This document shows positions 1 to 64,000 of a stretch of 64,000 bases of DNA, piece after piece. A program made the position numbers and the translations under genes. Origin of the DNA: an uncultured Methanobrevibacter sp. (GTDB taxonomy: Archaea > Methanobacteriota > Methanobacteria > Methanobacteriales > Methanobacteriaceae); assembly GCF_902770715.1 (NCBI RefSeq), contig NZ_CACXTS010000007.1:1-64000 (forward strand), written 5' to 3'. Below the pieces are notes generated by a model. That model made no database searches. It saw only the letters and a program-made list of their open reading frames with translations, and had not been told where the DNA came from. Within the stretch, counting starts at the first letter, position 1. Every line of letters starts with the position of its first letter.

Positions 1-1
1 C

Positions 2-3000
2 TTAGAAAATGAAACTCCTGGAACTCATGACATTGAAGTGATATACTCCGGTGATAAAAACCACCTTGGTGCCAATACCACTTCAAATGCAACAATTCCG
101 AAAATCACAACTCCAATATCTGTTGATGTGGATGATTGTAAAGTTGGAGACACTGCAGTTGTCATAGTAACTGTTCCGGAAAATGCAACTGGCAATGTGA
201 CTATTGAAGTTGATGGTGTGAAATACACTTCAGAGATTAAGGATGGCAAAGCAGTATTCAATGTCACAAACTTGACTGATGGAAATAAAACCGTAGCTGT
301 TGACTATCCTGGTGATGACACATACCTTGGAAACCACACAACTGCAAACTTCACAGTAGATAAATGTCCATCAACTGTTGAAGCACAAGCAGATCCAATT
401 GATGCGGGTGAAACTGCAGTTATTACCGTGACAGTTCCTGAAGATGCTACCGGCTATGTGATTGTCGAAATCGATAACCAGACCTATGCTGGTAAAATAG
501 TTAATGGAACCGCTACAGTAGAAGTCAAAGGATTGGCCGGCGGCGATTATCCAATCAATGTAACTTACCCTGGAGATGACAAATACGCTCCTTCCAATTA
601 TTCTACAAACTTAAAAGTATCCAAAGTGCCTTCAACTGTAAATGTAACTGTTGATGATATTACTGTTGGAGACAAAGCAGTAATCAATGTGGAAACTCCT
701 GAAGATGTATGTGGAAATGTGACTGTGAGCGTCGATGGTCAAAACTATACTGTATTTGTTTCAGGCGGTAAAGGAACATTAGTCGTTCCTGATTTGGATG
801 TTGGCCCACACACTGTTGATGTAATCTTTGAAGGATGCAAAAAATACGAACCATCCAACAACACTGCACAGTTCAATGTCAATAAGATCAACACAACTGG
901 AAGTGACATTAAAGTTGTTGATCAAGGTAACGGCACTGTTGTAGTGGTTGTCCCTGACAATGCTAATGGTACTGTTGAAATCAAAGTTGGAAATAATACT
1001 TATAATGCTACCGTTGAAAACGGTGTAGCTACAATTACATTGGATAATGAAACTCCTGGAACCCATGATATTGAAGTCATCTACTCCGGTGATGATACTC
1101 ACGAAGGAGCATCCACCAACGCAACTGCAACAATTCCTAAAATCACAACTCCTATATCTGTTGATGTGGATGATTGCAAAGTTGGAGACACTGCAGTCGT
1201 TACAGTAAATGTTCCTGAAGACGCAACTGGAAATGTAACAATTGAGGTTGATGGTGTGAAATACACTTCAGAAATCAAAGACGGCAAAGCGGTATTCGAA
1301 GTTCCTGCTTTAACTGATGGAACTAAAACAATTGCTGTTGACTATCCTGGTGATGATACATACCTCGGAAACCACACAACTGGTAACTTTACAGTATCCA
1401 AACGTGAATCTCAAGTATCAGCTACAATTGATGACAGCAATGTTGGCGATAGTGTAACTGTAACCGTAACTGTTCCAAAAGATGCGACCGGTCAAGTATT
1501 GGTTGACATTGATGGTGTAGGATACTATGTAAATGTGACTAACGGTACTGGAACTGTTGAAATTCCTCGCATACCTAGTGGAGTTTACAATGTAAGCATT
1601 ACATATCCTGGTGATGACAAATACTTGCCAAGCTCAAATAATACAACCTTCAAAGTAAATAAAGTCGAATCATTCGTCATTCCAAAGGCTGAAGACATTT
1701 ACGTTGGAGATAATGAAGTAATTACAATTTCCGTACCTGAAGATGCAACTGGAAATGTAACTATTGTCATTGATGGTAAAGAATATAACTTTAACTTAGA
1801 TGATGGTAAATTAAGCGGTTCTGAAGACGATGGTGTATTCACTGTTGCTGTAAGCGGAGGCAAAGGCAAATTAGTCATATCCGGATTGCCTAAAGGAGAC
1901 TATGTTGTAAGTGCAAGATACAACGGTGATGACAAATACTTGCCAAGTACCAATTCAACAACATTCAAAGTATTGAGAAAATCTTCAACCATGGATGTTA
2001 CCGATTTAGGCAATGGTACTGTTGTTGTTGATTTACCTGACAATGCTACAGGTACTGTATCCATTAAAGTTGGAAACAATACCTACAATGCTACCGTTAA
2101 AGACGGCAAAGCTGTTGTTGACTTGACAAATGAAACTCCTGGTGTCCATGACATTGAAGTTACATACTCCGGTGATGATACTCATGAACCTCAAGTGGAA
2201 GATTCAAAAGTGACAATTCCAAAACACAACACTCCGATTAGCGTTGATGTTGATGATTGCTATGTTGGAGACACTGCTGTTGTAACTGTAACCCTTCCTG
2301 ATGATGCAACTGGTAATGTTACTATTGAAATCAACGGTAAATCTTACACTACTGAAGTCAAAGATGGAAAAGCAGTATTCAATGTAACTGGCTTGGCAGC
2401 AGGCAACAAGACTGTTGCAGTAAAATATGACGGTGACAAAAACTATGTTGAAAACTCAACAACCGGTCAATTCACTGTGTCAAAACGTCCATCTACTGTA
2501 TCTGCTACTGGAAAAGACATTAATGTAGGTAAAGATGAAGTTATCACTGTAACTGTTCCTAAAGATGCAACAGGTCGTGTATTGATTGATATTGATGGTG
2601 TTGGATATTATGGAACTATCGTAAACGGAAAAGCAAAAGTTGTAATTCCTGAACTTCCAAGTGGAAAATACACAGCAAAAGTCACCTATGAGGGTGATGA
2701 CAAATACTTGCCAAGCACAACTACTACTAAATTCACTGTAACTAAAGTCAAAACTCCTATCAAAGCTACTGGCGATGAAATCAATCAAGGAGATGATGCT
2801 ACTGTTGTTGTAAGAGTTCCTAGTGATGCAACAGGTACTGTAACAATCACAGTTGATGGTAAAAAATACACAACAGAAGTTAAAGACGGTAAAGCTGTAT
2901 TTACAATCCCTGGATTGACTAAAGGTGATCATGAAGTTACTGCATCATACTCAGGTGATAAGAAATATGAAGCCAATGACACAATCACTGACATTGAAGT

Positions 3001-3151
3001 GAACTACAATGAATCTCCGGATAGTCCGGAACATGGTGGCAGTGAAGGCGGTGCTGATTTAACACAACATGCAACTGGTAATCCGATACTTGTGTTATTG
3101 TTAATCATATTGGCTGCTGGATCAACTCAAATCAGAAGATTTAGGAAATAA
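2..3151 (+). CDS. Adhesin-like surface protein, Ig-like repeats (5' end outside window)
   Basis: The reading frame is open from the left edge, so the N-terminus and signal peptide lie outside the window. About 1,049 residues are visible: one partial and eleven complete Ig-like beta-sandwich repeats of roughly 85-100 residues, each with a VGDTAVV-type strand, a DATGNVTIEVDG-type strand and a Y-x-GDD-x-Y turn. They are followed by a Ser/Glu/Gly-rich linker and a C-terminal anchor, GNPI plus about 15 hydrophobic residues and the basic tail RRFRK. Asn-X-Thr/Ser sequons are very dense, which suggests heavy N-glycosylation. By family it is a methanobacterial adhesin-like protein; its role in attachment is inferred. 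The repeats have a four-domain periodicity. Confidence 0.9.
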   Translation, partial: LENETPGTHDIEVIYSGDKNHLGANTTSNATIPKITTPISVDVDDCKVGDTAVVIVTVPENATGNVTIEVDGVKYTSEIKDGKAVFNVTNLTDGNKTVAVDYPGDDTYLGNHTTANFTVDKCPSTVEAQADPIDAGETAVITVTVPEDATGYVIVEIDNQTYAGKIVNGTATVEVKGLAGGDYPINVTYPGDDKYAPSNYSTNLKVSKVPSTVNVTVDDITVGDKAVINVETPEDVCGNVTVSVDGQNYTVFVSGGKGTLVVPDLDVGPHTVDVIFEGCKKYEPSNNTAQFNVNKINTTGSDIKVVDQGNGTVVVVVPDNANGTVEIKVGNNTYNATVENGVATITLDNETPGTHDIEVIYSGDDTHEGASTNATATIPKITTPISVDVDDCKVGDTAVVTVNVPEDATGNVTIEVDGVKYTSEIKDGKAVFEVPALTDGTKTIAVDYPGDDTYLGNHTTGNFTVSKRESQVSATIDDSNVGDSVTVTVTVPKDATGQVLVDIDGVGYYVNVTNGTGTVEIPRIPSGVYNVSITYPGDDKYLPSSNNTTFKVNKVESFVIPKAEDIYVGDNEVITISVPEDATGNVTIVIDGKEYNFNLDDGKLSGSEDDGVFTVAVSGGKGKLVISGLPKGDYVVSARYNGDDKYLPSTNSTTFKVLRKSSTMDVTDLGNGTVVVDLPDNATGTVSIKVGNNTYNATVKDGKAVVDLTNETPGVHDIEVTYSGDDTHEPQVEDSKVTIPKHNTPISVDVDDCYVGDTAVVTVTLPDDATGNVTIEINGKSYTTEVKDGKAVFNVTGLAAGNKTVAVKYDGDKNYVENSTTGQFTVSKRPSTVSATGKDINVGKDEVITVTVPKDATGRVLIDIDGVGYYGTIVNGKAKVVIPELPSGKYTAKVTYEGDDKYLPSTTTTKFTVTKVKTPIKATGDEINQGDDATVVVRVPSDATGTVTITVDGKKYTTEVKDGKAVFTIPGLTKGDHEVTASYSGDKKYEANDTITDIEVNYNESPDSPEHGGSEGGADLTQHATGNPILVLLLIILAAGSTQIRRFRK
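107..2999 (+). repeat. Ig-like domain repeats with four-domain super-period
   Basis: Eleven Ig-like units run in tandem. The unit opening with (T/N)TPISVDVDDC starts at 107, 1145 and 2228, spacings of 1,038 and 1,083 bases. Every fourth unit is a distinct subtype that opens with a GNGTVVV-type strand and contains NETPG-(T/V)-HDIEV. The copies at 107 and 1145 are close at DNA level, with most differences at third codon positions. The unit near 1670 carries an extra insertion with SGSEDDG, which explains the longer second spacing. Confidence 0.85.
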
Positions 3152-3395
3152 TTTTTCCTATCTTTTTTCTTATTTTTTATAGAAATTGATGAATTTATAC
3201 TAATCCATCTATATTGCCAAAATTACTTTTTTAATTTTTAATTACATGTTTTAATTTAAATGATTTTTCAATGAATATAATTGATTTGATTTAGTCTTAG
3301 TGCTATTTAGTTTGACGTATTTTTAATTAAATTTGTGCAAATTTTTCTGCAATTTTTAGCATTGAAAATAATGTGTAAAATTCATTAAGTAAATC

Positions 3396-3406
3396 TTTTA
3401 TATAAT
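3396..3406 (+). promoter_or_regulatory. Probable TATA box for the DUF92 gene
   Basis: An AT-rich TTTTATATAAT element is centred near 3402, which would place transcription start near 3428, about 20 bases before the ATG at 3449. The remainder of the 3152-3448 gap is AT-rich; the T-rich stretch after 3151 probably terminates the adhesin gene. I see no gene in it. Confidence 0.5.
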
Positions 3407-3448
3407 TTTAAACAAAGAATTATTAAGATAATTGCATAGTGATTGTTT

Positions 3449-4147
3449 ATGGTTGAAGCAATAATGATAAATTGGGTGTATGTAATTCTTTTGTTTATTT
3501 TAGGTTTCATTACATACTATAGGAAATCCTTGGATTTGTTCGGTTCAGCAGTCATGATTATCATGGGTATAGTGATTATCTTTTCTGCGGGAACCAATTG
3601 GCTGTTATTGATTATCTTATTCTTGGTAATGTCTTTGCTTGCTACAAAATACTCCAAGAAATACAAACAATCCTTAGGGGAGTTTGAAGGAAGAAGGACA
3701 TCAAAAAATGTTATTTCAAATGGTGTTGTTGCCTGTTTCATGGCTGCATTCGGAGGATATTATCTGCCATTTGTAGGCGGTTTCATAGGGGCCATTGCAA
3801 CAGCAACTGCTGACACATTGGCTTCAGAAATTGGAGTATTGGACCAGCATCCCCGTTTGATTACAACATTCCAAAAAGTGGATCCGGGCACTAATGGTGC
3901 AGTTTCAGGTTTAGGTACTGCTATTGGAATTGTGGGTGCCGCCATTATTGGTATTGCAGCATACTTTTTAGGCATTATGGACAATCCTTTGCTTGCTATA
4001 GGTGTTGCTATAATTTCTGGAACTGTGGGATGTTTCGCGGACAGTATTTTAGGAGCCCTTTTTGAAAATAGGCATTTGATTACTAATGAGCATGTAAACT
4101 TGATGGCTACAATAGTTGGTGCTATTGTGGGTATTCTATTACTTTAA
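3449..4147 (+). CDS. DUF92 family integral membrane protein
   Basis: A polytopic membrane protein of about 232 residues with roughly six hydrophobic segments. It contains the DUF92/TIGR00297 signature region: GRRTSKNVISNGV, then a glycine-rich GGYYLPFVGG segment, and the ATADTLASEIG motif with acidic residues before a membrane helix. Plant homologues of this family (VTE6) are phytyl-phosphate kinases, so a role in polyprenyl phosphate salvage or lipid-carrier metabolism is possible but inferred. Start choice: the frame opens at TTG 3443, but GTGAT at 3440-3444 lies 4 bases before ATG 3449, the more likely start; ATG 3464 is an alternative. It appears monocistronic. Confidence 0.8.
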   Translation: MVEAIMINWVYVILLFILGFITYYRKSLDLFGSAVMIIMGIVIIFSAGTNWLLLIILFLVMSLLATKYSKKYKQSLGEFEGRRTSKNVISNGVVACFMAAFGGYYLPFVGGFIGAIATATADTLASEIGVLDQHPRLITTFQKVDPGTNGAVSGLGTAIGIVGAAIIGIAAYFLGIMDNPLLAIGVAIISGTVGCFADSILGALFENRHLITNEHVNLMATIVGAIVGILLL

Positions 4148-4240
4148 TCTTTTTTTTTAAATTCCATTTTAATATTTTGAATTGTCATTTAAACAAATTA
4201 TTTTAACTATTAAAAATAAAAATCATATTATTATAATTTA

Positions 4241-4246
4241 GGTGAT
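4241..4246 (+). promoter_or_regulatory. Ribosome binding site that sets the apgM start
   Basis: GGTGAT lies 4 bases before ATG 4251. The frame could open at the in-frame GTG 4242, but that codon is part of this Shine-Dalgarno sequence, so ATG 4251 is the start. The same GGTGA element precedes several other genes here. Confidence 0.7.
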
Positions 4247-4250
4247 ATTT

Positions 4251-5489
4251 ATGAAAGGACTTATTTTAATTATGGATGGTATGGGTGACCGTCCAATTAA
4301 AGAATTAGGAAATAAAACTCCTTTAGAAGCTGCAAACACTCCGAATATGGATAAGATGGCAGAAGAAGGAATTACTGGTATTATGGATTCAATTGCTCCA
4401 GGAATCATCCCTGGAAGTGACACAGCACACTTGTCCATTTTAGGATACAATCCATATGAAGTATACACTGGAAGGGGCCCATTCGAAGCAAATGGTGTTG
4501 GAGTGGAAGTGCTTCCTGGAGACATAGCATTCAGATGCAACTTTTCAACTGCAGATGAGGATTTAATCGTAACCGACAGGCGTGCTGGAAGAATCAAGGA
4601 AGGGACCAAAGAGATAGTGGAAGAACTAAATAAAATGGTTTTGGAAGACTATCCGGACATTAAAATCATATTCAAAGAATCTACCGGTCACAGGGCTGTT
4701 TTAGTATTAAGGGGAGAAGGACTCTCCGATAAAGTCAGCGATGCAGATCCTAAAGTTGAAGGCAACAAGCCTAAGGAAGTTAAAGCTTTGGATGACACAC
4801 CTGAAGCAGCAAAAACCGCTGATATCTTAAATAAATTGGTTGTAAAAACTTATGAAATGGTAAAAGATCACCCAGTAAATCTAAAAAGAATAGAAGAAGG
4901 CGAACCTCCGGCAAACATTGTAATTCCTCGTGGTGCTGGTGAAGTTCCCGTTGTCGAATCATTGAATGAAAAATATGAAGTGAATTCAGCATGCATTGCG
5001 GAAACCGGTCTTATAATGGGTATCGGAAGATTTGCAGGAATGGACATCATAGAAATGGAAGATGTAACCGGCGGAATTGACACCAATTTGGATAATATTC
5101 GTGATACAATCATTGACCAGGTAAAAAATTCAGACCATGACTTTTTCCTTATAAACATTGATGGCGCTGATGAAGCTGGCCACGACGGCCAGACCATGGA
5201 GAAAAAGAATTTCATTGAAAAAGTTGATGAAGTGATAATGAGCGAATTGATAAAGCTTGAAGATGTTTATATTTACTTGACAGCTGATCATTCAACTCCA
5301 ATTTCTGTTAAAAATCACTCAGGCGACCCAGTACCTGTATTGATTAGGGGTCCTGAAGTAAGGGTCGACGATGTAAAAGAATTCTCCGAAAGGGCATGTG
5401 CAAAAGGAGGACTCAACAGAATCAGAGGCGCAGACGTAATGAACATCATGATGGATTTAATGAACTACGCCCATAAGTTCGGGGCATAG
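4251..5489 (+). CDS. apgM: 2,3-bisphosphoglycerate-independent phosphoglycerate mutase, archaeal type
   Basis: About 412 residues of the alkaline-phosphatase superfamily. It interconverts 3- and 2-phosphoglycerate in glycolysis and gluconeogenesis in the cytoplasm. The N-terminal metal-binding motif DGMGD is at residues 9-13, the nucleophile region PGSDTAHLSILGYNP is near residue 60, and the C-terminal metal ligands appear in NIDGADEAGHDG and in the TADHSTP motif. Length fits the archaeal ApgM family. It ends 8 bases before the phosphohexomutase gene, so the two are probably cotranscribed. Confidence 0.93.
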   Translation: MKGLILIMDGMGDRPIKELGNKTPLEAANTPNMDKMAEEGITGIMDSIAPGIIPGSDTAHLSILGYNPYEVYTGRGPFEANGVGVEVLPGDIAFRCNFSTADEDLIVTDRRAGRIKEGTKEIVEELNKMVLEDYPDIKIIFKESTGHRAVLVLRGEGLSDKVSDADPKVEGNKPKEVKALDDTPEAAKTADILNKLVVKTYEMVKDHPVNLKRIEEGEPPANIVIPRGAGEVPVVESLNEKYEVNSACIAETGLIMGIGRFAGMDIIEMEDVTGGIDTNLDNIRDTIIDQVKNSDHDFFLINIDGADEAGHDGQTMEKKNFIEKVDEVIMSELIKLEDVYIYLTADHSTPISVKNHSGDPVPVLIRGPEVRVDDVKEFSERACAKGGLNRIRGADVMNIMMDLMNYAHKFGA

Positions 5490-5497
5490 GTGAGAGT

Positions 5498-6835
5498 ATG
5501 GTAGCAAAAAAACTGTTTGGAACATCCGGAATAAGAGGTTTAATCGGCTCTGAAGTAACTTGTGAACTTGCATTGAATGTTGGGAAATCATTGGCTTACT
5601 ATTTGGGTAATGAAGGTACTGTCGTACTTGGCTATGATACAAGAACAACAAATGAAATGCTTGATCAGGCGATTTGTGCAGGTTTGCTTGAAAGTGGGGT
5701 TGATGTAATTAAGATAGGTATGGTTCCAACACCTTTGGTTGGTTATGCTACCGAAAAGCTCGATGCAGATGCCGGAATAATGCTCACTGCATCCCACAAT
5801 CCTTCACCATATAATGGGATTAAGTTGTGGAATAAAAATGGAATGGCTTACACTTCATCTCAGGAAGCAAAAATTGAGGAAATCTATTCAAATAGGGATT
5901 ATGTTTCAGTAACCTGGGATAAAGTCGGAAAATTGCATGTTAATGAAGAAATCAAAGGCCAATATATTGATGATTTAGTTGACATGGTTGAAATTAAAGA
6001 GGGTTTGAAAGTGGTTATTGACTGTGCATCCGGTGCCGGAAGCGAAATATCACCTTTAGTATTTAGAAAGGCAGGATGCGAAGTGACTACACTCAACTCA
6101 CAGCCGGACGGATTTTTCCCGGGAAGGAACCCTGAACCTAATGAAGAAAACCTTCAAACTTTGATGAAAACCGTTGTAGCCATAGGTGCCGATTTGGGAA
6201 TTGCCCATGATGGTGATGCCGACAGGATGATCACCGTTGATGAGAAAGGCAATGTCTCTCCATTCGACTCTCTTTTGGCATTGATATCAAAAGAATTTGA
6301 TGGGGATATCGTTACAACCGTCGATGCTGGTTTGTGTATGGACGAATCCGTAAATGGAAAAGTTTTAAGGACCAAAGTTGGGGATGTTAATGTTGCTGAA
6401 GTTATCATTGAAGAAAATGCAAGCTTTGGTGGTGAACCTTCAGGAACCTGGCTGCACCCGGACTTCTGCATGTGTCCGGATGGAATTCTTTCAGGTTTGA
6501 GAATGGCCGAAATAGTTTCAAGAGATGGAAAATTATCTGATTTGTTGGCTCAAATCCCGTCTTATCCGAATATTCGTGAAAAAATAACATGTTCCGCTGA
6601 AGCTAAAATCAAAGTGATGGAAAATATGGAGGAGTTGCTTACCTCAGCTTTTGATGATGTTAGAGAAGTCAATTCTATAGATGGTGTTCGATTGACATTT
6701 GAAGATGACAGTTGGGTATTGGTAAGGCCTTCAGGAACTGAAGATTACGTCAGAATCACTTTAGAGTCAAGAGATGCAGAAAGGGCAGAATCAATAAAAG
6801 AAACATGTGTAAAAATAATCAATGACAATTTATAG
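5498..6835 (+). CDS. glmM: Phosphohexomutase, probable phosphoglucosamine mutase (copy 1)
   Basis: 445 residues of the alpha-D-phosphohexomutase superfamily. In order: N-terminal FGTSGIRG, catalytic phosphoserine loop TASHNP near residue 98, Mg-binding DGDADR near residue 238, sugar-specificity loop GGEPSGTW near residue 307 and phosphate-binding loop RPSGTEDYVRI near the C-terminus. It probably interconverts glucosamine-6-phosphate and glucosamine-1-phosphate for UDP-GlcNAc synthesis, although phosphomannomutase activity cannot be excluded. GGTGAG is placed before ATG 5498. A second paralogue on the minus strand at 13066-14430 has a different sugar loop, so the two may differ in substrate. 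Confidence 0.85.
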   Translation: MVAKKLFGTSGIRGLIGSEVTCELALNVGKSLAYYLGNEGTVVLGYDTRTTNEMLDQAICAGLLESGVDVIKIGMVPTPLVGYATEKLDADAGIMLTASHNPSPYNGIKLWNKNGMAYTSSQEAKIEEIYSNRDYVSVTWDKVGKLHVNEEIKGQYIDDLVDMVEIKEGLKVVIDCASGAGSEISPLVFRKAGCEVTTLNSQPDGFFPGRNPEPNEENLQTLMKTVVAIGADLGIAHDGDADRMITVDEKGNVSPFDSLLALISKEFDGDIVTTVDAGLCMDESVNGKVLRTKVGDVNVAEVIIEENASFGGEPSGTWLHPDFCMCPDGILSGLRMAEIVSRDGKLSDLLAQIPSYPNIREKITCSAEAKIKVMENMEELLTSAFDDVREVNSIDGVRLTFEDDSWVLVRPSGTEDYVRITLESRDAERAESIKETCVKIINDNL

Positions 6836-6917
6836 GAGATTATATAATCTTCTAAACTCTTTTTTTTAAAATAAGTAAAGTTCTTTAAAGAATTATTAAA
6901 ATCCTTTAAAGACTTAA

Positions 6918-7634
6918 TCACGCTATACTTTCAAAACCTTTTGTTGCGAGTAATCTTGTGAATGCACCATCAGGTTTCATAACAATGTTTCCATTGGAAT
7001 ATTCTTTAATAGCAGCTTGTACCATGGTACTCTTTTTCTCAGGATCTTTAGCAGCATTTGCCAATGCTTTAACTAATACCATAACTGCATCTGCTCTGGA
7101 CATAGTTCCTGGAACATTTTCGTTTCCAGCATAACCGTTGTATGCATCATTTTCACGGATGATGTCTGTTGCGCTGAGGTTGGTTTCCTTACCGTCGACA
7201 ACTAATGGTCTTACGGAATCGATGACGTTATCCACACCTTCATCGTAAACAAGAACTACTGCATCAGCGTGCATTCCGGTATGGTATTCTACAATTTCTG
7301 CAGCATTTTCCATACCCTGTTCAACTCCATCCCACAGACAGTCGTGAAGCATCATGTGTCCACTCAGTCCACCAGGAGCAGATTTTGAAGGGTGATACAT
7401 TTCTCCGGGGTATACTGGTGTGTAATTTTTGAGGCTTCCGTTTTCCAAACGAACCATATAAGCCATATCCACACCACCGTTGGACTGCTCATACTTGTCG
7501 GAAGCTAATACTAATATGCTTTTGTTTTCTTGTGTTAAATCAGGACCTAAGAGTAATGTACCAGCAATATATGCCAATAATCCAATAAGAATAACCACTA
7601 GAATAGCTATAATTAGTTTTTTTGTCCTTTTCAT
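6918..7634 (-). CDS. DUF4012 family membrane-anchored protein
   Basis: 238 residues. A single N-terminal membrane helix (about residues 7-29) follows the basic start MKRTKK, and the rest is predicted to be extracytoplasmic. The body has an ILVLASDKYEQ strand, a GGVDMAYMVRLENG segment, YTPVYPGEM and LHDCLWDG, matching the archaeal DUF4012 family, whose fold is distantly related to LytR-CpsA-Psr proteins. Function is unknown; a cell-envelope role is inferred from that relationship and the topology. It converges with the phosphohexomutase at 5498-6835 across an 82-base gap containing a T8 run, and lies 89 bases downstream of rubredoxin on the same strand. Confidence 0.7.
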   Translation of the reverse strand: MKRTKKLIIAILVVILIGLLAYIAGTLLLGPDLTQENKSILVLASDKYEQSNGGVDMAYMVRLENGSLKNYTPVYPGEMYHPSKSAPGGLSGHMMLHDCLWDGVEQGMENAAEIVEYHTGMHADAVVLVYDEGVDNVIDSVRPLVVDGKETNLSATDIIRENDAYNGYAGNENVPGTMSRADAVMVLVKALANAAKDPEKKSTMVQAAIKEYSNGNIVMKPDGAFTRLLATKGFESIA

Positions 7635-7713
7635 TCAATTCACATGCCTTATCCCATTAGGATATTTTATTTAATCGTGTATTTTGCTTTAAATCAGTCT
7701 AAAAAATAAATTG

Positions 7714-7736
7714 AGAAGAAGAATTATTCTTCTTCT
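7714..7736 (-). terminator. Hairpin terminator containing the rubredoxin stop codon
   Basis: Perfect 10-bp stem AGAAGAAGAA / TTCTTCTTCT (7727-7736 with 7714-7723). The three-base loop 7724-7726 is the TAA stop of the rubredoxin gene. On the minus strand the stem is followed by a T-rich run, as in intrinsic terminators. Confidence 0.65.
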
Positions 7737-7891
7737 GCAATAAATGCTTCAACTCCAAGTGCTGCACATTCTGGACATACCCAGTCGTCAGGCATGTCTG
7801 CAGGAGTTGCTCCAGCAGGAATGTTGTATGCAGGGTCACCTTTTTCGGAATCGAACTTATATTCACAGTGTAAACAAACATAGATTGTCAT
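7724..7891 (-). CDS. Rubredoxin
   Basis: A 55-residue protein starting MTIYVCLHCEYKFD and ending EEE. It has two Cys pairs, CLHC (residues 6-9) and CPEC (near residues 39-42), that ligate a single iron, with the usual WVCPEC segment. Rubredoxins are cytoplasmic one-electron carriers, often feeding oxygen or peroxide detoxification enzymes in methanogens. AAGGAG lies about 8 bases before the ATG. No partner oxidoreductase gene is adjacent. The gene was found by direct translation of the minus strand. Confidence 0.93.
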   Translation of the reverse strand: MTIYVCLHCEYKFDSEKGDPAYNIPAGATPADMPDDWVCPECAALGVEAFIAEEE

Positions 7892-8016
7892 TTTAATAAT
7901 CTCCTTTTATTTAATCCTTTTTTTAGACAGTTATAGCATTTAATTAACTATAAATTCTTAGGTAATCCACGATTGTAGAAATTTACTAAGCTATCCCCCT
8001 AGTCTCCAGGTTCATT

Positions 8017-8045
8017 CATTACAATTGTATTTATCCATTGTAATG
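8017..8045. promoter_or_regulatory. Inverted repeat in the rubredoxin/glmU divergent promoter region
   Basis: CATTACAAT (8017-8025) and ATTGTAATG (8037-8045) are perfect 9-base inverted copies with an 11-base spacer. Their centres are 20 bases apart, close to two DNA turns. The element sits in the 278-base divergent gap (7892-8169), fitting an operator for a dimeric regulator. This is inferred from symmetry alone. Confidence 0.5.
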
Positions 8046-8169
8046 TTATATGATTTTGAATTTATTTAACATATTATTTATAATTACTTATTCTATATAG
8101 GAAAATTAATTTATAATGAGAGAGTAAAACATATAATAATATTAGATAATTTTACAAGGGGATAATAAA

Positions 8170-9453
8170 GTGAAAGCAATTATTTTAAGCGCTGGTGAAG
8201 GGTCTAGGATGAGGCCATTAACACTTACAAAACCTAAAACCATGTTGCCAGTTGCTGGAAAGCCAATTATGCAATATAATATCGAATCATTAAGGGATAA
8301 TGGTATTAAAGACATTTTGCTTATAGTTCGTTATAAAGAAGAAATGGTTCGTGATTATTTTGGTGACGGTAGTGATTTCGGTGTTAACATTACATATAAA
8401 ACACAAAAAGACTTCTTAGGCACTGCTAACGCGATTTCCTATGGAAAAGATTTCATTGAAGACAGTTTGATAGTATTGAACGGTGATATCATTTTAGATG
8501 AAGAAATTATCAATGAAATCATCAAAAAATACAATTATTTAAAGCCGGACACATTAATGCTTTTAACAGAAGTGGAAGATCCTTCTGCTTTCGGTGTTGT
8601 TGAAATTGAAAACGGACACATCAAAAGCATTGTAGAAAAACCGAAAAAGGAAGAGGCTCCAAGCAATCTTGTCAATGCGGGAATTTACGTTTTCAATAAG
8701 GATATCTTTGATAAAATCGACAAAACCGAACTCTCCGAAAGGGGAGAATACGAAATTACAGATTCAGTTTCAATGCAGATTGAAGATGGCAAGGATGTCA
8801 TTGGTCATAAAACCAACAAGGATTGGATTGATGTTGGACGTCCGTGGGAACTTATTGAAGTCAATGAAGAGCTAATAGGCAATCTGAAAACTGAAATTAA
8901 GGGTAAAGTTGAAGACGGAGCCCATATTCATGGAGAAGTCTTTTTGGATGAAGGGAGCATCATCAGAGCAGGAGTATACATTGAAGGAAACGTATATATA
9001 GGCAAGAACTGTGATGTGGGCCCTAACTCATACATCAGGGGCAATTCCTACTTTGGAGATAATGTTCACATTGGTAATGCCGTAGAAATCAAAAACTCAA
9101 TCATCATGGAAAATACCAACGTCAGCCATTTGAGTTATGTTGGTGATTCCGTAATCGGTTCCAACTGCAATATAGCTGCGGGAACCAACATTGCAAACTT
9201 ACGTTTTGATAATAAGTCCGTCAAGACAAAAATTAAAAATCAGATGATTGACAGTGGAAGGCGCAAATTGGGATCCATTATTGGAGATTCAGTTAAGACT
9301 GGAATCAATTCCAGCTTTTCTCCAGGTGTTAAGGTGGGTTATAATTCCACTATCGGTTCAGGGGTTTTGTTGTATGATGATGTACCCTCCGATACAAGAG
9401 TATTGGTAAAACAAGATCATATCATTCAAAATAAGAAAAACAAGAAAGAATAA
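8170..9453 (+). CDS. glmU: Bifunctional sugar-1-phosphate nucleotidyltransferase / acetyltransferase (GlmU-like)
   Basis: 427 residues. The N-terminal nucleotidyltransferase domain (about 1-235) has the GEGSRMRPLT pyrophosphorylase loop, KPMLPV-like TMLPVAGKP and LNGDI. The C-terminal half is a left-handed beta-helix with hexapeptide repeats such as IGKNCDVGPNSYI. Archaeal homologues make UDP-GlcNAc from glucosamine-1-phosphate, acetyl-CoA and UTP; a UTP- or dTTP-glucose-1-phosphate activity is the alternative. Start is GTG 8170, preceded by AAGGGGAT. It is the first gene of a run with gaps of 10, 3, -1 and 18 bases, likely one transcript. Confidence 0.88.
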   Translation: MKAIILSAGEGSRMRPLTLTKPKTMLPVAGKPIMQYNIESLRDNGIKDILLIVRYKEEMVRDYFGDGSDFGVNITYKTQKDFLGTANAISYGKDFIEDSLIVLNGDIILDEEIINEIIKKYNYLKPDTLMLLTEVEDPSAFGVVEIENGHIKSIVEKPKKEEAPSNLVNAGIYVFNKDIFDKIDKTELSERGEYEITDSVSMQIEDGKDVIGHKTNKDWIDVGRPWELIEVNEELIGNLKTEIKGKVEDGAHIHGEVFLDEGSIIRAGVYIEGNVYIGKNCDVGPNSYIRGNSYFGDNVHIGNAVEIKNSIIMENTNVSHLSYVGDSVIGSNCNIAAGTNIANLRFDNKSVKTKIKNQMIDSGRRKLGSIIGDSVKTGINSSFSPGVKVGYNSTIGSGVLLYDDVPSDTRVLVKQDHIIQNKKNKKE

Positions 9454-9463
9454 TGGCGATATT

Positions 9464-9946
9464 ATGGAAAATAATAAAGACTCTATTGTAATATGCCCTG
9501 GCGCACAAGTATTTGGCGATGTTGAATTAGGTGAAAATGTCTCTGTATGGCATGGTGCAGTAATAAGGGGAGATACAGACTCCATTACCATTGGCGATAA
9601 CTCCAATGTTCAGGACAATTGTGTTGTTCACTGCACTCGAGGATTTCCGGTTGTAATCGGCAAGAATGTTTCTGTAGGTCATGGTGCTGTTGTTCATGGC
9701 TGCAGGCTTGACGACAATGTTTTAATCGGAATGAATGCCACAGTTTTAAACGGAGCACACATTTCTAAAAACTGCATTGTTGGTGCAGGTGCCGTTGTCA
9801 GTGAAGGAAAAGAATTTCCCGAAGGTAGTTTAATTTTAGGCGTTCCAGCAAAGGTTGTCAAACAACTTAGCCCAGAACAGATCCAACTTATTCAAAATAA
9901 TGCGGATAATTATGTAAAACTTTCTAAACAGTATAAGGAAGATTAA
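9464..9946 (+). CDS. Gamma-class carbonic anhydrase family protein
   Basis: 160 residues forming a left-handed beta-helix of hexapeptide repeats (VFGDVELGENVSV onward) with a C-terminal alpha-helix. Three histidines sit where the family binds metal: VVHCTRG near residue 54, GHGAVVHG near residues 72-77. The N-terminal VWHGAVIRGD motif is typical of the YrdA/CaiE/Cam-like group. The reaction would be CO2 hydration, although many members of this subgroup have no demonstrated activity. It is second in the glmU-hisC-nrdG-TPR run. Confidence 0.85.
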   Translation: MENNKDSIVICPGAQVFGDVELGENVSVWHGAVIRGDTDSITIGDNSNVQDNCVVHCTRGFPVVIGKNVSVGHGAVVHGCRLDDNVLIGMNATVLNGAHISKNCIVGAGAVVSEGKEFPEGSLILGVPAKVVKQLSPEQIQLIQNNADNYVKLSKQYKED

Positions 9947-9949
9947 ATC

Positions 9950-11050
9950 ATGAAAGCAAGGAAAATTGTAGATGAAATGGATTCATATGTCCCAGGAAGG
10001 TCTCAGGATGAAATCGCTCAAGATTTCAACTTAAAGAAAGAGGATATCATTAAATTGGGTTCCAATGAAAACCCTTGGGGGCCATCTCCAAAAGCAATGA
10101 AAGCTATTGAACAGGAAATCAAGTCAATAAACAGATATCCTGAATCACAATTGCATGAGCTCGTATCTGAAATTGCGGAATATTCAGGCGTAGACGATTC
10201 CCAGGTGATTATTGGAGGAGATGGCGCTGATGAAATCATTGATGTCTTGGCAAAGACCTTCATTGATGAAGGTGATGAATTCATTGTTCCCTTGCCGTCT
10301 TATATGTACTATGAGTACCTATTGAAGCAATACGGTGCGAATCCTGTTTATGCAAAATGGAATCTGGATGAGAACAGATTGGATGCGGATTCAATTTTCA
10401 ATGCAATTGGCGAAAAGACCAAGATGATTTTCCTCTGCAGTCCGAATAATCCGACAGGAACCTTGATTGATAAAGATGTGCTGGTGGATATAGCAGCTAA
10501 AAATCCTGAAGTTTTAATAGTCATCGATGAAGCTTACTTCGAGTACTCAGAGGTCACAAATAAGGATTTAATCAACGAATTTGACAATATTTTTATCATT
10601 CGTACAATGTCAAAGGTATTGGGGCTTGCGGGCATGAGGATAGGATATGGTCTTGCATGCGCCGAGATAATTGAGTATATGCATAGGATTAAACCAGTAT
10701 TTTCCCTAACAAGATTATCTTTTGTAGCTGCACTCAATACTTTTAGAGATAAGAAGTACATTGAAGATTCAATTAAAAAGGGTATTGAATCCAGACAATT
10801 TTTATATGATGAGGTGTCAAAGATTGATGGATTGCATGTATTTCCATCAAAATCCAATTTCATGCTGATTAATGTAAAGGAAACCGGATTCACAGCAAGT
10901 GAACTGGCTTTGGAACTCATGAAAAAAGGAATTATCGTGAGGGATTGTACTTCATTCAAGGGTCTTGACGAATACTGGATTAGAATCAGCATCTGCACCC
11001 TTGAGGAAGATAAAAAATTCATTGAAATATTGAGAGAGGTTTTAAACTAA
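9950..11050 (+). CDS. hisC: Histidinol-phosphate aminotransferase
   Basis: 366 residues, fold-type I PLP aminotransferase. The [11 protein letters not shown] substrate motif is near residue 37, SPNNPTG near residue 163, VIDEAYFEY near residue 188, and the PLP lysine lies in [15 protein letters not shown] near residue 223. It catalyses the imidazole-acetol phosphate to histidinol phosphate step of histidine synthesis. It starts 3 bases after the carbonic anhydrase gene, and its stop overlaps the next ATG by one base (TAATG), implying translational coupling. Confidence 0.93.
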
Positions 11051-11754
11051 TGTATATTGGCGGAACTGTAATATCTTCAGTAGAGTTTCATGGAAATATG
11101 TCTTTGGTTATTTTCATGTCAAAATGTCCATTGGCCTGCAGATATTGTCACAATGTTGAGCTTTTGGAGGATAACACAGAATGGTCTTTTGAGAAAGTAA
11201 AGCATGAAATTGACTCTTCAGCCGATTTTCTGGATGCTGTTGTGATTTCAGGCGGCGAGCCATTGGTGCAGGTTGATGCGGTTATAGAAATATTGAAGTA
11301 TGTCCGCCAGGTTGGTTTAAAAACAAAATTGGATACAAGTGGAATTTATCCGGATGGCCTAAAGAAAATATTGGATTTGGATTTATTGGACTATGTTTCC
11401 CTTGATGTCAAAACCACATTTTCAAAGTATAAGAAAATCACCGGAGCAAATGTGGGATTCAAAGTTAAAAAATCAATGGATTTGATAAATCAGGCAGGAG
11501 TTCATCTTGAAGCGAGAACAACTTATGTTCCAACACTACACACCAAAAAGGACATCATCAATCTGGTCGATGAAATCGAAGCGGACATTTATACCATTCA
11601 ACAATTCAGAAATAAGAATGTCCTTGATCCTGCTTTGGAAAAGGTTGAAGTTCCAAATCCCCATGATTTGGAGAAATTGGCCAATGAAATCAAGCCATAT
11701 TTTGATGGTGTAGTCAAAGTCAAGTCAGCCGAATTTGGTGAAAGGATTATTTAA
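11050..11754 (+). CDS. Radical SAM activating enzyme, NrdG-type
   Basis: 234 residues. The radical SAM cluster motif CPLACRYC (Cys-X3-Cys-X2-Cys) is near residue 26, followed by the SAM-binding GGEP motif (VISGGEPLVQ). It matches the family annotated as anaerobic ribonucleoside-triphosphate reductase activating protein (NrdG2/COG1180), which generates a glycyl radical on a partner. No class III reductase or other glycyl radical enzyme gene is adjacent, so the true partner is not shown here. Its ATG overlaps the hisC stop. Confidence 0.82.
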   Translation: MYIGGTVISSVEFHGNMSLVIFMSKCPLACRYCHNVELLEDNTEWSFEKVKHEIDSSADFLDAVVISGGEPLVQVDAVIEILKYVRQVGLKTKLDTSGIYPDGLKKILDLDLLDYVSLDVKTTFSKYKKITGANVGFKVKKSMDLINQAGVHLEARTTYVPTLHTKKDIINLVDEIEADIYTIQQFRNKNVLDPALEKVEVPNPHDLEKLANEIKPYFDGVVKVKSAEFGERII

Positions 11755-11772
11755 GGAGAGAAGTGTTTAAAA

Positions 11773-12909
11773 ATGCCAATTTTATCATTTTCAAGCAATG
11801 ATATAGATGTCATCACTGGTAAGAAAACCAGAACAATACGCAAAGCATGGAAAACACCACTCAAGGTGGGAGACAGGCTTTACTGTTATTGGAATTTGGT
11901 ATCCAAAGAAAAGATGAAGATTTTTGAAGCCTTTGTCACAGATATTGAAACCATTCCATTTGAAGAAATTGAAGGCAATGATGAATTGGCTCGCCAGGAA
12001 GGGTTTAAGGATTCTAAAGACATGTTAAGGGAATTCAAAAAGATGTATGGTGGCCGAATTGATCCTTCAGAAGAATTTCAAATAATCTATTTTGAAAAAA
12101 TCCATATTGATGACTGGAAAGGGGACAAGATAGACGAAAAGGCTATGATTACCAAAAGGGCAGATATCCTATTTGACAGCGGTAAATTTGACAAGTCCAC
12201 AATGTGCTACGATGCCGCTTTAAGACTTGATCCGAACGATGTTTATCTGCTCAATAAGCAGGGGGATAACTTGTCTAGGCTTGGAAGATTTATTGACGCA
12301 ATTGAATGTTATGACAAGGCATTGGAAATAGAACCTGACAACATTTACATCCTGAACAATAAAGCTATTGCGCTTCTCAATTCAGGCAATATCAATGAAG
12401 CGTATAAGGTAAGCACTATCGCATATAATTACAGGCCAAGCAGCCCAATTATCCTTTATTGGAGGGGATTTATTTTAGAAATGCTTGGAAAGTATGATGC
12501 CGCATTGAGGGTATACGATAAGCTCATTGTAATAGATGGCGAAAATCCGGAAGTCTGGAATGCTCGCGGAAATCTATTGTCAGATATGGGAAGATTGGAA
12601 GACGCCATCGAATCTTTTGATAGGGCTGTTGAAGTCTGTTTGGATGATTCTGAAATGGATGCTGATGCCATTAATAGGATGGGCAATGCTTACATTGATT
12701 TGGGTAAATTTGATGATGCTTTGGATTGTTTCAACAAGGCAATTTCCCTTGAAAGACATAATATCGACTTTTTGCTTAACAAGGGTGTTGTTTTAATGGA
12801 ATTGGGCAAATTTGAAGAAGCAGTTGATAGCTTTAACAAGGTGCTGCTTAGAAATCCTGACAATGAAGATGCATTTTTCTTGAAGGAAGAATGTTTGGAA
12901 AACTTTTAA
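11773..12909 (+). CDS. ASCH-like domain fused to TPR repeats
   Basis: 378 residues. The first 115 or so resemble an ASCH (PUA-like) domain: GKKTRTIRK, then LKVGDRLYCYWN and a distal SEEFQIIYFEKI strand. Residues of about 130-378 form at least six tetratricopeptide repeats with the W/L/G/Y/A/F/A/P pattern, for example LGRFIDAIECYDKALEIEPD and LGKFEEAVDSFNKVLLRNPD. ASCH domains are thought to bind RNA and TPRs mediate protein contacts, so an RNA-linked scaffold is plausible but inferred. It is last in the glmU-led run, 18 bases after the radical SAM gene. Confidence 0.75.
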   Translation: MPILSFSSNDIDVITGKKTRTIRKAWKTPLKVGDRLYCYWNLVSKEKMKIFEAFVTDIETIPFEEIEGNDELARQEGFKDSKDMLREFKKMYGGRIDPSEEFQIIYFEKIHIDDWKGDKIDEKAMITKRADILFDSGKFDKSTMCYDAALRLDPNDVYLLNKQGDNLSRLGRFIDAIECYDKALEIEPDNIYILNNKAIALLNSGNINEAYKVSTIAYNYRPSSPIILYWRGFILEMLGKYDAALRVYDKLIVIDGENPEVWNARGNLLSDMGRLEDAIESFDRAVEVCLDDSEMDADAINRMGNAYIDLGKFDDALDCFNKAISLERHNIDFLLNKGVVLMELGKFEEAVDSFNKVLLRNPDNEDAFFLKEECLENF

Positions 12910-13011
12910 TTTTTTGTAGTCTTGCCTTAGATGGGGTTGGCCCAACATATTAATTTCCAATTATGTTCTCTTTATTTTAAAATCAGATATTGTAAAAAAA
13001 GTAGTTTCTGA

Positions 13012-13025
13012 AAAATAGCTATTTT
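13012..13025. terminator. Palindrome in the convergent gap, possible shared terminator
   Basis: AAAATAGCTATTTT is a perfect 14-base palindrome in the 156-base gap between the converging TPR and phosphohexomutase genes. The gap also holds GTTGGCCCAAC at about 12937, another small dyad. Either could terminate transcription, but strong U-runs are lacking. Confidence 0.35.
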
Positions 13026-13065
13026 AATTGAAGCTATTTTCCATTTAATGAAAAGAATTTTTAGT

Positions 13066-14430
13066 TTATTTTTTGTATTTTTTGATTAAGTCGATTCCCC
13101 ATTCGGTCATTTCATCTGCTTTTTGCTGAGAATCAGATTCCGCAAAGCATCTGAAAATAGGTTCGGTTCCGGATGGTCTGATAATTACCCATCCATCTTC
13201 TTTTAAGATTTTAACACCGTCTGTCAAGTCAAGCTCAAAATCAGTAGTTTCTTTTATTTCTTCTGCAATGCTGGACATGACAAATTCTTTTTGATCGTCA
13301 GGGCACTCGATTTTCATCTTTTTAGCATAGTATACTGGAAGTTCGCTGACCAGTTCGGACAATGTCTTCTTCTCCTTTGCAATGATTTCCAATATTTTTG
13401 CAACGGTCATCACCGCATCCCTTCCATAAACGAAGTCAGGGAAAATCAAACCTCCGTTTTCTTCACCACCAAATAATCCGTCTTCATCTTTAAGTTTGCG
13501 TGCTACAAGCAAGTCTCCAACAGCAGTAGCTATTACTTTGCCGTTGAATTCTTCTGCAACATCATAGATGGCCTGGGAAGTTGCAACTGTTGTGACAATA
13601 GTTCCTCCATTGTTTTCCTTAAGCATCTGTTTTTCAACAAGTGTGAAGGTTTTATCTCCTAAAACGAAGTTTCCTTTCTCGTCAATGCAGATGGTTCTGT
13701 CAGCATCACCATCGTGTGCAAGACCAATATCTGCATCCAGTTCCTTAACAACGCTGATGAGTTCCTGCAGGTTTTCTTCGATAGGTTCAGGGTCACGTCC
13801 AGGGAAGAATCCGTCAGCCTGACAGTTGAGGGTTGTAACGTCACAGCCAAGTTTCCTAATAAGGTACGGTGCTGTAAAGCATCCTGCACCGCTTCCGCAA
13901 TCAAGCACAACCTTTAATTTTGCTTCACGTATCGCTTCAGCGTCCACCTTGGAAATGGCTTCGTCAACATATTCCTCAATGATCTTGTCGTTGTGGTAGA
14001 TTTGACCGATTTCGGAGAATGGAACCCTGATTGGCTCTTCATCGAAATACAATTTTTCAATCGCCAAATCCATTTCATCAGGTATTCCTATACCGTATTC
14101 ATCTAAAAATTTAAGACCGTTATATTTTGGTGGATTGTGTGAGGCTGTAATCATCACTCCGCCGTCATAATATTTACGAACTGCATATTGGACTCCTGGT
14201 GTTGGAAGAATTCCTAAATCGACCACATCACAGCCGGATGATAAAAGGCCCGCTTTCACGGCTTCCTTTAACATAGGTGTGGAAGTCCTTGTATCTCCTC
14301 CAACAGCTACTGTTCCCTGAATCTGTGAACCGTAACAAGCTGCGAGTCTTGATGCAAATTCTGGAGTTAATACATCATTAGCTGTCCTTCTAACTCCAAA
14401 TGTTCCAAATAATCTTTTTTTATCAGCCAT
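13066..14430 (-). CDS. glmM: Phosphohexomutase, probable phosphoglucosamine mutase (copy 2)
   Basis: 454 residues, same superfamily as the gene at 5498-6835. It has FGTFGVR at the N-terminus, active-site TASHNP near residue 97, Mg-binding DGDADRT, sugar loop GGEENGGL and phosphate loop RPSGTEPIFR. The sugar loop differs from GGEPSGTW of copy 1, the region that determines the preferred hexose in this family, so the copies probably handle different sugars (glucosamine-, mannose- or glucose-phosphate). It lies 62 bases downstream of the OB-fold gene on the same strand. Confidence 0.85.
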   Translation of the reverse strand: MADKKRLFGTFGVRRTANDVLTPEFASRLAACYGSQIQGTVAVGGDTRTSTPMLKEAVKAGLLSSGCDVVDLGILPTPGVQYAVRKYYDGGVMITASHNPPKYNGLKFLDEYGIGIPDEMDLAIEKLYFDEEPIRVPFSEIGQIYHNDKIIEEYVDEAISKVDAEAIREAKLKVVLDCGSGAGCFTAPYLIRKLGCDVTTLNCQADGFFPGRDPEPIEENLQELISVVKELDADIGLAHDGDADRTICIDEKGNFVLGDKTFTLVEKQMLKENNGGTIVTTVATSQAIYDVAEEFNGKVIATAVGDLLVARKLKDEDGLFGGEENGGLIFPDFVYGRDAVMTVAKILEIIAKEKKTLSELVSELPVYYAKKMKIECPDDQKEFVMSSIAEEIKETTDFELDLTDGVKILKEDGWVIIRPSGTEPIFRCFAESDSQQKADEMTEWGIDLIKKYKK

Positions 14431-14492
14431 GTTTTAATTCCTATTTCATTTATTTATATTATTTTTGAATTTTAACAAATAAAAAGATATTG

Positions 14493-14912
14493 TTAATTAA
14501 TTATTCTTAAACTGTCTCCGCTCGATAGAATCAATTCTAAATTTGATTTATATTCTGTTATCGTGCCTATTACTTCAACTTTCCTGTTCTTGAAATCTTC
14601 AATATCCAAATTCCTCGATTGGATTTCGGCCACTTGTTTTTCAAATACTATCATCTGCATTTGACTTTCGCCGTCATTGATGGTTAAAAAATAATTGGTC
14701 TTTGAGCTTGACTCGGCAATATCGGTTATCACACCGTCAATGCATACCTTTTCATCTATCATCGCTCTTGTAATGTCTGAAATATCCACTTTCTTAACTT
14801 CAATGGATGGAGTAAAGATTATCAGTCCGATGATTCCAATTAAAGAAGTTATCAAAGCTATTCTCAATAGTTTTTCATCTGTAATTTCCATGGTTTTCCA
14901 ATTGGTTTTCAT
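14493..14912 (-). CDS. Membrane-anchored OB-fold protein
   Basis: 139 residues. A membrane helix (about 17-33, IALITSLIGIIGLIIF) is followed by a tRNA/DNA-binding type OB-fold: VCIDGVITDIAESSSKTNYFL, then DGESQMQMIVF and KVEVIGTITEYKSNLELIL strands. The pattern resembles the OB domain of exonuclease VII large subunits and related archaeal proteins. The ligand is unknown. It is divergent from the transporter gene across 59 bases, in which one TATA-like element could serve both directions. Confidence 0.65.
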   Translation of the reverse strand: MKTNWKTMEITDEKLLRIALITSLIGIIGLIIFTPSIEVKKVDISDITRAMIDEKVCIDGVITDIAESSSKTNYFLTINDGESQMQMIVFEKQVAEIQSRNLDIEDFKNRKVEVIGTITEYKSNLELILSSGDSLRIIN

Positions 14913-14971
14913 GGTAAAAATAGATGCTAGAATTTCAGCTTGTAAAATTTATCTATAATCAGAAATATAAT

Positions 14972-15610
14972 ATGACCATGTTTGAAAATTTGACAAAAAC
15001 AGAGTTGTATACAATTTTAACTGGTGTTTTCACTGCATGCCTAATCATATCCAACACCGTTGCAAGCAAAACATTTGTCCTTTTCTCGTTTACTCTGCCT
15101 TCAGCCGTATTAATCTTTCCGGTGATTTACATTATTAGCGATGTCCTGGCTGAAGTTTATGGCTATGAAAAGGCTCGCAGAGTAATTATTCTTGGATTTT
15201 TCATGAATCTCGTTGCCGTAATATATTACAATATAGCAATTTGGCTTCCGGCACCATCATTTTTTGAAAATGCGGCCGCTTTTGAAATAGTCTTGGGCAG
15301 CACTTTCAGACTGCTGATAGCAGGTTTTGCGGCATATATTGTAGGTTCACTTGTCAATGCAAAATTAATGACTTACCTTAAGGAATGGAATGAGGACAAG
15401 CTTTTCTTCAGATGCATCGTTTCAACATTGTTCGGTGAGGGTTTGGATGCGCTGATTTTCATCACAATAGGATTTTTCGGCACAATGCCTACAGAAGCGT
15501 TAGCGGTAATGATTATCGTTCAGGCATTGTTCAAGACAGTTTACGAGATAATTGTGTATCCGGTTACAAGGAAAGTTATTGTCGGCGTTAAAGAATTGCC
15601 GGAGATTTAA
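14972..15610 (+). CDS. Queuosine precursor transporter family protein (VUT/DUF165)
   Basis: About 212 residues with roughly six membrane helices. It carries the DUF165/YhhQ pattern: ISNTVASKTFVLF, then IFPVIYIISDVLAEVYGYEKAR and a late LFGEGLDALIF segment. Family members import queuosine/archaeosine precursors such as 7-cyano-7-deazaguanine; that use fits an archaeosine-making archaeon. Start choice: the frame is open from 14924, but a TATA-like element near 14948-14958 places transcription start at or near the ATGs at 14972 and 14978, suggesting a leaderless message. The stop region overlaps the DNA ligase stop by 4 bases. Confidence 0.78.
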   Translation: MTMFENLTKTELYTILTGVFTACLIISNTVASKTFVLFSFTLPSAVLIFPVIYIISDVLAEVYGYEKARRVIILGFFMNLVAVIYYNIAIWLPAPSFFENAAAFEIVLGSTFRLLIAGFAAYIVGSLVNAKLMTYLKEWNEDKLFFRCIVSTLFGEGLDALIFITIGFFGTMPTEALAVMIIVQALFKTVYEIIVYPVTRKVIVGVKELPEI

Positions 15611-17265
15611 TTTCCAGTATTGTACATGGAAATTAGTCTCTCAACGGTATCGGCATCCATTGGGCTTTTATCTTTCCTGATGTTTTTGACGACAGGGAAT
15701 CTCAATGAATATCCTGTTTCATATTCCGGGGATTCGACAATTTCGGAAAATGCGATTTCCAAAACGATTTTCGGCTCCACCTTAATTTCACGGCCTTTTG
15801 TTGAAAGCTCAAGTTCTTTCATTTTGCCGGTAAGATATTCCAGGGTTGCATCGTCAAGGCCTGTTGCGGCATAAGCCACGCTTTTGAACTCATTGTTTTC
15901 ATCCCTGAGCGCAACAAGATAAGATCCGACAAAGTCTCCTCTTTTTCCAATACCGTATGTTCCTCCAATGACGACCATATCCAAGGTTTCAGGCTCTGCC
16001 TTGTATTTGAGCATTTTTTTGCCTCTCAAACCTGGAATATATGGTGCTTCGGAATCCTTAATCATTATTCCTTCATGGCCTTCGTTGATTGATGTTTCAA
16101 ACAGTTCCTGGATTTCGTCAAGATTGTCCGCTGTTCCGATTCTCATTGTGCTCAGGTTCATCTCATCAACTGAAGTATCGACAATCTCTTCCAATATTGT
16201 CCTTCTGTTTTTCAAAGGCTCGTCGATCATTGGAACCTTATAGTAAAGTACATCAAATAAGTATAATTTCAACGGAACATTTTCCATCGCCTCTTCGACA
16301 TTGTGTTTCCTTCTGACTCTGTGCAGGATATTCTGGAATGGCAAAGGCTTTCCATTTCTTGTAGCTATCACTTCACCTTCCACAATGTAGTCCTCATGAG
16401 GCAGATTTTCGTCGAATAATTCAACGATTTCGGGAAGTGCATGGGTGATGTTTTCAAGTCTGCGTGTGAAGATGTTGATTTCGTCACCATTTCTGTGAAC
16501 CTGCAGCCTGATTCCATCGTATTTTGTATCGCATATTGCCACGCCCATCTCAGGAATGATTTCATCAAGAGGGGGTGCAAGCTGGGCAAGCATAGGTTTG
16601 ACTGGAGTTCCCGGTGTTAAATTGAGCTTTTCAAGACCGGCAGCGCCCTGTTCTTTGGCGGTTCTTGCAACTACTGAAAAGTCATTTGTAAGCATTTGCG
16701 CTCTTTCAACTATGCTTTTGTCAATGTCAAATGCCTGTGCTATGGCATCTCTGACCACTCCGTCTCCAACACCTATTCTCAATTCCTCTGTAATTGTACG
16801 TGTCAGGTATTTTGCTTCGGTTGCGCTTGCCTGACTCAATAATTCTAATATAACTGCAATTTTACGGTTGGTTGAACGTGAACCGCTGATTGTGGATAAT
16901 TTGCGTAAGCTATTGAAAACAAAGTCGATTGTCAATGGCTGTGAGAAGAATGTCATCTGGGATTTTTTGGCATATAGCTTGATGCATGCAAGGCCGATGT
17001 CCCCTTCATCGCGAACGGCATCCTCAACAGCTGCCTGTGTGGTTCCGACGGCTTCTGCGACAGCCCTTTCCACAAGCTTTCCACCTATTCCTATCTCTTC
17101 AGAGCTCCATGCCGGAAACACCACCCCCAAAATCAGCAGACCAACCTTTTCAATTGTGTCTGAATCCAGTTTTTTGAGATATTCCGCAATGATTTCTGTC
17201 TTTTCGAGTCTTTTGGTGGTTGCTTCAAGCGCTGAATAAACATCCACCAGTTCCTGATACTTCAT
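15607..17265 (-). CDS. lig: ATP-dependent DNA ligase
   Basis: 552 residues. The N-terminal DNA-binding domain (about 1-200) precedes the adenylation domain with the nucleotidyl lysine in KYDGIR near residue 248, then motif III-like LYLFDVLYY, EGIMIKD (motif IV) and the OB domain with VVIGG and LRFPVV segments. It seals nicks in replication and repair. Its ATG overlaps the thiC stop by one base (TGATG), so translation is probably coupled to ThiC. Length is typical for archaeal ligases. Confidence 0.95.
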   Translation of the reverse strand: MKYQELVDVYSALEATTKRLEKTEIIAEYLKKLDSDTIEKVGLLILGVVFPAWSSEEIGIGGKLVERAVAEAVGTTQAAVEDAVRDEGDIGLACIKLYAKKSQMTFFSQPLTIDFVFNSLRKLSTISGSRSTNRKIAVILELLSQASATEAKYLTRTITEELRIGVGDGVVRDAIAQAFDIDKSIVERAQMLTNDFSVVARTAKEQGAAGLEKLNLTPGTPVKPMLAQLAPPLDEIIPEMGVAICDTKYDGIRLQVHRNGDEINIFTRRLENITHALPEIVELFDENLPHEDYIVEGEVIATRNGKPLPFQNILHRVRRKHNVEEAMENVPLKLYLFDVLYYKVPMIDEPLKNRRTILEEIVDTSVDEMNLSTMRIGTADNLDEIQELFETSINEGHEGIMIKDSEAPYIPGLRGKKMLKYKAEPETLDMVVIGGTYGIGKRGDFVGSYLVALRDENNEFKSVAYAATGLDDATLEYLTGKMKELELSTKGREIKVEPKIVLEIAFSEIVESPEYETGYSLRFPVVKNIRKDKSPMDADTVERLISMYNTGN

Positions 17266-18539
17266 CAGAATTCACCTTTAGCTATTTTTACTGCACAGTA
17301 TTCTCCGCACATCGCACACATTTCATTATCATCGAGCTCACATTTGTCACGGTATCTTCTAGGTTTGGACTTGTCGAGTGCAAGGTCAAATTGGGCTTCC
17401 CAGTCAAAGTCCCTTCTGGCCTTTGCCATTGCAAGTTCCCTGTCCCATGCCTGAGGTAATCCTTTAGCAACATCGGCTGCTTCGGCAGCTATTTTGGAAG
17501 CTACAACTCCTTCCTTAACGTCTTCAAGACTAGGCAGTGACAAATGTTCTGCAGGGGTTACATAACACAAAAAGCTGGCTCCTGCTGTTGCTGCAATGGC
17601 TCCTCCGATTGCTCCGGTAATGTGGTCATATCCAGGAGCGATATCTGTTACAAGAGGTCCGAGCACATAAAACGGAGCCCCATGACAGATTGTCTTTTGA
17701 ATTTCCATGTTTGCCTTAATCTGGTTCAGCGGCATGTGTCCCGGTCCTTCAACCATTACCTGCACATTGGCATCCTGTGCTCTTTTGACAAGGCCTCCAA
17801 GGGTTACAAGCTCTTGAATTTGAGGGATATCGCTTGCATCTGCCAGGCAGCCCGGCCTAAGTCCGTCACCTAGGGATAAGGTGATATCGTACTCATAGGC
17901 CAATTCCAAAAGGTAATCGTAATTTTCATATAATGGGTTTTCCATATCGTTGTGGTTAATCCATGAAGCGAGGAATGTTCCTCCACGGCTCACAATTCCC
18001 ATCATCCTTTTTGCATCTTTTAATTTTTGGACCAAATCTTTTGTAATTCCGCAGTGGAGGGTCATGAAGTCAACTCCTTCCTTTGCCTGATTTTCAATGG
18101 CCTTGAAGATGTCGTCAGGGTCCATATCAATGATTTCTCTGTTTTTGTTGAGTGTCACGACTCCGGCTTCATAAATAGGGACTGTGCCTATGCACAGGTC
18201 CACTGCATCCATGATTTTTTTCCTGAACAATTTCAAATCGGAACCTGTTGAAAGGTCCATCAATGCGTCCGCACCATATTCCTGAGCCAATTTGGCTTTG
18301 TCAATTTCAAGGTCGATATCATCAATCTTTGATGATGAACCGATGTTTGCATTGACTTTTGTTTTCAGACCTTCTCCAATTCCGCAAGGGTTGGAGTGTC
18401 CGTTTATGTTTTTTGGAATTACTACTTTTCCAATGTCTATTAATTTAGCTAATTTGTTTACATCTATATTTTCTGCTTTTGCAACATATTCCATTTCGGG
18501 TGTGATGTTGCCTTTTTGAGCTTCACTTTTCTGAGTCAA
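17265..18539 (-). CDS. thiC: Phosphomethylpyrimidine synthase ThiC
   Basis: 424 residues. It converts aminoimidazole ribotide to the HMP-phosphate of thiamine using a 4Fe-4S cluster and SAM. Seen: NGHSNPCGIGEG, MTLHCGITKDLV, SRGGTFLASW, DGLRPGCLADA, EGPGHMPLNQI and C-terminal CAMCGEYC, whose spacing is Cys-X2-Cys-X3-Cys, one residue tighter than the usual bacterial Cys-X2-Cys-X4-Cys. It lacks the N-terminal extension of bacterial ThiC (about 600 residues). No THI-box (CTGAGA) is visible in the 136-base leader region shared with the marker 8 gene. Confidence 0.94.
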   Translation of the reverse strand: MTQKSEAQKGNITPEMEYVAKAENIDVNKLAKLIDIGKVVIPKNINGHSNPCGIGEGLKTKVNANIGSSSKIDDIDLEIDKAKLAQEYGADALMDLSTGSDLKLFRKKIMDAVDLCIGTVPIYEAGVVTLNKNREIIDMDPDDIFKAIENQAKEGVDFMTLHCGITKDLVQKLKDAKRMMGIVSRGGTFLASWINHNDMENPLYENYDYLLELAYEYDITLSLGDGLRPGCLADASDIPQIQELVTLGGLVKRAQDANVQVMVEGPGHMPLNQIKANMEIQKTICHGAPFYVLGPLVTDIAPGYDHITGAIGGAIAATAGASFLCYVTPAEHLSLPSLEDVKEGVVASKIAAEAADVAKGLPQAWDRELAMAKARRDFDWEAQFDLALDKSKPRRYRDKCELDDNEMCAMCGEYCAVKIAKGEF

Positions 18540-18675
18540 GTTAATCCCTCTTGTTGACTAATCACTATAAACTCTATTCATTCAAGTATATAGAATTTTT
18601 TCAACTGGTGTACGGTTTAATTTACGATACATTTTATAGGTGTTTAATCAAATACTATTATTCAACGGTGGTTAT

Positions 18676-19527
18676 ATGGAAGATAGACATGTAATAGAAA
18701 CATTAGGCAAAGTAAAGGTTGTAATCGAAAACGGTGAAATTACTGAAGTTGGATCTTCAGAAATGAAATACTGTCCAATGTTTCATGCGATGCATAAGGT
18801 AGATGAGCTGAACGAAGAGTTCATCCGCAAGAATATCAATTTCAGAATCCAGGACTTTGGAATGTGCACTCCCGACAGGGTTGTTGAAATGGATGATTTG
18901 GTGACTGTAGGGATTTCAGAAATCCTGAAAACCAATATGGAGAAAGGAAATATAGACTGTGTTGTCGGCGTATGCGACGGTGCGGGAACAGTATTGATGA
19001 CCAATCCACGTGTAGTTCAAGGGGTTGGCGGAAGAGTTTCCGGATTGATAAGCACAACACCGATACCTGAAGTTATCAAAAATCTGGAAGAAAAGGACAG
19101 CATAGTTTTATATCCCGACACTGCTGAATTGAACCAATTGGAAGGATTGAAGCTTGCTGTTGAAAAAGGTTACAAGAACATTGCGATAACCGTCATACCT
19201 TCTCCGATGATTAAGGAGCTCAGGGAGTATCCTGTAGATGATGATGTTAACGTTTATATTTTTGTTGCACATACCACTGGCGTTGAGCCGGATATGGTGG
19301 AAATGCTATTTGAAAATGCTGATATTGTAACAGCTTGCGCTTCAAAAGCTATTTCAGACTATACTGATGAGAAAAAACCATATTATTACGGACTTAAGGT
19401 ACCGATATTCTGCGCCAGTGAGGATGGCCGCAGGTTCTTGGATGTGCGTCTTGAAAAAATAAACAAGCCTTTAACAACTAATGAATATCCTAGAAACAAG
19501 GATGATATGCCGCATAAATTACTTTAG
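18676..19527 (+). CDS. Methanogenesis marker protein 8 (DUF2099)
   Basis: About 283 residues. The order GKVKVVIENGEI, KYCPMF, NFRIQDFGMCTPDRVVEMDD, VGVCDGAGTVLMTNPRVVQGVGGRVSGL and a late TACASKAI segment fits the marker 8 family, found only in methanogens and relatives. Biochemical role is unknown; the family is assumed to serve methyl-coenzyme M reductase or cofactor functions. Start choice: GTG 18640 opens the frame, but GGTGGTT at 18667-18673 precedes ATG 18676, the likely start. The exonuclease gene follows after 9 bases. Confidence 0.82.
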   Translation: MEDRHVIETLGKVKVVIENGEITEVGSSEMKYCPMFHAMHKVDELNEEFIRKNINFRIQDFGMCTPDRVVEMDDLVTVGISEILKTNMEKGNIDCVVGVCDGAGTVLMTNPRVVQGVGGRVSGLISTTPIPEVIKNLEEKDSIVLYPDTAELNQLEGLKLAVEKGYKNIAITVIPSPMIKELREYPVDDDVNVYIFVAHTTGVEPDMVEMLFENADIVTACASKAISDYTDEKKPYYYGLKVPIFCASEDGRRFLDVRLEKINKPLTTNEYPRNKDDMPHKLL

Positions 19528-19536
19528 GATGTAAAT

Positions 19537-20193
19537 ATGAAAGTGATATATTTTGATACAGAAACCACAGGCCTTAATTCTAAATTTGATCGGATAATCG
19601 AATTGGCGATGCTGACTGTTGAAGACGGCGAGATTACAGATGAGTATGACAAGTTTGTCAATATCGATTGGGATTTACCTCCAAAAATCACACAGATTAC
19701 TGGAATCACTGATGAAATGTTGATTTTGGAAGGTGAAAGTGAAGCGCATATCGCAGAGGATTTAAAAAATAATTTAACTCCGGATACTTTAATGATTGCC
19801 CATAACTGCCAGTTTGATTTATCATTCGTTTACAGTCTGCTTGAAAGGCATTATCCTAATGATGCATATGAAATAGTTTCCAACAGTAAGTGGATGGATA
19901 CAGTAACAGTATTGAAAGACCGCAAGGAATTTCCTCATAAACTGATTGATGCAGTCAAGTATTACGGTATTGAAGAAGTTAACTTTCATCGGGCAATTGA
20001 TGATACAAAAGCATTGTATAATGTCACTCAGGCATTAAAAGAGGAACGGGACGATTTAAAGGAATACATCAATATCTTCGGCTATAATCCTAAATATGGT
20101 GTTAGTGGGTTTAAATTCTCATTCATAGAATATAAAAGACAATACTTCACTAAAAGAATGGTAAATTCAGATAAGATTTTACCAAGAAAATAA
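19537..20193 (+). CDS. 3'-5' exonuclease, DnaQ-like DEDDh family
   Basis: 218 residues. Exo I motif FDTETTG has D and E near residues 7 and 9, Exo II HNCQFDLSF has its Asp near 93, and Exo III has HRAIDDTKA with the catalytic His and Asp of the DEDDh type. The roughly 50 residues after this domain contain no clear motif. It may proofread or process DNA or RNA ends; the substrate cannot be read from sequence. It is cotranscribed with methanogenesis marker 8. Confidence 0.85.
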   Translation: MKVIYFDTETTGLNSKFDRIIELAMLTVEDGEITDEYDKFVNIDWDLPPKITQITGITDEMLILEGESEAHIAEDLKNNLTPDTLMIAHNCQFDLSFVYSLLERHYPNDAYEIVSNSKWMDTVTVLKDRKEFPHKLIDAVKYYGIEEVNFHRAIDDTKALYNVTQALKEERDDLKEYINIFGYNPKYGVSGFKFSFIEYKRQYFTKRMVNSDKILPRK

Positions 20194-20213
20194 GTTTTTA
20201 ATTTTGGAGGTTT

Positions 20214-20239
20214 GGGGAAAAATTTCTGTATTTTTCCCC
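20214..20239 (+). terminator. Hairpin after the exonuclease gene
   Basis: Perfect 9-bp stem GGGGAAAAA / TTTTTCCCC (20214-20222 with 20231-20239) with an 8-base loop, about 20 bases after the exonuclease stop. The downstream U-run is weak, but the position fits a terminator. Confidence 0.6.
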
Positions 20240-20279
20240 TAAATATGGTCAGAATTCAATTAAAAATAAAGAGGAGGGA

Positions 20280-20303
20280 GGAAGAAATTGTGGGATTTCT
20301 TCC
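20280..20303 (-). terminator. Hairpin directly after the cdc48 stop
   Basis: Perfect 9-bp stem: 20295-20303 pairs with 20280-20288 around a 6-base loop, abutting the stop codon at 20304-20306. On the minus strand it is followed by a pyrimidine-rich run. Confidence 0.65.
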
Positions 20304-22499
<2,196 letters not shown>

Positions 22500-22560
22500 G
22501 ATTATCATCTCCTTTTTGATGGCTGTAAAGTTAATAATTATAATTTGTCAAAATCTTTTT

Positions 22561-22575
22561 GTTACTTTTTGTAAC
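22561..22575. promoter_or_regulatory. Phr/HSR1-like dyad upstream of cdc48
   Basis: GTTAC-TTTTT-GTAAC is a perfect dyad about 10-25 bases downstream of the predicted cdc48 start site. Its TTAC-N5-GTAA core equals the core of the Pyrococcus furiosus Phr consensus as I recall it (TTTA-N2-TTAC-N5-GTAA-N2-TAAA); the outer boxes match only partly. A. fulgidus HSR1 recognises a similar N5 dyad before an operon that includes cdc48. Confidence 0.5.
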
Positions 22576-22606
22576 TTTATTGACAAGGATATCTGTGTAT
22601 GTTTTA

Positions 22607-22615
22607 CTATATAAA
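22607..22615 (-). promoter_or_regulatory. Probable TATA box of cdc48
   Basis: On the minus strand TTTATATAG is preceded by a purine-rich CGAAACC BRE-like element. The predicted transcription start is near 22585, giving an 86-base leader. The rest of the 317-base gap (22500-22816) is AT-rich, and I see no small gene in it. Confidence 0.55.
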
Positions 22616-22816
22616 GGTTTCGGTTTTGAAGATTTTTTTAAAACTAATGTAAAATAAGTTATTTCTTCTATAATTGATAATATATTCTTTATTATTATTG
22701 AAACAATTTTTATTTGCTAATCTATTTTAAAAAATAAAAATTAAAGGTTTATATTGAAATTAAAAATTTAATTACTTTATGACACTTTAACTTTTGTTCG
22801 TATTATCTAAAACAAG

Positions 22817-24127
22817 TTACCTGATGATTCCGCCAAATCCGGTGAAAAGTTCTTTTACCTTTTCGATATCCTCTTTATAGAGTGCGGTCACTTCAAAAGT
22901 CAGGCTTATGAATTTCTCATCGATTTGAGGGCCTGTATATGCGTCAGTTAATCTGATTTCAATGAGATTAGCTATGTTCATGACAGTATTTTCTATAGTT
23001 TCAACATGGACGTTCTTTGGGAATACGCAACTGATGGATTCGGTTTTTCTATTTAAATTTTCTAGCTTCCACTGGTAAAGTTCAGCTGGAAGCAGAATCC
23101 TGATGTTTGCTATACGAAGATTTTTAATTTTATTCCCGTCTTTCAACACGGCGGTCTTCCCATCAATGCTTTCAAGGGTTCCGACATGGATTTTCCCGGA
23201 ATAGATATGTTTAAGACCAACTTCCTGGCCGATTTGATTATTCAAATAGGTGTATTCATAACTTAAAGCGCTGATTGCCTTGTCACTTCTACCCAAAGCG
23301 TTTTTAATGTCGCCCATATGCTTTGTTGCCCTAATTGCAATGTCGATGAATTCATCTTCATCCCCTTTATTGATGACATCCCTTAGCTCAATAACCGCAT
23401 CGGCCAGTGCATTTCTAACTTTAGGACCAAAATTATTTCTTGACTGGATATTGTATGTCAAATACGGGTTTTGAGATACGATACGAGCTATCAAATCGAT
23501 CATCAGGTTGTAGATAGGACTCTCATAATCTTCAGTTTCTGATATGTCAACGCTTAATTTTTCAATTGCAGATGCTGCTGAAATGAATGAAAAATGGGTT
23601 AGGACCTGCACGATGCTCATCATGAAATCATGGTTTTCAGCGGTGGTTTCAATTATCCTCAAATTTTTGCTTGCGAGATAATTGTAGACTTTCGGATACC
23701 ATTTGCCTTTTTTGTCGGCAGTCAAAACAATGACCTGATTGTCAAGGCGGGTTGTTCTTGGACCAAAAACAGGGTGTGTTGGAATGTATTCTACTGTTTC
23801 GGGCAATGATTCGGCCATGGCTTTTGAAGGCTCTTCCTTGATGGAGGTCACATCAACCATCAATGACCCGCTTTTCATGAATGGAGCGACTTCACGGATG
23901 ACCTCTGAAGTATATTGTATTGGCACTGAAATAACCAGTATGTCGCTAATATTGGCCAATCCAGCATTTGACTCGATATAATTCACGCCTAATTCATCCG
24001 CTACACGTTTGCCTTTTTCGGGATTGTATCCAGTTATGAATACATTAAATTCATCTTTAAAGTAGTATACTAGAGTCTTTCCCAACCCGTCACTACCTCC
24101 AATAATTCCAACATTCATTTTAACCAT
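22817..24127 (-). CDS. tyrA: Prephenate dehydrogenase
   Basis: 436 residues. The N-terminal NAD(P)-binding Rossmann domain has GIIGGSDGLGKTLV at residues 7-20. Then come DILVISVP, VDVTSIKE and PTHPVFGP (catalytic-region His), and an all-helical dehydrogenase domain with Q-x2-THFSFISAA. The last 130 residues or so are an extra C-terminal part with IHVGTLESIDGKTAVL and GPQIDEKF segments, perhaps regulatory. It converts prephenate to 4-hydroxyphenylpyruvate in tyrosine synthesis. Start could be 24127 or 24118 (MNVGIIGG); no clear ribosome site decides. It is divergent from pelota. Confidence 0.87.
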   Translation of the reverse strand: MVKMNVGIIGGSDGLGKTLVYYFKDEFNVFITGYNPEKGKRVADELGVNYIESNAGLANISDILVISVPIQYTSEVIREVAPFMKSGSLMVDVTSIKEEPSKAMAESLPETVEYIPTHPVFGPRTTRLDNQVIVLTADKKGKWYPKVYNYLASKNLRIIETTAENHDFMMSIVQVLTHFSFISAASAIEKLSVDISETEDYESPIYNLMIDLIARIVSQNPYLTYNIQSRNNFGPKVRNALADAVIELRDVINKGDEDEFIDIAIRATKHMGDIKNALGRSDKAISALSYEYTYLNNQIGQEVGLKHIYSGKIHVGTLESIDGKTAVLKDGNKIKNLRIANIRILLPAELYQWKLENLNRKTESISCVFPKNVHVETIENTVMNIANLIEIRLTDAYTGPQIDEKFISLTFEVTALYKEDIEKVKELFTGFGGIIR

Positions 24128-24186
24128 TACTAATTTTTATAATTATTAAGTATATAAATTATTAACTAGAAAAATTATTGTGAATT

Positions 24187-25248
24187 ATGAAAATTATAAA
24201 AGAAGATGAAAAGGAAGGAATAGTTGAGGTAGTTCCTGAAACATTAGATGATTTGTGGCATTTGTCACACATAATCGAAGTTGGCGACAATGCCTCTTCC
24301 AAAACAACCAGGCGTATTCAAGATACTAGTGGAGATAAGATTAGAAGCGATAGGGGAGTTAAAAAAACATTCTACTTGGGTCTGGATATAGAAAGCATTA
24401 GTTTTCATTTGTTCACTGGAAAATTAAGGCTGACTGGAGTAATCACAAGAGGGCCTGAAGATTTGATACCTCTCGGATCACACCACACTCTTGAAGTTAA
24501 GCTCAACACTCCATTATCAATTAGGAAGGAGCGCTGGCCAAAATGGGCAATCAAAAGAGTTAATCAAGCTATTGAGGCTTCTAAAAAATTGTCAGCCATA
24601 ATTGTTGTATTGGAAGATGACACTGCAACTCTTGGTTTGATGAGGCAGTTCGGAATTGAATATTACGGTCCTATTAAGGGACATGTATCTGGAAAAAGGA
24701 TAATCGATAAGAATAGACAAAAAAACATCATTCAATTCTATGAAAAAGTAATAGAATCAATAGAAAAATTCGATTCAATTCAAAACATTGTCATTGCAGG
24801 ACCGGGCTTTGTCAAAAACGACTTTTATGATTACATCAAAGACAAGCATAAGGAATTGGCCGAAATATCCATTGTGGAAGCTACAGGGTCAGGCGGCAGA
24901 AACGGCATCAGTGAAGTTCTCAAGAAGGGAACTGTTGAAAAGCTGACAGCTGAAAATAGGGTGGCTTTGGAAATGGGCGCCGTAAATAATCTGCTAACTC
25001 AAATAGCCAAGAATTCATCTAAAATCGCTTATGGTTTAAAGGAAACTAAAAATGCAATCAATTTGGGGGCTGTCAGCGAACTGCTTATTTTAGATACCAA
25101 GGTTGCAAGCGAAGACATGGGCGATGCGATGGACATGGTCGAAAACATGAAAGGTGAAGTGATGGTTGTAAGCAGCGAGCATGAGGGCGGAAAGCAATTA
25201 GAAAGCCTTGGTGGTATGGCGGCCATTTTAAGATATGAAATTAGCTAA
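24187..25248 (+). CDS. pelA: mRNA surveillance protein pelota
   Basis: 353 residues with the three eRF1-like domains of Pelota/Dom34. The N-terminal Sm-like domain has ETLDDLWHLSHII and the RRIQDTSGDKIRSDRG loop; the central domain has IVVLEDDTATLGLMRQFGI; the C-terminal domain has ELLILD and GGMAAILRYEI. As in the family, the central domain lacks the GGQ motif of release factors. It rescues stalled ribosomes with an EF1A-like partner and ABCE1 (present at 58122-59900). A TATA element at about 24151-24160 would start transcription within a few bases of the ATG, so the message may be nearly leaderless. Confidence 0.93.
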   Translation: MKIIKEDEKEGIVEVVPETLDDLWHLSHIIEVGDNASSKTTRRIQDTSGDKIRSDRGVKKTFYLGLDIESISFHLFTGKLRLTGVITRGPEDLIPLGSHHTLEVKLNTPLSIRKERWPKWAIKRVNQAIEASKKLSAIIVVLEDDTATLGLMRQFGIEYYGPIKGHVSGKRIIDKNRQKNIIQFYEKVIESIEKFDSIQNIVIAGPGFVKNDFYDYIKDKHKELAEISIVEATGSGGRNGISEVLKKGTVEKLTAENRVALEMGAVNNLLTQIAKNSSKIAYGLKETKNAINLGAVSELLILDTKVASEDMGDAMDMVENMKGEVMVVSSEHEGGKQLESLGGMAAILRYEIS

Positions 25249-25300
25249 TTTAAGTAATACTTTTATATAATATGAAAAATTAAAATTATATGTGATTATT

Positions 25301-26266
25301 ATGTTCTATTTGTCGATTATTATTGCATTTGTATTGGTTTTTATTTTATCAGCGGCAGGTACTGCGATTCTAAATGTTATTTTTAGATTTTTAGGTACAA
25401 GGGGTTATTTAGGCAATCTGTTCCCGAATGTAAGGGGAGGAATTCCGCGTGCAATCGGTGTAATTCCATTCATAATCCTGTCTTTTTTCATGATACCTGG
25501 CGCAAATACTCTTATTTTAATCATCGGTATTTTTGCATTGATTGATGATATTGTAGGACGTAGAAGATTCGAACCGTTAGGAATTGAATGGGGCCAGCTT
25601 TCAAGAGGTATAGGAATTATTTTGGTCATGATTGTAGGTATTCTTGAAGGATATTGGATTTCCGCAATTTTCATCGCACTGATGGTTCAGCCAATGAACA
25701 TTTCAGACATGCAGCCTGGATCAACTTGTATTGTTACAATGATAATGTGCGTAGTTACCGTAATTCTAATGTTGATTTTCGGTTCTCCGATGGTCGGCGA
25801 ATTGCCTGCTGTCTATACTCCTCTACTGATATTTACAGTATGTTTAGGATATTGTCCGCTTGACTTTTCAGGAAAGATCATGATGGGCGAAGTTGGAAAC
25901 CACACTTTTGGAGTCGCACTTGGATTGGCATTTTATTATGTTGGAGGGCTATGGTCCTTAATCCTTCTCGGAATCATAACCACAGCATTGATTGCATTTG
26001 TCAGAAGGAACAATCTGAGGGTTTTCTTCAGCCAAAAATTAGGAATGAATAATCCTACTTTCGGAGATTATTTCATGGATGTCTTAACCGGCGGAGGTTT
26101 GGGCGATTTGCTTAGGAAATGGATACTTAAAGATAAGCAATACACAGTTAAAAGCCCATTGCTGATATCATTAGGATTCAGAAGATTGCTGTACAATCCA
26201 TATGCAACACATACAAGTAATTTTTCCTCAAGAAACGAAATTCCAAGACTGGAAAAAGGAGCGTAA
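25301..26266 (+). CDS. MraY/WecA-family glycosylphosphotransferase, probable pseudomurein pathway
   Basis: About 321 residues with around nine membrane helices. Polyprenyl-phosphate sugar-1-phosphate transferase motifs are recognisable although altered: an early LVNxxP-like PNVRGGIPR, the metal site ALIDDIVG near residue 85, NISDMQPG in place of N-x2-DG-x2-G, and MMGEVGNHTFG in place of MGDxGS. It probably moves a UDP-activated precursor onto undecaprenyl or dolichyl phosphate in the membrane. The MurG-like gene follows 4 bases later, so the pair likely builds a lipid-linked pseudomurein unit. GTGATT overlapping the GTG at 25292 acts as ribosome site for ATG 25301. Confidence 0.78.
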   Translation: MFYLSIIIAFVLVFILSAAGTAILNVIFRFLGTRGYLGNLFPNVRGGIPRAIGVIPFIILSFFMIPGANTLILIIGIFALIDDIVGRRRFEPLGIEWGQLSRGIGIILVMIVGILEGYWISAIFIALMVQPMNISDMQPGSTCIVTMIMCVVTVILMLIFGSPMVGELPAVYTPLLIFTVCLGYCPLDFSGKIMMGEVGNHTFGVALGLAFYYVGGLWSLILLGIITTALIAFVRRNNLRVFFSQKLGMNNPTFGDYFMDVLTGGGLGDLLRKWILKDKQYTVKSPLLISLGFRRLLYNPYATHTSNFSSRNEIPRLEKGA

Positions 26267-26270
26267 TTGT

Positions 26271-27320
26271 ATGAAAGCATTATTTATTGTCACTGGGAGA
26301 GGCTTGGGTGGCGATGCGATGGTTGCCTTAAATACCATGAGGGCCCTTGAAAGAAGAGGAGTCCAATGTGAAATAGCTCTTGATGCATCCGCTCACGGGT
26401 CATTATTTGAAAAAAACGGATATTCCTGGCATAGGATTTCAGTTCCCCATGCGGGAGGCCATTCAGCCACAAAATTGTCAGCCGCCAAAGGTGCTTTAAA
26501 ATTGTTAACCGCAACTTTCAAAGCCAGAAAACTTATTAAAAAATTGAAAGTTGATTTTGTTGTTGGTGTATTGGGTGGAGGAGCTATTGTAGCTTCATTA
26601 GGAGGTAAATTTGCACGCAAACCAACATTTTCTTTAATTTCAACACCTCTTGATTCAAAGGTATGTCCTAAATTTAATCAATCTTATATTTTGCCCGAAT
26701 TGGATAAATTCAGATGGGAAACATTGCCAAAAAATATGGATAAGGCTTTTTATCCTTTGTCTGAGGATGTGGGTGATGGAAATCCTCAAATTGCCCTTCA
26801 GAAATTAAAGGAATTTTCCAATTTCGACGAAAATAAAAAAACTATAGTGTTCTCTTCAGGTTCATCCATATTTAAGGGAATGCTTGATGGAATAAACTTG
26901 GTATCCGAATGCAGTGATGAATATAATCTTGTTTTGGTCGGAATTCCACTCCATGATGAATACTATGACCTGATTGATGAAAACAAAATCATCTATGTCG
27001 GATACATTGACTGGATCAATCATCTATTCAAGTTTTCTGATTTGACAGTTCTTACAGATGACGGTGTGTCTCTTGAAGAGGCGTTGACATGTGAAAAGCC
27101 TATCATTGCCCTTACGAAAGTTAAATGGGGAAGATATCAGAATATGGCTGGAGTATTTAAAGGAGCCATCATCGAATCTGAAGTCAGTGATGTTTGCAAA
27201 AGCATCGATGAAGCTTTCAAGAACTATGACTCACTTCAAAAGAATGCATTGGTTTACGGTAAACAATGTGCTGAAGCTGCTGATGATTTAGCAGACAGAA
27301 TCTTGAAAAAATTAGAATAG
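26271..27320 (+). CDS. MurG-like glycosyltransferase
   Basis: About 349 residues, GT-B fold. The N-terminal GRGLGGDAMVALNTMRAL loop resembles the glycine-rich loop of MurG/GT28 enzymes, then VGVLGGGAIVASLGGKF in place of the second loop. The C-terminal domain has VFSSGSS and the donor-binding region LTDDGVSLEEALTCEKPIIAL. It likely transfers a UDP-amino sugar to the lipid-linked product of the MraY-like enzyme. AAAAGGAG precedes ATG 26271, which defines the start although the frame opens at 26202 inside the previous gene. Exact substrates are inferred. Confidence 0.78.
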   Translation: MKALFIVTGRGLGGDAMVALNTMRALERRGVQCEIALDASAHGSLFEKNGYSWHRISVPHAGGHSATKLSAAKGALKLLTATFKARKLIKKLKVDFVVGVLGGGAIVASLGGKFARKPTFSLISTPLDSKVCPKFNQSYILPELDKFRWETLPKNMDKAFYPLSEDVGDGNPQIALQKLKEFSNFDENKKTIVFSSGSSIFKGMLDGINLVSECSDEYNLVLVGIPLHDEYYDLIDENKIIYVGYIDWINHLFKFSDLTVLTDDGVSLEEALTCEKPIIALTKVKWGRYQNMAGVFKGAIIESEVSDVCKSIDEAFKNYDSLQKNALVYGKQCAEAADDLADRILKKLE

Positions 27321-27326
27321 TGGCAT

Positions 27327-28628
27327 TTATAGCCACATGTTTTTTATTATTTTGTAGTTTGTATCGGTAGATGGATGAATCTCTAAAAAGTCATCATAAT
27401 CATCCAAGTCATAATCCATTCTCATCAGGTAAGAGAGATATGCTACATCGCTTACTGATGACGGGGATATGTGGTTGATGCTGTTTATCTTATTTTTAGC
27501 TTTGTCAAATTCTATTTCCGTATATCCGGTATCGCCGCTAAGGATGTTCCAGAATGCACCTGGTCCGCCAATTCCCGGAAATGAAATGGTGGTCTTGTCA
27601 TCTTCGCTGCACTCTGAATTTTCATTTTTAACAAAACTCACTTCCATATTCAAACTTAATGTTTGAGGAATGCAGCTGTAGCTTACTTTATTTCCATATC
27701 CTGCCATATTTCTTGCAGCTGTGATGCCCTCTTTTCTAGCTACTGGTGTCAGTTGATATCCTCCAGTAACATCTCCAGCAGCATATATATTATCAACACT
27801 AGTTTTCATCATTTCATTGACTTTAATTGTTTTGTCGGGATTTAGCTCAACGATGCCCTCAGCTATTTCGCTGTTCGGAGTTCTTCCTGTTGCGAAAAAT
27901 GGTGTCCCTTCCAGTTCATCGCCATTTTCAGTAAGAATCTTGTTCTCAAATGCTTCAACAACATTTGTATTCTCATAAACATTGACATCAGGCATAATTT
28001 TTTCCAGAACATATCTTTTGGTTTCAGCATTCAATTCCTTTAAAAATGAGCTTCTTGCAAGAATATTGACTTCACTGCCTAATGTTGAGTAGATGTTAGC
28101 TATTTCACCAGCTATTATTCCTCCTCCGATGATATTTAACTTTTCGGGAACATCATCAATTTTTAGGATATCCTTGTTTGTAAGACCATATTCCTTGCCT
28201 TTTATATCCGGAATGAATGGACGCGCGCCTGTTGCAATCAACAGATTTTCATATTCGAAACTTTCATCATTAACTTTGATGATTCCATCTTCAATCTTCG
28301 CTTCGCCGTAAATAACTTGATTGCCGACGCTTTCGTTTTCCATTTGATTGAGTTTTCTTAGAAGTTCTTGGGTTTCAACAATTTTTTCAACAATCTTTTC
28401 ATAGGAAATGTCTACTTGGCTTTTAATAAACCCATAGCTGTTGAATCTTTTGCTCGCGTCGATATATTTTGTAATGTCAGTTAATGCACAAATGACCATA
28501 CACCCTTCGTTCAAGCAAGTGCCGGCAATATGATTTTTTTCAATTAAAAGGACTTCTTCTCCAAGTTTGCCCAGTTCTAAAGAACCTAATCTGCCAGCAG
28601 GGCCAGAACCAATAACAATATTCTTCAT
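27327..28628 (-). CDS. FAD-dependent pyridine nucleotide-disulfide oxidoreductase, lipoamide dehydrogenase-like
   Basis: 433 residues. FAD-binding IGSGPAGRLGSLELG is at residues 6-20, the redox disulfide in GTCLNEGC (Cys-X4-Cys) is near residue 38, ATGARP, NAD-binding IIGGGIIAGEIA near residue 166, and YAAGDVTGG. The C-terminal interface domain has IHPSTDT where lipoamide dehydrogenase has HPTxxE, so the glutamate of the His-Glu dyad seems replaced. No 2-oxoacid dehydrogenase genes are near, so the substrate is unknown: a thiol, CoA disulfide or another disulfide. AGGTG precedes the ATG. It is divergent from hypC. Confidence 0.82.
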   Translation of the reverse strand: MKNIVIGSGPAGRLGSLELGKLGEEVLLIEKNHIAGTCLNEGCMVICALTDITKYIDASKRFNSYGFIKSQVDISYEKIVEKIVETQELLRKLNQMENESVGNQVIYGEAKIEDGIIKVNDESFEYENLLIATGARPFIPDIKGKEYGLTNKDILKIDDVPEKLNIIGGGIIAGEIANIYSTLGSEVNILARSSFLKELNAETKRYVLEKIMPDVNVYENTNVVEAFENKILTENGDELEGTPFFATGRTPNSEIAEGIVELNPDKTIKVNEMMKTSVDNIYAAGDVTGGYQLTPVARKEGITAARNMAGYGNKVSYSCIPQTLSLNMEVSFVKNENSECSEDDKTTISFPGIGGPGAFWNILSGDTGYTEIEFDKAKNKINSINHISPSSVSDVAYLSYLMRMDYDLDDYDDFLEIHPSTDTNYKIIKNMWL

Positions 28629-28707
28629 TTTAACACCTGTTTAGATAGTTTTATATAATACTAACTTTTAATATTATTATTATATTAAAATTTTGGAGAG
28701 ATAAATT

Positions 28708-28983
28708 ATGTGTATTGCAGCACCTGCTCAGGTCGTTGAAATTAATAAAGAAGAAAACTGGTTATATGCTGACTTTGGTGGAGCAAGACAACAAGCTAAA
28801 TTAGACCTTTTACCTGATGTAGAAATTGGCGATTATGTTTTAATCCATGCTGGTTATGCAATTGAAAAATTAACTGAAGAAGCTGCTAAAGAATCTTTAG
28901 AAGCTTGGGAAGAACTTTTAGAAATTCTTGAAGAAGAAGATAGAGAAATGGAAAAAGCAAGAATGGCTGATTTAAATCAGTAG
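28708..28983 (+). CDS. hypC: Hydrogenase maturation chaperone HypC/HupF
   Basis: 91 residues starting with the diagnostic MCIAAPAQV motif; the N-terminal Cys binds Fe during assembly of the NiFe site. [35 protein letters not shown]-type segments follow, then a Glu-rich helical tail. It works with HypD to insert the Fe(CN)2CO unit into hydrogenases, which in methanogens include the F420-reducing and Eha/Ehb enzymes. Preceded by GGAGAG. The 3' end overlaps the converging ACT-domain gene by 7 bases. Confidence 0.95.
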
Positions 28984-29492
28984 ATTGACACTCTTGTTAC
29001 TCCTTTTATTTTTAAAAATTCATTTATTAAATCACCTTTAACAGGCTCCTCCGTAATTATTGTCAATATAGGAGTTTGTTGAAGCTCTGTATCTTCGGCA
29101 TAAGCTTGTCTTATACCAATGCCTTTTTTTGATATTAAACTTGTTGTGTTTGCAAGTATTCCTTCGCTTTCGGATCCCACTTCTATTTCAATTACTCCCA
29201 ATTCCAGGTTTTTCGCAATGTTTTTTAGAAGTGTTCCTGCAGGGATGATGTTGCTGAATAGATTATACAATTCAGGATCCTCTTTTATGATGTCGATTGT
29301 TGATTTGATGGCTCTTCTATCAACGTCTGCGGCTGTTGCCAATGATTTGTCACTGATTTTCAGGTTTCCGCAGTATATTTTCCCGTCTTCGTTTAGTGAT
29401 AGTCCAAGCTCAATCATTTTTTCTGCAACTCTAATTCTTGCAGGGTATTTTTTAAATTTTTCATTAATTCTTTCCCACATTTTAATCAACAT
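28977..29492 (-). CDS. ACT-domain regulator of amino acid metabolism (COG2150-like)
   Basis: 171 residues. The N-terminal half is helical, with a helix-turn-helix-like region [22 protein letters not shown]. The C-terminal half is an ACT-type domain ([33 protein letters not shown] region) usually binding an amino acid. Archaeal homologues are listed as predicted regulators of amino acid metabolism; the ligand and targets are unknown. ATG 29492 is used; 29480 is possible. A TATA-like element near 29533-29543 would give a leader of about 20 bases. Confidence 0.72.
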
Positions 29493-29617
29493 TCCAACTT
29501 TTTGTACATTTAAGTTAGATTATGTTGAATGTAATATATATTTGTTGTTATGGATTTCATTAAAAAAAGATAGAGTTGTCATGTAAAATGAAATTTCTTA
29601 AAAAAAATAGTTTGTAG

Positions 29618-29692
29618 TAGGCTAGATGGGATTCGAACCCATGACCTCCCGGTTATCAGCCGAGCGCGCTAACCAAGCTGTGCCACTAGCCT
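29618..29692 (-). tRNA. tRNA-Ile (GAT anticodon)
   Basis: Minus-strand cloverleaf of 75 bases. Acceptor AGGCTAG pairs perfectly with CTAGCCT. The D-arm GCAC/GCGC has one A-C mismatch and an AGCTTGGTTA loop. The anticodon stem CTCGG/CCGGG carries loop CTGATAA with anticodon GAT at 29657-29655. The T-arm is ATGGG-TTCGAAT-CCCAT, and the discriminator is A. CCA is not encoded and no intron is present. Confidence 0.95.
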
Positions 29693-29704
29693 ATGATATA
29701 TTAG

Positions 29705-29720
29705 TGACAGTTAACTGTCA
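29705..29720. promoter_or_regulatory. 16-base palindrome in the tRNA-Ile leader
   Basis: TGACAGTTAACTGTCA is perfectly palindromic and ends 13 bases upstream of the mature tRNA 5' end. A TATA box at 29744-29752 puts transcription start at about 29722, so the palindrome would be the first bases of the precursor. It may be a leader hairpin or an operator. Confidence 0.5.
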
Positions 29721-29743
29721 ACACTTATAGTTATATTAATTAC

Positions 29744-29752
29744 TATATATAA
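29744..29752 (-). promoter_or_regulatory. TATA box of tRNA-Ile
   Basis: Minus-strand TTATATATA preceded by the purine-rich GAAAGAG BRE-like sequence. A second AT-rich element at 29725-29737 is an alternative. Confidence 0.5.
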
Positions 29753-29793
29753 CTCTTTCGGTTATATATAGAATTAATCAAAATTTTTTAGAA

Positions 29794-30078
29794 TTATCTA
29801 TTAATCATTTCGTTAATGGAGTCAGCCATAGCGTGTCCTTCAACAATGATTTTTGCATTTTCGATTCCTTCAACTTTTTCTGCTCTGATTTTAGCATCAG
29901 CAGCAATACGTGTAATACTCATACAACCAGGATTAGTTGGTTTGAGGGTAATTTCAGCTTGATCGCCTTCAACAGTAATATTTTGTACAATACCCATTTC
30001 TACAATACTAATTCCCATGTGGGGGTCATTAATTACAGAAATAGCGTCTTTAATATTATTTACTAATTCTTCAGACAT
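29794..30078 (-). CDS. DUF59/MIP18 family Fe-S cluster assembly factor
   Basis: 94 residues, single DUF59 domain: DAISVINDPHMGISIVEMGIV near the N-terminus with the conserved DP, then ITLKPTNPGCMSI with the conserved Cys, and a helix plus IIVEGH strand. Homologues (SufT, PaaD, CIA2/MIP18) help assemble or deliver Fe-S clusters. AGGAGA precedes the ATG, and a TATA-like ATTTATAAA lies about 45 bases upstream. It appears monocistronic, 101 bases before the tRNA. Confidence 0.88.
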   Translation of the reverse strand: MSEELVNNIKDAISVINDPHMGISIVEMGIVQNITVEGDQAEITLKPTNPGCMSITRIAADAKIRAEKVEGIENAKIIVEGHAMADSINEMINR

Positions 30079-30169
30079 GATTTGTCTCCTATATTTTATT
30101 GTATTATTAAATATTTACAAAGATATTTATAAACATTGTTATTTTTTCTAACCAAATTTTAGAAAAATT

Positions 30170-31078
30170 TTATTTCACTCTATGTTTAAGTTTAACGCCG
30201 ATACCGTTATCAAGCTCTTCCATCTCACGGCCGGTCATCATGGCTTTTCCAACGCCCATAACAACATCGTCTTTCACTATAACGACCTCGTCATTGGGCA
30301 CAATTTTATGATCCGCCTTATCAATTCCCGGAGCGAAAACAGTATTGGTCTGTAAATCAAAATCAATTTCAACAATGTGGATTCCCAAATCTTTCAAGAT
30401 TTCTCCTCCAGGCAAGTTCAAGCGATATAATCCATAATCCTTATTCAATAGAGCTAATTGCTTGCCGTCGGATAAGATTCTCTTGTGGTACATTCCTTTG
30501 GTTTTAACATTGTCAGGGATGAATCCATCACCCTTTTCTCCAAATTGGAATTTTGCTATTGACCTTAATTCATGCAATGTCTTTTCCCTTCTGTTTATTC
30601 TTTGATGGTTTTTAAGTTCCATCCTTAAGTTATAAAGAGAATCTGGAGAAGTTGGCCGGCCATCTTCACAAACATTGACAAAGTCATCAACAAACGCTTC
30701 ACAGGATTCCAGATATCCTCCTGCGAGATTTGCAACAATCTTTTTGCCTTCACAATATTTTGCAATTAATCTCCCTGTTTCTTCAATTTCATCTTCAGAC
30801 CATTTTCCGGTTGTACTTACATCATAGGATTGGATCGGGAAGGTATTTTCAAGCTCTCTGGGGCAAATTCCAAAAGGTGATGTGACGATAAGTTCTTGAA
30901 AAGAACGGGTAAGCTTTCTAAATTTTTGATGGGATTTAGAATTAGAATAAGGCTTTTTCATACTGCAGGGCAATAGAACAACAGTATCTCCAAGAGGTTC
31001 CATCATTTCCATCCTTTGTCTCCACCTAACCGCTTCAGGACGGTAAAGAGACTCTTCACTTGAACATATTACTTTCAT
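30170..31078 (-). CDS. arcS: Archaeosine synthase subunit alpha-like protein (ArcS core plus PUA)
   Basis: 302 residues. The diagnostic ArcS signature PCSMKKPYSNSKSH is at about residues 37-50, and the C-terminal 80 residues look like a PUA RNA-binding domain (IVPNDEVVIVKDDVVMGVG). ArcS adds lysine to preQ0 at tRNA position 15 and works with a radical SAM partner to give archaeosine. Known ArcS proteins are usually near 580-650 residues with an N-terminal TGT-like part; here the protein begins just before the catalytic core, so this is a short form. It starts 2 bases after the HD-domain gene in the tfe operon. Confidence 0.82.
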   Translation of the reverse strand: MKVICSSEESLYRPEAVRWRQRMEMMEPLGDTVVLLPCSMKKPYSNSKSHQKFRKLTRSFQELIVTSPFGICPRELENTFPIQSYDVSTTGKWSEDEIEETGRLIAKYCEGKKIVANLAGGYLESCEAFVDDFVNVCEDGRPTSPDSLYNLRMELKNHQRINRREKTLHELRSIAKFQFGEKGDGFIPDNVKTKGMYHKRILSDGKQLALLNKDYGLYRLNLPGGEILKDLGIHIVEIDFDLQTNTVFAPGIDKADHKIVPNDEVVIVKDDVVMGVGKAMMTGREMEELDNGIGVKLKHRVK

Positions 31079-31080
31079 AA

Positions 31081-31572
31081 TTATTCCTCAAAGGCTTTAA
31101 TTAATTCGTTATCCAGTTTGATTAATCTTTCAATGTTGTCGTCGCTGTCTTCAATGTTCCTTTTCCATTTCTTTATAACGAAATCCAAATCCACTTCATC
31201 ACTGCCGCTTATCAGATTATCGGCATGTGCGACAATTTTCTCTTCAAGTGTCTGGGGAACATAAGATTTTTTAGGAAGACCGAGCTTTTCAGCTTCCTGT
31301 TCAGTTATTCCAGCTCCGATATGTCTTTCGATAATATTTAAAACATCTTCGGAATATCCGTATCTCTTGGCTATTTCAACCCCTTCAATTGCATGGGTGA
31401 TGCCGTGGGTTCTGGATCTTCCGATATCATGCAAAAGAGCACCTTTTCTAATAAGGTCTTCATCTGCATCTTCAAAATTAGCAGCTATTTTCATAGCTTT
31501 TTTACAAACAGCTTTACAATGCTCTATAACGTTTTCAGGAGTGTTCTCCTTTTTAAGCAATTCAATTTCCAT
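31081..31572 (-). CDS. HD-domain phosphohydrolase, TIGR00295-like
   Basis: 163 residues. HD metal ligands: H near residue 18 (VIEHCKAV), LLHDIGRSRTHG near residue 48 and a later HADNLI. The archaeal family TIGR00295 fits in length and motif order. It may hydrolyse a nucleotide or RNA phosphoester, but the substrate is not known. It sits between tfe (6 bases upstream) and arcS (2 bases downstream), an RNA-centred operon, so tRNA or RNA processing is a reasonable inference. Confidence 0.8.
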   Translation of the reverse strand: MEIELLKKENTPENVIEHCKAVCKKAMKIAANFEDADEDLIRKGALLHDIGRSRTHGITHAIEGVEIAKRYGYSEDVLNIIERHIGAGITEQEAEKLGLPKKSYVPQTLEEKIVAHADNLISGSDEVDLDFVIKKWKRNIEDSDDNIERLIKLDNELIKAFEE

Positions 31573-31578
31573 TTGTAT

Positions 31579-32097
31579 CTATTTGTTTTTTTCATTAAAG
31601 GAATTAAAATTACTTTCAACCATTTTAATATCTTCTTTGATTTGTTCAATGGTTTGGGTGTTGTCCTGGAATTCTAGTTCTTCACCGCAAGCAGGGCACA
31701 TGAAGTCATAATCTGAAGATTCGTCAAAATCAAGTCTCACATGGCCTTGAGGGCATACGAAGAACATGTTATTTTCTTCACGTTCCAATTCTTCATTAAG
31801 CATTTCTAAATATTTTTCTGAATCTTTATTGATGCGGTTGATTACTTCTTCAGATTCAAATTTCCAGGAATATGTGAACCATTGTGTTTCAGGGTCTTTA
31901 CTTCTTTTATAACTGGCAATTCCCATGTCGTAAAGTCTGTAAAGTATTTTTCTAACTATATTTAATTTGATTCCAGTTTCATTAGCGATTTCCTCATCAG
32001 TTTCAATACCGTCATTTAATGCTTTAACAATAGGTAAATTACTTTCGTCTTCAACAACATTGATTAATAATTGCTTTACTAATGGATCATCTATCAT
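31579..32097 (-). CDS. tfe: Transcription initiation factor TFE (alpha subunit)
   Basis: 172 residues. An N-terminal winged helix (about 1-85, with IETDEEIANETGIKLNIVRKILYRLYD-type helices) is followed by a zinc ribbon. The ribbon's first ligand pair reads CPQGH and the second CPAC, so one usual Cys seems to be His; His can also bind zinc. TFE assists promoter opening by RNA polymerase. It is first gene of the tfe-HD-arcS minus-strand operon. Its C-terminus is an acidic, Asn-rich tail. Confidence 0.9.
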   Translation of the reverse strand: MIDDPLVKQLLINVVEDESNLPIVKALNDGIETDEEIANETGIKLNIVRKILYRLYDMGIASYKRSKDPETQWFTYSWKFESEEVINRINKDSEKYLEMLNEELEREENNMFFVCPQGHVRLDFDESSDYDFMCPACGEELEFQDNTQTIEQIKEDIKMVESNFNSFNEKNK

Positions 32098-32216
32098 TTA
32101 ATTTCCCCTAAAATTATGTAATCCTTTTATCATAAAACTGAAAAAGTAAAAAAATAAATTATGATATTAGATTTAAAATCTATAATAGTTATGTTTTTTT
32201 TATTATAAATATATAT

Positions 32217-33416
32217 CTAATATTCTTCTAAAATTTCTAAAAGATTCTGAATAATATAATCAACTTCATCATCAGTTAAAGTTGAATAAATAGGCAAGCT
32301 TATTTCGTTTTTGAATAAGTTATATGCATTTGGATAATCGTCAATATCGAATCCCAAATCTTTATAAGCGGTTAGCATTGGAAGCGGTTTGTAATGTACA
32401 TTTGTACTGATTCCCCTTTCTTCCATTTTAATTATTATTTCATTCCTATCTTCCAAAGAAATGTCTTTAATTCTTGTAAGATATAAATGGCCGGAAGATT
32501 TGGATGATTCGCTGAAATGGTTTGGGCAAATGACTTTGCTGTCTTTTAGACCTTCATCATACTTTTTGATGATTTCATGTCTTCTTTTCAGCATTGAATC
32601 ATATCTTCTTAATTGTCCAAGTCCGATTCCTGCCTGAACATCGGTCATGTTGCATTTGTATGCTGGAATTAGGATATCGTACTCCCATGACCCTTTTTGG
32701 GTTTTTTCCAAAGCGTCTTTGGTTTGTCCATGGAGTGAAAGAATTTGCAATTGCTTGTATATCTTCTCAGAGTCAATTCCCTCATGCTCTATCCAGGTTA
32801 CGGCTCCGCCTTCTGCAGTAGTCAGGTTTTTAACTGCATGGAATGAAAAACAGGTGAAGTCTGCAAGAGATCCTGCTTTCTTATCATCTTTGACAGCTCC
32901 AAAACCATGAGCGCAATCCGCCAATACAATAATTCTGCCAAATGCTTCCTGCAATTCGTTGGTGGCGTTAAATAATTCTTTTTTCTCTTCGATTATTTCA
33001 TAAATTTTATCATAGTCACATAAAATTCCTGCAATGTCTACAGGCATAATCACTTTTGTTTTATCGGTGATTGCATCCCTCATTTGAGAGTAATCCATTT
33101 CTTCCCTGTCGATTTGGCTGTCAACAATTACTGGAGTTGCTCCGACATGGCATACTACGCTGCATGTTGCGGTATAAGTGTAGGCCGGCACAATTACTTC
33201 ATCACCTTCACCGATGCCCAACAGTCTCAAAGTCATCTCCAAGGCTGTTGTAGCAGCACTCAGGCACACGGTTTTGTCACTGCCGCAATAGGCAGTAATC
33301 TGTTTTTCAAGTTCTTTTGTTTTAGGTCCTGTTGTAATCCAGCCGGATTTTAATGCGGCTATTACTTCTTCAATTTCCTCATCGGTTATGTCAGGTGGTG
33401 AAAATGGAATATTCAT
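32217..33416 (-). CDS. DegT/DnrJ/EryC1/StrS sugar aminotransferase
   Basis: About 399 residues. MNIPFSPPDITDEEI starts the gene; GWITTGPKTKELEKQI, the DCAHGFGA PLP-pyridine Asp motif and the Schiff-base lysine in SFHAVKNLTTAEGGA fit the nucleotide-sugar aminotransferases. It likely aminates a UDP-4-keto-6-deoxy-HexNAc, the product of the CapD-like dehydratase encoded just upstream (4 bases between stop and start). GGAGAG precedes ATG 33416; the in-frame extension to 33464 would run into the upstream gene. It contributes to surface glycan or pseudo-sugar synthesis. Confidence 0.85.
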   Translation of the reverse strand: MNIPFSPPDITDEEIEEVIAALKSGWITTGPKTKELEKQITAYCGSDKTVCLSAATTALEMTLRLLGIGEGDEVIVPAYTYTATCSVVCHVGATPVIVDSQIDREEMDYSQMRDAITDKTKVIMPVDIAGILCDYDKIYEIIEEKKELFNATNELQEAFGRIIVLADCAHGFGAVKDDKKAGSLADFTCFSFHAVKNLTTAEGGAVTWIEHEGIDSEKIYKQLQILSLHGQTKDALEKTQKGSWEYDILIPAYKCNMTDVQAGIGLGQLRRYDSMLKRRHEIIKKYDEGLKDSKVICPNHFSESSKSSGHLYLTRIKDISLEDRNEIIIKMEERGISTNVHYKPLPMLTAYKDLGFDIDDYPNAYNLFKNEISLPIYSTLTDDEVDYIIQNLLEILEEY

Positions 33417-33420
33417 AGTT

Positions 33421-35310
33421 TTACTCTCCGTTAACTTCTTCAGGTTCGTGATAAGTAGGAACACATTTTTTCATTGTCTCTTTAATAATATTTTTGTCGT
33501 AAATGTCATTATCGATAATCTCTCTAAAGGCATCCAGCTTCTCTTCAATTTCATCCATTGTAAAGTCCATTGGCTCTGTAATAAATATCTTTTCGTGCCC
33601 TGTTCCTTCGAGATTCTCCTCATTCATCAATAATTCTTCATATAGTTTTTCTCCAGGCCTTAATCCTGTAATCTTAATATCTATATCTTCTCCAAGTTTC
33701 AATCCGGATAATTCAATTAGACTTTTTGCAAGATCATAGATTTTAACAGGATCACCCATATTCAATACGAAGATTTCTCCTCCTTTAGCGTATGTGATTG
33801 ATTGCAAAACAAGGGATACCGCTTCAGGGATTGTCATGAAGAATCTTGTAATCTCCTTGTGGGTTACGGTTACAGGACCGCCTTCAGCTATTTGCTTTTT
33901 GAATAATGGCACAACAGACCCATTACTGCCCAATACGTTTCCGAAACGAACAGCTACGAATTCGGTTTCGCTTTCTTTGTCTTTTGCCTGGATAATCATT
34001 TCGCATACTCTTTTTGTGGCACCCATTATGTTTGTCGGATTGACTGCCTTATCTGTTGAAATTAGGATGAAACGTTTGGTATGGTATTTGTCACATGCAT
34101 TCACCAGATTGTAGGTTCCGAAAATATTGTTTTTAATGGCTTCAGTCGGATTGTTCTCCATTAATGGAACATGCTTGTGTGCCGCTGCATGGAAAACGAT
34201 TTCAGGTGAATAGTCTTCAAATATCTCAAACATTCTTTTTTCGTCTCTGATGTTGGCAATTATTGCTCTGATATCCTTATTTGGATATTTCGCTTTAAGT
34301 TCCAGTTCGATATCATAAAGGCTGTTTTCGTAAATATCAAGCATCAACAGCTGTTTAGGATTATGGAGCATGACCTGTCTGCAGAGCTCTTCACCAATTG
34401 ATCCTCCCCCTCCGGTCACGAGAACAACTTTATCATTGATCAAGCTTTTTATATTGTTGTTGTCAAGTTCTACAGGGTCTCTTCCAAGCAAATCTTCAAT
34501 TTCGACATCTCTTAAACTTTGGTATAGGTTTTCCTCGGAAATGAGCTCCCTTAAACTTGGCAATACTTTTACTTTTGCGTTTGTCCTGCTGCAGATTTCA
34601 AGAATTTCCTTTTTGTTTTGGTTGTCGATATTTACAATTGTAAAGAAGATTGAATCGATTTGGTATTTTTCACATATTCTTTCTATATCGTCTCGAGTTC
34701 CAATGATTCTTACTCCTGCAACAGAATAACCCATACGCTTTTTATTGTCATCGATTATTCCTACAATCTCGTATTTGCCTTTTAATGTTGACTTCAAGGT
34801 TTTGATGATGTCATTTGCAGAGTATCCTCCTCCGATGATTAATAACTTTTTCTGATTTTCGGCGGTGTAGTTAATTCCCTTATTCGCGATATCTGACAAC
34901 AATGCATATCTTATAACCAAATGGAATACAACGATTAAAATACCGATCAATATTCCTGCAGCCAAGTTAAGCTTGATTGAAGGATTTTTCATATGCAGAA
35001 CTATCTCTTCAATTATTGAAACTATGATTAGGGACAGTACTGAAAGAAGGATGTACATAAAGTAATCTTGGTTGTTTTCGTAACGGATGATGTTTGAATA
35101 TCTTTTTGTGATTCTGAATACTATCTGCAAAACAACTATTGCTAGTATAATGCTTATTAAAATTTCATTTCTAGTTACTTCACTTGTCGGATTCATTAAA
35201 AAAGAGTCAGTAATTAAAACTGATATCAAATAATATCCCAAAATAACAGCAACACAATGAAGCAACGGCAATAAGATATTCCTGTATTTTCCAAATTTGT
35301 CTATATTCAT
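33421..35310 (-). CDS. Membrane nucleotide-sugar 4,6-dehydratase, CapD/WbpM/PglF type
   Basis: 629 residues. Four N-terminal membrane helices (to about residue 140), a first Rossmann-like domain starting LLIIGGGYSANDII, then the catalytic SDR domain VLVTGGGGSIGEELCRQ near residue 296. The STDKAVNPTNIMGATKR segment has Met in place of the usual Tyr of SDR catalytic sites, as in WbpM-type dehydratases. It converts UDP-GlcNAc to UDP-4-keto-6-deoxy-HexNAc. Full length for the family. AAGGATGAG precedes the ATG. It is paired with the sugar aminotransferase downstream. Confidence 0.88.
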   Translation of the reverse strand: MNIDKFGKYRNILLPLLHCVAVILGYYLISVLITDSFLMNPTSEVTRNEILISIILAIVVLQIVFRITKRYSNIIRYENNQDYFMYILLSVLSLIIVSIIEEIVLHMKNPSIKLNLAAGILIGILIVVFHLVIRYALLSDIANKGINYTAENQKKLLIIGGGYSANDIIKTLKSTLKGKYEIVGIIDDNKKRMGYSVAGVRIIGTRDDIERICEKYQIDSIFFTIVNIDNQNKKEILEICSRTNAKVKVLPSLRELISEENLYQSLRDVEIEDLLGRDPVELDNNNIKSLINDKVVLVTGGGGSIGEELCRQVMLHNPKQLLMLDIYENSLYDIELELKAKYPNKDIRAIIANIRDEKRMFEIFEDYSPEIVFHAAAHKHVPLMENNPTEAIKNNIFGTYNLVNACDKYHTKRFILISTDKAVNPTNIMGATKRVCEMIIQAKDKESETEFVAVRFGNVLGSNGSVVPLFKKQIAEGGPVTVTHKEITRFFMTIPEAVSLVLQSITYAKGGEIFVLNMGDPVKIYDLAKSLIELSGLKLGEDIDIKITGLRPGEKLYEELLMNEENLEGTGHEKIFITEPMDFTMDEIEEKLDAFREIIDNDIYDKNIIKETMKKCVPTYHEPEEVNGE

Positions 35311-35423
35311 AAGCTCATCCTTCAGTTTATTTTACGCAAAATTACTTATAACTTATAATATTTTAAGCATTATTTATTTATATTATTTACTTAATATAAA
35401 ATTTTCTTTAAAAATAATCTTTT

Positions 35424-35460
35424 GGCTTTTTTTAAGCCTTTCCGCTGATTTTTAAATCGG
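35424..35460 (-). terminator. Tandem hairpins after the CofE-like gene
   Basis: Two stems follow the CofE-like stop on the minus strand: AAATC/GATTT around TT (35447-35458) and AAGCC/GGCTT around five bases (35424-35438), then an A/T-rich run. The pair probably terminates the upstream gene before the dehydratase promoter. Confidence 0.5.
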
Positions 35461-35467
35461 ATTGTTG

Positions 35468-36328
35468 TTATTTTTTTCTGATTATCACTGCCGGAGTATG
35501 TGTAATGGAATCCAGGTCTTCTATTGTAACCTCATCAATTTCAGTACCTAAAACTGCTTTAACACTATGAATGGTTTTCATTTCAGTTGAAAGTGATTTT
35601 TGATAATCTTCAGCAATATTGGCTATTTTCAAAGCAGTTTCAACGTCCATTTTTTCACTGCACCCCAACGGTGTTGATCCCATATTTTGGGACAGCTGCC
35701 CTTTAACATATCCGAAAAATCCGTTGTCTGCATCAATCCCTTCAATAGCAATCGGAAGGCCTGTAAAATACTTTCCGTTTTTCATGTATGTAGCGTCGGT
35801 GTCAATAATCATCACACAAACGTCCTTGCCTATTTCGCTTTTAATGTCCTTCGCTACCTGTTCAGGATTTTCGGGAAGCAGTGAAACATAAGTTCCCGGA
35901 GCGTTGCTCAAATCAATTCCCGCTTCAGATGCCGGTTTCAAGGCATGCTTCAATCCGTATAATTGCAAAACCACTTCCTTATGGGCCTTTGTTTCTTCGG
36001 GCAATTTCCTTAGGTTTTTAATGGTTCTTTTTTTGATTTTCAATGCAGGCCCAAAGACATAGCCCCACAGATACTTGCTCCAAACTGTAGTTAAGAATTT
36101 GGCGGTTAATGACGGTTTATATTTAGATTCGTCGACTAATCTGTTTTGAGAAACTGAAATTGGTGTTTCAGCTATTACTAAATAATCATTATCTTCCATC
36201 AATTCCTTTGCGGGATTAATGATTGCATCTAAATTATCATTTGGTTTTATGTAACCTGTCTCTATAGGAATTACAATGTAATCTCCATTGATTACATGTT
36301 TTATATTTTTTAAGTTATCGCTTGTCAT
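35468..36328 (-). CDS. Coenzyme F420-0:L-glutamate ligase (CofE) paralogue
   Basis: 286 residues related to CofE/COG1478. Seen: DNDYLVIAETPISVSQNR resembling the phosphate/GTP region, KHALKPASEAGIDLSN, then VMIIDTDATY and the long GSTPLGCSEKMDVETALKIANIAED segment. CofE adds gamma-linked glutamates to F420-0. This copy is longer than standard CofE and has an inserted region with SKYLWGYVFGPALKIKKR, so it may act on another acceptor. No F420 genes adjoin it. No clear ribosome site precedes ATG 36328. Confidence 0.65.
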   Translation of the reverse strand: MTSDNLKNIKHVINGDYIVIPIETGYIKPNDNLDAIINPAKELMEDNDYLVIAETPISVSQNRLVDESKYKPSLTAKFLTTVWSKYLWGYVFGPALKIKKRTIKNLRKLPEETKAHKEVVLQLYGLKHALKPASEAGIDLSNAPGTYVSLLPENPEQVAKDIKSEIGKDVCVMIIDTDATYMKNGKYFTGLPIAIEGIDADNGFFGYVKGQLSQNMGSTPLGCSEKMDVETALKIANIAEDYQKSLSTEMKTIHSVKAVLGTEIDEVTIEDLDSITHTPAVIIRKK

Positions 36329-36408
36329 AAAAATCTTTATTAATATTATCTATAATAATTAATATAAACTGATAAAGTTTTAAATAATTATCTATGGGGA
36401 TGAATTTT

Positions 36409-36981
36409 ATGGCAAGGAAATTTATTACATATTTCGACAAGGAAGGTGAAAATTACACCGATGAACTAATTGCGGCTGTTAAAGATAAATTAGAAGTGGC
36501 TACAGATATTAAAAGAGTTTTAATAGCTTCTTCAACTGGAGAATCCGCATTAAAGTTATATGATGCTATCGGCGATGATGTTGAAATAATCAATGTTACC
36601 CATCATATGGGATTCAGCGGTCCAAATGAACCGGACATTACAGATGAAATGGTTGAGAAACTTGAGGATGTCGGCATAAAAACATACTTCGGAAGCCATG
36701 CTTTCAGCGGCGCTGCAAGAGGAGTGACCAATAAATATGGAGGTTATTCTCCATTGGATGTTGTAGCTGACACTTTCAGAATGTTTTCCCATGGAATTAA
36801 GGTTGGAGCTGAAATCTCAATCATGGCTGCAGATGCAGGACTTATTCCTGTAGGTGAAGAAATAATCGCTATTGGTGGCAGAGGCCATGGGGTAGATAGC
36901 GCAGTTATTTTAACTCCTGTTAATGCAAAAAATCTTTTTGATTTAAAAATACATGAAATAATTGCAATGCCGAGAGATTAA
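36409..36981 (+). CDS. Pyruvate kinase alpha/beta-domain-like protein (COG1751-like)
   Basis: About 190 residues. It resembles the stand-alone pyruvate-kinase C-terminal-type domain: VLIASSTGESALKLYDAI near the N-terminus, INVTHHMGFSGPNEPDI, GIKTYFGSHAFSGAARGV and a late IAIGGRGHGVDSAVIL glycine-rich segment. Proteins of this kind are conserved in archaea with no known reaction. Start: GGGGATGA at 36397-36404 is a ribosome site for ATG 36409, so the earlier ATGs at 36394 and 36400 are rejected. It is divergent from the CofE paralogue. Confidence 0.75.
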   Translation: MARKFITYFDKEGENYTDELIAAVKDKLEVATDIKRVLIASSTGESALKLYDAIGDDVEIINVTHHMGFSGPNEPDITDEMVEKLEDVGIKTYFGSHAFSGAARGVTNKYGGYSPLDVVADTFRMFSHGIKVGAEISIMAADAGLIPVGEEIIAIGGRGHGVDSAVILTPVNAKNLFDLKIHEIIAMPRD

Positions 36982-37103
36982 AAAAATATTTTTTCATGAT
37001 TGCAAATTTTTTCATATTTATATAAAAGTAGTTGCATTTAAATATAAGTAAAAATAGAAATATTTAACAATTATTTTAAAGCAGAGTATGTGGGGTTACA
37101 TTT

Positions 37104-38240
37104 GTGAAATTTATAGATGATGCAATCAAAGAATCCGAACAAAGAATGGAAGAGAAAGCACCTGAAAAGCTCTCTTCAGATATTGATGATGATCTTATAG
37201 AGATGATTAAAGGAGCAAAGACTAATATATTCGTTGTTGGTGCTGGTGGAGCAGGAAACAACACTATTTCAAGATTAAATGAAATGGGTATCGAAGGAGC
37301 AACAACAATTGCAGTAAATACTGATGCTCAAGATTTATTTTATAGTCAATCCGCTAAAAAAATCCTTTTAGGTAGACAAACTTCTAAAGGATTGGGTGCA
37401 GGTGGGGAACCATCTGTAGGTGAAGAATGCGCTGAAGAAAGTGAAGATGAAATTAGAGATGAATTAGAAGGCGCAGACATGGTATTCGTTACCTGTGGTC
37501 TTGGTGGAGGAACCGGTACTGGTTCAGCACCTATCATCGCTAAATTATCCAAAAAATTAGGCGCATTAACTGTTGCGGTAGCTACTATGCCATTTTCTGC
37601 AGAAGGTATTAAAAGAAGAGAAAATGCAGAACAAGGTTTAGAAAAACTTCAAGAAGCAGCTGATACTGTTATTGTAATCCCTAATGATAAATTATTAGAA
37701 GTTGCACCAAATTTACCTTTAAACAAAGCTTTCATGGTATCTGATGAAATTTTAGGAAGAGCTGTTAAAGGTATTACAGAATTAATTACTAAGAAAGGTC
37801 TCGTAAGTTTAGACTTTGCAGATATCAGAAGTATCATGGGTGGCTCTGGAATGGCTATGATTGGTATGGGTGAATCTGACACTGGCGATAGAGCATTAGA
37901 ATCAGTTCACGAAGCATTAAGCAGCCCATTATTAGACATTGATATTTCCAATGCTACTGGTGCTTTGGTTAACATATCTGGTAGTTCTGACTTAACTTTA
38001 CATGAAGCAGAAAAGATTGTCCAAGTTGTTGCTGACAAGTTAGATCCTGAAGCTAACATTATTTGGGGTACTCAAATTGATGAAAGTCTTCAAAATACTG
38101 TTAGAACCACTGTGGTTGTTTCAGGCATTAAATCTAATTATGAAGTCGACAGCACTCCTGAAATCGAGTATGCTGAAGAAAAAGAAGAACCTGAAACTAC
38201 TGGTGACCAATTAGATGATTTCATTGATGGAATCTTCTAA
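37104..38240 (+). CDS. ftsZ: Cell division protein FtsZ
   Basis: 378 residues. GTP-binding [13 protein letters not shown] near residue 44, tubulin signature [13 protein letters not shown] near 133, the T7 region NxDxxD-like [10 protein letters not shown] near 236, and an acidic C-terminal tail. It polymerises with GTP into the division ring. The start is GTG 37104, with GGGGTT at 37092-37097. First in the conserved ftsZ-secE-spt5-L11 order. TATA-like elements lie in the 122-base upstream gap. Confidence 0.96.
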
Positions 38241-38357
38241 TTCTATCTTTTTATTTTTTTGTAAAAATGCAAACATTTATTAATGTTTAAATTATAAATT
38301 ATTTTATTACTATTAGTTTTATTATAATTTTATAAATTCTTAATTTTGGGTATTTAA

Positions 38358-38537
38358 ATGAATGTAGAAGAAACTTTCAATAAATTTATTAAAGACAGTA
38401 AAAGAGTATTAAAAGTAGCAAGAAAACCTGACACTAAAGAATATATGGAATTGGCTAAAATTTCCGCTATTGGTGTAGCTATTATTGGTGTCGTTGGTTT
38501 CGTTATAGTTTTATTAGGCTCATTAATTGGGTTATAA
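38358..38537 (+). CDS. secE: Protein translocase subunit SecE/Sec61 gamma
   Basis: 59 residues: an amphipathic N-terminal helix with KFIKDSKRVLKVARKPDTKEYMEL, a hallmark of archaeal SecE, and one C-terminal membrane helix (ISAIGVAIIGVVGFVIVLLG). It clamps SecY in the membrane. Preceded by GGGT, 118 bases after ftsZ and 244 before spt5. Found by direct translation. Two TATA-like elements (about 38646 and 38711) in the gap after it suggest a separate promoter for spt5. Confidence 0.95.
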   Translation: MNVEETFNKFIKDSKRVLKVARKPDTKEYMELAKISAIGVAIIGVVGFVIVLLGSLIGL

Positions 38538-38781
38538 AACTCATTCTTTTATTTTTTATGGATCCCATAGATTATAATAAAATTTTTGGTAAGCACTGTT
38601 TTGCATAAAAATTTAATTTTTTTGAAAACTTTTAAATACTACTATTTATATAGATATTGATATTATAGAAATCTTATTTTTCAAGATATTTTTTTCTTGA
38701 AGATTATGGCTTTTATAATATTTTTAACTTAATGTATGATTTTATTAACAAGAAAAAATTTTAAAAATAGGTGAATTTTTC

Positions 38782-39252
38782 ATGGAAGATACTAAAAGTT
38801 CCATATACGCTCTTAAAACCTCAGCAGGTCAAGAAAGAAATGTTGCTAGGCTCTTAGCTCGTAAAGCTAGAACCATTGATGGCATAGGCATTTCAGCACT
38901 TCTTGTACCAGAATCTTTGAAAGGGTATATTTTGGTGGAATCTTCAACAAAAATAGATCTTAGAAATCCTGACTTAAAAGTACAGCATTTAAGGGGAGTT
39001 GTTGAAGGTAGCGTTGGAATTACTTTTGATGAAGTAAAAAGATTCTTAAAACCGGAACCTATTATTTCCTCTATCCAAAAAGGAAGTATTGTTGAACTTA
39101 TTTCTGGTCCGTTTAAAGGGGAAAGAGCAAAAGTGGTTCGTATTGATGAATCACGTGAAGAAGTCGTTCTTGAGTTAATAGAAGCTGCAGTACCTATTCC
39201 GGTTACTGTTAAAGCTGATCAAATTAGAATAATTCAAAAGGAGGCTGACTGA
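38782..39252 (+). CDS. spt5: Transcription elongation factor Spt5 (NusG homologue)
   Basis: 156 residues. The NGN domain (1 to about 85: [23 protein letters not shown]) is followed by a KOW domain (about 95-150: [19 protein letters not shown]). It bridges the polymerase clamp to support elongation, normally with Spt4. GGTGA lies 7 bases before ATG 38782. Its TGA stop overlaps the L11 start by one base. Confidence 0.95.
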
Positions 39253-39734
39253 TGGCTAAAGATACAGTCGAAGTTCTTATCGAAGGTGGAACTGCTACTC
39301 CTGGTCCACCATTAGGTCCAGCTTTAGGACCTCTCGGTATTAACATGATGCAAGTGGTTGAAGAAATTAATAAAAAAAGCGCTGACTTTGCTGGAATGAA
39401 AGTACCTGTTAAAGTCATCGTTGATAGGGATACTAAAGATTTCGAAATTGAAATCGGTACTCCTCCAACAACTGCACTTATCATGGAAGAATTAGGCATC
39501 GAAAAAGCTTCTCACGAACCAGGTTTAGACATTATCAATGACTTACCTATTGAAACCGCTTTAAAAATCACTAGAATGAAATTCGATTCATTACTCTCTA
39601 ATGATTACAAAGCAGGTATCAAAGAAGTTATGGGAACCTGTGTAAGTATGGGATTATCTGTAGACGGTAAAGACCCAAGAGAAGCACAAAAAGACGTAGA
39701 TGCTGGAGTATATGATGATATCTTATCTGAATAG
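39252..39734 (+). CDS. rpl11: Large ribosomal subunit protein L11
   Basis: 160 residues. The N-terminal domain has the proline-rich [20 protein letters not shown] motif that binds the GTPase-associated 23S rRNA with factors, and the C-terminal RNA-binding domain includes [16 protein letters not shown]. Translationally coupled to spt5 (TGATG overlap). About 180 bases with leader-like structure separate it from L1. Confidence 0.96.
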
Positions 39735-39862
39735 ATATTGTCAATGTAAAATTTAAATTAAGTTAATAAATACAGTGTATATGATGTTATAATTACGGTT
39801 ATAATTGATATACTGTTTTTAATTCATGCAATCGTTGAAGAATTTTTTTCTTGTAATCGATA

Positions 39863-39911
39863 CTCATGAAACCAAAAAAATCCAATGAGCATTAAATGTT
39901 CATGGGGGATG
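39863..39911 (+). promoter_or_regulatory. Possible structural switch in the L1 leader
   Basis: CTCAT (39863-39867) can pair with ATGAG (39885-39889). The same ATGAG is also the start of ATGAGCAT, which pairs with ATGTTCAT (39896-39903) with one G-U. The two helices exclude each other, and the second one abuts the GGGGGATGA ribosome site at 39904-39912. This could be an L1 autoregulatory element; that is an inference. Confidence 0.45.
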
Positions 39912-39914
39912 AAT

Positions 39915-40553
39915 ATGACACAAGATGTAATTAACGCGGTGAAGGAGGCTAAAGAACAATCTAAGCCGAGAAACTTCACTGAGTCAGTGGATGTTATTAT
40001 TAATATCCGTGACTTAGATGTCAGAAAGCCAGAAAATAGGTTTAATGAGGAAGTTACTCTTCCTAACGGCCGTGGCAAAGAAGTAAAAATCGGAGTCATA
40101 GCTGATGGGGAACTCATTGTTCAAGCTAAAGATGCTGGTCTTGACACTGTAATTAATAAAGGAGATTTAGAAGAGTTCGGAAAAGACAGAAAAGCAGCTA
40201 AAAAAATGGCTAACTCTGTTGATTTCTTAGTAGCTCAAGCTGATATGATGCCACTCGTTGGTAGATTCTTAGGTCCAGTTCTTGGTCCTCGTGGAAAAAT
40301 GCCAAAACCAGTGCCTGCAAGTATCAAATTAGATCCTCTTTTAGACAGATTACAAAGTACTGTCAAAGTTGGTGTAAAACAACAAGCAAGTATTCAAGTT
40401 GTTGTTGGAAGCCAAGACATGTCAGACGAGGACATAGCTGAGAATGTGGAAACTGTTCTTACAGTCTTAGACCGCAATTTGGAAAAAGGAAGAAGTCAAA
40501 TCAAGTCCATGTTTATTAAAACAACTATGGGACCAGTAGTGAGGGTGATCTAA
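39915..40553 (+). CDS. rpl1: Large ribosomal subunit protein L1
   Basis: About 212 residues: [18 protein letters not shown], then [15 protein letters not shown] and the RNA-contact [16 protein letters not shown] motif of L1. It binds the L1 stalk of 23S rRNA and in several archaea represses its own mRNA. Start: GGGGGATGA sits just before ATG 39915; the earlier in-frame ATG at 39885 lies in the leader hairpin. Its stop overlaps the L10 start by one base (TAATG). Confidence 0.95.
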
Positions 40554-41563
40554 TGGCTCATGTTGCTGAATGGAAAAAGGAAGAAGTTAACGAGCTAAAA
40601 GGTATCATCGACCAATACGATGTAATCGGTATCGTCGATTTAATGAACATTCCTGCAAAACAGCTCCAAGAAATGAGAAAATCTCTCAAAGATAAAGCTG
40701 TTATCAGAATGTCTAAAATAAACCTTATCAATTTAGCTCTTGAAGATTGTAATGCTGATAAAAACAACATTGTTGATTTATCCGAGCACATGGAAGGTCA
40801 AGTTGCACTTATCGCAACCGAAATGAATCCTTTCAAATTATACAAAATATTAGAAGACAGCAAAACCCAAGCTCCTGCTAAACCAGGAACTATTGCGCCT
40901 GATGATATTATTGTACCTGAAGGGGATACAGGTTTCGAACCAGGTCCATTCTTAGGTGAATTGCAACAAGTTGGAATTCCTGCAAAAATCGATAAAGGTA
41001 AAATCTGCGTACAAAAAGAAACTGTTGTTGTAAAAGCAGGTGAAGAAGTTTCTAAACAAGTAGCAGCAACCTTATCCAGAATGGATATCAATCCAATGGA
41101 AGTAGGAATTGATTTAAAAGCAGTATATGAAGAAGAAGCAGTTTATACTTCTGACGTACTTGCAATCGACGAAGAACAAACATTAGCTGACATTCAAAAT
41201 GCATTCAGAAATGCATTTAACTTATCTGTGAATGCAGCGATCCCTACTGATGAAACTATTTCCACTATCATTACTCTCGCATACACTAGAGCTATTAATG
41301 TCGGTGTAGCAGGAGCAATTATGACCTCTGAAACTTCAGAACCAATCATTGGTTTAGCACAAGCTAAAATGTTAGCAATTGCATCTGAAATTGCTGATGC
41401 ACCTGGTGCTATTGATGACGAATTAGCTGAAAAACTTTCTAATGTTGCTGTAGCAGCTGCTCCAGTAGTTGAAGAAGTTGTTGAAGAAGAAGAGGAAGAA
41501 GAGGAAGAAGAAGAAAGTAGCGAAGAAGAAGCAGCAGCTGGGTTAGGAGCTCTCTTCGGTTAA
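40553..41563 (+). CDS. rpl10: Large ribosomal subunit protein L10 (P0)
   Basis: 336 residues. The rRNA-binding N-terminal domain (1 to about 105), an insertion domain, helical P1-binding region, and an acidic tail with the C-terminal peptide GLGALFG. It forms the base of the P-stalk that recruits elongation factors. Coupled by overlap to L1 and followed by L12 after 56 bases. Full length for the archaeal family. Confidence 0.95.
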
Positions 41564-41619
41564 AATTAAAATTTTTATTATTATAAAAACTAACACTTTA
41601 AAAAATTAATGGTGATAAC

Positions 41620-41925
41620 ATGGAATACATATATGCGGCAATGATTTTGCACAGTGCAGAAAAAGAGATTAACGAAGAAAATGTTAAAAGTATTATTGAA
41701 GCAGCAGGAATTGAAGCTGATGATGCTAGAATCAAAGCTTTAATCGCAGCTTTAGAAGATGTAGACATCGACGAAGCTATGGAAACTACTGCTATGGCAG
41801 CAGCAGCACCTGCAGCTGCACCTGCAGCAGCAGAAGCTGTTGAAGAAGAAGAGGAAGAAGAAGAGGAAGAAGAAGAAGCTTCTGAAGAAGAAGCAGCAGC
41901 TGGATTAGGTGCTCTCTTCGGATAG
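41620..41925 (+). CDS. rpl12: Large ribosomal subunit protein P1 (L12)
   Basis: 101 residues. The N-terminal dimerisation domain starts [17 protein letters not shown], followed by an Ala/Pro hinge (about residues 65-77), a run of Glu, and the factor-binding tail GLGALFG that is shared with L10. It is present in several copies per ribosome and recruits translational GTPases. GGTGATAAC is the ribosome site. Confidence 0.96.
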
Positions 41926-41940
41926 ATTTTTTAATCTATC
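41921..41940 (+). terminator. Intrinsic-like terminator of the L1-L10-L12 operon
   Basis: GATAGATT-TTTT-AATCTATC is a perfect 8-bp hairpin whose 5' arm contains the L12 TAG stop. T9 and T7 runs follow. The position and composition fit an intrinsic terminator. Confidence 0.75.
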
Positions 41941-42092
41941 ACCTTTCTTTTTTTTTTACTTTTTTTGTTTAGACTTACTATTTTTTTTAAGATTATTTTA
42001 TGAATTATTGACTATTTTCCATCTATTTTTTGAAAGTTATTTATTGTATTAAAAACATATTATAAACTAATAAATAATTTAAACTGATTTAT

Positions 42093-44786
42093 ATGGTAGA
42101 AATTTTTGATGAACTTGGTTATAAGAAACAAACTTGTAAAACTTGCGGACAGGAGTTTTACTCCCAAGTAGACAGAGACACTTGTGGGGATGCTCCATGT
42201 GATGAGTATGAGTTTATCGCAAATCCTGCTACTGATAAACCATATAATTTATATGAAATCCAGCAAGTTTTTAGAGAATTTTTAGAAAGTGAAGGGCACA
42301 CACATGTCCACAGATATCCTGTTTTGGCTAAAAGATGGAGAGATGACGTATTTTTAGTTGGAGCATCCATTTTCTGTTTTCAGCCGTGGATTACTTCAGG
42401 TCTTGTCAAACCACCTGCAAACCCTATAGAAATGGCTCAGCCTTCAATCAGACTCAACGATGTTGATAATGTGGGACGTACAGGAAGGCACATGACCTGT
42501 TTTACAATGGGAACTCACACTGTAATCAACAAAGAGGATGATTTCATTTACTGGGAAGACGAAACCATCAGACTTTGTCATGAGTTCTTTGCACATATCG
42601 GAATCAATACTGAAGAGATTACTTTCATCAAGTCATGGTGGGCTGGCGGAGGTAACGAAGGGCCATGTTACGAAGTGTGCTGCAGAGGAGTGGAACTTGC
42701 GACATTGGTTTTCATCCAATATGAAACCCTTGAAGACGGATCCAAAAAGGAAATTCCAATTAAGGTTGTGGATACAGGTTACGGTCTTGAAAGAATTGCA
42801 TGGATTTCACAAGGAACTCCAACAGCTTATGATGCTTGTTTTGCACCTGTAGTTGACAAATTAAAAGAATTGACCGGTGTTGAAATTAATGAAGATATTC
42901 AAGGAAGGAATGCTCAAATTGCCGGAATGATGGATATTGAAGATATTGGGGACTTAAAGGAACTCAGGCAGCAGGTGGCTGAAAGCCTAAATCTCTCTTT
43001 AGAGGAGTACTTAAAGGCAGCCGAACCTATGGAAGCGATTTACATCATTGCGGACCATACCCGTTGCCTTGCATTCATGCTTGCTGATGGTATTATTCCG
43101 TCAAACGTGAAGGAAGGATATCTTGCACGTTTGGTTTTAAGAAGAACCATAAGATTCATGAATGACCTGAACATGAAGGAATCTCTTGCAGATGTAATGG
43201 CAATCCAATTGGATTTCCTATCCAAGTTTTATCCTGAAATTCGCGATTCAGAAGAGCACATCATGAACATCATCACTTTGGAAGAAGAAAGGTTTGAGGC
43301 TACTGTTAAAAAAGGAATGAGCATTGTTAAAAGATCAATTAAAAGACTTAAAAAAGAAGGCAAGAAGGAAATGCCTCTTGAAATGTTGATTGACTTATAT
43401 GACTCTCATGGAATTCCACCGGAAGTTGTAGTTGAATTGGCAGGCGATGATTTCACAGTCAATGTTCCGGATAATTTCTTCACTCAAGTGGCAGGCGCCC
43501 ACGAAAAGGACACCACCAACAAGAAGGATACTTTCAAGGTTGACTATCCTGAAACTGAATTACTGTTCTATAAAGATTTCTACCAACAAGAGTTTGAGGC
43601 AAAGGTTTTAGGCATAGTCGAAAAAGATGGGGACAAATGTTTAATCTTTGATAAAACAGCATTCTACCCTGAAGGAGGAGGCCAACCTTCAGACATAGGT
43701 GAAGTTTCCGTTGACGGGTCTGACTTTAAAATACATCATGCCGAAAAGGTTGACGGTGTTGTATTGCACCATGTAGATGGGGACATGCCAAATGTTGCAA
43801 TAGGCCAAAAAGCAATTGGTAAAATCGATTGGACAAGAAGAATTACTCTTGCACGCCACCATACAGGAACTCACCTGGTTATTGCGGCTGCAAGAAAAGT
43901 ATTGGGCAAGCATATCTGGCAAGCCGGATCTCAAAATGGTCTTACAAGGGCACGTATTGACCTTTCACATTACAAACGTATCACCCAAGAGGAGATTAAT
44001 GAAATCGAAAAGTTAGCCAATGAGTATGTTATGCAAAACATTGACCTTGACATCCAATTCCACACAAGGGATGAAGCGCAGGAGTTATACGGCTTTGTGC
44101 TGTACCAAGGTGGTATCGTTCCAGGCAAAATGATTCGTGTAGTCAAAATCCCTGGCGTTGACGTTCAGGCCTGTGCCGGAACACATGTTTTAAGAACAGG
44201 TGTAGTCGGTCCAATCAAGATCAATAAGACAGAAAGGGTTCAGGACGGTGTTGAAAGGATTGATTTCTCAGCAGGTCTTGCAGCAATTGATTCCATGCAG
44301 CATGACGGTGAAATCTTAAGGCAAAGTTCAGGAATCTTTAATGTTGAAAACGATCAATTGCCAAGAACCTGTGACAGATTCTTCTCAGAATGGAAAGCGC
44401 AGAGAAATGAAATCGACCGCTTAAAATCAGAGATTGCATCTTTGAAAATGAATTCCTTAGCGGATGAATTTGATGAAATCAACGGTTTGAAAGTCGTTCA
44501 CCAAATAATCGAAGCGGACTTCAAAGAGCTTCAGAACATGGCCACTGACTTTACAGATAATGGAAAGGCCGATGTGGTCATTATGGGAAACAATGACGGT
44601 AAAATCGTTGGTGCGGCTTCACAAAAAGCTATTGATGGTGGAGTCAAAATCAATGAAATCATCAAGACTGCAGCAGGAGTATTAGGCGGAGGCGGTGGAG
44701 GCCGCTTAACCCTTGCACAGGGTGCAGGTAGAAATGCCGATAAGATGGATGAAGCTATCCAAACTGCAGTTGAACTAATTAAATGA
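42093..44786 (+). CDS. alaS: Alanyl-tRNA synthetase
   Basis: 897 residues. An archaeal-type N-terminal extension (KQTCKTCGQEFYSQVDRDTCGD, potential zinc site) precedes the class II catalytic core with RYPVLAKRWRDD, PSIRLNDVDNVG and the GYGLERIAW motif 3. The editing domain has HHTGTHLV and the later CAGTH zinc ligands, and a C-Ala domain ends in GGGGGGRLTLAQGAG. A TATA-like element near 42057-42066 predicts transcription start within a few bases of the ATG, so this may be leaderless. Full length. Confidence 0.96.
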   Translation: MVEIFDELGYKKQTCKTCGQEFYSQVDRDTCGDAPCDEYEFIANPATDKPYNLYEIQQVFREFLESEGHTHVHRYPVLAKRWRDDVFLVGASIFCFQPWITSGLVKPPANPIEMAQPSIRLNDVDNVGRTGRHMTCFTMGTHTVINKEDDFIYWEDETIRLCHEFFAHIGINTEEITFIKSWWAGGGNEGPCYEVCCRGVELATLVFIQYETLEDGSKKEIPIKVVDTGYGLERIAWISQGTPTAYDACFAPVVDKLKELTGVEINEDIQGRNAQIAGMMDIEDIGDLKELRQQVAESLNLSLEEYLKAAEPMEAIYIIADHTRCLAFMLADGIIPSNVKEGYLARLVLRRTIRFMNDLNMKESLADVMAIQLDFLSKFYPEIRDSEEHIMNIITLEEERFEATVKKGMSIVKRSIKRLKKEGKKEMPLEMLIDLYDSHGIPPEVVVELAGDDFTVNVPDNFFTQVAGAHEKDTTNKKDTFKVDYPETELLFYKDFYQQEFEAKVLGIVEKDGDKCLIFDKTAFYPEGGGQPSDIGEVSVDGSDFKIHHAEKVDGVVLHHVDGDMPNVAIGQKAIGKIDWTRRITLARHHTGTHLVIAAARKVLGKHIWQAGSQNGLTRARIDLSHYKRITQEEINEIEKLANEYVMQNIDLDIQFHTRDEAQELYGFVLYQGGIVPGKMIRVVKIPGVDVQACAGTHVLRTGVVGPIKINKTERVQDGVERIDFSAGLAAIDSMQHDGEILRQSSGIFNVENDQLPRTCDRFFSEWKAQRNEIDRLKSEIASLKMNSLADEFDEINGLKVVHQIIEADFKELQNMATDFTDNGKADVVIMGNNDGKIVGAASQKAIDGGVKINEIIKTAAGVLGGGGGGRLTLAQGAGRNADKMDEAIQTAVELIK

Positions 44787-44808
44787 TAAGAGAAATTTCT
44801 TTCTCTTA
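44787..44808 (+). terminator. Hairpin after alaS (convergent with CstA)
   Basis: TAAGAGAAA-TTTC-TTTCTCTTA is a perfect 9-bp stem starting at the base after the alaS stop. T-rich sequence follows on the plus strand, and the palindrome could serve both converging genes. Confidence 0.65.
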
Positions 44809-44815
44809 CATCTTC

Positions 44816-46204
44816 TTATTTTTTAAACTTTTTCAGGAATAATATCGTAATGATTGCCGTTGCAATAATTGCAATTATGTTGGCAGTCATTGAAGGCAGT
44901 CTAAGTCCTTCGGACGCCTGTAATATGTATCCAAATGTAATCAATGAACATGCGACTGCAGGAAGCAGCGTAATAATATAGTGCTCCTTGTTTTGAATAA
45001 GATAGACTGTTGCAGAGAAGAGCACACATGTAGCAATTATCAATTGGGCCCATGCAAAGTATCTCCAAATCAATGCAAAATCAACAAAAGTCAATGCAAA
45101 TGACACTATAAACAAAGGTAGGGCCAATTTCAATCTTGAAGATAATTTTTCCTGGTTGAAATGCAATTCATCAGCTAATGTAATCCTTGAGCTTCTAAGT
45201 GATGTGTCTCCAGTTGTTATTGGACATATTACAACACCAATGACAGCTAAGATTAAACCAATCGGCCCGAGCAGGGTTGTTGCCATTTGATTCACTGCAA
45301 CTGAGGGGGTTGATCCGTAAAGAACCGCAAGTTGTGGCTGGCCATGGAAAAATGCCATTGCAATTGCCGCCCAGCATAGTGCAGTCAAACCTTCCAAAAC
45401 CATTGCTCCGAAAAATACAGGTCGTGCATCCTTTTCATTTTCCATACATCTTGCAACAATAGGGGATTGGGATGCATGAAAACCGGAAATCGCTCCGCAT
45501 GCAATTGTAACGAATAGATATGGGAAAATTGTTTTATCGGTTAAGTATAATCCTTGTGTCGTGAATTCAGGAATTGTGTATGACGGATTTAGGAGCAATG
45601 CTCCAGTCATTAATATGGCCATAATCAGGAATAGGGCTCCAAAAATAGGGTAAACTCTTCCGATAATCTTGTCAATCGGGAATAGGGTGGCTATTAAAAA
45701 GTAGATAAAGATTATTATAGTCCAGATTAATACAGGAGTATTGGTCAAGTTAGCAATCAAGTCAGCAGCTCCTGTCGCAAAGGTTGCAGCAACAAGGATG
45801 CCTGTTATGATGATAATGATTGCAGTGAATTTTTGAATGGTATTTCCCAAATATTTTGAAATGATGTTCGGCATTGTCAAACCGTCATTTCTCAGGGACA
45901 TGAATCCTGAAAAGAAGTCATGAACAGAACCGATGAATATTGTACCCAACACTATCCATAGGAATGCAGCCGGTCCGAATAATGCACCTTGGATGGCTCC
46001 AAATATAGGTCCCAAACCTGCAATATTCAAAAAATGAACTAAGAAATTTTTATATTTTGGCAGGGGTATATAATCAACGCCGTCTCCTAACCGTTTCGCT
46101 GGTGTTTCGTTATTTTCGTCAACGCCCACTATTCTTTCAATAAATTTTCCATAAATAAAATAAGATGTTATTAAAACAGCTGCACAAATCAGGAAACTAT
46201 ACAT
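44816..46204 (-). CDS. cstA: CstA-family transporter
   Basis: About 462 residues with roughly a dozen membrane helices. Family motifs: GVDYIPLPKYKNFLVHFLNIAGLGPIFGAI, then GSVHDFFSGFMSLRNDGLT and a later GFHASQSPIVARC. CstA proteins import peptides or pyruvate. It is shorter than E. coli CstA (about 700 residues), corresponding to the N-terminal core and following helices. Start: a TTG-opened frame extends to 46213, but ATG 46204 is the first ATG; no Shine-Dalgarno is clear. Confidence 0.87.
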   Translation of the reverse strand: MYSFLICAAVLITSYFIYGKFIERIVGVDENNETPAKRLGDGVDYIPLPKYKNFLVHFLNIAGLGPIFGAIQGALFGPAAFLWIVLGTIFIGSVHDFFSGFMSLRNDGLTMPNIISKYLGNTIQKFTAIIIIITGILVAATFATGAADLIANLTNTPVLIWTIIIFIYFLIATLFPIDKIIGRVYPIFGALFLIMAILMTGALLLNPSYTIPEFTTQGLYLTDKTIFPYLFVTIACGAISGFHASQSPIVARCMENEKDARPVFFGAMVLEGLTALCWAAIAMAFFHGQPQLAVLYGSTPSVAVNQMATTLLGPIGLILAVIGVVICPITTGDTSLRSSRITLADELHFNQEKLSSRLKLALPLFIVSFALTFVDFALIWRYFAWAQLIIATCVLFSATVYLIQNKEHYIITLLPAVACSLITFGYILQASEGLRLPSMTANIIAIIATAIITILFLKKFKK

Positions 46205-46373
46205 ATACAACAATTTAGTTCTAAATCATTATAATATTTTTTGTAAATCGAGTTTTCATCGATTAATTTTATTAATTATTAAGTTTAAAATATACTTGCT
46301 GTTATATTTAAAAACTAGTATAGAAGGGATTGCTATTTTTTTCCAGCGTGCACTAACTGAGAGAGTTGTTTGA

Positions 46374-47528
46374 ATGAATCAAGATTTAATTATTGCAAGA
46401 TATGGTGAAATTGGACTTAAAAGTCCAAAAATAAGGTCACGTTTTGAAAGAAAGCTAGTTAAGAATATTAAAGCTACTTTTGAATGCGATGTAGACAGAA
46501 ATCAGGGAAGAATCTACATTTTCCCAAAGGATTTCGATGAAGGAATTGAAAAATTGAACAGGGTTTTCGGTGTAGTTTCCTATTCTCCGGCAACTTCAAC
46601 CAAATCCACTTATGAGGATATTGATGAAACATTGTCCCAATACACTAAAGACTTAATGACTGATGGCATTTTGGATGAAAATACAAAATTCGCCATCAAA
46701 TGTCGTCGTGTTGGAACACATGATTTTACATCCCAGGAAATGGCGGCACACTGCGGTGGAGTTGTAAGGAATGTTGTTCTGGCACCTGTTGACTTAACAA
46801 ATCCTGACTTGACAATATTTGTTGAAATTAGAGAAGATGACGCTTATATTTATCATGAAAAAATCAAAGGTCCTGGTGGACTTCCTTTAGGAACACAAGG
46901 AAAGGTTGTTGTTCTTTTATCAAGTGGTATAGACTCTCCTGTTGCAGCATATCTGATGATGAAGAGAGGCTGCGAGGTTGTTGCACTTCACTGTAATAAT
47001 GACCCTTTTTCAGGTCCGAAAGTCACTGAAAACTTCAATGCATTGGTGGACCAATTGAATATTTATGCTAAAGGCACTCCTATTAAAAGGCGCGTAATTG
47101 ATTATGGTGAATATCTTACTGTTGCAAAGGAAAAAGCCCCTGAAAAAATGACCTGTGTCTTATGTAAATCTGGAATGTATAAGATAGCTGAAAAGCTGGC
47201 TTTAAAGCTTGGAGCTGATGCCATTGTTGATGGAAGCAGTGTTGGTCAGGTTGCCTCACAGACACTGTCAAACATATTGGCTACCAGATACGGCGTGGAT
47301 ATGCCGATATTGTCTCCGTTGATTGGTCTTGATAAGGAAGAGATTACTGCTATTGCAAAGGATATAGGAACATTTGAAATATCTAAGATTGACGATGGTG
47401 GTTGCAGTGCAGTTCCACGTTATCCTGAGACTCGTGCGGATTTGGAGAGAGTTAAAAAGGCTTGTGAAGATATGGACCAAGAAACTGAGGTTCAAAAAGC
47501 TTTTGAAAATATCAGAAAACTCGATTGA
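46374..47528 (+). CDS. thiI: tRNA 4-thiouridine synthase ThiI
   Basis: 384 residues. An N-terminal ferredoxin-like/THUMP region (about 55-165, RNA binding), then the PP-loop ATPase motif LLSSGIDSPVAAYL near residue 181. CVLCKSGM contributes cysteines that may bind sulfur or an Fe-S cluster. There is no rhodanese domain. Archaeal ThiI forms 4-thiouridine at tRNA position 8. The stretch 46205-46373 between it and cstA is AT-rich promoter-like sequence. Confidence 0.92.
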   Translation: MNQDLIIARYGEIGLKSPKIRSRFERKLVKNIKATFECDVDRNQGRIYIFPKDFDEGIEKLNRVFGVVSYSPATSTKSTYEDIDETLSQYTKDLMTDGILDENTKFAIKCRRVGTHDFTSQEMAAHCGGVVRNVVLAPVDLTNPDLTIFVEIREDDAYIYHEKIKGPGGLPLGTQGKVVVLLSSGIDSPVAAYLMMKRGCEVVALHCNNDPFSGPKVTENFNALVDQLNIYAKGTPIKRRVIDYGEYLTVAKEKAPEKMTCVLCKSGMYKIAEKLALKLGADAIVDGSSVGQVASQTLSNILATRYGVDMPILSPLIGLDKEEITAIAKDIGTFEISKIDDGGCSAVPRYPETRADLERVKKACEDMDQETEVQKAFENIRKLD

Positions 47529-47629
47529 GTTTTCATTATCTTTTTTTTTTAAAATTGCTTTCAATTTCTAAAATTGTTTTAAACTTATTTTAAAAATAGC
47601 TATTTGAACATAATAATTAAATAGTATAC

Positions 47630-47679
47630 ACCTCAAAAATAATATATGTCTAGTAAATAAATAATTTGCTATTTGAGGT
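47630..47679 (+). promoter_or_regulatory. Inverted repeat that covers the fbp ribosome site
   Basis: ACCTCAAA (47630-47637) and TTTGAGGT (47672-47679) are perfect complements, with centres 42 bases apart. The right arm contains the GAGGT ribosome site of fbp. This could be a leader helix that hides the site, if transcription starts upstream of 47630, or a paired operator about four DNA turns apart. Confidence 0.4.
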
Positions 47680-47685
47680 ATTAAA

Positions 47686-48783
47686 ATGAAAACTACTGTT
47701 AGTGTAATTAAAGCTGATATTGGAAGTGTGTCCGGACACTGTGTCGCACACCCAGAATTAATGGACATTTGTGATGAAGTTTTAAACGAAGCTTTAGAAG
47801 CTGGCATCATAAAAGATTACTATATCTCCCGTTGCGGAGACGACATAGACTTAATCATGACCCACGACAAAGGGGAAGAAAACGAAGAAGTACACAAAAC
47901 TGCATACACCGCATTCATGAAAGCTACTGAAAGAGCACGTGAATTGAAATTATACGGTGCAGGTCAAGACTTGTTATCCGATACTTTCTCCGGAAACATC
48001 AAAGGTATGGGTCCTGGTGTTGCAGAAATCGAATTTGAAGAAAGGCCATCTGACCCGGTACTCATTTTCTGCTGTGACAAAACCGAACCTGGTGCATTCA
48101 ACTTACCAGTATTCAGAATATTTGCAGATCCATTCAACACTGCCGGTCTTGTAATTGACCCAAGCTTACATGATGGATTCAAATTTGAAGTATTCGATGT
48201 AATCGAACACAGAAAAGTAATCTTAAATTGTCCTGAAGAAATGTACGATTTGCTTGCATTAATCGGTTCCACCGGAAGATACGTAATTAAAAGAGTATGG
48301 AAGAAAAACGGCGAAATCGCAGCTGCAATAAGTACTGAAAGATTAAACTTAATGGCTGGCGAATACGTAGGTAAAGATGACCCAGTATGTATCGTAAGAG
48401 CACAATCTGGCTTCCCTGCAAACGGTGAATGTGTAGATCCATTTGCATTCCCACACATGGTAAGTGGATGGATGAGAGGATCCCACAATGGTCCTATGAT
48501 GCCTGTATCCGAAGCAGAAGCAAACCCAATCAGATTTGACGGACCACCAAGAGTAGTTGGATTAGGTTTCCAAGTAGCTAACGGTGAATTAATCGGTCCT
48601 GTAGATTTATTCGATGACCCTGCATTTGACCCTACCCGTGAACAAGCTGCAAAAATCGCAACTTACATCAGAAGACACGGTCCATTCGAACCTCACAGAT
48701 TACCTGCTGAAGAAATGGAATACACTTCACTTCCTGGTGTAATGGAAAAATTAGAATCCAGATTTGAAGACATGGATGATTAA
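47686..48783 (+). CDS. fbp: Fructose-1,6-bisphosphate aldolase/phosphatase
   Basis: 365 residues, archaeal bifunctional FBP aldolase/phosphatase. KADIGSVSGHCVAHPE at the N-terminus and CGDDIDLIMTHDKGE supply metal ligands; FCCDKTEPGAFNLP and GPPRVVGLGFQVANGEL are typical, with the Schiff-base Lys/Tyr region in the middle. It condenses triose phosphates and dephosphorylates the product, making gluconeogenesis unidirectional. GAGGT is 6 bases before the ATG. Monocistronic. Confidence 0.96.
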   Translation: MKTTVSVIKADIGSVSGHCVAHPELMDICDEVLNEALEAGIIKDYYISRCGDDIDLIMTHDKGEENEEVHKTAYTAFMKATERARELKLYGAGQDLLSDTFSGNIKGMGPGVAEIEFEERPSDPVLIFCCDKTEPGAFNLPVFRIFADPFNTAGLVIDPSLHDGFKFEVFDVIEHRKVILNCPEEMYDLLALIGSTGRYVIKRVWKKNGEIAAAISTERLNLMAGEYVGKDDPVCIVRAQSGFPANGECVDPFAFPHMVSGWMRGSHNGPMMPVSEAEANPIRFDGPPRVVGLGFQVANGELIGPVDLFDDPAFDPTREQAAKIATYIRRHGPFEPHRLPAEEMEYTSLPGVMEKLESRFEDMDD

Positions 48784-48789
48784 ACTTAA

Positions 48790-48808
48790 AAGAGATTTTT
48801 TATCTCTT
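48790..48808 (+). terminator. Intrinsic-like terminator of fbp
   Basis: AAGAGAT-TTTTT-ATCTCTT forms a perfect 7-bp hairpin 6 bases after the stop codon, followed by T8 and T7 runs. Confidence 0.75.
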
Positions 48809-48839
48809 CTTTTTTTTACTTTTTTTGCATTATTTCAAT

Positions 48840-49823
48840 CTATTTTTTAAATTCTTCTAAAAATTCTTTAAATAGGTCGATGAATTGGGAATAGTCGTCA
48901 TTGTAAACAAAATCTTCAGCATCAAAGATATTGATTTCCAGATTTTCTATTTTATCCTTAAGGGGCCATATATCGAATTCGGGAATATAATACATGTCTT
49001 GCGAAGCACCGGAGACTAATGTTTTAGCCTTGATGTTGGATAGTTTATCTTCTACATCATAATCTATTAGTGCGTTGTTTCTGTATTTGAAGTCATAGAT
49101 GTCTACAGATAGGCCTTCATCAACAAAACTGTCCATATATAGGTCAATTTCATGCCGGTCAAACTTTTGAAATGCTCTTTTTGGAAAATATTGTGAATAG
49201 AGTATAGAATAAATTGCAAACATGGTTCTGGTTAATTGGTCACTGTAAATCTCTTCATAATATGCATCTGATGAACTGATTATGTTATTTATAGCTTTAG
49301 AAACAATGTATCTATACCCTTCTGTTTTAAAGGAACTGCTTCCTATAATTAGAAATTCCATTTCATCGGGATATTCGCATGCCCAGGTATATGCTTCATA
49401 TCCTCCGTTTCCAACACCTAAAATGCCCAATACGTTGGTTATGTTAAATGTTTCGACCAGAAACTTTCTTTTGAAATTCACACAATCCTTATATGTATAT
49501 TTTGGGAAATCATATTTCAATTTGGTTGTGGATGGGGAACATGATTCGGGATAACCTAGGGAAGTAATTGATATGTAAAAGAAGTTATAGTCATAAAGCG
49601 GGCTGTCCGGACCAATTAGTTGATGTAAATCTTCAATTGATAAGCAGTTTTCGTTGAACCTATGGCAATATATAATCGCATTGGTGATGTTGCCGTCTTC
49701 ATCATATATTGGAGTTCCGCGAGTGGTATATTCCACTTCAACATCATGAAGAATCTGACCATTTTCAAATTTAAATTCGTCTAAAGTCTGTTTTCTATAT
49801 CCCAGTTTTGAATTAGCGATCAT
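48840..49823 (-). CDS. Alpha/beta-hydrolase-fold protein, homoserine acetyltransferase-like, probably inactive
   Basis: 327 residues of homoserine O-acetyltransferase-like fold: IIYCHRFNENCLSIEDLHQLIGP where such enzymes have the oxyanion region, FYISITSLGYPES, and a nucleophile-elbow position reading GVGNGG instead of GxSxGG. The Ser is replaced by Gly, and the final region DAEDFVYNDDYSQF lacks the catalytic His of the usual GHD motif. So it is probably a pseudoenzyme or has a new role. GGAGGG precedes the ATG. No MetX or sulfur genes adjoin. Confidence 0.65.
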   Translation of the reverse strand: MIANSKLGYRKQTLDEFKFENGQILHDVEVEYTTRGTPIYDEDGNITNAIIYCHRFNENCLSIEDLHQLIGPDSPLYDYNFFYISITSLGYPESCSPSTTKLKYDFPKYTYKDCVNFKRKFLVETFNITNVLGILGVGNGGYEAYTWACEYPDEMEFLIIGSSSFKTEGYRYIVSKAINNIISSSDAYYEEIYSDQLTRTMFAIYSILYSQYFPKRAFQKFDRHEIDLYMDSFVDEGLSVDIYDFKYRNNALIDYDVEDKLSNIKAKTLVSGASQDMYYIPEFDIWPLKDKIENLEINIFDAEDFVYNDDYSQFIDLFKEFLEEFKK

Positions 49824-50306
49824 TGTTTTCCCTCCAAATTGGAAACATAATTTCTTTATTTGTTTATTATTTTTTGATTTTTTTTAAATTTTTAGTTTTT
49901 TTAATTATTTTTTGTACAATTTTATATTTGTGAAATTTTTCATTATAATTAATTTATTTTTTGTAATATTTTTTTGTCTTATCTTTAGTTATTTGAAATT
50001 ATCTAATTTTTCACTGGTATTGATAATTTTTATCAATAAAAATTGATTATAATGAATATTATTTAATTTTATTCTTCATGAGGATATTATAAATTTTAAA
50101 GAAATTATAATAATTTCATTATGTTTGATTATTTTTATATTAATATATTGTATAAAACTTCAATATAAATCAATATGTTTATATGTAGTGCAAAATATAT
50201 TTGATATATTATGTTTAATATGCTCAATGAGCAGATTTAAAGAATTAGTGGAAAATTCAGCAATTCATTAATGGGGGGGGGGTTTTTTTATGCTAAAAAA
50301 CTCTTT
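49824..50306 (-). other. 483-base AT-rich gap with promoter and G-run
   Basis: No long reading frame is visible. The part near 49823 must contain the promoter of the hydrolase-like gene. At 50222-50232 GCTCAATGAGC is a small palindrome, from whose ATG a 14-codon frame runs to 50271. A ten-G run follows. I see no RNA gene. Low-complexity A/T runs dominate. Confidence 0.5.
50273..50282 (+). repeat. Homopolymer run of ten G followed by seven T
   Basis: G10 is followed by T7 (50283-50289), 25 bases beyond the 3' end of the DUF3781 gene. Such a G-run is an outlier in this AT-rich sequence and is prone to slippage, in the cell or during sequencing. Confidence 0.85.
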
Positions 50307-50546
50307 TTAAAATTTATGTGCAGTTATTATTGTAAAACTGCTAGAATTGATGGTTATTATACAGTCATCAGCATTGACATAGTAATTCTTACCTTCTTTT
50401 GTAACGACTGAATTGTCCTGCTTAAGCTTTGAAACGCAATAGCTGACCGGTTCATCAGCAATTCCTAAATTCTTCTGTATTCTTCCAACGCCCATTTCAG
50501 TGGTGTGGATCTTTTCAACATTTTTTATAAGTATTTTCTTATGCAT
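50307..50546 (-). CDS. DUF3781 family small protein
   Basis: 79 residues: KNVEKIHTTEMGVGRIQKNLGI, SYCVSKLKQD, then GKNYYVNADDCIITINSSSFTIITAHK. The HTT-x-MG, GKN-Y and ITIN-x-S-x-TIITAHK segments match DUF3781, small stand-alone cytosolic proteins of unknown function in gut bacteria and archaea. TGAGGTG precedes the ATG. It is divergent from the ABC permease gene. Horizontal exchange with gut Firmicutes is possible for this family but not shown here. Confidence 0.72.
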   Translation of the reverse strand: MHKKILIKNVEKIHTTEMGVGRIQKNLGIADEPVSYCVSKLKQDNSVVTKEGKNYYVNADDCIITINSSSFTIITAHKF

Positions 50547-50590
50547 TTCAACACCTCATTTTTGCATCTTAGTCGTATTGATGCCTATTT

Positions 50591-50600
50591 ATTTATATAT
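50591..50600 (+). promoter_or_regulatory. TATA box of the ABC permease gene
   Basis: ATTTATATAT centred near 50596 predicts transcription start at about 50621, i.e. at the ATG 50620, indicating a leaderless message. Confidence 0.55.
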
Positions 50601-50619
50601 TATTTACCTATTTAGTATT

Positions 50620-51729
50620 ATGTCATTTTTAAAATTCATTCTTAAAAATCCATTCAGGAGGAAGAATAGTGCAATCCTGGCTATTGTAGGGATTGCAATT
50701 GGTATAATAGTAATTGTTGCTCTTGGTGGAATCACAGATGGTTTGGTCAATACATTTGAAGATACAATTCATGCAGGGGGTGCTGACTTTTCGATTTCAG
50801 GTAAGGAAACTGGAGACTCAGCATACGGGACCAACACCATCGATGCAAACTGGACAGACAAGATTGCCAATGTAAGTGGTGTGGAGGAGGCCTATCCTAT
50901 ATATGTTGTTTTGACTTCAGTGGGTGATGATTACATGAATACCTTAATCGGTATTGACCCTGAAGGTACTACTCTGGCCGATATTTCAATGAAGGAAGGC
51001 AGAATCTTTGAAGATAATTCCTCGGAAGCCATACTGGGGGAAATTTATGCAGATGATAATAATTACTCTGTAGGGGATGACATCAAGATTGACGGCGAAG
51101 AATTTGAAGTTGTTGGAATCTATGAAACCGGCGATCAGAATATGGCTGGGGGAGTATTCACATCAATTTCCAAAGTCGGTGACTTGATGGATGATGAGGA
51201 TTCAATCTCAAACATCTATGTAAAGGTTAAAAAAGGTGAAGATCCACAGACCGTTGCCGATAGAATTGATAATATGTATGGAGATAATATCACAACCATT
51301 ACATCAGTTATGGAAATGACTCAGATGGCGGACATGCTGAACATGCTTCAGGCATCAACTTGGGCAATTTCACTTCTGGCAATTGTTGTAGGGGGCCTTG
51401 GAATCATCAACACAATGCTGATGTCAGTATTTGAGCGAACCCGTGAAATTGGTGTTTTAAAGGCTGTCGGATGGTCTAACAAAAGGATTCTTGGAATGAT
51501 TGTCGGCGAATCTTTGGTTATAACTATTGTCTCAGCAATTATCGGATCTTTGATTGGATTTTTCGCATGTACGCTTTTAGGTCCTCAAATGGGCATTGAA
51601 CCGTTGTTCACTCCGAAGATATTTATTCAGGCGTTTGGAATAGCTATTGTTGTTGGAATTATTGGTGGACTTTATCCTGCAATCAAAGCGGTTAAGTTGC
51701 CTCCGACAGAAGCATTGAGGTATGAGTGA
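50620..51729 (+). CDS. MacB/FtsX-type ABC transporter permease
   Basis: About 369 residues. A first membrane helix (about 18-40, ILAIVGIAIGIIVIVALGG), a large extracytoplasmic MacB periplasmic core domain to about residue 245, and three C-terminal helices with the FtsX pattern MLMSVFERTREIGVLKAVGWS and GLYPAIKAVKLPPTEALRYE. It likely exports lipids or peptides, or serves as a mechanotransmitter, with the ATPase encoded 9 bases downstream. The frame extends upstream to 50500, but that would overlap the DUF3781 gene. Confidence 0.88.
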   Translation: MSFLKFILKNPFRRKNSAILAIVGIAIGIIVIVALGGITDGLVNTFEDTIHAGGADFSISGKETGDSAYGTNTIDANWTDKIANVSGVEEAYPIYVVLTSVGDDYMNTLIGIDPEGTTLADISMKEGRIFEDNSSEAILGEIYADDNNYSVGDDIKIDGEEFEVVGIYETGDQNMAGGVFTSISKVGDLMDDEDSISNIYVKVKKGEDPQTVADRIDNMYGDNITTITSVMEMTQMADMLNMLQASTWAISLLAIVVGGLGIINTMLMSVFERTREIGVLKAVGWSNKRILGMIVGESLVITIVSAIIGSLIGFFACTLLGPQMGIEPLFTPKIFIQAFGIAIVVGIIGGLYPAIKAVKLPPTEALRYE

Positions 51730-51738
51730 GGTGAGATT

Positions 51739-52437
51739 ATGAATGCTGTTGAAATTAAAGATTTGTACAAAAGCTATGAAGAAGGTAAAATCAAGGCATT
51801 GAATGGGATAAATCTCACAATTAAAGACGGAGAATTTGTATCAATCATTGGTCCTTCAGGTTCCGGCAAATCAACATTGCTCAATATGCTTGGAGCATTG
51901 GACGTTCCGGATTCTGGTTCAATATCTGTTGCAGGTCATGACTTGAAAACATCTAAGAAATTAAATGAGTTCAGGGCTGAAAGCATAGGATTTATCTTCC
52001 AATTGCATAACCTGATTCCAAACATCTCTGTTGTGGAAAATGTTGAAATTCCAATGTTTACACAAAAATTGTCATCAAAGGAGATGAGAACCAGGGCATT
52101 GAAACTGTTGGATGATGTTGGTCTCAAAGACAAGGCGGACATAAAACCGAATAAGCTATCCGGTGGGGAACGTCAAAGGGTAGCTATTGCCCGTGCACTT
52201 GCAAACGAACCATCAATTATATTGGCGGATGAACCAACAGGATCACTAGATTCCAAGACAAGTAGTAAAATCCTTAAGCAACTAATCGATTTGCATGAAG
52301 ATAAGAATGTAACATTGATTATCGTAACTCATGATATGGATGTGGCCAAACTTGCAGATAGAGTTATCGAGGTTTTGGATGGTGAGATAATATCTGCAGG
52401 TGATGATTCGTTAATAAATAGTAAAATCGATGTTTAA
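51739..52437 (+). CDS. ABC transporter ATP-binding protein (MacB/LolD type)
   Basis: 232 residues. Walker A GPSGSGKST at about 38-46, signature LSGGERQRVAIARAL near 140, Walker B IILADEPTGSLD and the switch His in IIVTHD. It powers the permease encoded upstream. GAGGTGAG precedes the ATG. A terminator at 52434-52460 ends the two-gene operon. Confidence 0.94.
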   Translation: MNAVEIKDLYKSYEEGKIKALNGINLTIKDGEFVSIIGPSGSGKSTLLNMLGALDVPDSGSISVAGHDLKTSKKLNEFRAESIGFIFQLHNLIPNISVVENVEIPMFTQKLSSKEMRTRALKLLDDVGLKDKADIKPNKLSGGERQRVAIARALANEPSIILADEPTGSLDSKTSSKILKQLIDLHEDKNVTLIIVTHDMDVAKLADRVIEVLDGEIISAGDDSLINSKIDV

Positions 52438-52460
52438 CTTATTTTAACTAAATAAGTTAA
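52434..52460 (+). terminator. Intrinsic-like terminator of the ABC operon
   Basis: An 11-bp perfect stem TTAACTTATTT / AAATAAGTTAA with a 5-base loop includes the TAA stop of the ATPase gene and is followed by a long T run. Confidence 0.75.
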
Positions 52461-52520
52461 TCTTTTTATTTTTTTTTTTTTTTTAACTTTAAAATTGTTT
52501 TAATTTGTGGAATGTTTAAA

Positions 52521-52763
52521 TTAGATGATTCCATGAATCATCCTTAAGGCATCCAGCAAGCCGTGGCTGTATTCGATACAACCGAATGCAGTTCTCATGT
52601 CCTCTTTTTCAAGGTAATATTTTGAATCGTTCCAGTAATCGATAGCCCTGTCGTAAACTTCCTTTTCTTTTCCAATAAACTCAATGTGAGCTACCTGATT
52701 CAAGTTTCTCTCTAATTTTGCAATGTCCTTTGCTATTTTTTCAGGACTTTCTAATTCAGTCAT
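52521..52763 (-). CDS. DUF357 domain protein
   Basis: 80 residues, all-helical: EKIAKDIAKLERNLNQVA, DRAIDYWNDSKYYLEKEDMRTAFGCIEYSHGLLDALR. This matches the archaeal DUF357 family of unknown function, which resembles HEPN-like helical bundles. It overlaps the 3' end of the archaetidylinositol phosphate synthase gene by 8 bases, so both are one operon. Confidence 0.8.
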   Translation of the reverse strand: MTELESPEKIAKDIAKLERNLNQVAHIEFIGKEKEVYDRAIDYWNDSKYYLEKEDMRTAFGCIEYSHGLLDALRMIHGII

Positions 52764-53325
52764 TTAATTGCCTCCAAACATGTACTATTCTTTGTCCAAC
52801 TGTAAAGTATGATAAGATTACCAATATGTAAATGATGTATGTAAAGTATATCTCTCCTGCAAAGTATCCTATAAGTGCTCCAATCATTAAGATAATCATA
52901 CGAACTGCTCGCTCTGCAATTCCTATATTGCAGTCCACTCCCTGTGATTCGGCTCTTGCCCTAACATAACTGACGCAAATTGCAGAATGAATGGCCAGGA
53001 CACCAACAAACCAATCGCAGTAGCCTCCAAATATGATTCCGATATATATTATCGCATCTGCAAACCTGTCCATTGTAGAGTCAAGAAATGCTCCGAATTT
53101 TGATGATTTTCCATGAAAACGGGCAATGGCTCCGTCCATCACATCCAGAAATCCTGAAGCTAAAATTGCTATTGTTCCAAGAATCAATAATTTGTTTGCA
53201 AATCCGTAAGCTGCAATCAATGCAACAAATGGTGAAATTACTGTTATGATATTCGGATTAATGTTTAGATTTCGGGCAAGCGGGTTCAATATTTTTGTTA
53301 ATAATGGTCTTAGACTTTGAAGCAT
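52756..53325 (-). CDS. CDP-alcohol phosphatidyltransferase, probable archaetidylinositol phosphate synthase
   Basis: 189 residues with about five to six membrane helices. The CDP-alcohol motif D-G-x2-A-R-x8-G-x3-D-x3-D is present: DGAIARFHGKSSKFGAFLDSTMDRFAD, near residue 63. It moves a polar head group (probably inositol-1-phosphate) onto CDP-archaeol. A TATA-like element at about 53345-53355 predicts transcription start at the ATG, thus leaderless. The following DUF357 gene overlaps it by 8 bases. Confidence 0.87.
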   Translation of the reverse strand: MLQSLRPLLTKILNPLARNLNINPNIITVISPFVALIAAYGFANKLLILGTIAILASGFLDVMDGAIARFHGKSSKFGAFLDSTMDRFADAIIYIGIIFGGYCDWFVGVLAIHSAICVSYVRARAESQGVDCNIGIAERAVRMIILMIGALIGYFAGEIYFTYIIYILVILSYFTVGQRIVHVWRQLND

Positions 53326-53372
53326 AATTTATATTAGATATTTCATATAATATAATTGTTAGGTAAGTTAAA

Positions 53373-53954
53373 ATGAAGATAATTAAAACAACTCTCGATT
53401 CAGTTGACGAAAATATAATTAATGAAGCCATAAATGTATTGGCTGATGGAGGAATTGTATTGTATCCTACAGATACTGTTTATGGTTTGGGCGCCAATAT
53501 TTTTGATAAGGGGGCTGTCCGCAGAGTTTTTGATATAAAACAGAGAAATCTGCTAAAGCCTTTGTCGATACTTGTTTCAAATGTGGATTCAATTGACTTG
53601 GTTGCTAAAGTATCCTTAAGTCAAAAAGAAATCATCAATAGTTATCTTCCAGGTCCCTACACTTTCATTTTGCAAAAAAAGCCGATTGTTCCGCATGCTG
53701 TTACAAGCGGTTCGAATTATGTTGGAGTTCGGGTTCCTGACAATGAAATTGCCTGCAGACTGGCGGGAATTTTTCCAATCACCACAACCAGCGCTAACTT
53801 GTCTGATGAAGATGTTTTATCCAATCCTTCTGAAATTTTAACTCAATTGGGTCGTGATGTTGACTTGGTGATTGATGTTGGTGATTTAAAATCAAATCAT
53901 CCTTCTAAAATTATTGATTTGTCCATGAGAAATCCGAAAATAATAAGAAAGTAG
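53373..53954 (+). CDS. sua5: L-threonylcarbamoyladenylate synthase (Sua5/YrdC)
   Basis: 193 residues. YPTDTVYGLGAN near residue 31 (nucleotide/threonine pocket), FDIKQRNLLKPLSILV and a C-terminal TTTSANLSDE segment. It makes the threonylcarbamoyl-AMP for t6A at tRNA position 37, with Kae1 and partners. Only the YrdC domain is present, with no Sua5 extension. Divergent from the lipid synthase with a 47-base gap. Confidence 0.93.
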   Translation: MKIIKTTLDSVDENIINEAINVLADGGIVLYPTDTVYGLGANIFDKGAVRRVFDIKQRNLLKPLSILVSNVDSIDLVAKVSLSQKEIINSYLPGPYTFILQKKPIVPHAVTSGSNYVGVRVPDNEIACRLAGIFPITTTSANLSDEDVLSNPSEILTQLGRDVDLVIDVGDLKSNHPSKIIDLSMRNPKIIRK

Positions 53955-53968
53955 AAAATAATTAAAGT

Positions 53969-54973
53969 TTAACCTTTTCTACGCATATATATTCCAACAG
54001 CTGCCAGAATCACAAAACCAACCACCAATATGAATATTGGATTTCCAACCGTTTTTACGATTGCATCCTGGATTGTTGCATTTTGCGGTGTTTCATTTGT
54101 TTTATTAATGATTTTGGTGTTTTTGGTATTGATTATGGTTGTGTTGTTTTCATTAATGGTTACCGTTTTTGTTTTGTTTATGATTGTTTTATTGGTTTCA
54201 TTTATGATAGTTTCTTGGTTTTGTTTTTCATTTCCTGATGTGCCATTAGCTTTTTTATCAGTTTTGTTGTCTGCTGTGTTTACATTTTTTTCATCGCTTT
54301 TATTATCTGTTGAAGCAATTATTTTTTCATCACTTGCATTATCGGCTGTATCTGCAGCTTTATCATCTTCTGATGAATTTGCCAATGCTTTGTCAGTTGC
54401 ATTGTCCTCTGCTGCAGTGCCTAGTTTGTCTTCATCAGCTATTTCCTTTAAGGATACTGAATATGCCAGGCAATCAGATTTATTTCCATTCACTGATTTT
54501 AAAAGTTCAAATTCAAAAGTGCCTTCTATTGAATCTTCAAGTTCAACGACAGCATTATCGCCAATGTTTTCCTGTGATTTTAAAACCTCAACGATTACTT
54601 TGTTATTGCTGCTTTTATAGGATCCGTCTGCGAAGCTGGCTATAATCTCGCTAAGATCATCTTCACAGCCCTGTTTATATGCTTCAATAATTGCTAATTT
54701 GACATAATTCTGAATTTCATCGCCGCCTGTTTGCTGGCTTTCAAAGCCGTCATCAGCAGTTATCTGGTTCATTGATGAATCAAGACAAAATCCTGTAAAT
54801 CCATCACTGAATTCAATTTCATTTCCTGCAATTGATATTGGCATGATATAATTTGCCATATCCACACTTTCATTGTCTGAAGTTTCATTTGTGCTATTGT
54901 CCGCTGATACAAGACTTAAACAGCTAACACAAAACAATAAAACAATTAAAGTTAGAATTATCTTTTTGTTCAT
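53969..54973 (-). CDS. Secreted, C-terminally anchored protein with GNPI motif
   Basis: 334 residues. Signal peptide at 1-24 (IILTLIVLLFCVSCLSLVSA). A compact domain, about 35-185, contains FSDGFTGFCLDSS, then ILxAIIEAYKQGCEDD-like IQNYVKLAIIEAYKQGC and ends at LAYSVSLKEI. A low-complexity Asp/Asn/Thr stalk follows, then the anchor GNPIFILVVGFVILAAVG plus RRKG. FCLD and the later helix vaguely resemble thioester domains, but this is speculative. Many N-glycosylation sequons. AAGGAG precedes the ATG. Confidence 0.7.
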   Translation of the reverse strand: MNKKIILTLIVLLFCVSCLSLVSADNSTNETSDNESVDMANYIMPISIAGNEIEFSDGFTGFCLDSSMNQITADDGFESQQTGGDEIQNYVKLAIIEAYKQGCEDDLSEIIASFADGSYKSSNNKVIVEVLKSQENIGDNAVVELEDSIEGTFEFELLKSVNGNKSDCLAYSVSLKEIADEDKLGTAAEDNATDKALANSSEDDKAADTADNASDEKIIASTDNKSDEKNVNTADNKTDKKANGTSGNEKQNQETIINETNKTIINKTKTVTINENNTTIINTKNTKIINKTNETPQNATIQDAIVKTVGNPIFILVVGFVILAAVGIYMRRKG

Positions 54974-55034
54974 ATTAAAAACTCCTTGAAGTTATTTGAT
55001 AATATTGATAAGGGATTATTTAAAAGTTGTTAAA

Positions 55035-55042
55035 TTATATAT
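55035..55042 (+). promoter_or_regulatory. TATA box of radB
   Basis: TTATATAT centred near 55039 predicts transcription start at about 55065, one base before the ATG, so the message should be leaderless. Confidence 0.55.
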
Positions 55043-55065
55043 CTTATAAAAATCAATATTAATTC

Positions 55066-55770
55066 ATGAAAGTATTAGCTAATTTTGAAGATAATCATAA
55101 AATTCCATCAAATTCTTCCCTTGATGTTATGTTGGGAGGCGGATTTGAGAAGGGAACAATAACCCAAATTTTTGGGCCTCCAAGTTCAGGTAAAAGTAAC
55201 ATAACATTATCGTTAGCGGTCAATGTTGCCAGAAATAATAAGAAAGTTATTTACATGGATACTGAAGGAGGAATATCCATTGATAGAATAAGGCAAATTT
55301 CAGGTCCTGATTTTTCAAATGTAGCTAATAATATAATCGTTTTTGAACCAACTAGTTTTCAGGAGCAAAATGACATGCTCAGGTCAATTGATGTCTGGCT
55401 TAGAAAAAACCATGATGATGTGGACTTGATTGTCGTCGATTCGGCTGTTGCATTGTATAGGGTTGATGACATGAAATCATCTCGATTGAATAAGGAACTG
55501 GGTAAGCAGATGGGCCTTTTATCTAAAATTGCAAGGCAATATGACATTGCAGTAATTTTAACAAATCAAATTTACAGCGCTATTGACATTGATGGAAATA
55601 GTGACATTAAGGCTGTTGGCGGAACTATTTTGCAGTATTGGAGCAAAGTTATTATTCAGCTTGAGCGAGGAGATGAAATCAATCAGAGGATAGCCACTTT
55701 AAAACGTCACAGAAGCATCCCTGAAGGAAAACAGGCTCTGTTTTCAATAACTTCAAGAGGAATTGTTTAG
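55066..55770 (+). CDS. radB: DNA repair and recombination protein RadB
   Basis: 234 residues. RecA-fold ATPase core without the N-terminal helix-hairpin-helix domain of RadA. Walker A GPPSSGKSN near residue 37, VIYMDTEGG, Walker B-like DLIVVDSAVAL and VILTNQIYS. RadB is a RadA paralogue that modulates recombination in euryarchaea. The length fits RadB, not RadA (about 310). Confidence 0.92.
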   Translation: MKVLANFEDNHKIPSNSSLDVMLGGGFEKGTITQIFGPPSSGKSNITLSLAVNVARNNKKVIYMDTEGGISIDRIRQISGPDFSNVANNIIVFEPTSFQEQNDMLRSIDVWLRKNHDDVDLIVVDSAVALYRVDDMKSSRLNKELGKQMGLLSKIARQYDIAVILTNQIYSAIDIDGNSDIKAVGGTILQYWSKVIIQLERGDEINQRIATLKRHRSIPEGKQALFSITSRGIV

Positions 55771-55827
55771 GTACTTTTATTAATAATTAAAAATATATAT
55801 TTATTTTGCAATTGTTTGAGTGATATT

Positions 55828-57000
55828 ATGAGGGAAAAGGATTTTGATATTAAAAACCCAAGGAAAAAGTTTCAAAAAACTGAAAGGGTTCCTCCAAAAG
55901 GTTATGACAATGCAAATGACTTTTTTGAGGATATGTATATGGACGAAGATATGATTTGGATGGGTCAAAACACCAACCATTTACATGACGATACAATAGC
56001 CAATGCAATGATTGAAGCCATTCAAATGAATACATATTGCAGATATCCTGCCCCTGAAGGATTTTCAGAACTTAAACAATTAGTTTTAGACGATTTGGGA
56101 TTAAAAGATTTGGAAGTCCTATTGACTTCCGGTGCAACCGAATCATTATATTTATGTATGCAAGCACTTTTGGAGCCTGAAGATAATGTAATCTTATCCG
56201 ATCCGGGTTATTTCATCATAGGTGACTTTGCTAATAGATTTGCAGGCGAAGTAAGGTATGTTCCTATTTACTATGAAGAAAATGATTATAAATTGACTCC
56301 TGACCTTTTACGTGAAAATATGGATGAGAATACTCGTATGGTAATTTTAATCGATCCATTAAATCCGTTAGGTTCCTCATACACTGAAGATGAATTAAAA
56401 GAGTTTGCAGAAATTGCAAAAGAAAACGATTTATACCTTTTGCATGATGTAACTTACAAGGACTTTGCAAGAGAGCACTTTTTAGTGGAAAACTATGCTC
56501 CGGGCCAAACATTGACCATCTACAGCTTTTCAAAAATATTTGGAATGGCTGGTTTAAGAATTGGCGGAGTAGTATCATCAAAACCAATCATCGACGCTAT
56601 TAAAAATGCAGTTGTCAATGATTTGGGGGTAAACATCATTTCCCAATACGGCGCAATTGCAGGTCTTAAATCAAAACCGGAATGGTTTGAACAGATGAGG
56701 GAAATCTGCTTTGAAAACCAAAGGTTGATTCATGAAATGATTGAACCGATAGAAGGCGTATTCCTGCCGGTTTACCCATCAGATGCAAACATGATGGTGA
56801 TTGACTTGTCCGGTGCAGGAATCAATCCAAAGGAAATGTCAAACTATCTGGTTGAGAAAAAACTGTTCACAAGAGAAGGGGAATACACCTCAGAGGAATT
56901 TGGAGACAGATACTTGCGTATAAGTTTCTCAATTCCAACAGAGCAAATCAAGGTATTCTGTGAGGAGTTCCCAAAAGCTGTTGAAGCTTTAAGAAAATGA
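55828..57000 (+). CDS. PLP-dependent aminotransferase, class I/II
   Basis: About 390 residues. The distinctive N-terminus has WMGQNTNHLHDD. Other motifs: LLTSGATESLYLCMQAL near 95, IDPLNPLGSSYTEDEL, LLHDVTYKDFA and the PLP lysine in SFSKIFGMAGLRIGG near residue 236. Substrate specificity is not evident. Start: GAGTGAT lies just upstream of ATG 55828; the TTG at 55816 is rejected. Its stop overlaps the ferredoxin-domain gene by 4 bases (ATGA). First gene of a compact three-gene operon. Confidence 0.85.
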   Translation: MREKDFDIKNPRKKFQKTERVPPKGYDNANDFFEDMYMDEDMIWMGQNTNHLHDDTIANAMIEAIQMNTYCRYPAPEGFSELKQLVLDDLGLKDLEVLLTSGATESLYLCMQALLEPEDNVILSDPGYFIIGDFANRFAGEVRYVPIYYEENDYKLTPDLLRENMDENTRMVILIDPLNPLGSSYTEDELKEFAEIAKENDLYLLHDVTYKDFAREHFLVENYAPGQTLTIYSFSKIFGMAGLRIGGVVSSKPIIDAIKNAVVNDLGVNIISQYGAIAGLKSKPEWFEQMREICFENQRLIHEMIEPIEGVFLPVYPSDANMMVIDLSGAGINPKEMSNYLVEKKLFTREGEYTSEEFGDRYLRISFSIPTEQIKVFCEEFPKAVEALRK

Positions 57001-57731
57001 TTGATGCTAGTTTTGAGAGGTTTAGATACCACAAACCTCTTCCTAATTTTTATAAGATTGAAAACCCTCAAATTCCTAAAAGGGAAATTTCAGATAACTT
57101 GCTTTTTGAATTAAATGAATTGGCTGAAAAATATAATTTCACAGGAATAAGCTATTCTAAGCTATCTGATGATTTTAAAAAAGATTTTAATATTGACATT
57201 GATAATGTGCTTATTTTCAAGTTTTTGATGGGCGATGATCTAATCAAGATGGAGCCCTGCCCTGAGAAAGGCAAATTGATGGATGACGAATTCCAGGAAT
57301 ATGGGGTTCATGTCTATGAATTTGCAGATTTTTTAAGGAAAAATGGCTTTCGGGCAGATTTGATACATCCTTTGGATGATAATTTGAGCTTGAGAGCTAT
57401 TGCGATGCAATCAAATGACTGTGTAATAACAAGAAGCAACATGTGTCTTTTTAAAGATGGCTTGCATTGCGGCTTTTTCATGATTCACACTTCAATTGAT
57501 AATTTGCCTGTAATAAGTGAAAATGACATGTTGTGGGTGCCGGATTTCTGCTCAACATGTGGCGTTTGCATTGACAGATGTCCTGAAAATGCATTCGATG
57601 AAAATGAAAAACTTCTTAGAAAGGTCTGCACGGCCCATAGGGAAGGTTGTAATGAATGCTTTTTGAAATGCCCATTTTATAGGAGAGGTTATGATAAAGT
57701 TAAAAAAAGATATGAGAGGATGAAAAAATGA
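56997..57731 (+). CDS. 4Fe-4S ferredoxin-domain protein, QueG/reductive dehalogenase-like
   Basis: 244 residues. The last 60 have CSTCGVCIDRCP (Cys-X2-Cys-X2-Cys-X3-Cys-Pro) and CNECFLKCP, which with an additional upstream Cys could form a second cluster. The first 180 residues have RADLIHPLDDNLSLRAIAMQSNDCVITRSNMCLF, resembling the region before the clusters in QueG-like and reductive-dehalogenase-like proteins. The redox substrate is unknown. Overlaps of 4 bases with both the aminotransferase and the DGC gene show strict cotranslation. Confidence 0.72.
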   Translation: MIDASFERFRYHKPLPNFYKIENPQIPKREISDNLLFELNELAEKYNFTGISYSKLSDDFKKDFNIDIDNVLIFKFLMGDDLIKMEPCPEKGKLMDDEFQEYGVHVYEFADFLRKNGFRADLIHPLDDNLSLRAIAMQSNDCVITRSNMCLFKDGLHCGFFMIHTSIDNLPVISENDMLWVPDFCSTCGVCIDRCPENAFDENEKLLRKVCTAHREGCNECFLKCPFYRRGYDKVKKRYERMKK

Positions 57732-58105
57732 GTGATAAAATAGCTTTGGTTTCATGCAGTGGTTTAAGCCCGTTAGGTTTAGTTGTAAGAGCTGCAAGTG
57801 TAGAATTGGCCTTGGAAAATGACAACATCGTTGCAGCATGCATAACTGAATATTCAGCGCAGCCAAACAATTGTTCCCCTATTCTGGATGATGCTAAAAT
57901 TGTTACAATAACTGGTTGCGGCGATGATTGCGCTTCTGTTATCTTAAAAGATAAGGATGTTGAACCAATTAAAAATATTTCAGCTGATGCTGTCGTTAAA
58001 ACTTATGACTTGAATCCGTTGGATGCTGTTCGTTTAGATGATGACGGTGAAGAAGCTGTCTGTGTATTAAAAAAATATATTTTAAAAGAATTAGAAAAAA
58101 TTTAA
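57728..58105 (+). CDS. DGC-domain zinc-binding-like protein
   Basis: 125 residues. SCSGLSPLGLVVRAAS near the N-terminus, EYSAQPNNCSPIL, then ITGCGDDCASVIL, resembling the DGC domain of putative zinc-binding proteins (Cys pairs with an Asp-Gly/Asp-Cys motif). It may handle metal or sulfur for the partner enzymes. It overlaps the ferredoxin-domain gene by 4 bases (ATGA). It converges with RLI across 16 bases. Confidence 0.72.
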   Translation: MSDKIALVSCSGLSPLGLVVRAASVELALENDNIVAACITEYSAQPNNCSPILDDAKIVTITGCGDDCASVILKDKDVEPIKNISADAVVKTYDLNPLDAVRLDDDGEEAVCVLKKYILKELEKI

Positions 58106-58121
58106 AAAAATAAGGGAATAT

Positions 58122-59900
58122 TTAATCAGATAAGTAATAATATTCTCCTTTTTCTTTTTGTTCACGATCTTTATAACTGTCAAGCTTGTTGACCCTTGGC
58201 CTTTTGGTTTCCTTATCCCTTCTGAATGTAATGTTAAGGTTTCCTAAGAATTCGTTCATTGCATTTCTAAGGTCGGTAGGCTTTGAGGCATGACCGTTCA
58301 GACCTGGAGTTCCGTTGAACACCATTGCCCTGTCTGAGATGTAATCGATGAATACGATATCGTGGTCAACGATAAGTGAAGCGGCATTCCTGCTTTCAAT
58401 CAATTTGCGAATTACACGTGCTGCTATCAGCCTTTGCTCAACATCCAAAAATGCGGTTGGTTCGTCAAACAGATATATTTCTGCATCTTTTGATAGTGTT
58501 GCGGCAATTGCCAATCTCTGAAGTTCCCCTCCACTCAGGCCTTTAACGGGTTTGTCAAGCATTTCATTCAGTGAGAAAGGATTCATTATTTCGCTTTCGA
58601 AGATTTTGCTTCCGTAACTTGGTGCATTCATGTATAAGAAGTCGCTGACGCTGCCTTCAAAGTTTGAAACAATATACTGTGGCTTGTATGCGATAGTTAC
58701 CTCTTCATCGACTTCACCGGTAGTTGGCTCCTCGACGCCTGCAAGCATTTTTGCAAAGGTGGTTTTACCGATACCGTTTGAACCGAATGCGGTCACGATT
58801 TCATCATAAAAGATTTCACCTGCGTCGGCGCTTAATTCAAATCCGTCATAATCCTTGCTTAAATCGGAATAGCTTGCAATGGCATCCCCTTCATCTTCGG
58901 GTGTTGGCGGTCTGATTGTAAATTCAATAGGATTTCTTCTGATTCTTACATTTTCTTCAGCTAAAAATCCGTTGATGTATGCGTTAATTCCTAAACGGAC
59001 TCCTTTTCTTCCGGACACTACACCGTATCCTCCAGGCTGCCCATATAGGATATGGATATTGTCTGATAGGGCATCTAATGTTGCAAGGTCGTGCTCAATA
59101 ACAAGTACACTTTTGCCTTCTTCGGCCAGAGACCGGATTACCTTCACGGCATTCAGCCTTTGGGATACATCGAGCCAGGATGTAGGTTCGTCGAAGTAAT
59201 AGAAATCTCCTTCTCTTAAAACGGTTGCGGCTATTGCAACTCTCTGAAGTTCCCCACCACTCAGGTTTTCCATTTTCCTGTCTAAAACATTTTCAAGTTG
59301 CAGTTCGGTTGTCACATACTCAAGCTTGTCTCTTTCATTCACATTGGAAAGCAAATCCCTGACTTTTCCTTTAACGACTTTCGGAAGCTTGTCAACCATC
59401 TGTGGCTTTAGGATTGTTTTAATATTTCCTTGGGATAAATCCTTGAAGTATTTCTGAAGGGATGATCCTTTGTAATATTCGATTACGGCATCCCAGTTTT
59501 CAGGCTTGTTTTCATAGTCTCCAAAGTTTGGAATCAGGCTGCCTGATAGGATATTCATGATTGTGGATTTACCGATACCGTTTGGTCCAAGAAGACCTAA
59601 AACGGTCCCTTCCTCCAGGCTTGGAAGTCCGAACAGTTCGAATTGGTTTTGTCCAAATCTATGAATCGGTTCGCCTGCTGCTTCTGGCAGGTTAATAATT
59701 GTAATAGCATTAAAAGGGCATCTATTTGTACAAATACCGCACCCTTCACATAATTCTTCTGATATCAACGGTTTTTTAGTATCTTCATCAATTACAATGG
59801 TGTCTTCGTCCATTCTAACGCCCGGGCAGTAATTGATACAAAGATAATCGCATTTTTTAGGTTGACATCTGTCTTTGTCTAAAATTGAAATACGGCTCAT
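58122..59900 (-). CDS. Ribosome recycling ATPase RLI/ABCE1
   Basis: 592 residues. The N-terminal ferredoxin-like domain (Cys at residues 12, 17, 21, 25 and the [12 protein letters not shown] set at 51-61) binds two 4Fe-4S clusters. Two ABC domains follow: Walker [10 protein letters not shown] at 105-113 and GSNGIGKTT near 373, each with an LSGGELQR signature. It splits ribosomes after termination or with pelota during rescue; pelota is in this window. AAGGAG precedes the ATG. Full length. Confidence 0.96.
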
Positions 59901-60124
59901 TATAATCTCCTTAAAATATAATCATTAAAATTTTTGTTTGTACTATCTAATTAAATTATTGCAGTTTTTTCTTATTTTAGTCATGATGAAAAAAGTTTTC
60001 AATTTCATTTTAATTTTTATAATTAATATTTAAATATTATTATAATGTAATATTTATATTGTATAAAGTTAACTTGTTAAATTTTAATTCTAACTTTATA
60101 AATCAATTATTTTTGAGTGGTCAA

Positions 60125-63100
60125 ATGAAGATAAATAAAAATATTTTTATTTGCGCATTATTGGTGTTAATGCTTTTATGCTGCGTTAATGCTGTTAGTG
60201 CAGAAGAATCACTTAACGAAACACTCGGAGCCGATACTGTCGACGAAGTAGTCGTAGCCGACGCTCCTGTGGAAGAGTTAAGTGCAAGTGGAGACACATA
60301 TGTTGTCGATGCGAATGGAGGTGGAGATTATACAAGTATTTCTGCTGCTGTTAGCGCCGCTAGCGGTGGGGAAACAATCTTCATCAAGAACGGAGAATAT
60401 ACCGAAACTTCAAAAATTGATATCGGTACAAAACAATTAACTTTCACTGGTGAAAGTCAAGATGGTGTAATAATTAAATCAGGCGATAACGATTTATTCT
60501 ATACAACCGGATCTGGAGGCGCTTCATTGGTCATTAGTGGTTTAACCTTTAAGGATATCTCAATGACTGGTGCTAGAACTCCTATTTTCATTGGTGGAAA
60601 CGATAATGTAGAAATTAGTGACTGTACTTTTGACAATTGTGCTTCTAGATATGGTGCATTACGTATATTTACTTCTGGAAGTGTAACAGTAGATAATTGT
60701 AAATTCTTAGGCACAAAATCTTCCACTGGTTCTTATTCCAGTGCAATTGATTTCGGTGGTAGTGGTACTGCCGATTATACTTTGAAAAACAGCATAATTG
60801 ACGGTTCAGAAATATCCACTGCAAGCACTGCATCTTATATTTTCGGTGCAATTTACAATGAGAAAAATACTGGAACTGTATTTTTGGATAATGTAACCAT
60901 TAGCAACTGTAATCTTGCAAGTGCAAATGGATTAATTACCACTAAGGGAAACATGGAAATAAAAAGGTCTAAAATTGTTGACAATTACGTTTACAGGGAT
61001 CTTGCTGTTGCAGGATTGTTCTTTGTAAACGGAGCTAAAACTGTAACTATTGAATCAAGCATTATTGCCGATAATTCAGAACCAAATCAAATTCTCTCAG
61101 CAAACAGTGCAAGTGCAACTTACAATTTAAATTATAACAATATTCAAGGAAATACTTTTAAAAACGCATTTGTTTATTCAGATGGAACTTACACTTTAGA
61201 TGCTAACTGGTGGGGTTCAAATGATAAACCTGCTGATGTTGCTGCAGACACTTGGGTAGTTGAAAACAGTGGAGAATATACATTAAACAATGGTGATGCT
61301 TTAGAAAAAGAGATTCCTGGACTTACTGATGAAGGTGGAGATGAACCTGGACCTGAAATTAACTACATTTATGTTTCACCGGACGGTGACGGTGACGGTT
61401 CAAGCATAGACTCCCCAACAGATCTCGGAACCGCTTTGCAAATCGTACCTGAAGGAGGATTCATTTTCTTATGTAATGGTGATTATTCATTAGAGGATGC
61501 AATGTTCATTCCTAAATCAGTCAGCTTTGTTGGTGAAAGTCGTGATGGTGTAGAACTTATTGTATCTCAAGGTTTTGCTATTGCAAATCCCGAAAATCCT
61601 TTTGATGAAGAGTATACTGTTGATTCTGTTTCATTCTCAAAAATGACTATAGACGGTAGTGCTGCTGATACAGTTATTTTTGCTTCAGCCAATGTTAATG
61701 AATTGAACATAACTGATTGTCTGATTTCAAGTGTGAATAATCATATTGTAAGTGTTGGTGTTAATGTCATGAGCGAACCTATGCAAACAACTGGAACCTT
61801 AAACTTCAAGAGAAATATTTTGCAAGCTACTACTTACAGTACATTATGGATTGCAGGCAATTGGAATGCAAATATCAACAACAATCTATTTTTAATTCCA
61901 AATGAAGATGTTGTGATGGTCGAATCAACAGGCGATGTTAATGTTGACTACAACTACTGGGGATCCAGCAATCCAACCTTATCAGTAGAGCCTGATGTCT
62001 GGATTGAATTCACAGCCAATGCAAACCCTTCTGAAATCTACAGTGACGAATCTTCAGATATAACTGTTGCGGCTGTTTTAAATGATGGCAGTGACGCAAG
62101 TAGCTACCTTCCTGATTATTCAATTCCAGTAACCTTAAGCGCTAAAGGCACATTAAGTCAAAATGAATTTGATTTAAATGAGGGTCCTGCTCAAGCAACA
62201 TACACAAGTGATGTTGCACGTAGTGAAGACATCAAAGCATACGTATTAACTGAAACATTAACAATCCCTATCACAGTCAAAGAAAGATATACTGGAATCA
62301 TTTATGTGGATGTTTCTGGTAGTGACGATAATGAAGGCTCAATCAACGCTCCTGTAGCAACTATTGCTAAAGCTATCGAACTTGCAAACGCAGGTTCTCA
62401 CGAAATCATCATAAATGAAGGAACTTACGTTGGAAACGGATATCACGTGACTGATGACTTGACTGTTACTGGTAACGGCAAAGTCACTCTTGATGCAAAC
62501 AATGAAGGCAGATTATTCTACATGAACTATGGAGACACCGCTAACAAAATCGAATTGCATAATTTAGTGCTTACCAATGCTAACGGCTTCGGAGCTGCTG
62601 TTTACAGTTTAGCTAATGAATTGATTTTAGATAATGTAACTGTAGTTAACAACCAAGCTTCCAATTATCTTATTACAAGCAAAGGTAAATTAACCATTAA
62701 AGATTCTGAAATTTCAAACAGTATGAGTGGAGATGTAATCCAACAGACTGGTAATGGAGACATCTTAATTAATAATACTGTATTTAAAGACAACAGTATT
62801 GTTGATTCCACATCTGTAATGGCTGTAATTAACCTTAACTCAAACAGCGGAAACTTAGTAATTGAAAACTCTAAATTTATCAATAACACTGCAAGACAAG
62901 GTGTTATTAAAGGTAATTATAATTATAACATTGATGTAAAAGGAACAGAATTTATTGATAATACTAACACAGTTTCATATGGTGGAGCAATTTACACATC
63001 TGGCGGTACATTAGACATAAGTGATTGTGTATTTATCAACAACAAAGCTGCAAGATCTGGTGGTGCTATTTATGTAGGTTACCGCACAACTGCTGTAGTC

Positions 63101-64000
63101 GATAAATGTATATTTATTAACAACACCGCCAATACCATGAATGATGACTATTATGGTGATGCAATCTATGATGGTAACAAACTCACTGTAAACAACTCAG
63201 TATTATTAACCAATTCTAACAACGGTCTTATTTATAGTGACGGTGAAAATAATGTTCCATACGCTCAAAACTGCTGGTGGGGAACTAATGATGATCCTTC
63301 ATCCTTAAATGGTGTTGGATATTATGAAGACGATGATTGGGAAGAATATGACTGTCCTCCTGTTGACGTATCCAATTGGGTAACCATGGATGCTAGTTTC
63401 ACTCCTGCCGATGCTCAAGCTGGCGATGAAGTAACAGTAACTGCTGTATTCAGCAATGCAAACTTGCCTGACGGCATTGAAGTGACTTTCACTTCTACAA
63501 GCGGTTTAAACACTGTTGTTTCTACAGTTGACGCTCAAGCAAGCACAACCTACACTATTGATGAAAATGATGAAGCTATTGTTGCAACTTCAACCAATGC
63601 AACAATTCAAATGCCTATTGTTGCAGCTTTAACAAACATTGTAACTCAAGATAATTTCTACACTTTCTTTGATGAATCAGGAATCTTGAGAGATGATGTG
63701 CCATTTGAGGAATTGATCTTCCAAGGTGAGTTCTCTGATTTGGCAGCAGGTTATGTAATCATCACCAAACCTGTTACTATTACTGGTGACAATGCTGTAT
63801 TAAATAATATGGGATTCGTAATCTCTTCTGAAAATGTTGCTCTAGACAACTTGACTTTAATCGCTACTACTCCATTAGGCGATTTAATCAGCGTGACAGA
63901 ATCTAGTGTTGGTTTGACTAACTTAACCATTTCTTATATAGTTAATGAGGATGGAAGTTCAAATGCAATCAACGTTAAAGGTACTGACACAATCACTGAC
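60125..64000 (+). CDS. Adhesin-like protein with beta-helix modules (3' end outside window)
   Basis: The frame is open from ATG 60125 to the right edge (1,292 codons, no stop). A 26-residue signal peptide (KNIFICALLVLMLLCCVNAVSA) begins it. Three parallel beta-helix modules follow, each opening with a D-x-NGGGDY or YVSPDGDGDGSS-like segment followed by an IFIKNGEYT-type strand, and closing in a WG motif: NWWGSNDKPAD near 61206, NYWGSSNP near 61955, NCWWGTNDDP near 63273. Ig-like domains separate them (about 62000-62290, 63380-63640), and a fourth helix module starts near 63650. Likely exported, N-glycosylated and attached to the cell wall; binding target unknown. A TATA element is near 60050-60065. 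Confidence 0.88.
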   Translation, partial: MKINKNIFICALLVLMLLCCVNAVSAEESLNETLGADTVDEVVVADAPVEELSASGDTYVVDANGGGDYTSISAAVSAASGGETIFIKNGEYTETSKIDIGTKQLTFTGESQDGVIIKSGDNDLFYTTGSGGASLVISGLTFKDISMTGARTPIFIGGNDNVEISDCTFDNCASRYGALRIFTSGSVTVDNCKFLGTKSSTGSYSSAIDFGGSGTADYTLKNSIIDGSEISTASTASYIFGAIYNEKNTGTVFLDNVTISNCNLASANGLITTKGNMEIKRSKIVDNYVYRDLAVAGLFFVNGAKTVTIESSIIADNSEPNQILSANSASATYNLNYNNIQGNTFKNAFVYSDGTYTLDANWWGSNDKPADVAADTWVVENSGEYTLNNGDALEKEIPGLTDEGGDEPGPEINYIYVSPDGDGDGSSIDSPTDLGTALQIVPEGGFIFLCNGDYSLEDAMFIPKSVSFVGESRDGVELIVSQGFAIANPENPFDEEYTVDSVSFSKMTIDGSAADTVIFASANVNELNITDCLISSVNNHIVSVGVNVMSEPMQTTGTLNFKRNILQATTYSTLWIAGNWNANINNNLFLIPNEDVVMVESTGDVNVDYNYWGSSNPTLSVEPDVWIEFTANANPSEIYSDESSDITVAAVLNDGSDASSYLPDYSIPVTLSAKGTLSQNEFDLNEGPAQATYTSDVARSEDIKAYVLTETLTIPITVKERYTGIIYVDVSGSDDNEGSINAPVATIAKAIELANAGSHEIIINEGTYVGNGYHVTDDLTVTGNGKVTLDANNEGRLFYMNYGDTANKIELHNLVLTNANGFGAAVYSLANELILDNVTVVNNQASNYLITSKGKLTIKDSEISNSMSGDVIQQTGNGDILINNTVFKDNSIVDSTSVMAVINLNSNSGNLVIENSKFINNTARQGVIKGNYNYNIDVKGTEFIDNTNTVSYGGAIYTSGGTLDISDCVFINNKAARSGGAIYVGYRTTAVVDKCIFINNTANTMNDDYYGDAIYDGNKLTVNNSVLLTNSNNGLIYSDGENNVPYAQNCWWGTNDDPSSLNGVGYYEDDDWEEYDCPPVDVSNWVTMDASFTPADAQAGDEVTVTAVFSNANLPDGIEVTFTSTSGLNTVVSTVDAQASTTYTIDENDEAIVATSTNATIQMPIVAALTNIVTQDNFYTFFDESGILRDDVPFEELIFQGEFSDLAAGYVIITKPVTITGDNAVLNNMGFVISSENVALDNLTLIATTPLGDLISVTESSVGLTNLTISYIVNEDGSSNAINVKGTDTITD

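Follow-up and report, generated by a model that had tools for sequence, protein, structure and literature searches.

In Archaeoglobus fulgidus, hsp20 and cdc48 lie in the operon of the heat-shock regulator HSR1 (AF1298), and in bacteria the repressor HrcA controls grpE-dnaK together with its own gene from CIRCE, a leader-region operator made of a long dyad with an N9 spacer. Pyrococcus furiosus, to our knowledge, has no DnaK-GrpE chaperone system. By 2022, just two archaeal heat-shock regulators had been identified, Phr and HSR1, both from hyperthermophiles; Phr blocks the polymerase at the hsp20 start site, and the operator of HSR1 in A. fulgidus is CTAAC-N5-GTTAG (PMC9133787). The proteasome subunits of P. 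furiosus show no heat induction (PMC10746257).

The methanogen system described here resembles the Phr regulon of P. furiosus in its ArsR-type winged-helix regulator, which has an identical wing and a near-identical recognition helix, in a site at the transcription start with an N5-spaced TTAC/GTAA core, and in predicted targets that include hsp20, an AAA+ ATPase and the regulator's own gene. It differs in that the regulator, only 37% identical to Phr over about 115 residues, departs from it in the C-terminal half and is encoded divergently from grpE-dnaK, the sites are often paired, 33-37 bp apart, and the predicted regulon includes PAN and psmA. With HSR1 it shares hsp20, cdc48 and the core TAAC-N5-GTTA, which is the form found at the methanogen grpE/regulator promoter, whereas the methanogen regulator, hsp20 and cdc48 lie at separate loci. 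HrcA/CIRCE works alike, with grpE-dnaK and its own gene as targets, but is unrelated, since both protein family and operator differ. Judging from the sequences, the methanogen system would work like Phr and HSR1 and is related to Phr. We consider it highly probable that the dyad ahead of cdc48 in this Methanobrevibacter genome is the operator of a Phr-related repressor of the ArsR family with a proteostasis regulon that comprises its own gene, grpE-dnaK, hsp20, PAN and psmA.

The dyad in the cdc48 leader

Reading the window (the whole stretch of 64,000 nucleotides that was analysed) confirmed GTTACTTTTTGTAAC at exactly 22561-22575; on the minus strand, which codes for cdc48, this dyad of the form GTTAC-N5-GTAAC reads GTTACAAAAAGTAAC. 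The features of the region are as follows.

20304..22499, minus strand: cdc48, a CDC48 family AAA ATPase of 731 aa (TIGR01243 CDC48, 1043 bits against a cut-off of 802.65)
22545..22551, minus strand: 3' arm TTGACAA of an outer RNA stem, with the operator between the arms; in diverged relatives both arms have changed jointly
22561..22575, minus strand: predicted operator GTTACAAAAAGTAAC, of the TWAC-N5-GTWA class; conserved spacing from the TATA box, kindred dyads at other proteostasis promoters
22580..22586, minus strand: 5' arm TTGTCAA of the outer RNA stem, at the predicted cdc48 transcript start
22608..22623, minus strand: cdc48 core promoter, with the BRE CGAAACC at 22616-22623 and the TATA box TTTATATA at 22608-22615

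The gene starts at the ATG at 22499, with GGAG 9 nt before it and an alternative ATG at 22508. Its BRE and TATA box are strongly conserved in the leaders compared from named relatives, and the grpE promoter on C4 shares CGAAACCTTTATATA with the cdc48 core promoter. Judging from the usual archaeal TATA spacing, transcription is predicted to start near 22584-22587, which would put the dyad at about +10 to +25 of cdc48. The original prediction had named this dyad at this position and placed it just downstream of the predicted start site, and both statements agree with what we found.

The number of such sites is no argument in itself. TTAC-N5-GTAA occurs once in the window against 0.86 expected by chance, an unremarkable count, and across the genome it is rarer than its reversed control pattern; neither this pattern nor TNACMAAAAGTNA or TWACHWWWDGTWA is enriched genome-wide over reversed controls, so that the case for an operator is built on location and conservation. 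The full GTTAC-N5-GTAAC has just two copies in the 2.12-Mb genome, the second of which, AGTGTTACAATTTGTAACACTTTTTA (C71; L002 1498-1524), follows a stop codon in an intrinsic-terminator-like hairpin, and its dyad was judged coincidental. The genome's second TTACAAAAAGTAA (C24:1410) lies within a coding region and was likewise set aside. The strict pattern TWAC-HWWWD-GTWA is found at 43 sites in the 2.12 Mb, seven of them in five proteostasis promoters, for which a hand estimate (about 20 non-coding sites in an assumed ~0.3 Mb of non-coding DNA) gives an expectation of ~0.1; the remaining sites mostly fall within coding sequence or next to unrelated genes.

Conservation of the cdc48 site extends through much of the genus and beyond it. 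TWAC-(A/C)AAAA-GTWA is carried by 47 of the 66 cdc48 leaders of the genus Methanobrevibacter, roughly 40-48 bases away from where the TATA box starts, and comparison with the loci of named relatives showed that most close Methanobrevibacter have an identical site at an equal distance from the TATA box. The Methanosphaera cdc48 loci have TTACAAAAAGTAA downstream of the TATA box, and in several of them another such dyad precedes the BRE. Among the 66 genus leaders and the named relatives, the site is absent from M. smithii-like, M. millerae-like, M. ruminantium-like and several more distant lineages ('-like' species labels of numbered genomes being our assumption), and such relatives without the site (M. 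smithii-like, M. ruminantium-like and others) still encode the regulator. The original prediction had named absence of the dyad before cdc48 in related species as evidence against itself; the 47 leaders and Methanosphaera point the other way. In G017, a member of another genus of the family, the cdc48 leader (L234) contains GTAAC-AAAAG-TTTAC, a version of the operator with one mismatch and a hint that cdc48 may have been a target ancestrally.

With 0.86 sites expected in the window and many of the 47 genomes closely related, the dyad might be a chance palindrome of an AT-rich leader, kept only through the close kinship of the genomes compared. However, the site persists amid changed surrounding sequence in G127 (62% identity, Cdc48 N domain) and in Methanosphaera (67-68% identity), and it recurs at promoters of the same functional class. 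The fixed distance from the TATA box in relatives and the kindred dyads at other promoters thus lift the cdc48 dyad above chance, and we give a palindrome of this kind a next to negligible probability.

The Phr-like regulator and its candidate targets

Searching the genome with the Pyrococcus Phr sequence, checked against 2P4W, gave one good match, at C4:44225-44797 (37% identity over about 115 residues, E 1.1e-21), and in the reverse search the best PDB match of this protein was Phr 2P4W (E 3.9e-21). Its HTH domain matches HTH_5 with 51.5 bits, which makes it an ArsR-type HTH protein. The top NCBIfam match is NF053602 (Phr_regulator), with 87.2 bits over residues 40-128 only against a curated whole-protein cut-off of 320 bits; the protein thus falls outside Phr in the strict sense and belongs with it in a wider one, by its ArsR HTH domain and with Phr as its nearest characterised relative. 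Because the score is below the strict cut-off, we use the name Phr-like regulator. The recognition helix GQKA..HL and the wing RGRPRKYY are invariant in ten proteins that span Phr and Methanosphaera-like, Methanothermobacter-like and Methanothermus-like genomes, and the C-terminal half aligns poorly with Phr, so that sensing may differ. Homologues of the regulator were found in 113 of the 120 genomes of the family and in 145 of the 152 of the phylum.

Several winged-helix regulators occur per archaeal genome, and a further, weak ArsR match is present here (C12:87860, E 0.01), so the operator could belong to a regulator other than the Phr-like protein. Against this stand the DNA-reading residues of the latter, which match those of Phr, whose core is identical, and the conservation of the motif, which is highest at the Phr-like gene's own promoter. 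That another protein reads the operator strikes us as very improbable.

The promoter region next to the regulator gene links it to the chaperone genes. At 45 of 50 loci the regulator gene and grpE-dnaK are arranged divergently, two of the remaining five loci being cut by a contig end; in the genome under study, TAACAAAAAGTTA and TAACCAAAAGTTA lie in the shared promoter at a distance of 35 bp. Of the 50 loci, 48 have one or more TNAC-N5-GTNA dyads at this promoter and 45 have at least two, so that, as expected of a Phr/HSR1-type regulator, dyads stand upstream of the regulator gene in 48 of 50 cases; from this sequence pattern we predict that the regulator controls its own gene. Three genomes from two further families of the order also have a pair of dyads at the shared promoter, and TWAC-N5-GTWA dyads there reach as far as Methanothermobacter-like genomes. 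The grpE/regulator dyads of Methanosphaera keep their arms and change their spacer, which matches the expectation for a protein-binding dyad, and in several Methanobrevibacter the promoter of the regulator gene itself bears a third dyad, which has precisely the Phr form TTAC-N5-GTAA. In the deep-branching genome G139 (1,243,342 bp; L328), the regulator lies apart from grpE with no dyad near it, and an RNase P RNA-like gene seemingly adjoins it.

Altogether, N5 dyads with a TTAC/GTAA or TAAC/GTTA core were found at cdc48, grpE/regulator, hsp20, PAN and psmA. At hsp20, the sole copy in the genome, TAACAAAAAGTAA abuts the TATA box and TAACTTTTAGTAA lies 36 bp upstream; of nine further genomes tested, three (G052, G016 and G027) have one dyad each at hsp20. 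PAN has TTAC-N5-GTTA directly after its TATA box, and psmA, for the proteasome alpha subunit, has a dyad upstream of BRE/TATA; at both genes a dyad with differing spacers was present in five of five Methanobrevibacter genomes tested. No credible dyad was found at 19 thermosome promoters, the exception being a low-complexity TTACATT(A/C)TGTAA that two M. smithii-like genomes have ~160 bp upstream. Elsewhere in the genome, two overlapping dyads, TAACATTTAGTTACTAAAAGTAA (C5:31533-31555; L102 1534-1556), lie just past the TATA box of a gene for an ArsA/Get3-like ATPase, which we regard as another candidate for the regulon.

These results refine the original prediction as much as they support it. 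The Phr or HSR1 homologue that it had proposed to look for in the genome exists, as a Phr homologue that is near-universal in the phylum, and of the promoters it had proposed to scan, those of hsp20 and the proteasome genes carry the dyad and those of the thermosome do not. Its equation of the dyad core with the Phr form TTAC-N5-GTAA holds at cdc48, but TWAC-N5-GTWA is the better consensus, since it takes in the cores of Phr and of HSR1, and both forms, TTAC/GTAA and TAAC/GTTA, occur for apparently one regulator. The cdc48 site on which it had focused was borne out, but the central target would be grpE-dnaK rather than cdc48, and several relatives lack the cdc48 site. Its suggestion that a mesophilic gut methanogen keeps a switch of the Phr/HSR1 type gains support from the homologue and the conserved dyads.

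A predicted stem-loop in the cdc48 leader

Folding prediction renders the cdc48 leader (22545-22586) as a stem-loop with the dyad as inner stem and TTGTCAA/TTGACAA as outer stem. The MAFFT alignment A1 places the outer stem's 3' arm out of register; pairing was therefore assessed from duplex energies, with a permutation of arms among the species. In the clade of the genome under study the arms pair in nearly all leaders, with a mean duplex energy of -7.2 kcal/mol against -3.2 for shuffled arms, and the two arms of a leader form a better duplex with each other than with arms from other species; 52 of 5000 permutations were equally good, a modest significance explained by most arms being identical. 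The arms are replaced jointly in G127 (TGATGATT/AATCATCA) and largely so in G103 (CGAAAAT/ATTTTCG), which, together with the variable spacing between arms and operator, fits recognition as RNA rather than DNA. The cdc48 leader matched no family in Rfam, and protection of the mRNA 5' end is a guess at what the stem-loop may do.

The sister branch, which is without the N5 operator, has a leader hairpin at the equivalent place (L305-L308, L310, L311, L313, L314, L316-L318 and L312/L315), with wholly different self-complementary arms that include G-U pairs (GGTTAC/GTAACC, AGCTAC/GTAGCT, GACTGC/GCAGTC, CGGTTG/CAACCG and TGTTTC/GAAACA). Replacements there are compensatory, and 59 of 60 cells were paired against a permuted mean of 40, figures that lean towards structure because the arms were chosen for forming hairpins.

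The folding of the leader with the dyad as its inner stem, as well as these sister-group hairpins, could mean that the dyad is itself a leader RNA hairpin, serving mRNA stability or translation control, and no protein-binding DNA site. In the clade of the genome under study, however, the inner stem has lost at least one pair in 7 of the 47 leaders, whereas all 47 obey TWAC-N5-GTWA even where self-pairing of the strand is broken; 6 of the 47 have the mixed form TTAC-N5-GTTA, in which self-pairing is broken, and PAN has it too. Furthermore, the motif precedes the TATA box at psmA and hsp20 and the BRE at Methanosphaera cdc48, where transcription from those promoters would not reach it, and it recurs at the promoter of the regulator itself. 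As inner pairing breaks and half-sites stay, a pure RNA-hairpin reading of the dyad was rejected for this clade, and overall we hold such a reading to be very unlikely.

With the dyad read as an operator, the cdc48 leader might hold two overlapping control layers, a Phr-type DNA operator and a 5' RNA stem-loop, and the M. smithii-like/M. millerae-like branch, in which the operator is lost or re-spaced while differing leader hairpins remain, may have exchanged a DNA repressor for an RNA element in the control of cdc48. We put this forward tentatively, as a scenario that is possible but rather doubtful.

Proposed mechanism and its meaning

From a site, its conservation, a regulator, their linkage and a motif shared with other promoters, all of them observed, we infer binding, repression and release by heat. 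A homodimer of the winged-helix regulator would bind TWAC-N5-GTWA from a single face of the DNA, with one half-site per subunit. At cdc48, a dimer about 10-25 bp past the start would hinder recruitment or escape of RNA polymerase under normal conditions, and the regulator would also repress its own gene, grpE-dnaK, hsp20, PAN and psmA, the last from the site upstream of BRE/TATA, which is an odd placement for simple blocking and counts against the model. Under protein-damaging stress such as heat, the regulator would release its targets.

A literature search confined largely to open-access papers, with regulon databases such as RegPrecise outside its scope, found no prior description of a Phr/HSR1-type regulator or regulon in Methanobacteriales. 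The prediction would add a third archaeal heat-shock regulator, in an order whose members range from thermophiles to mesophilic methanogens of gut and rumen; it also suggests a single N5 dyad, TWAC-N5-GTWA, behind the two archaeal operators known so far. The predicted regulon would join the Hsp70 machine, a small heat-shock protein, Cdc48 and the proteasome, and, with operator and regulator gene defined, heat-shock control in methanogens of the human and livestock gut becomes directly testable.
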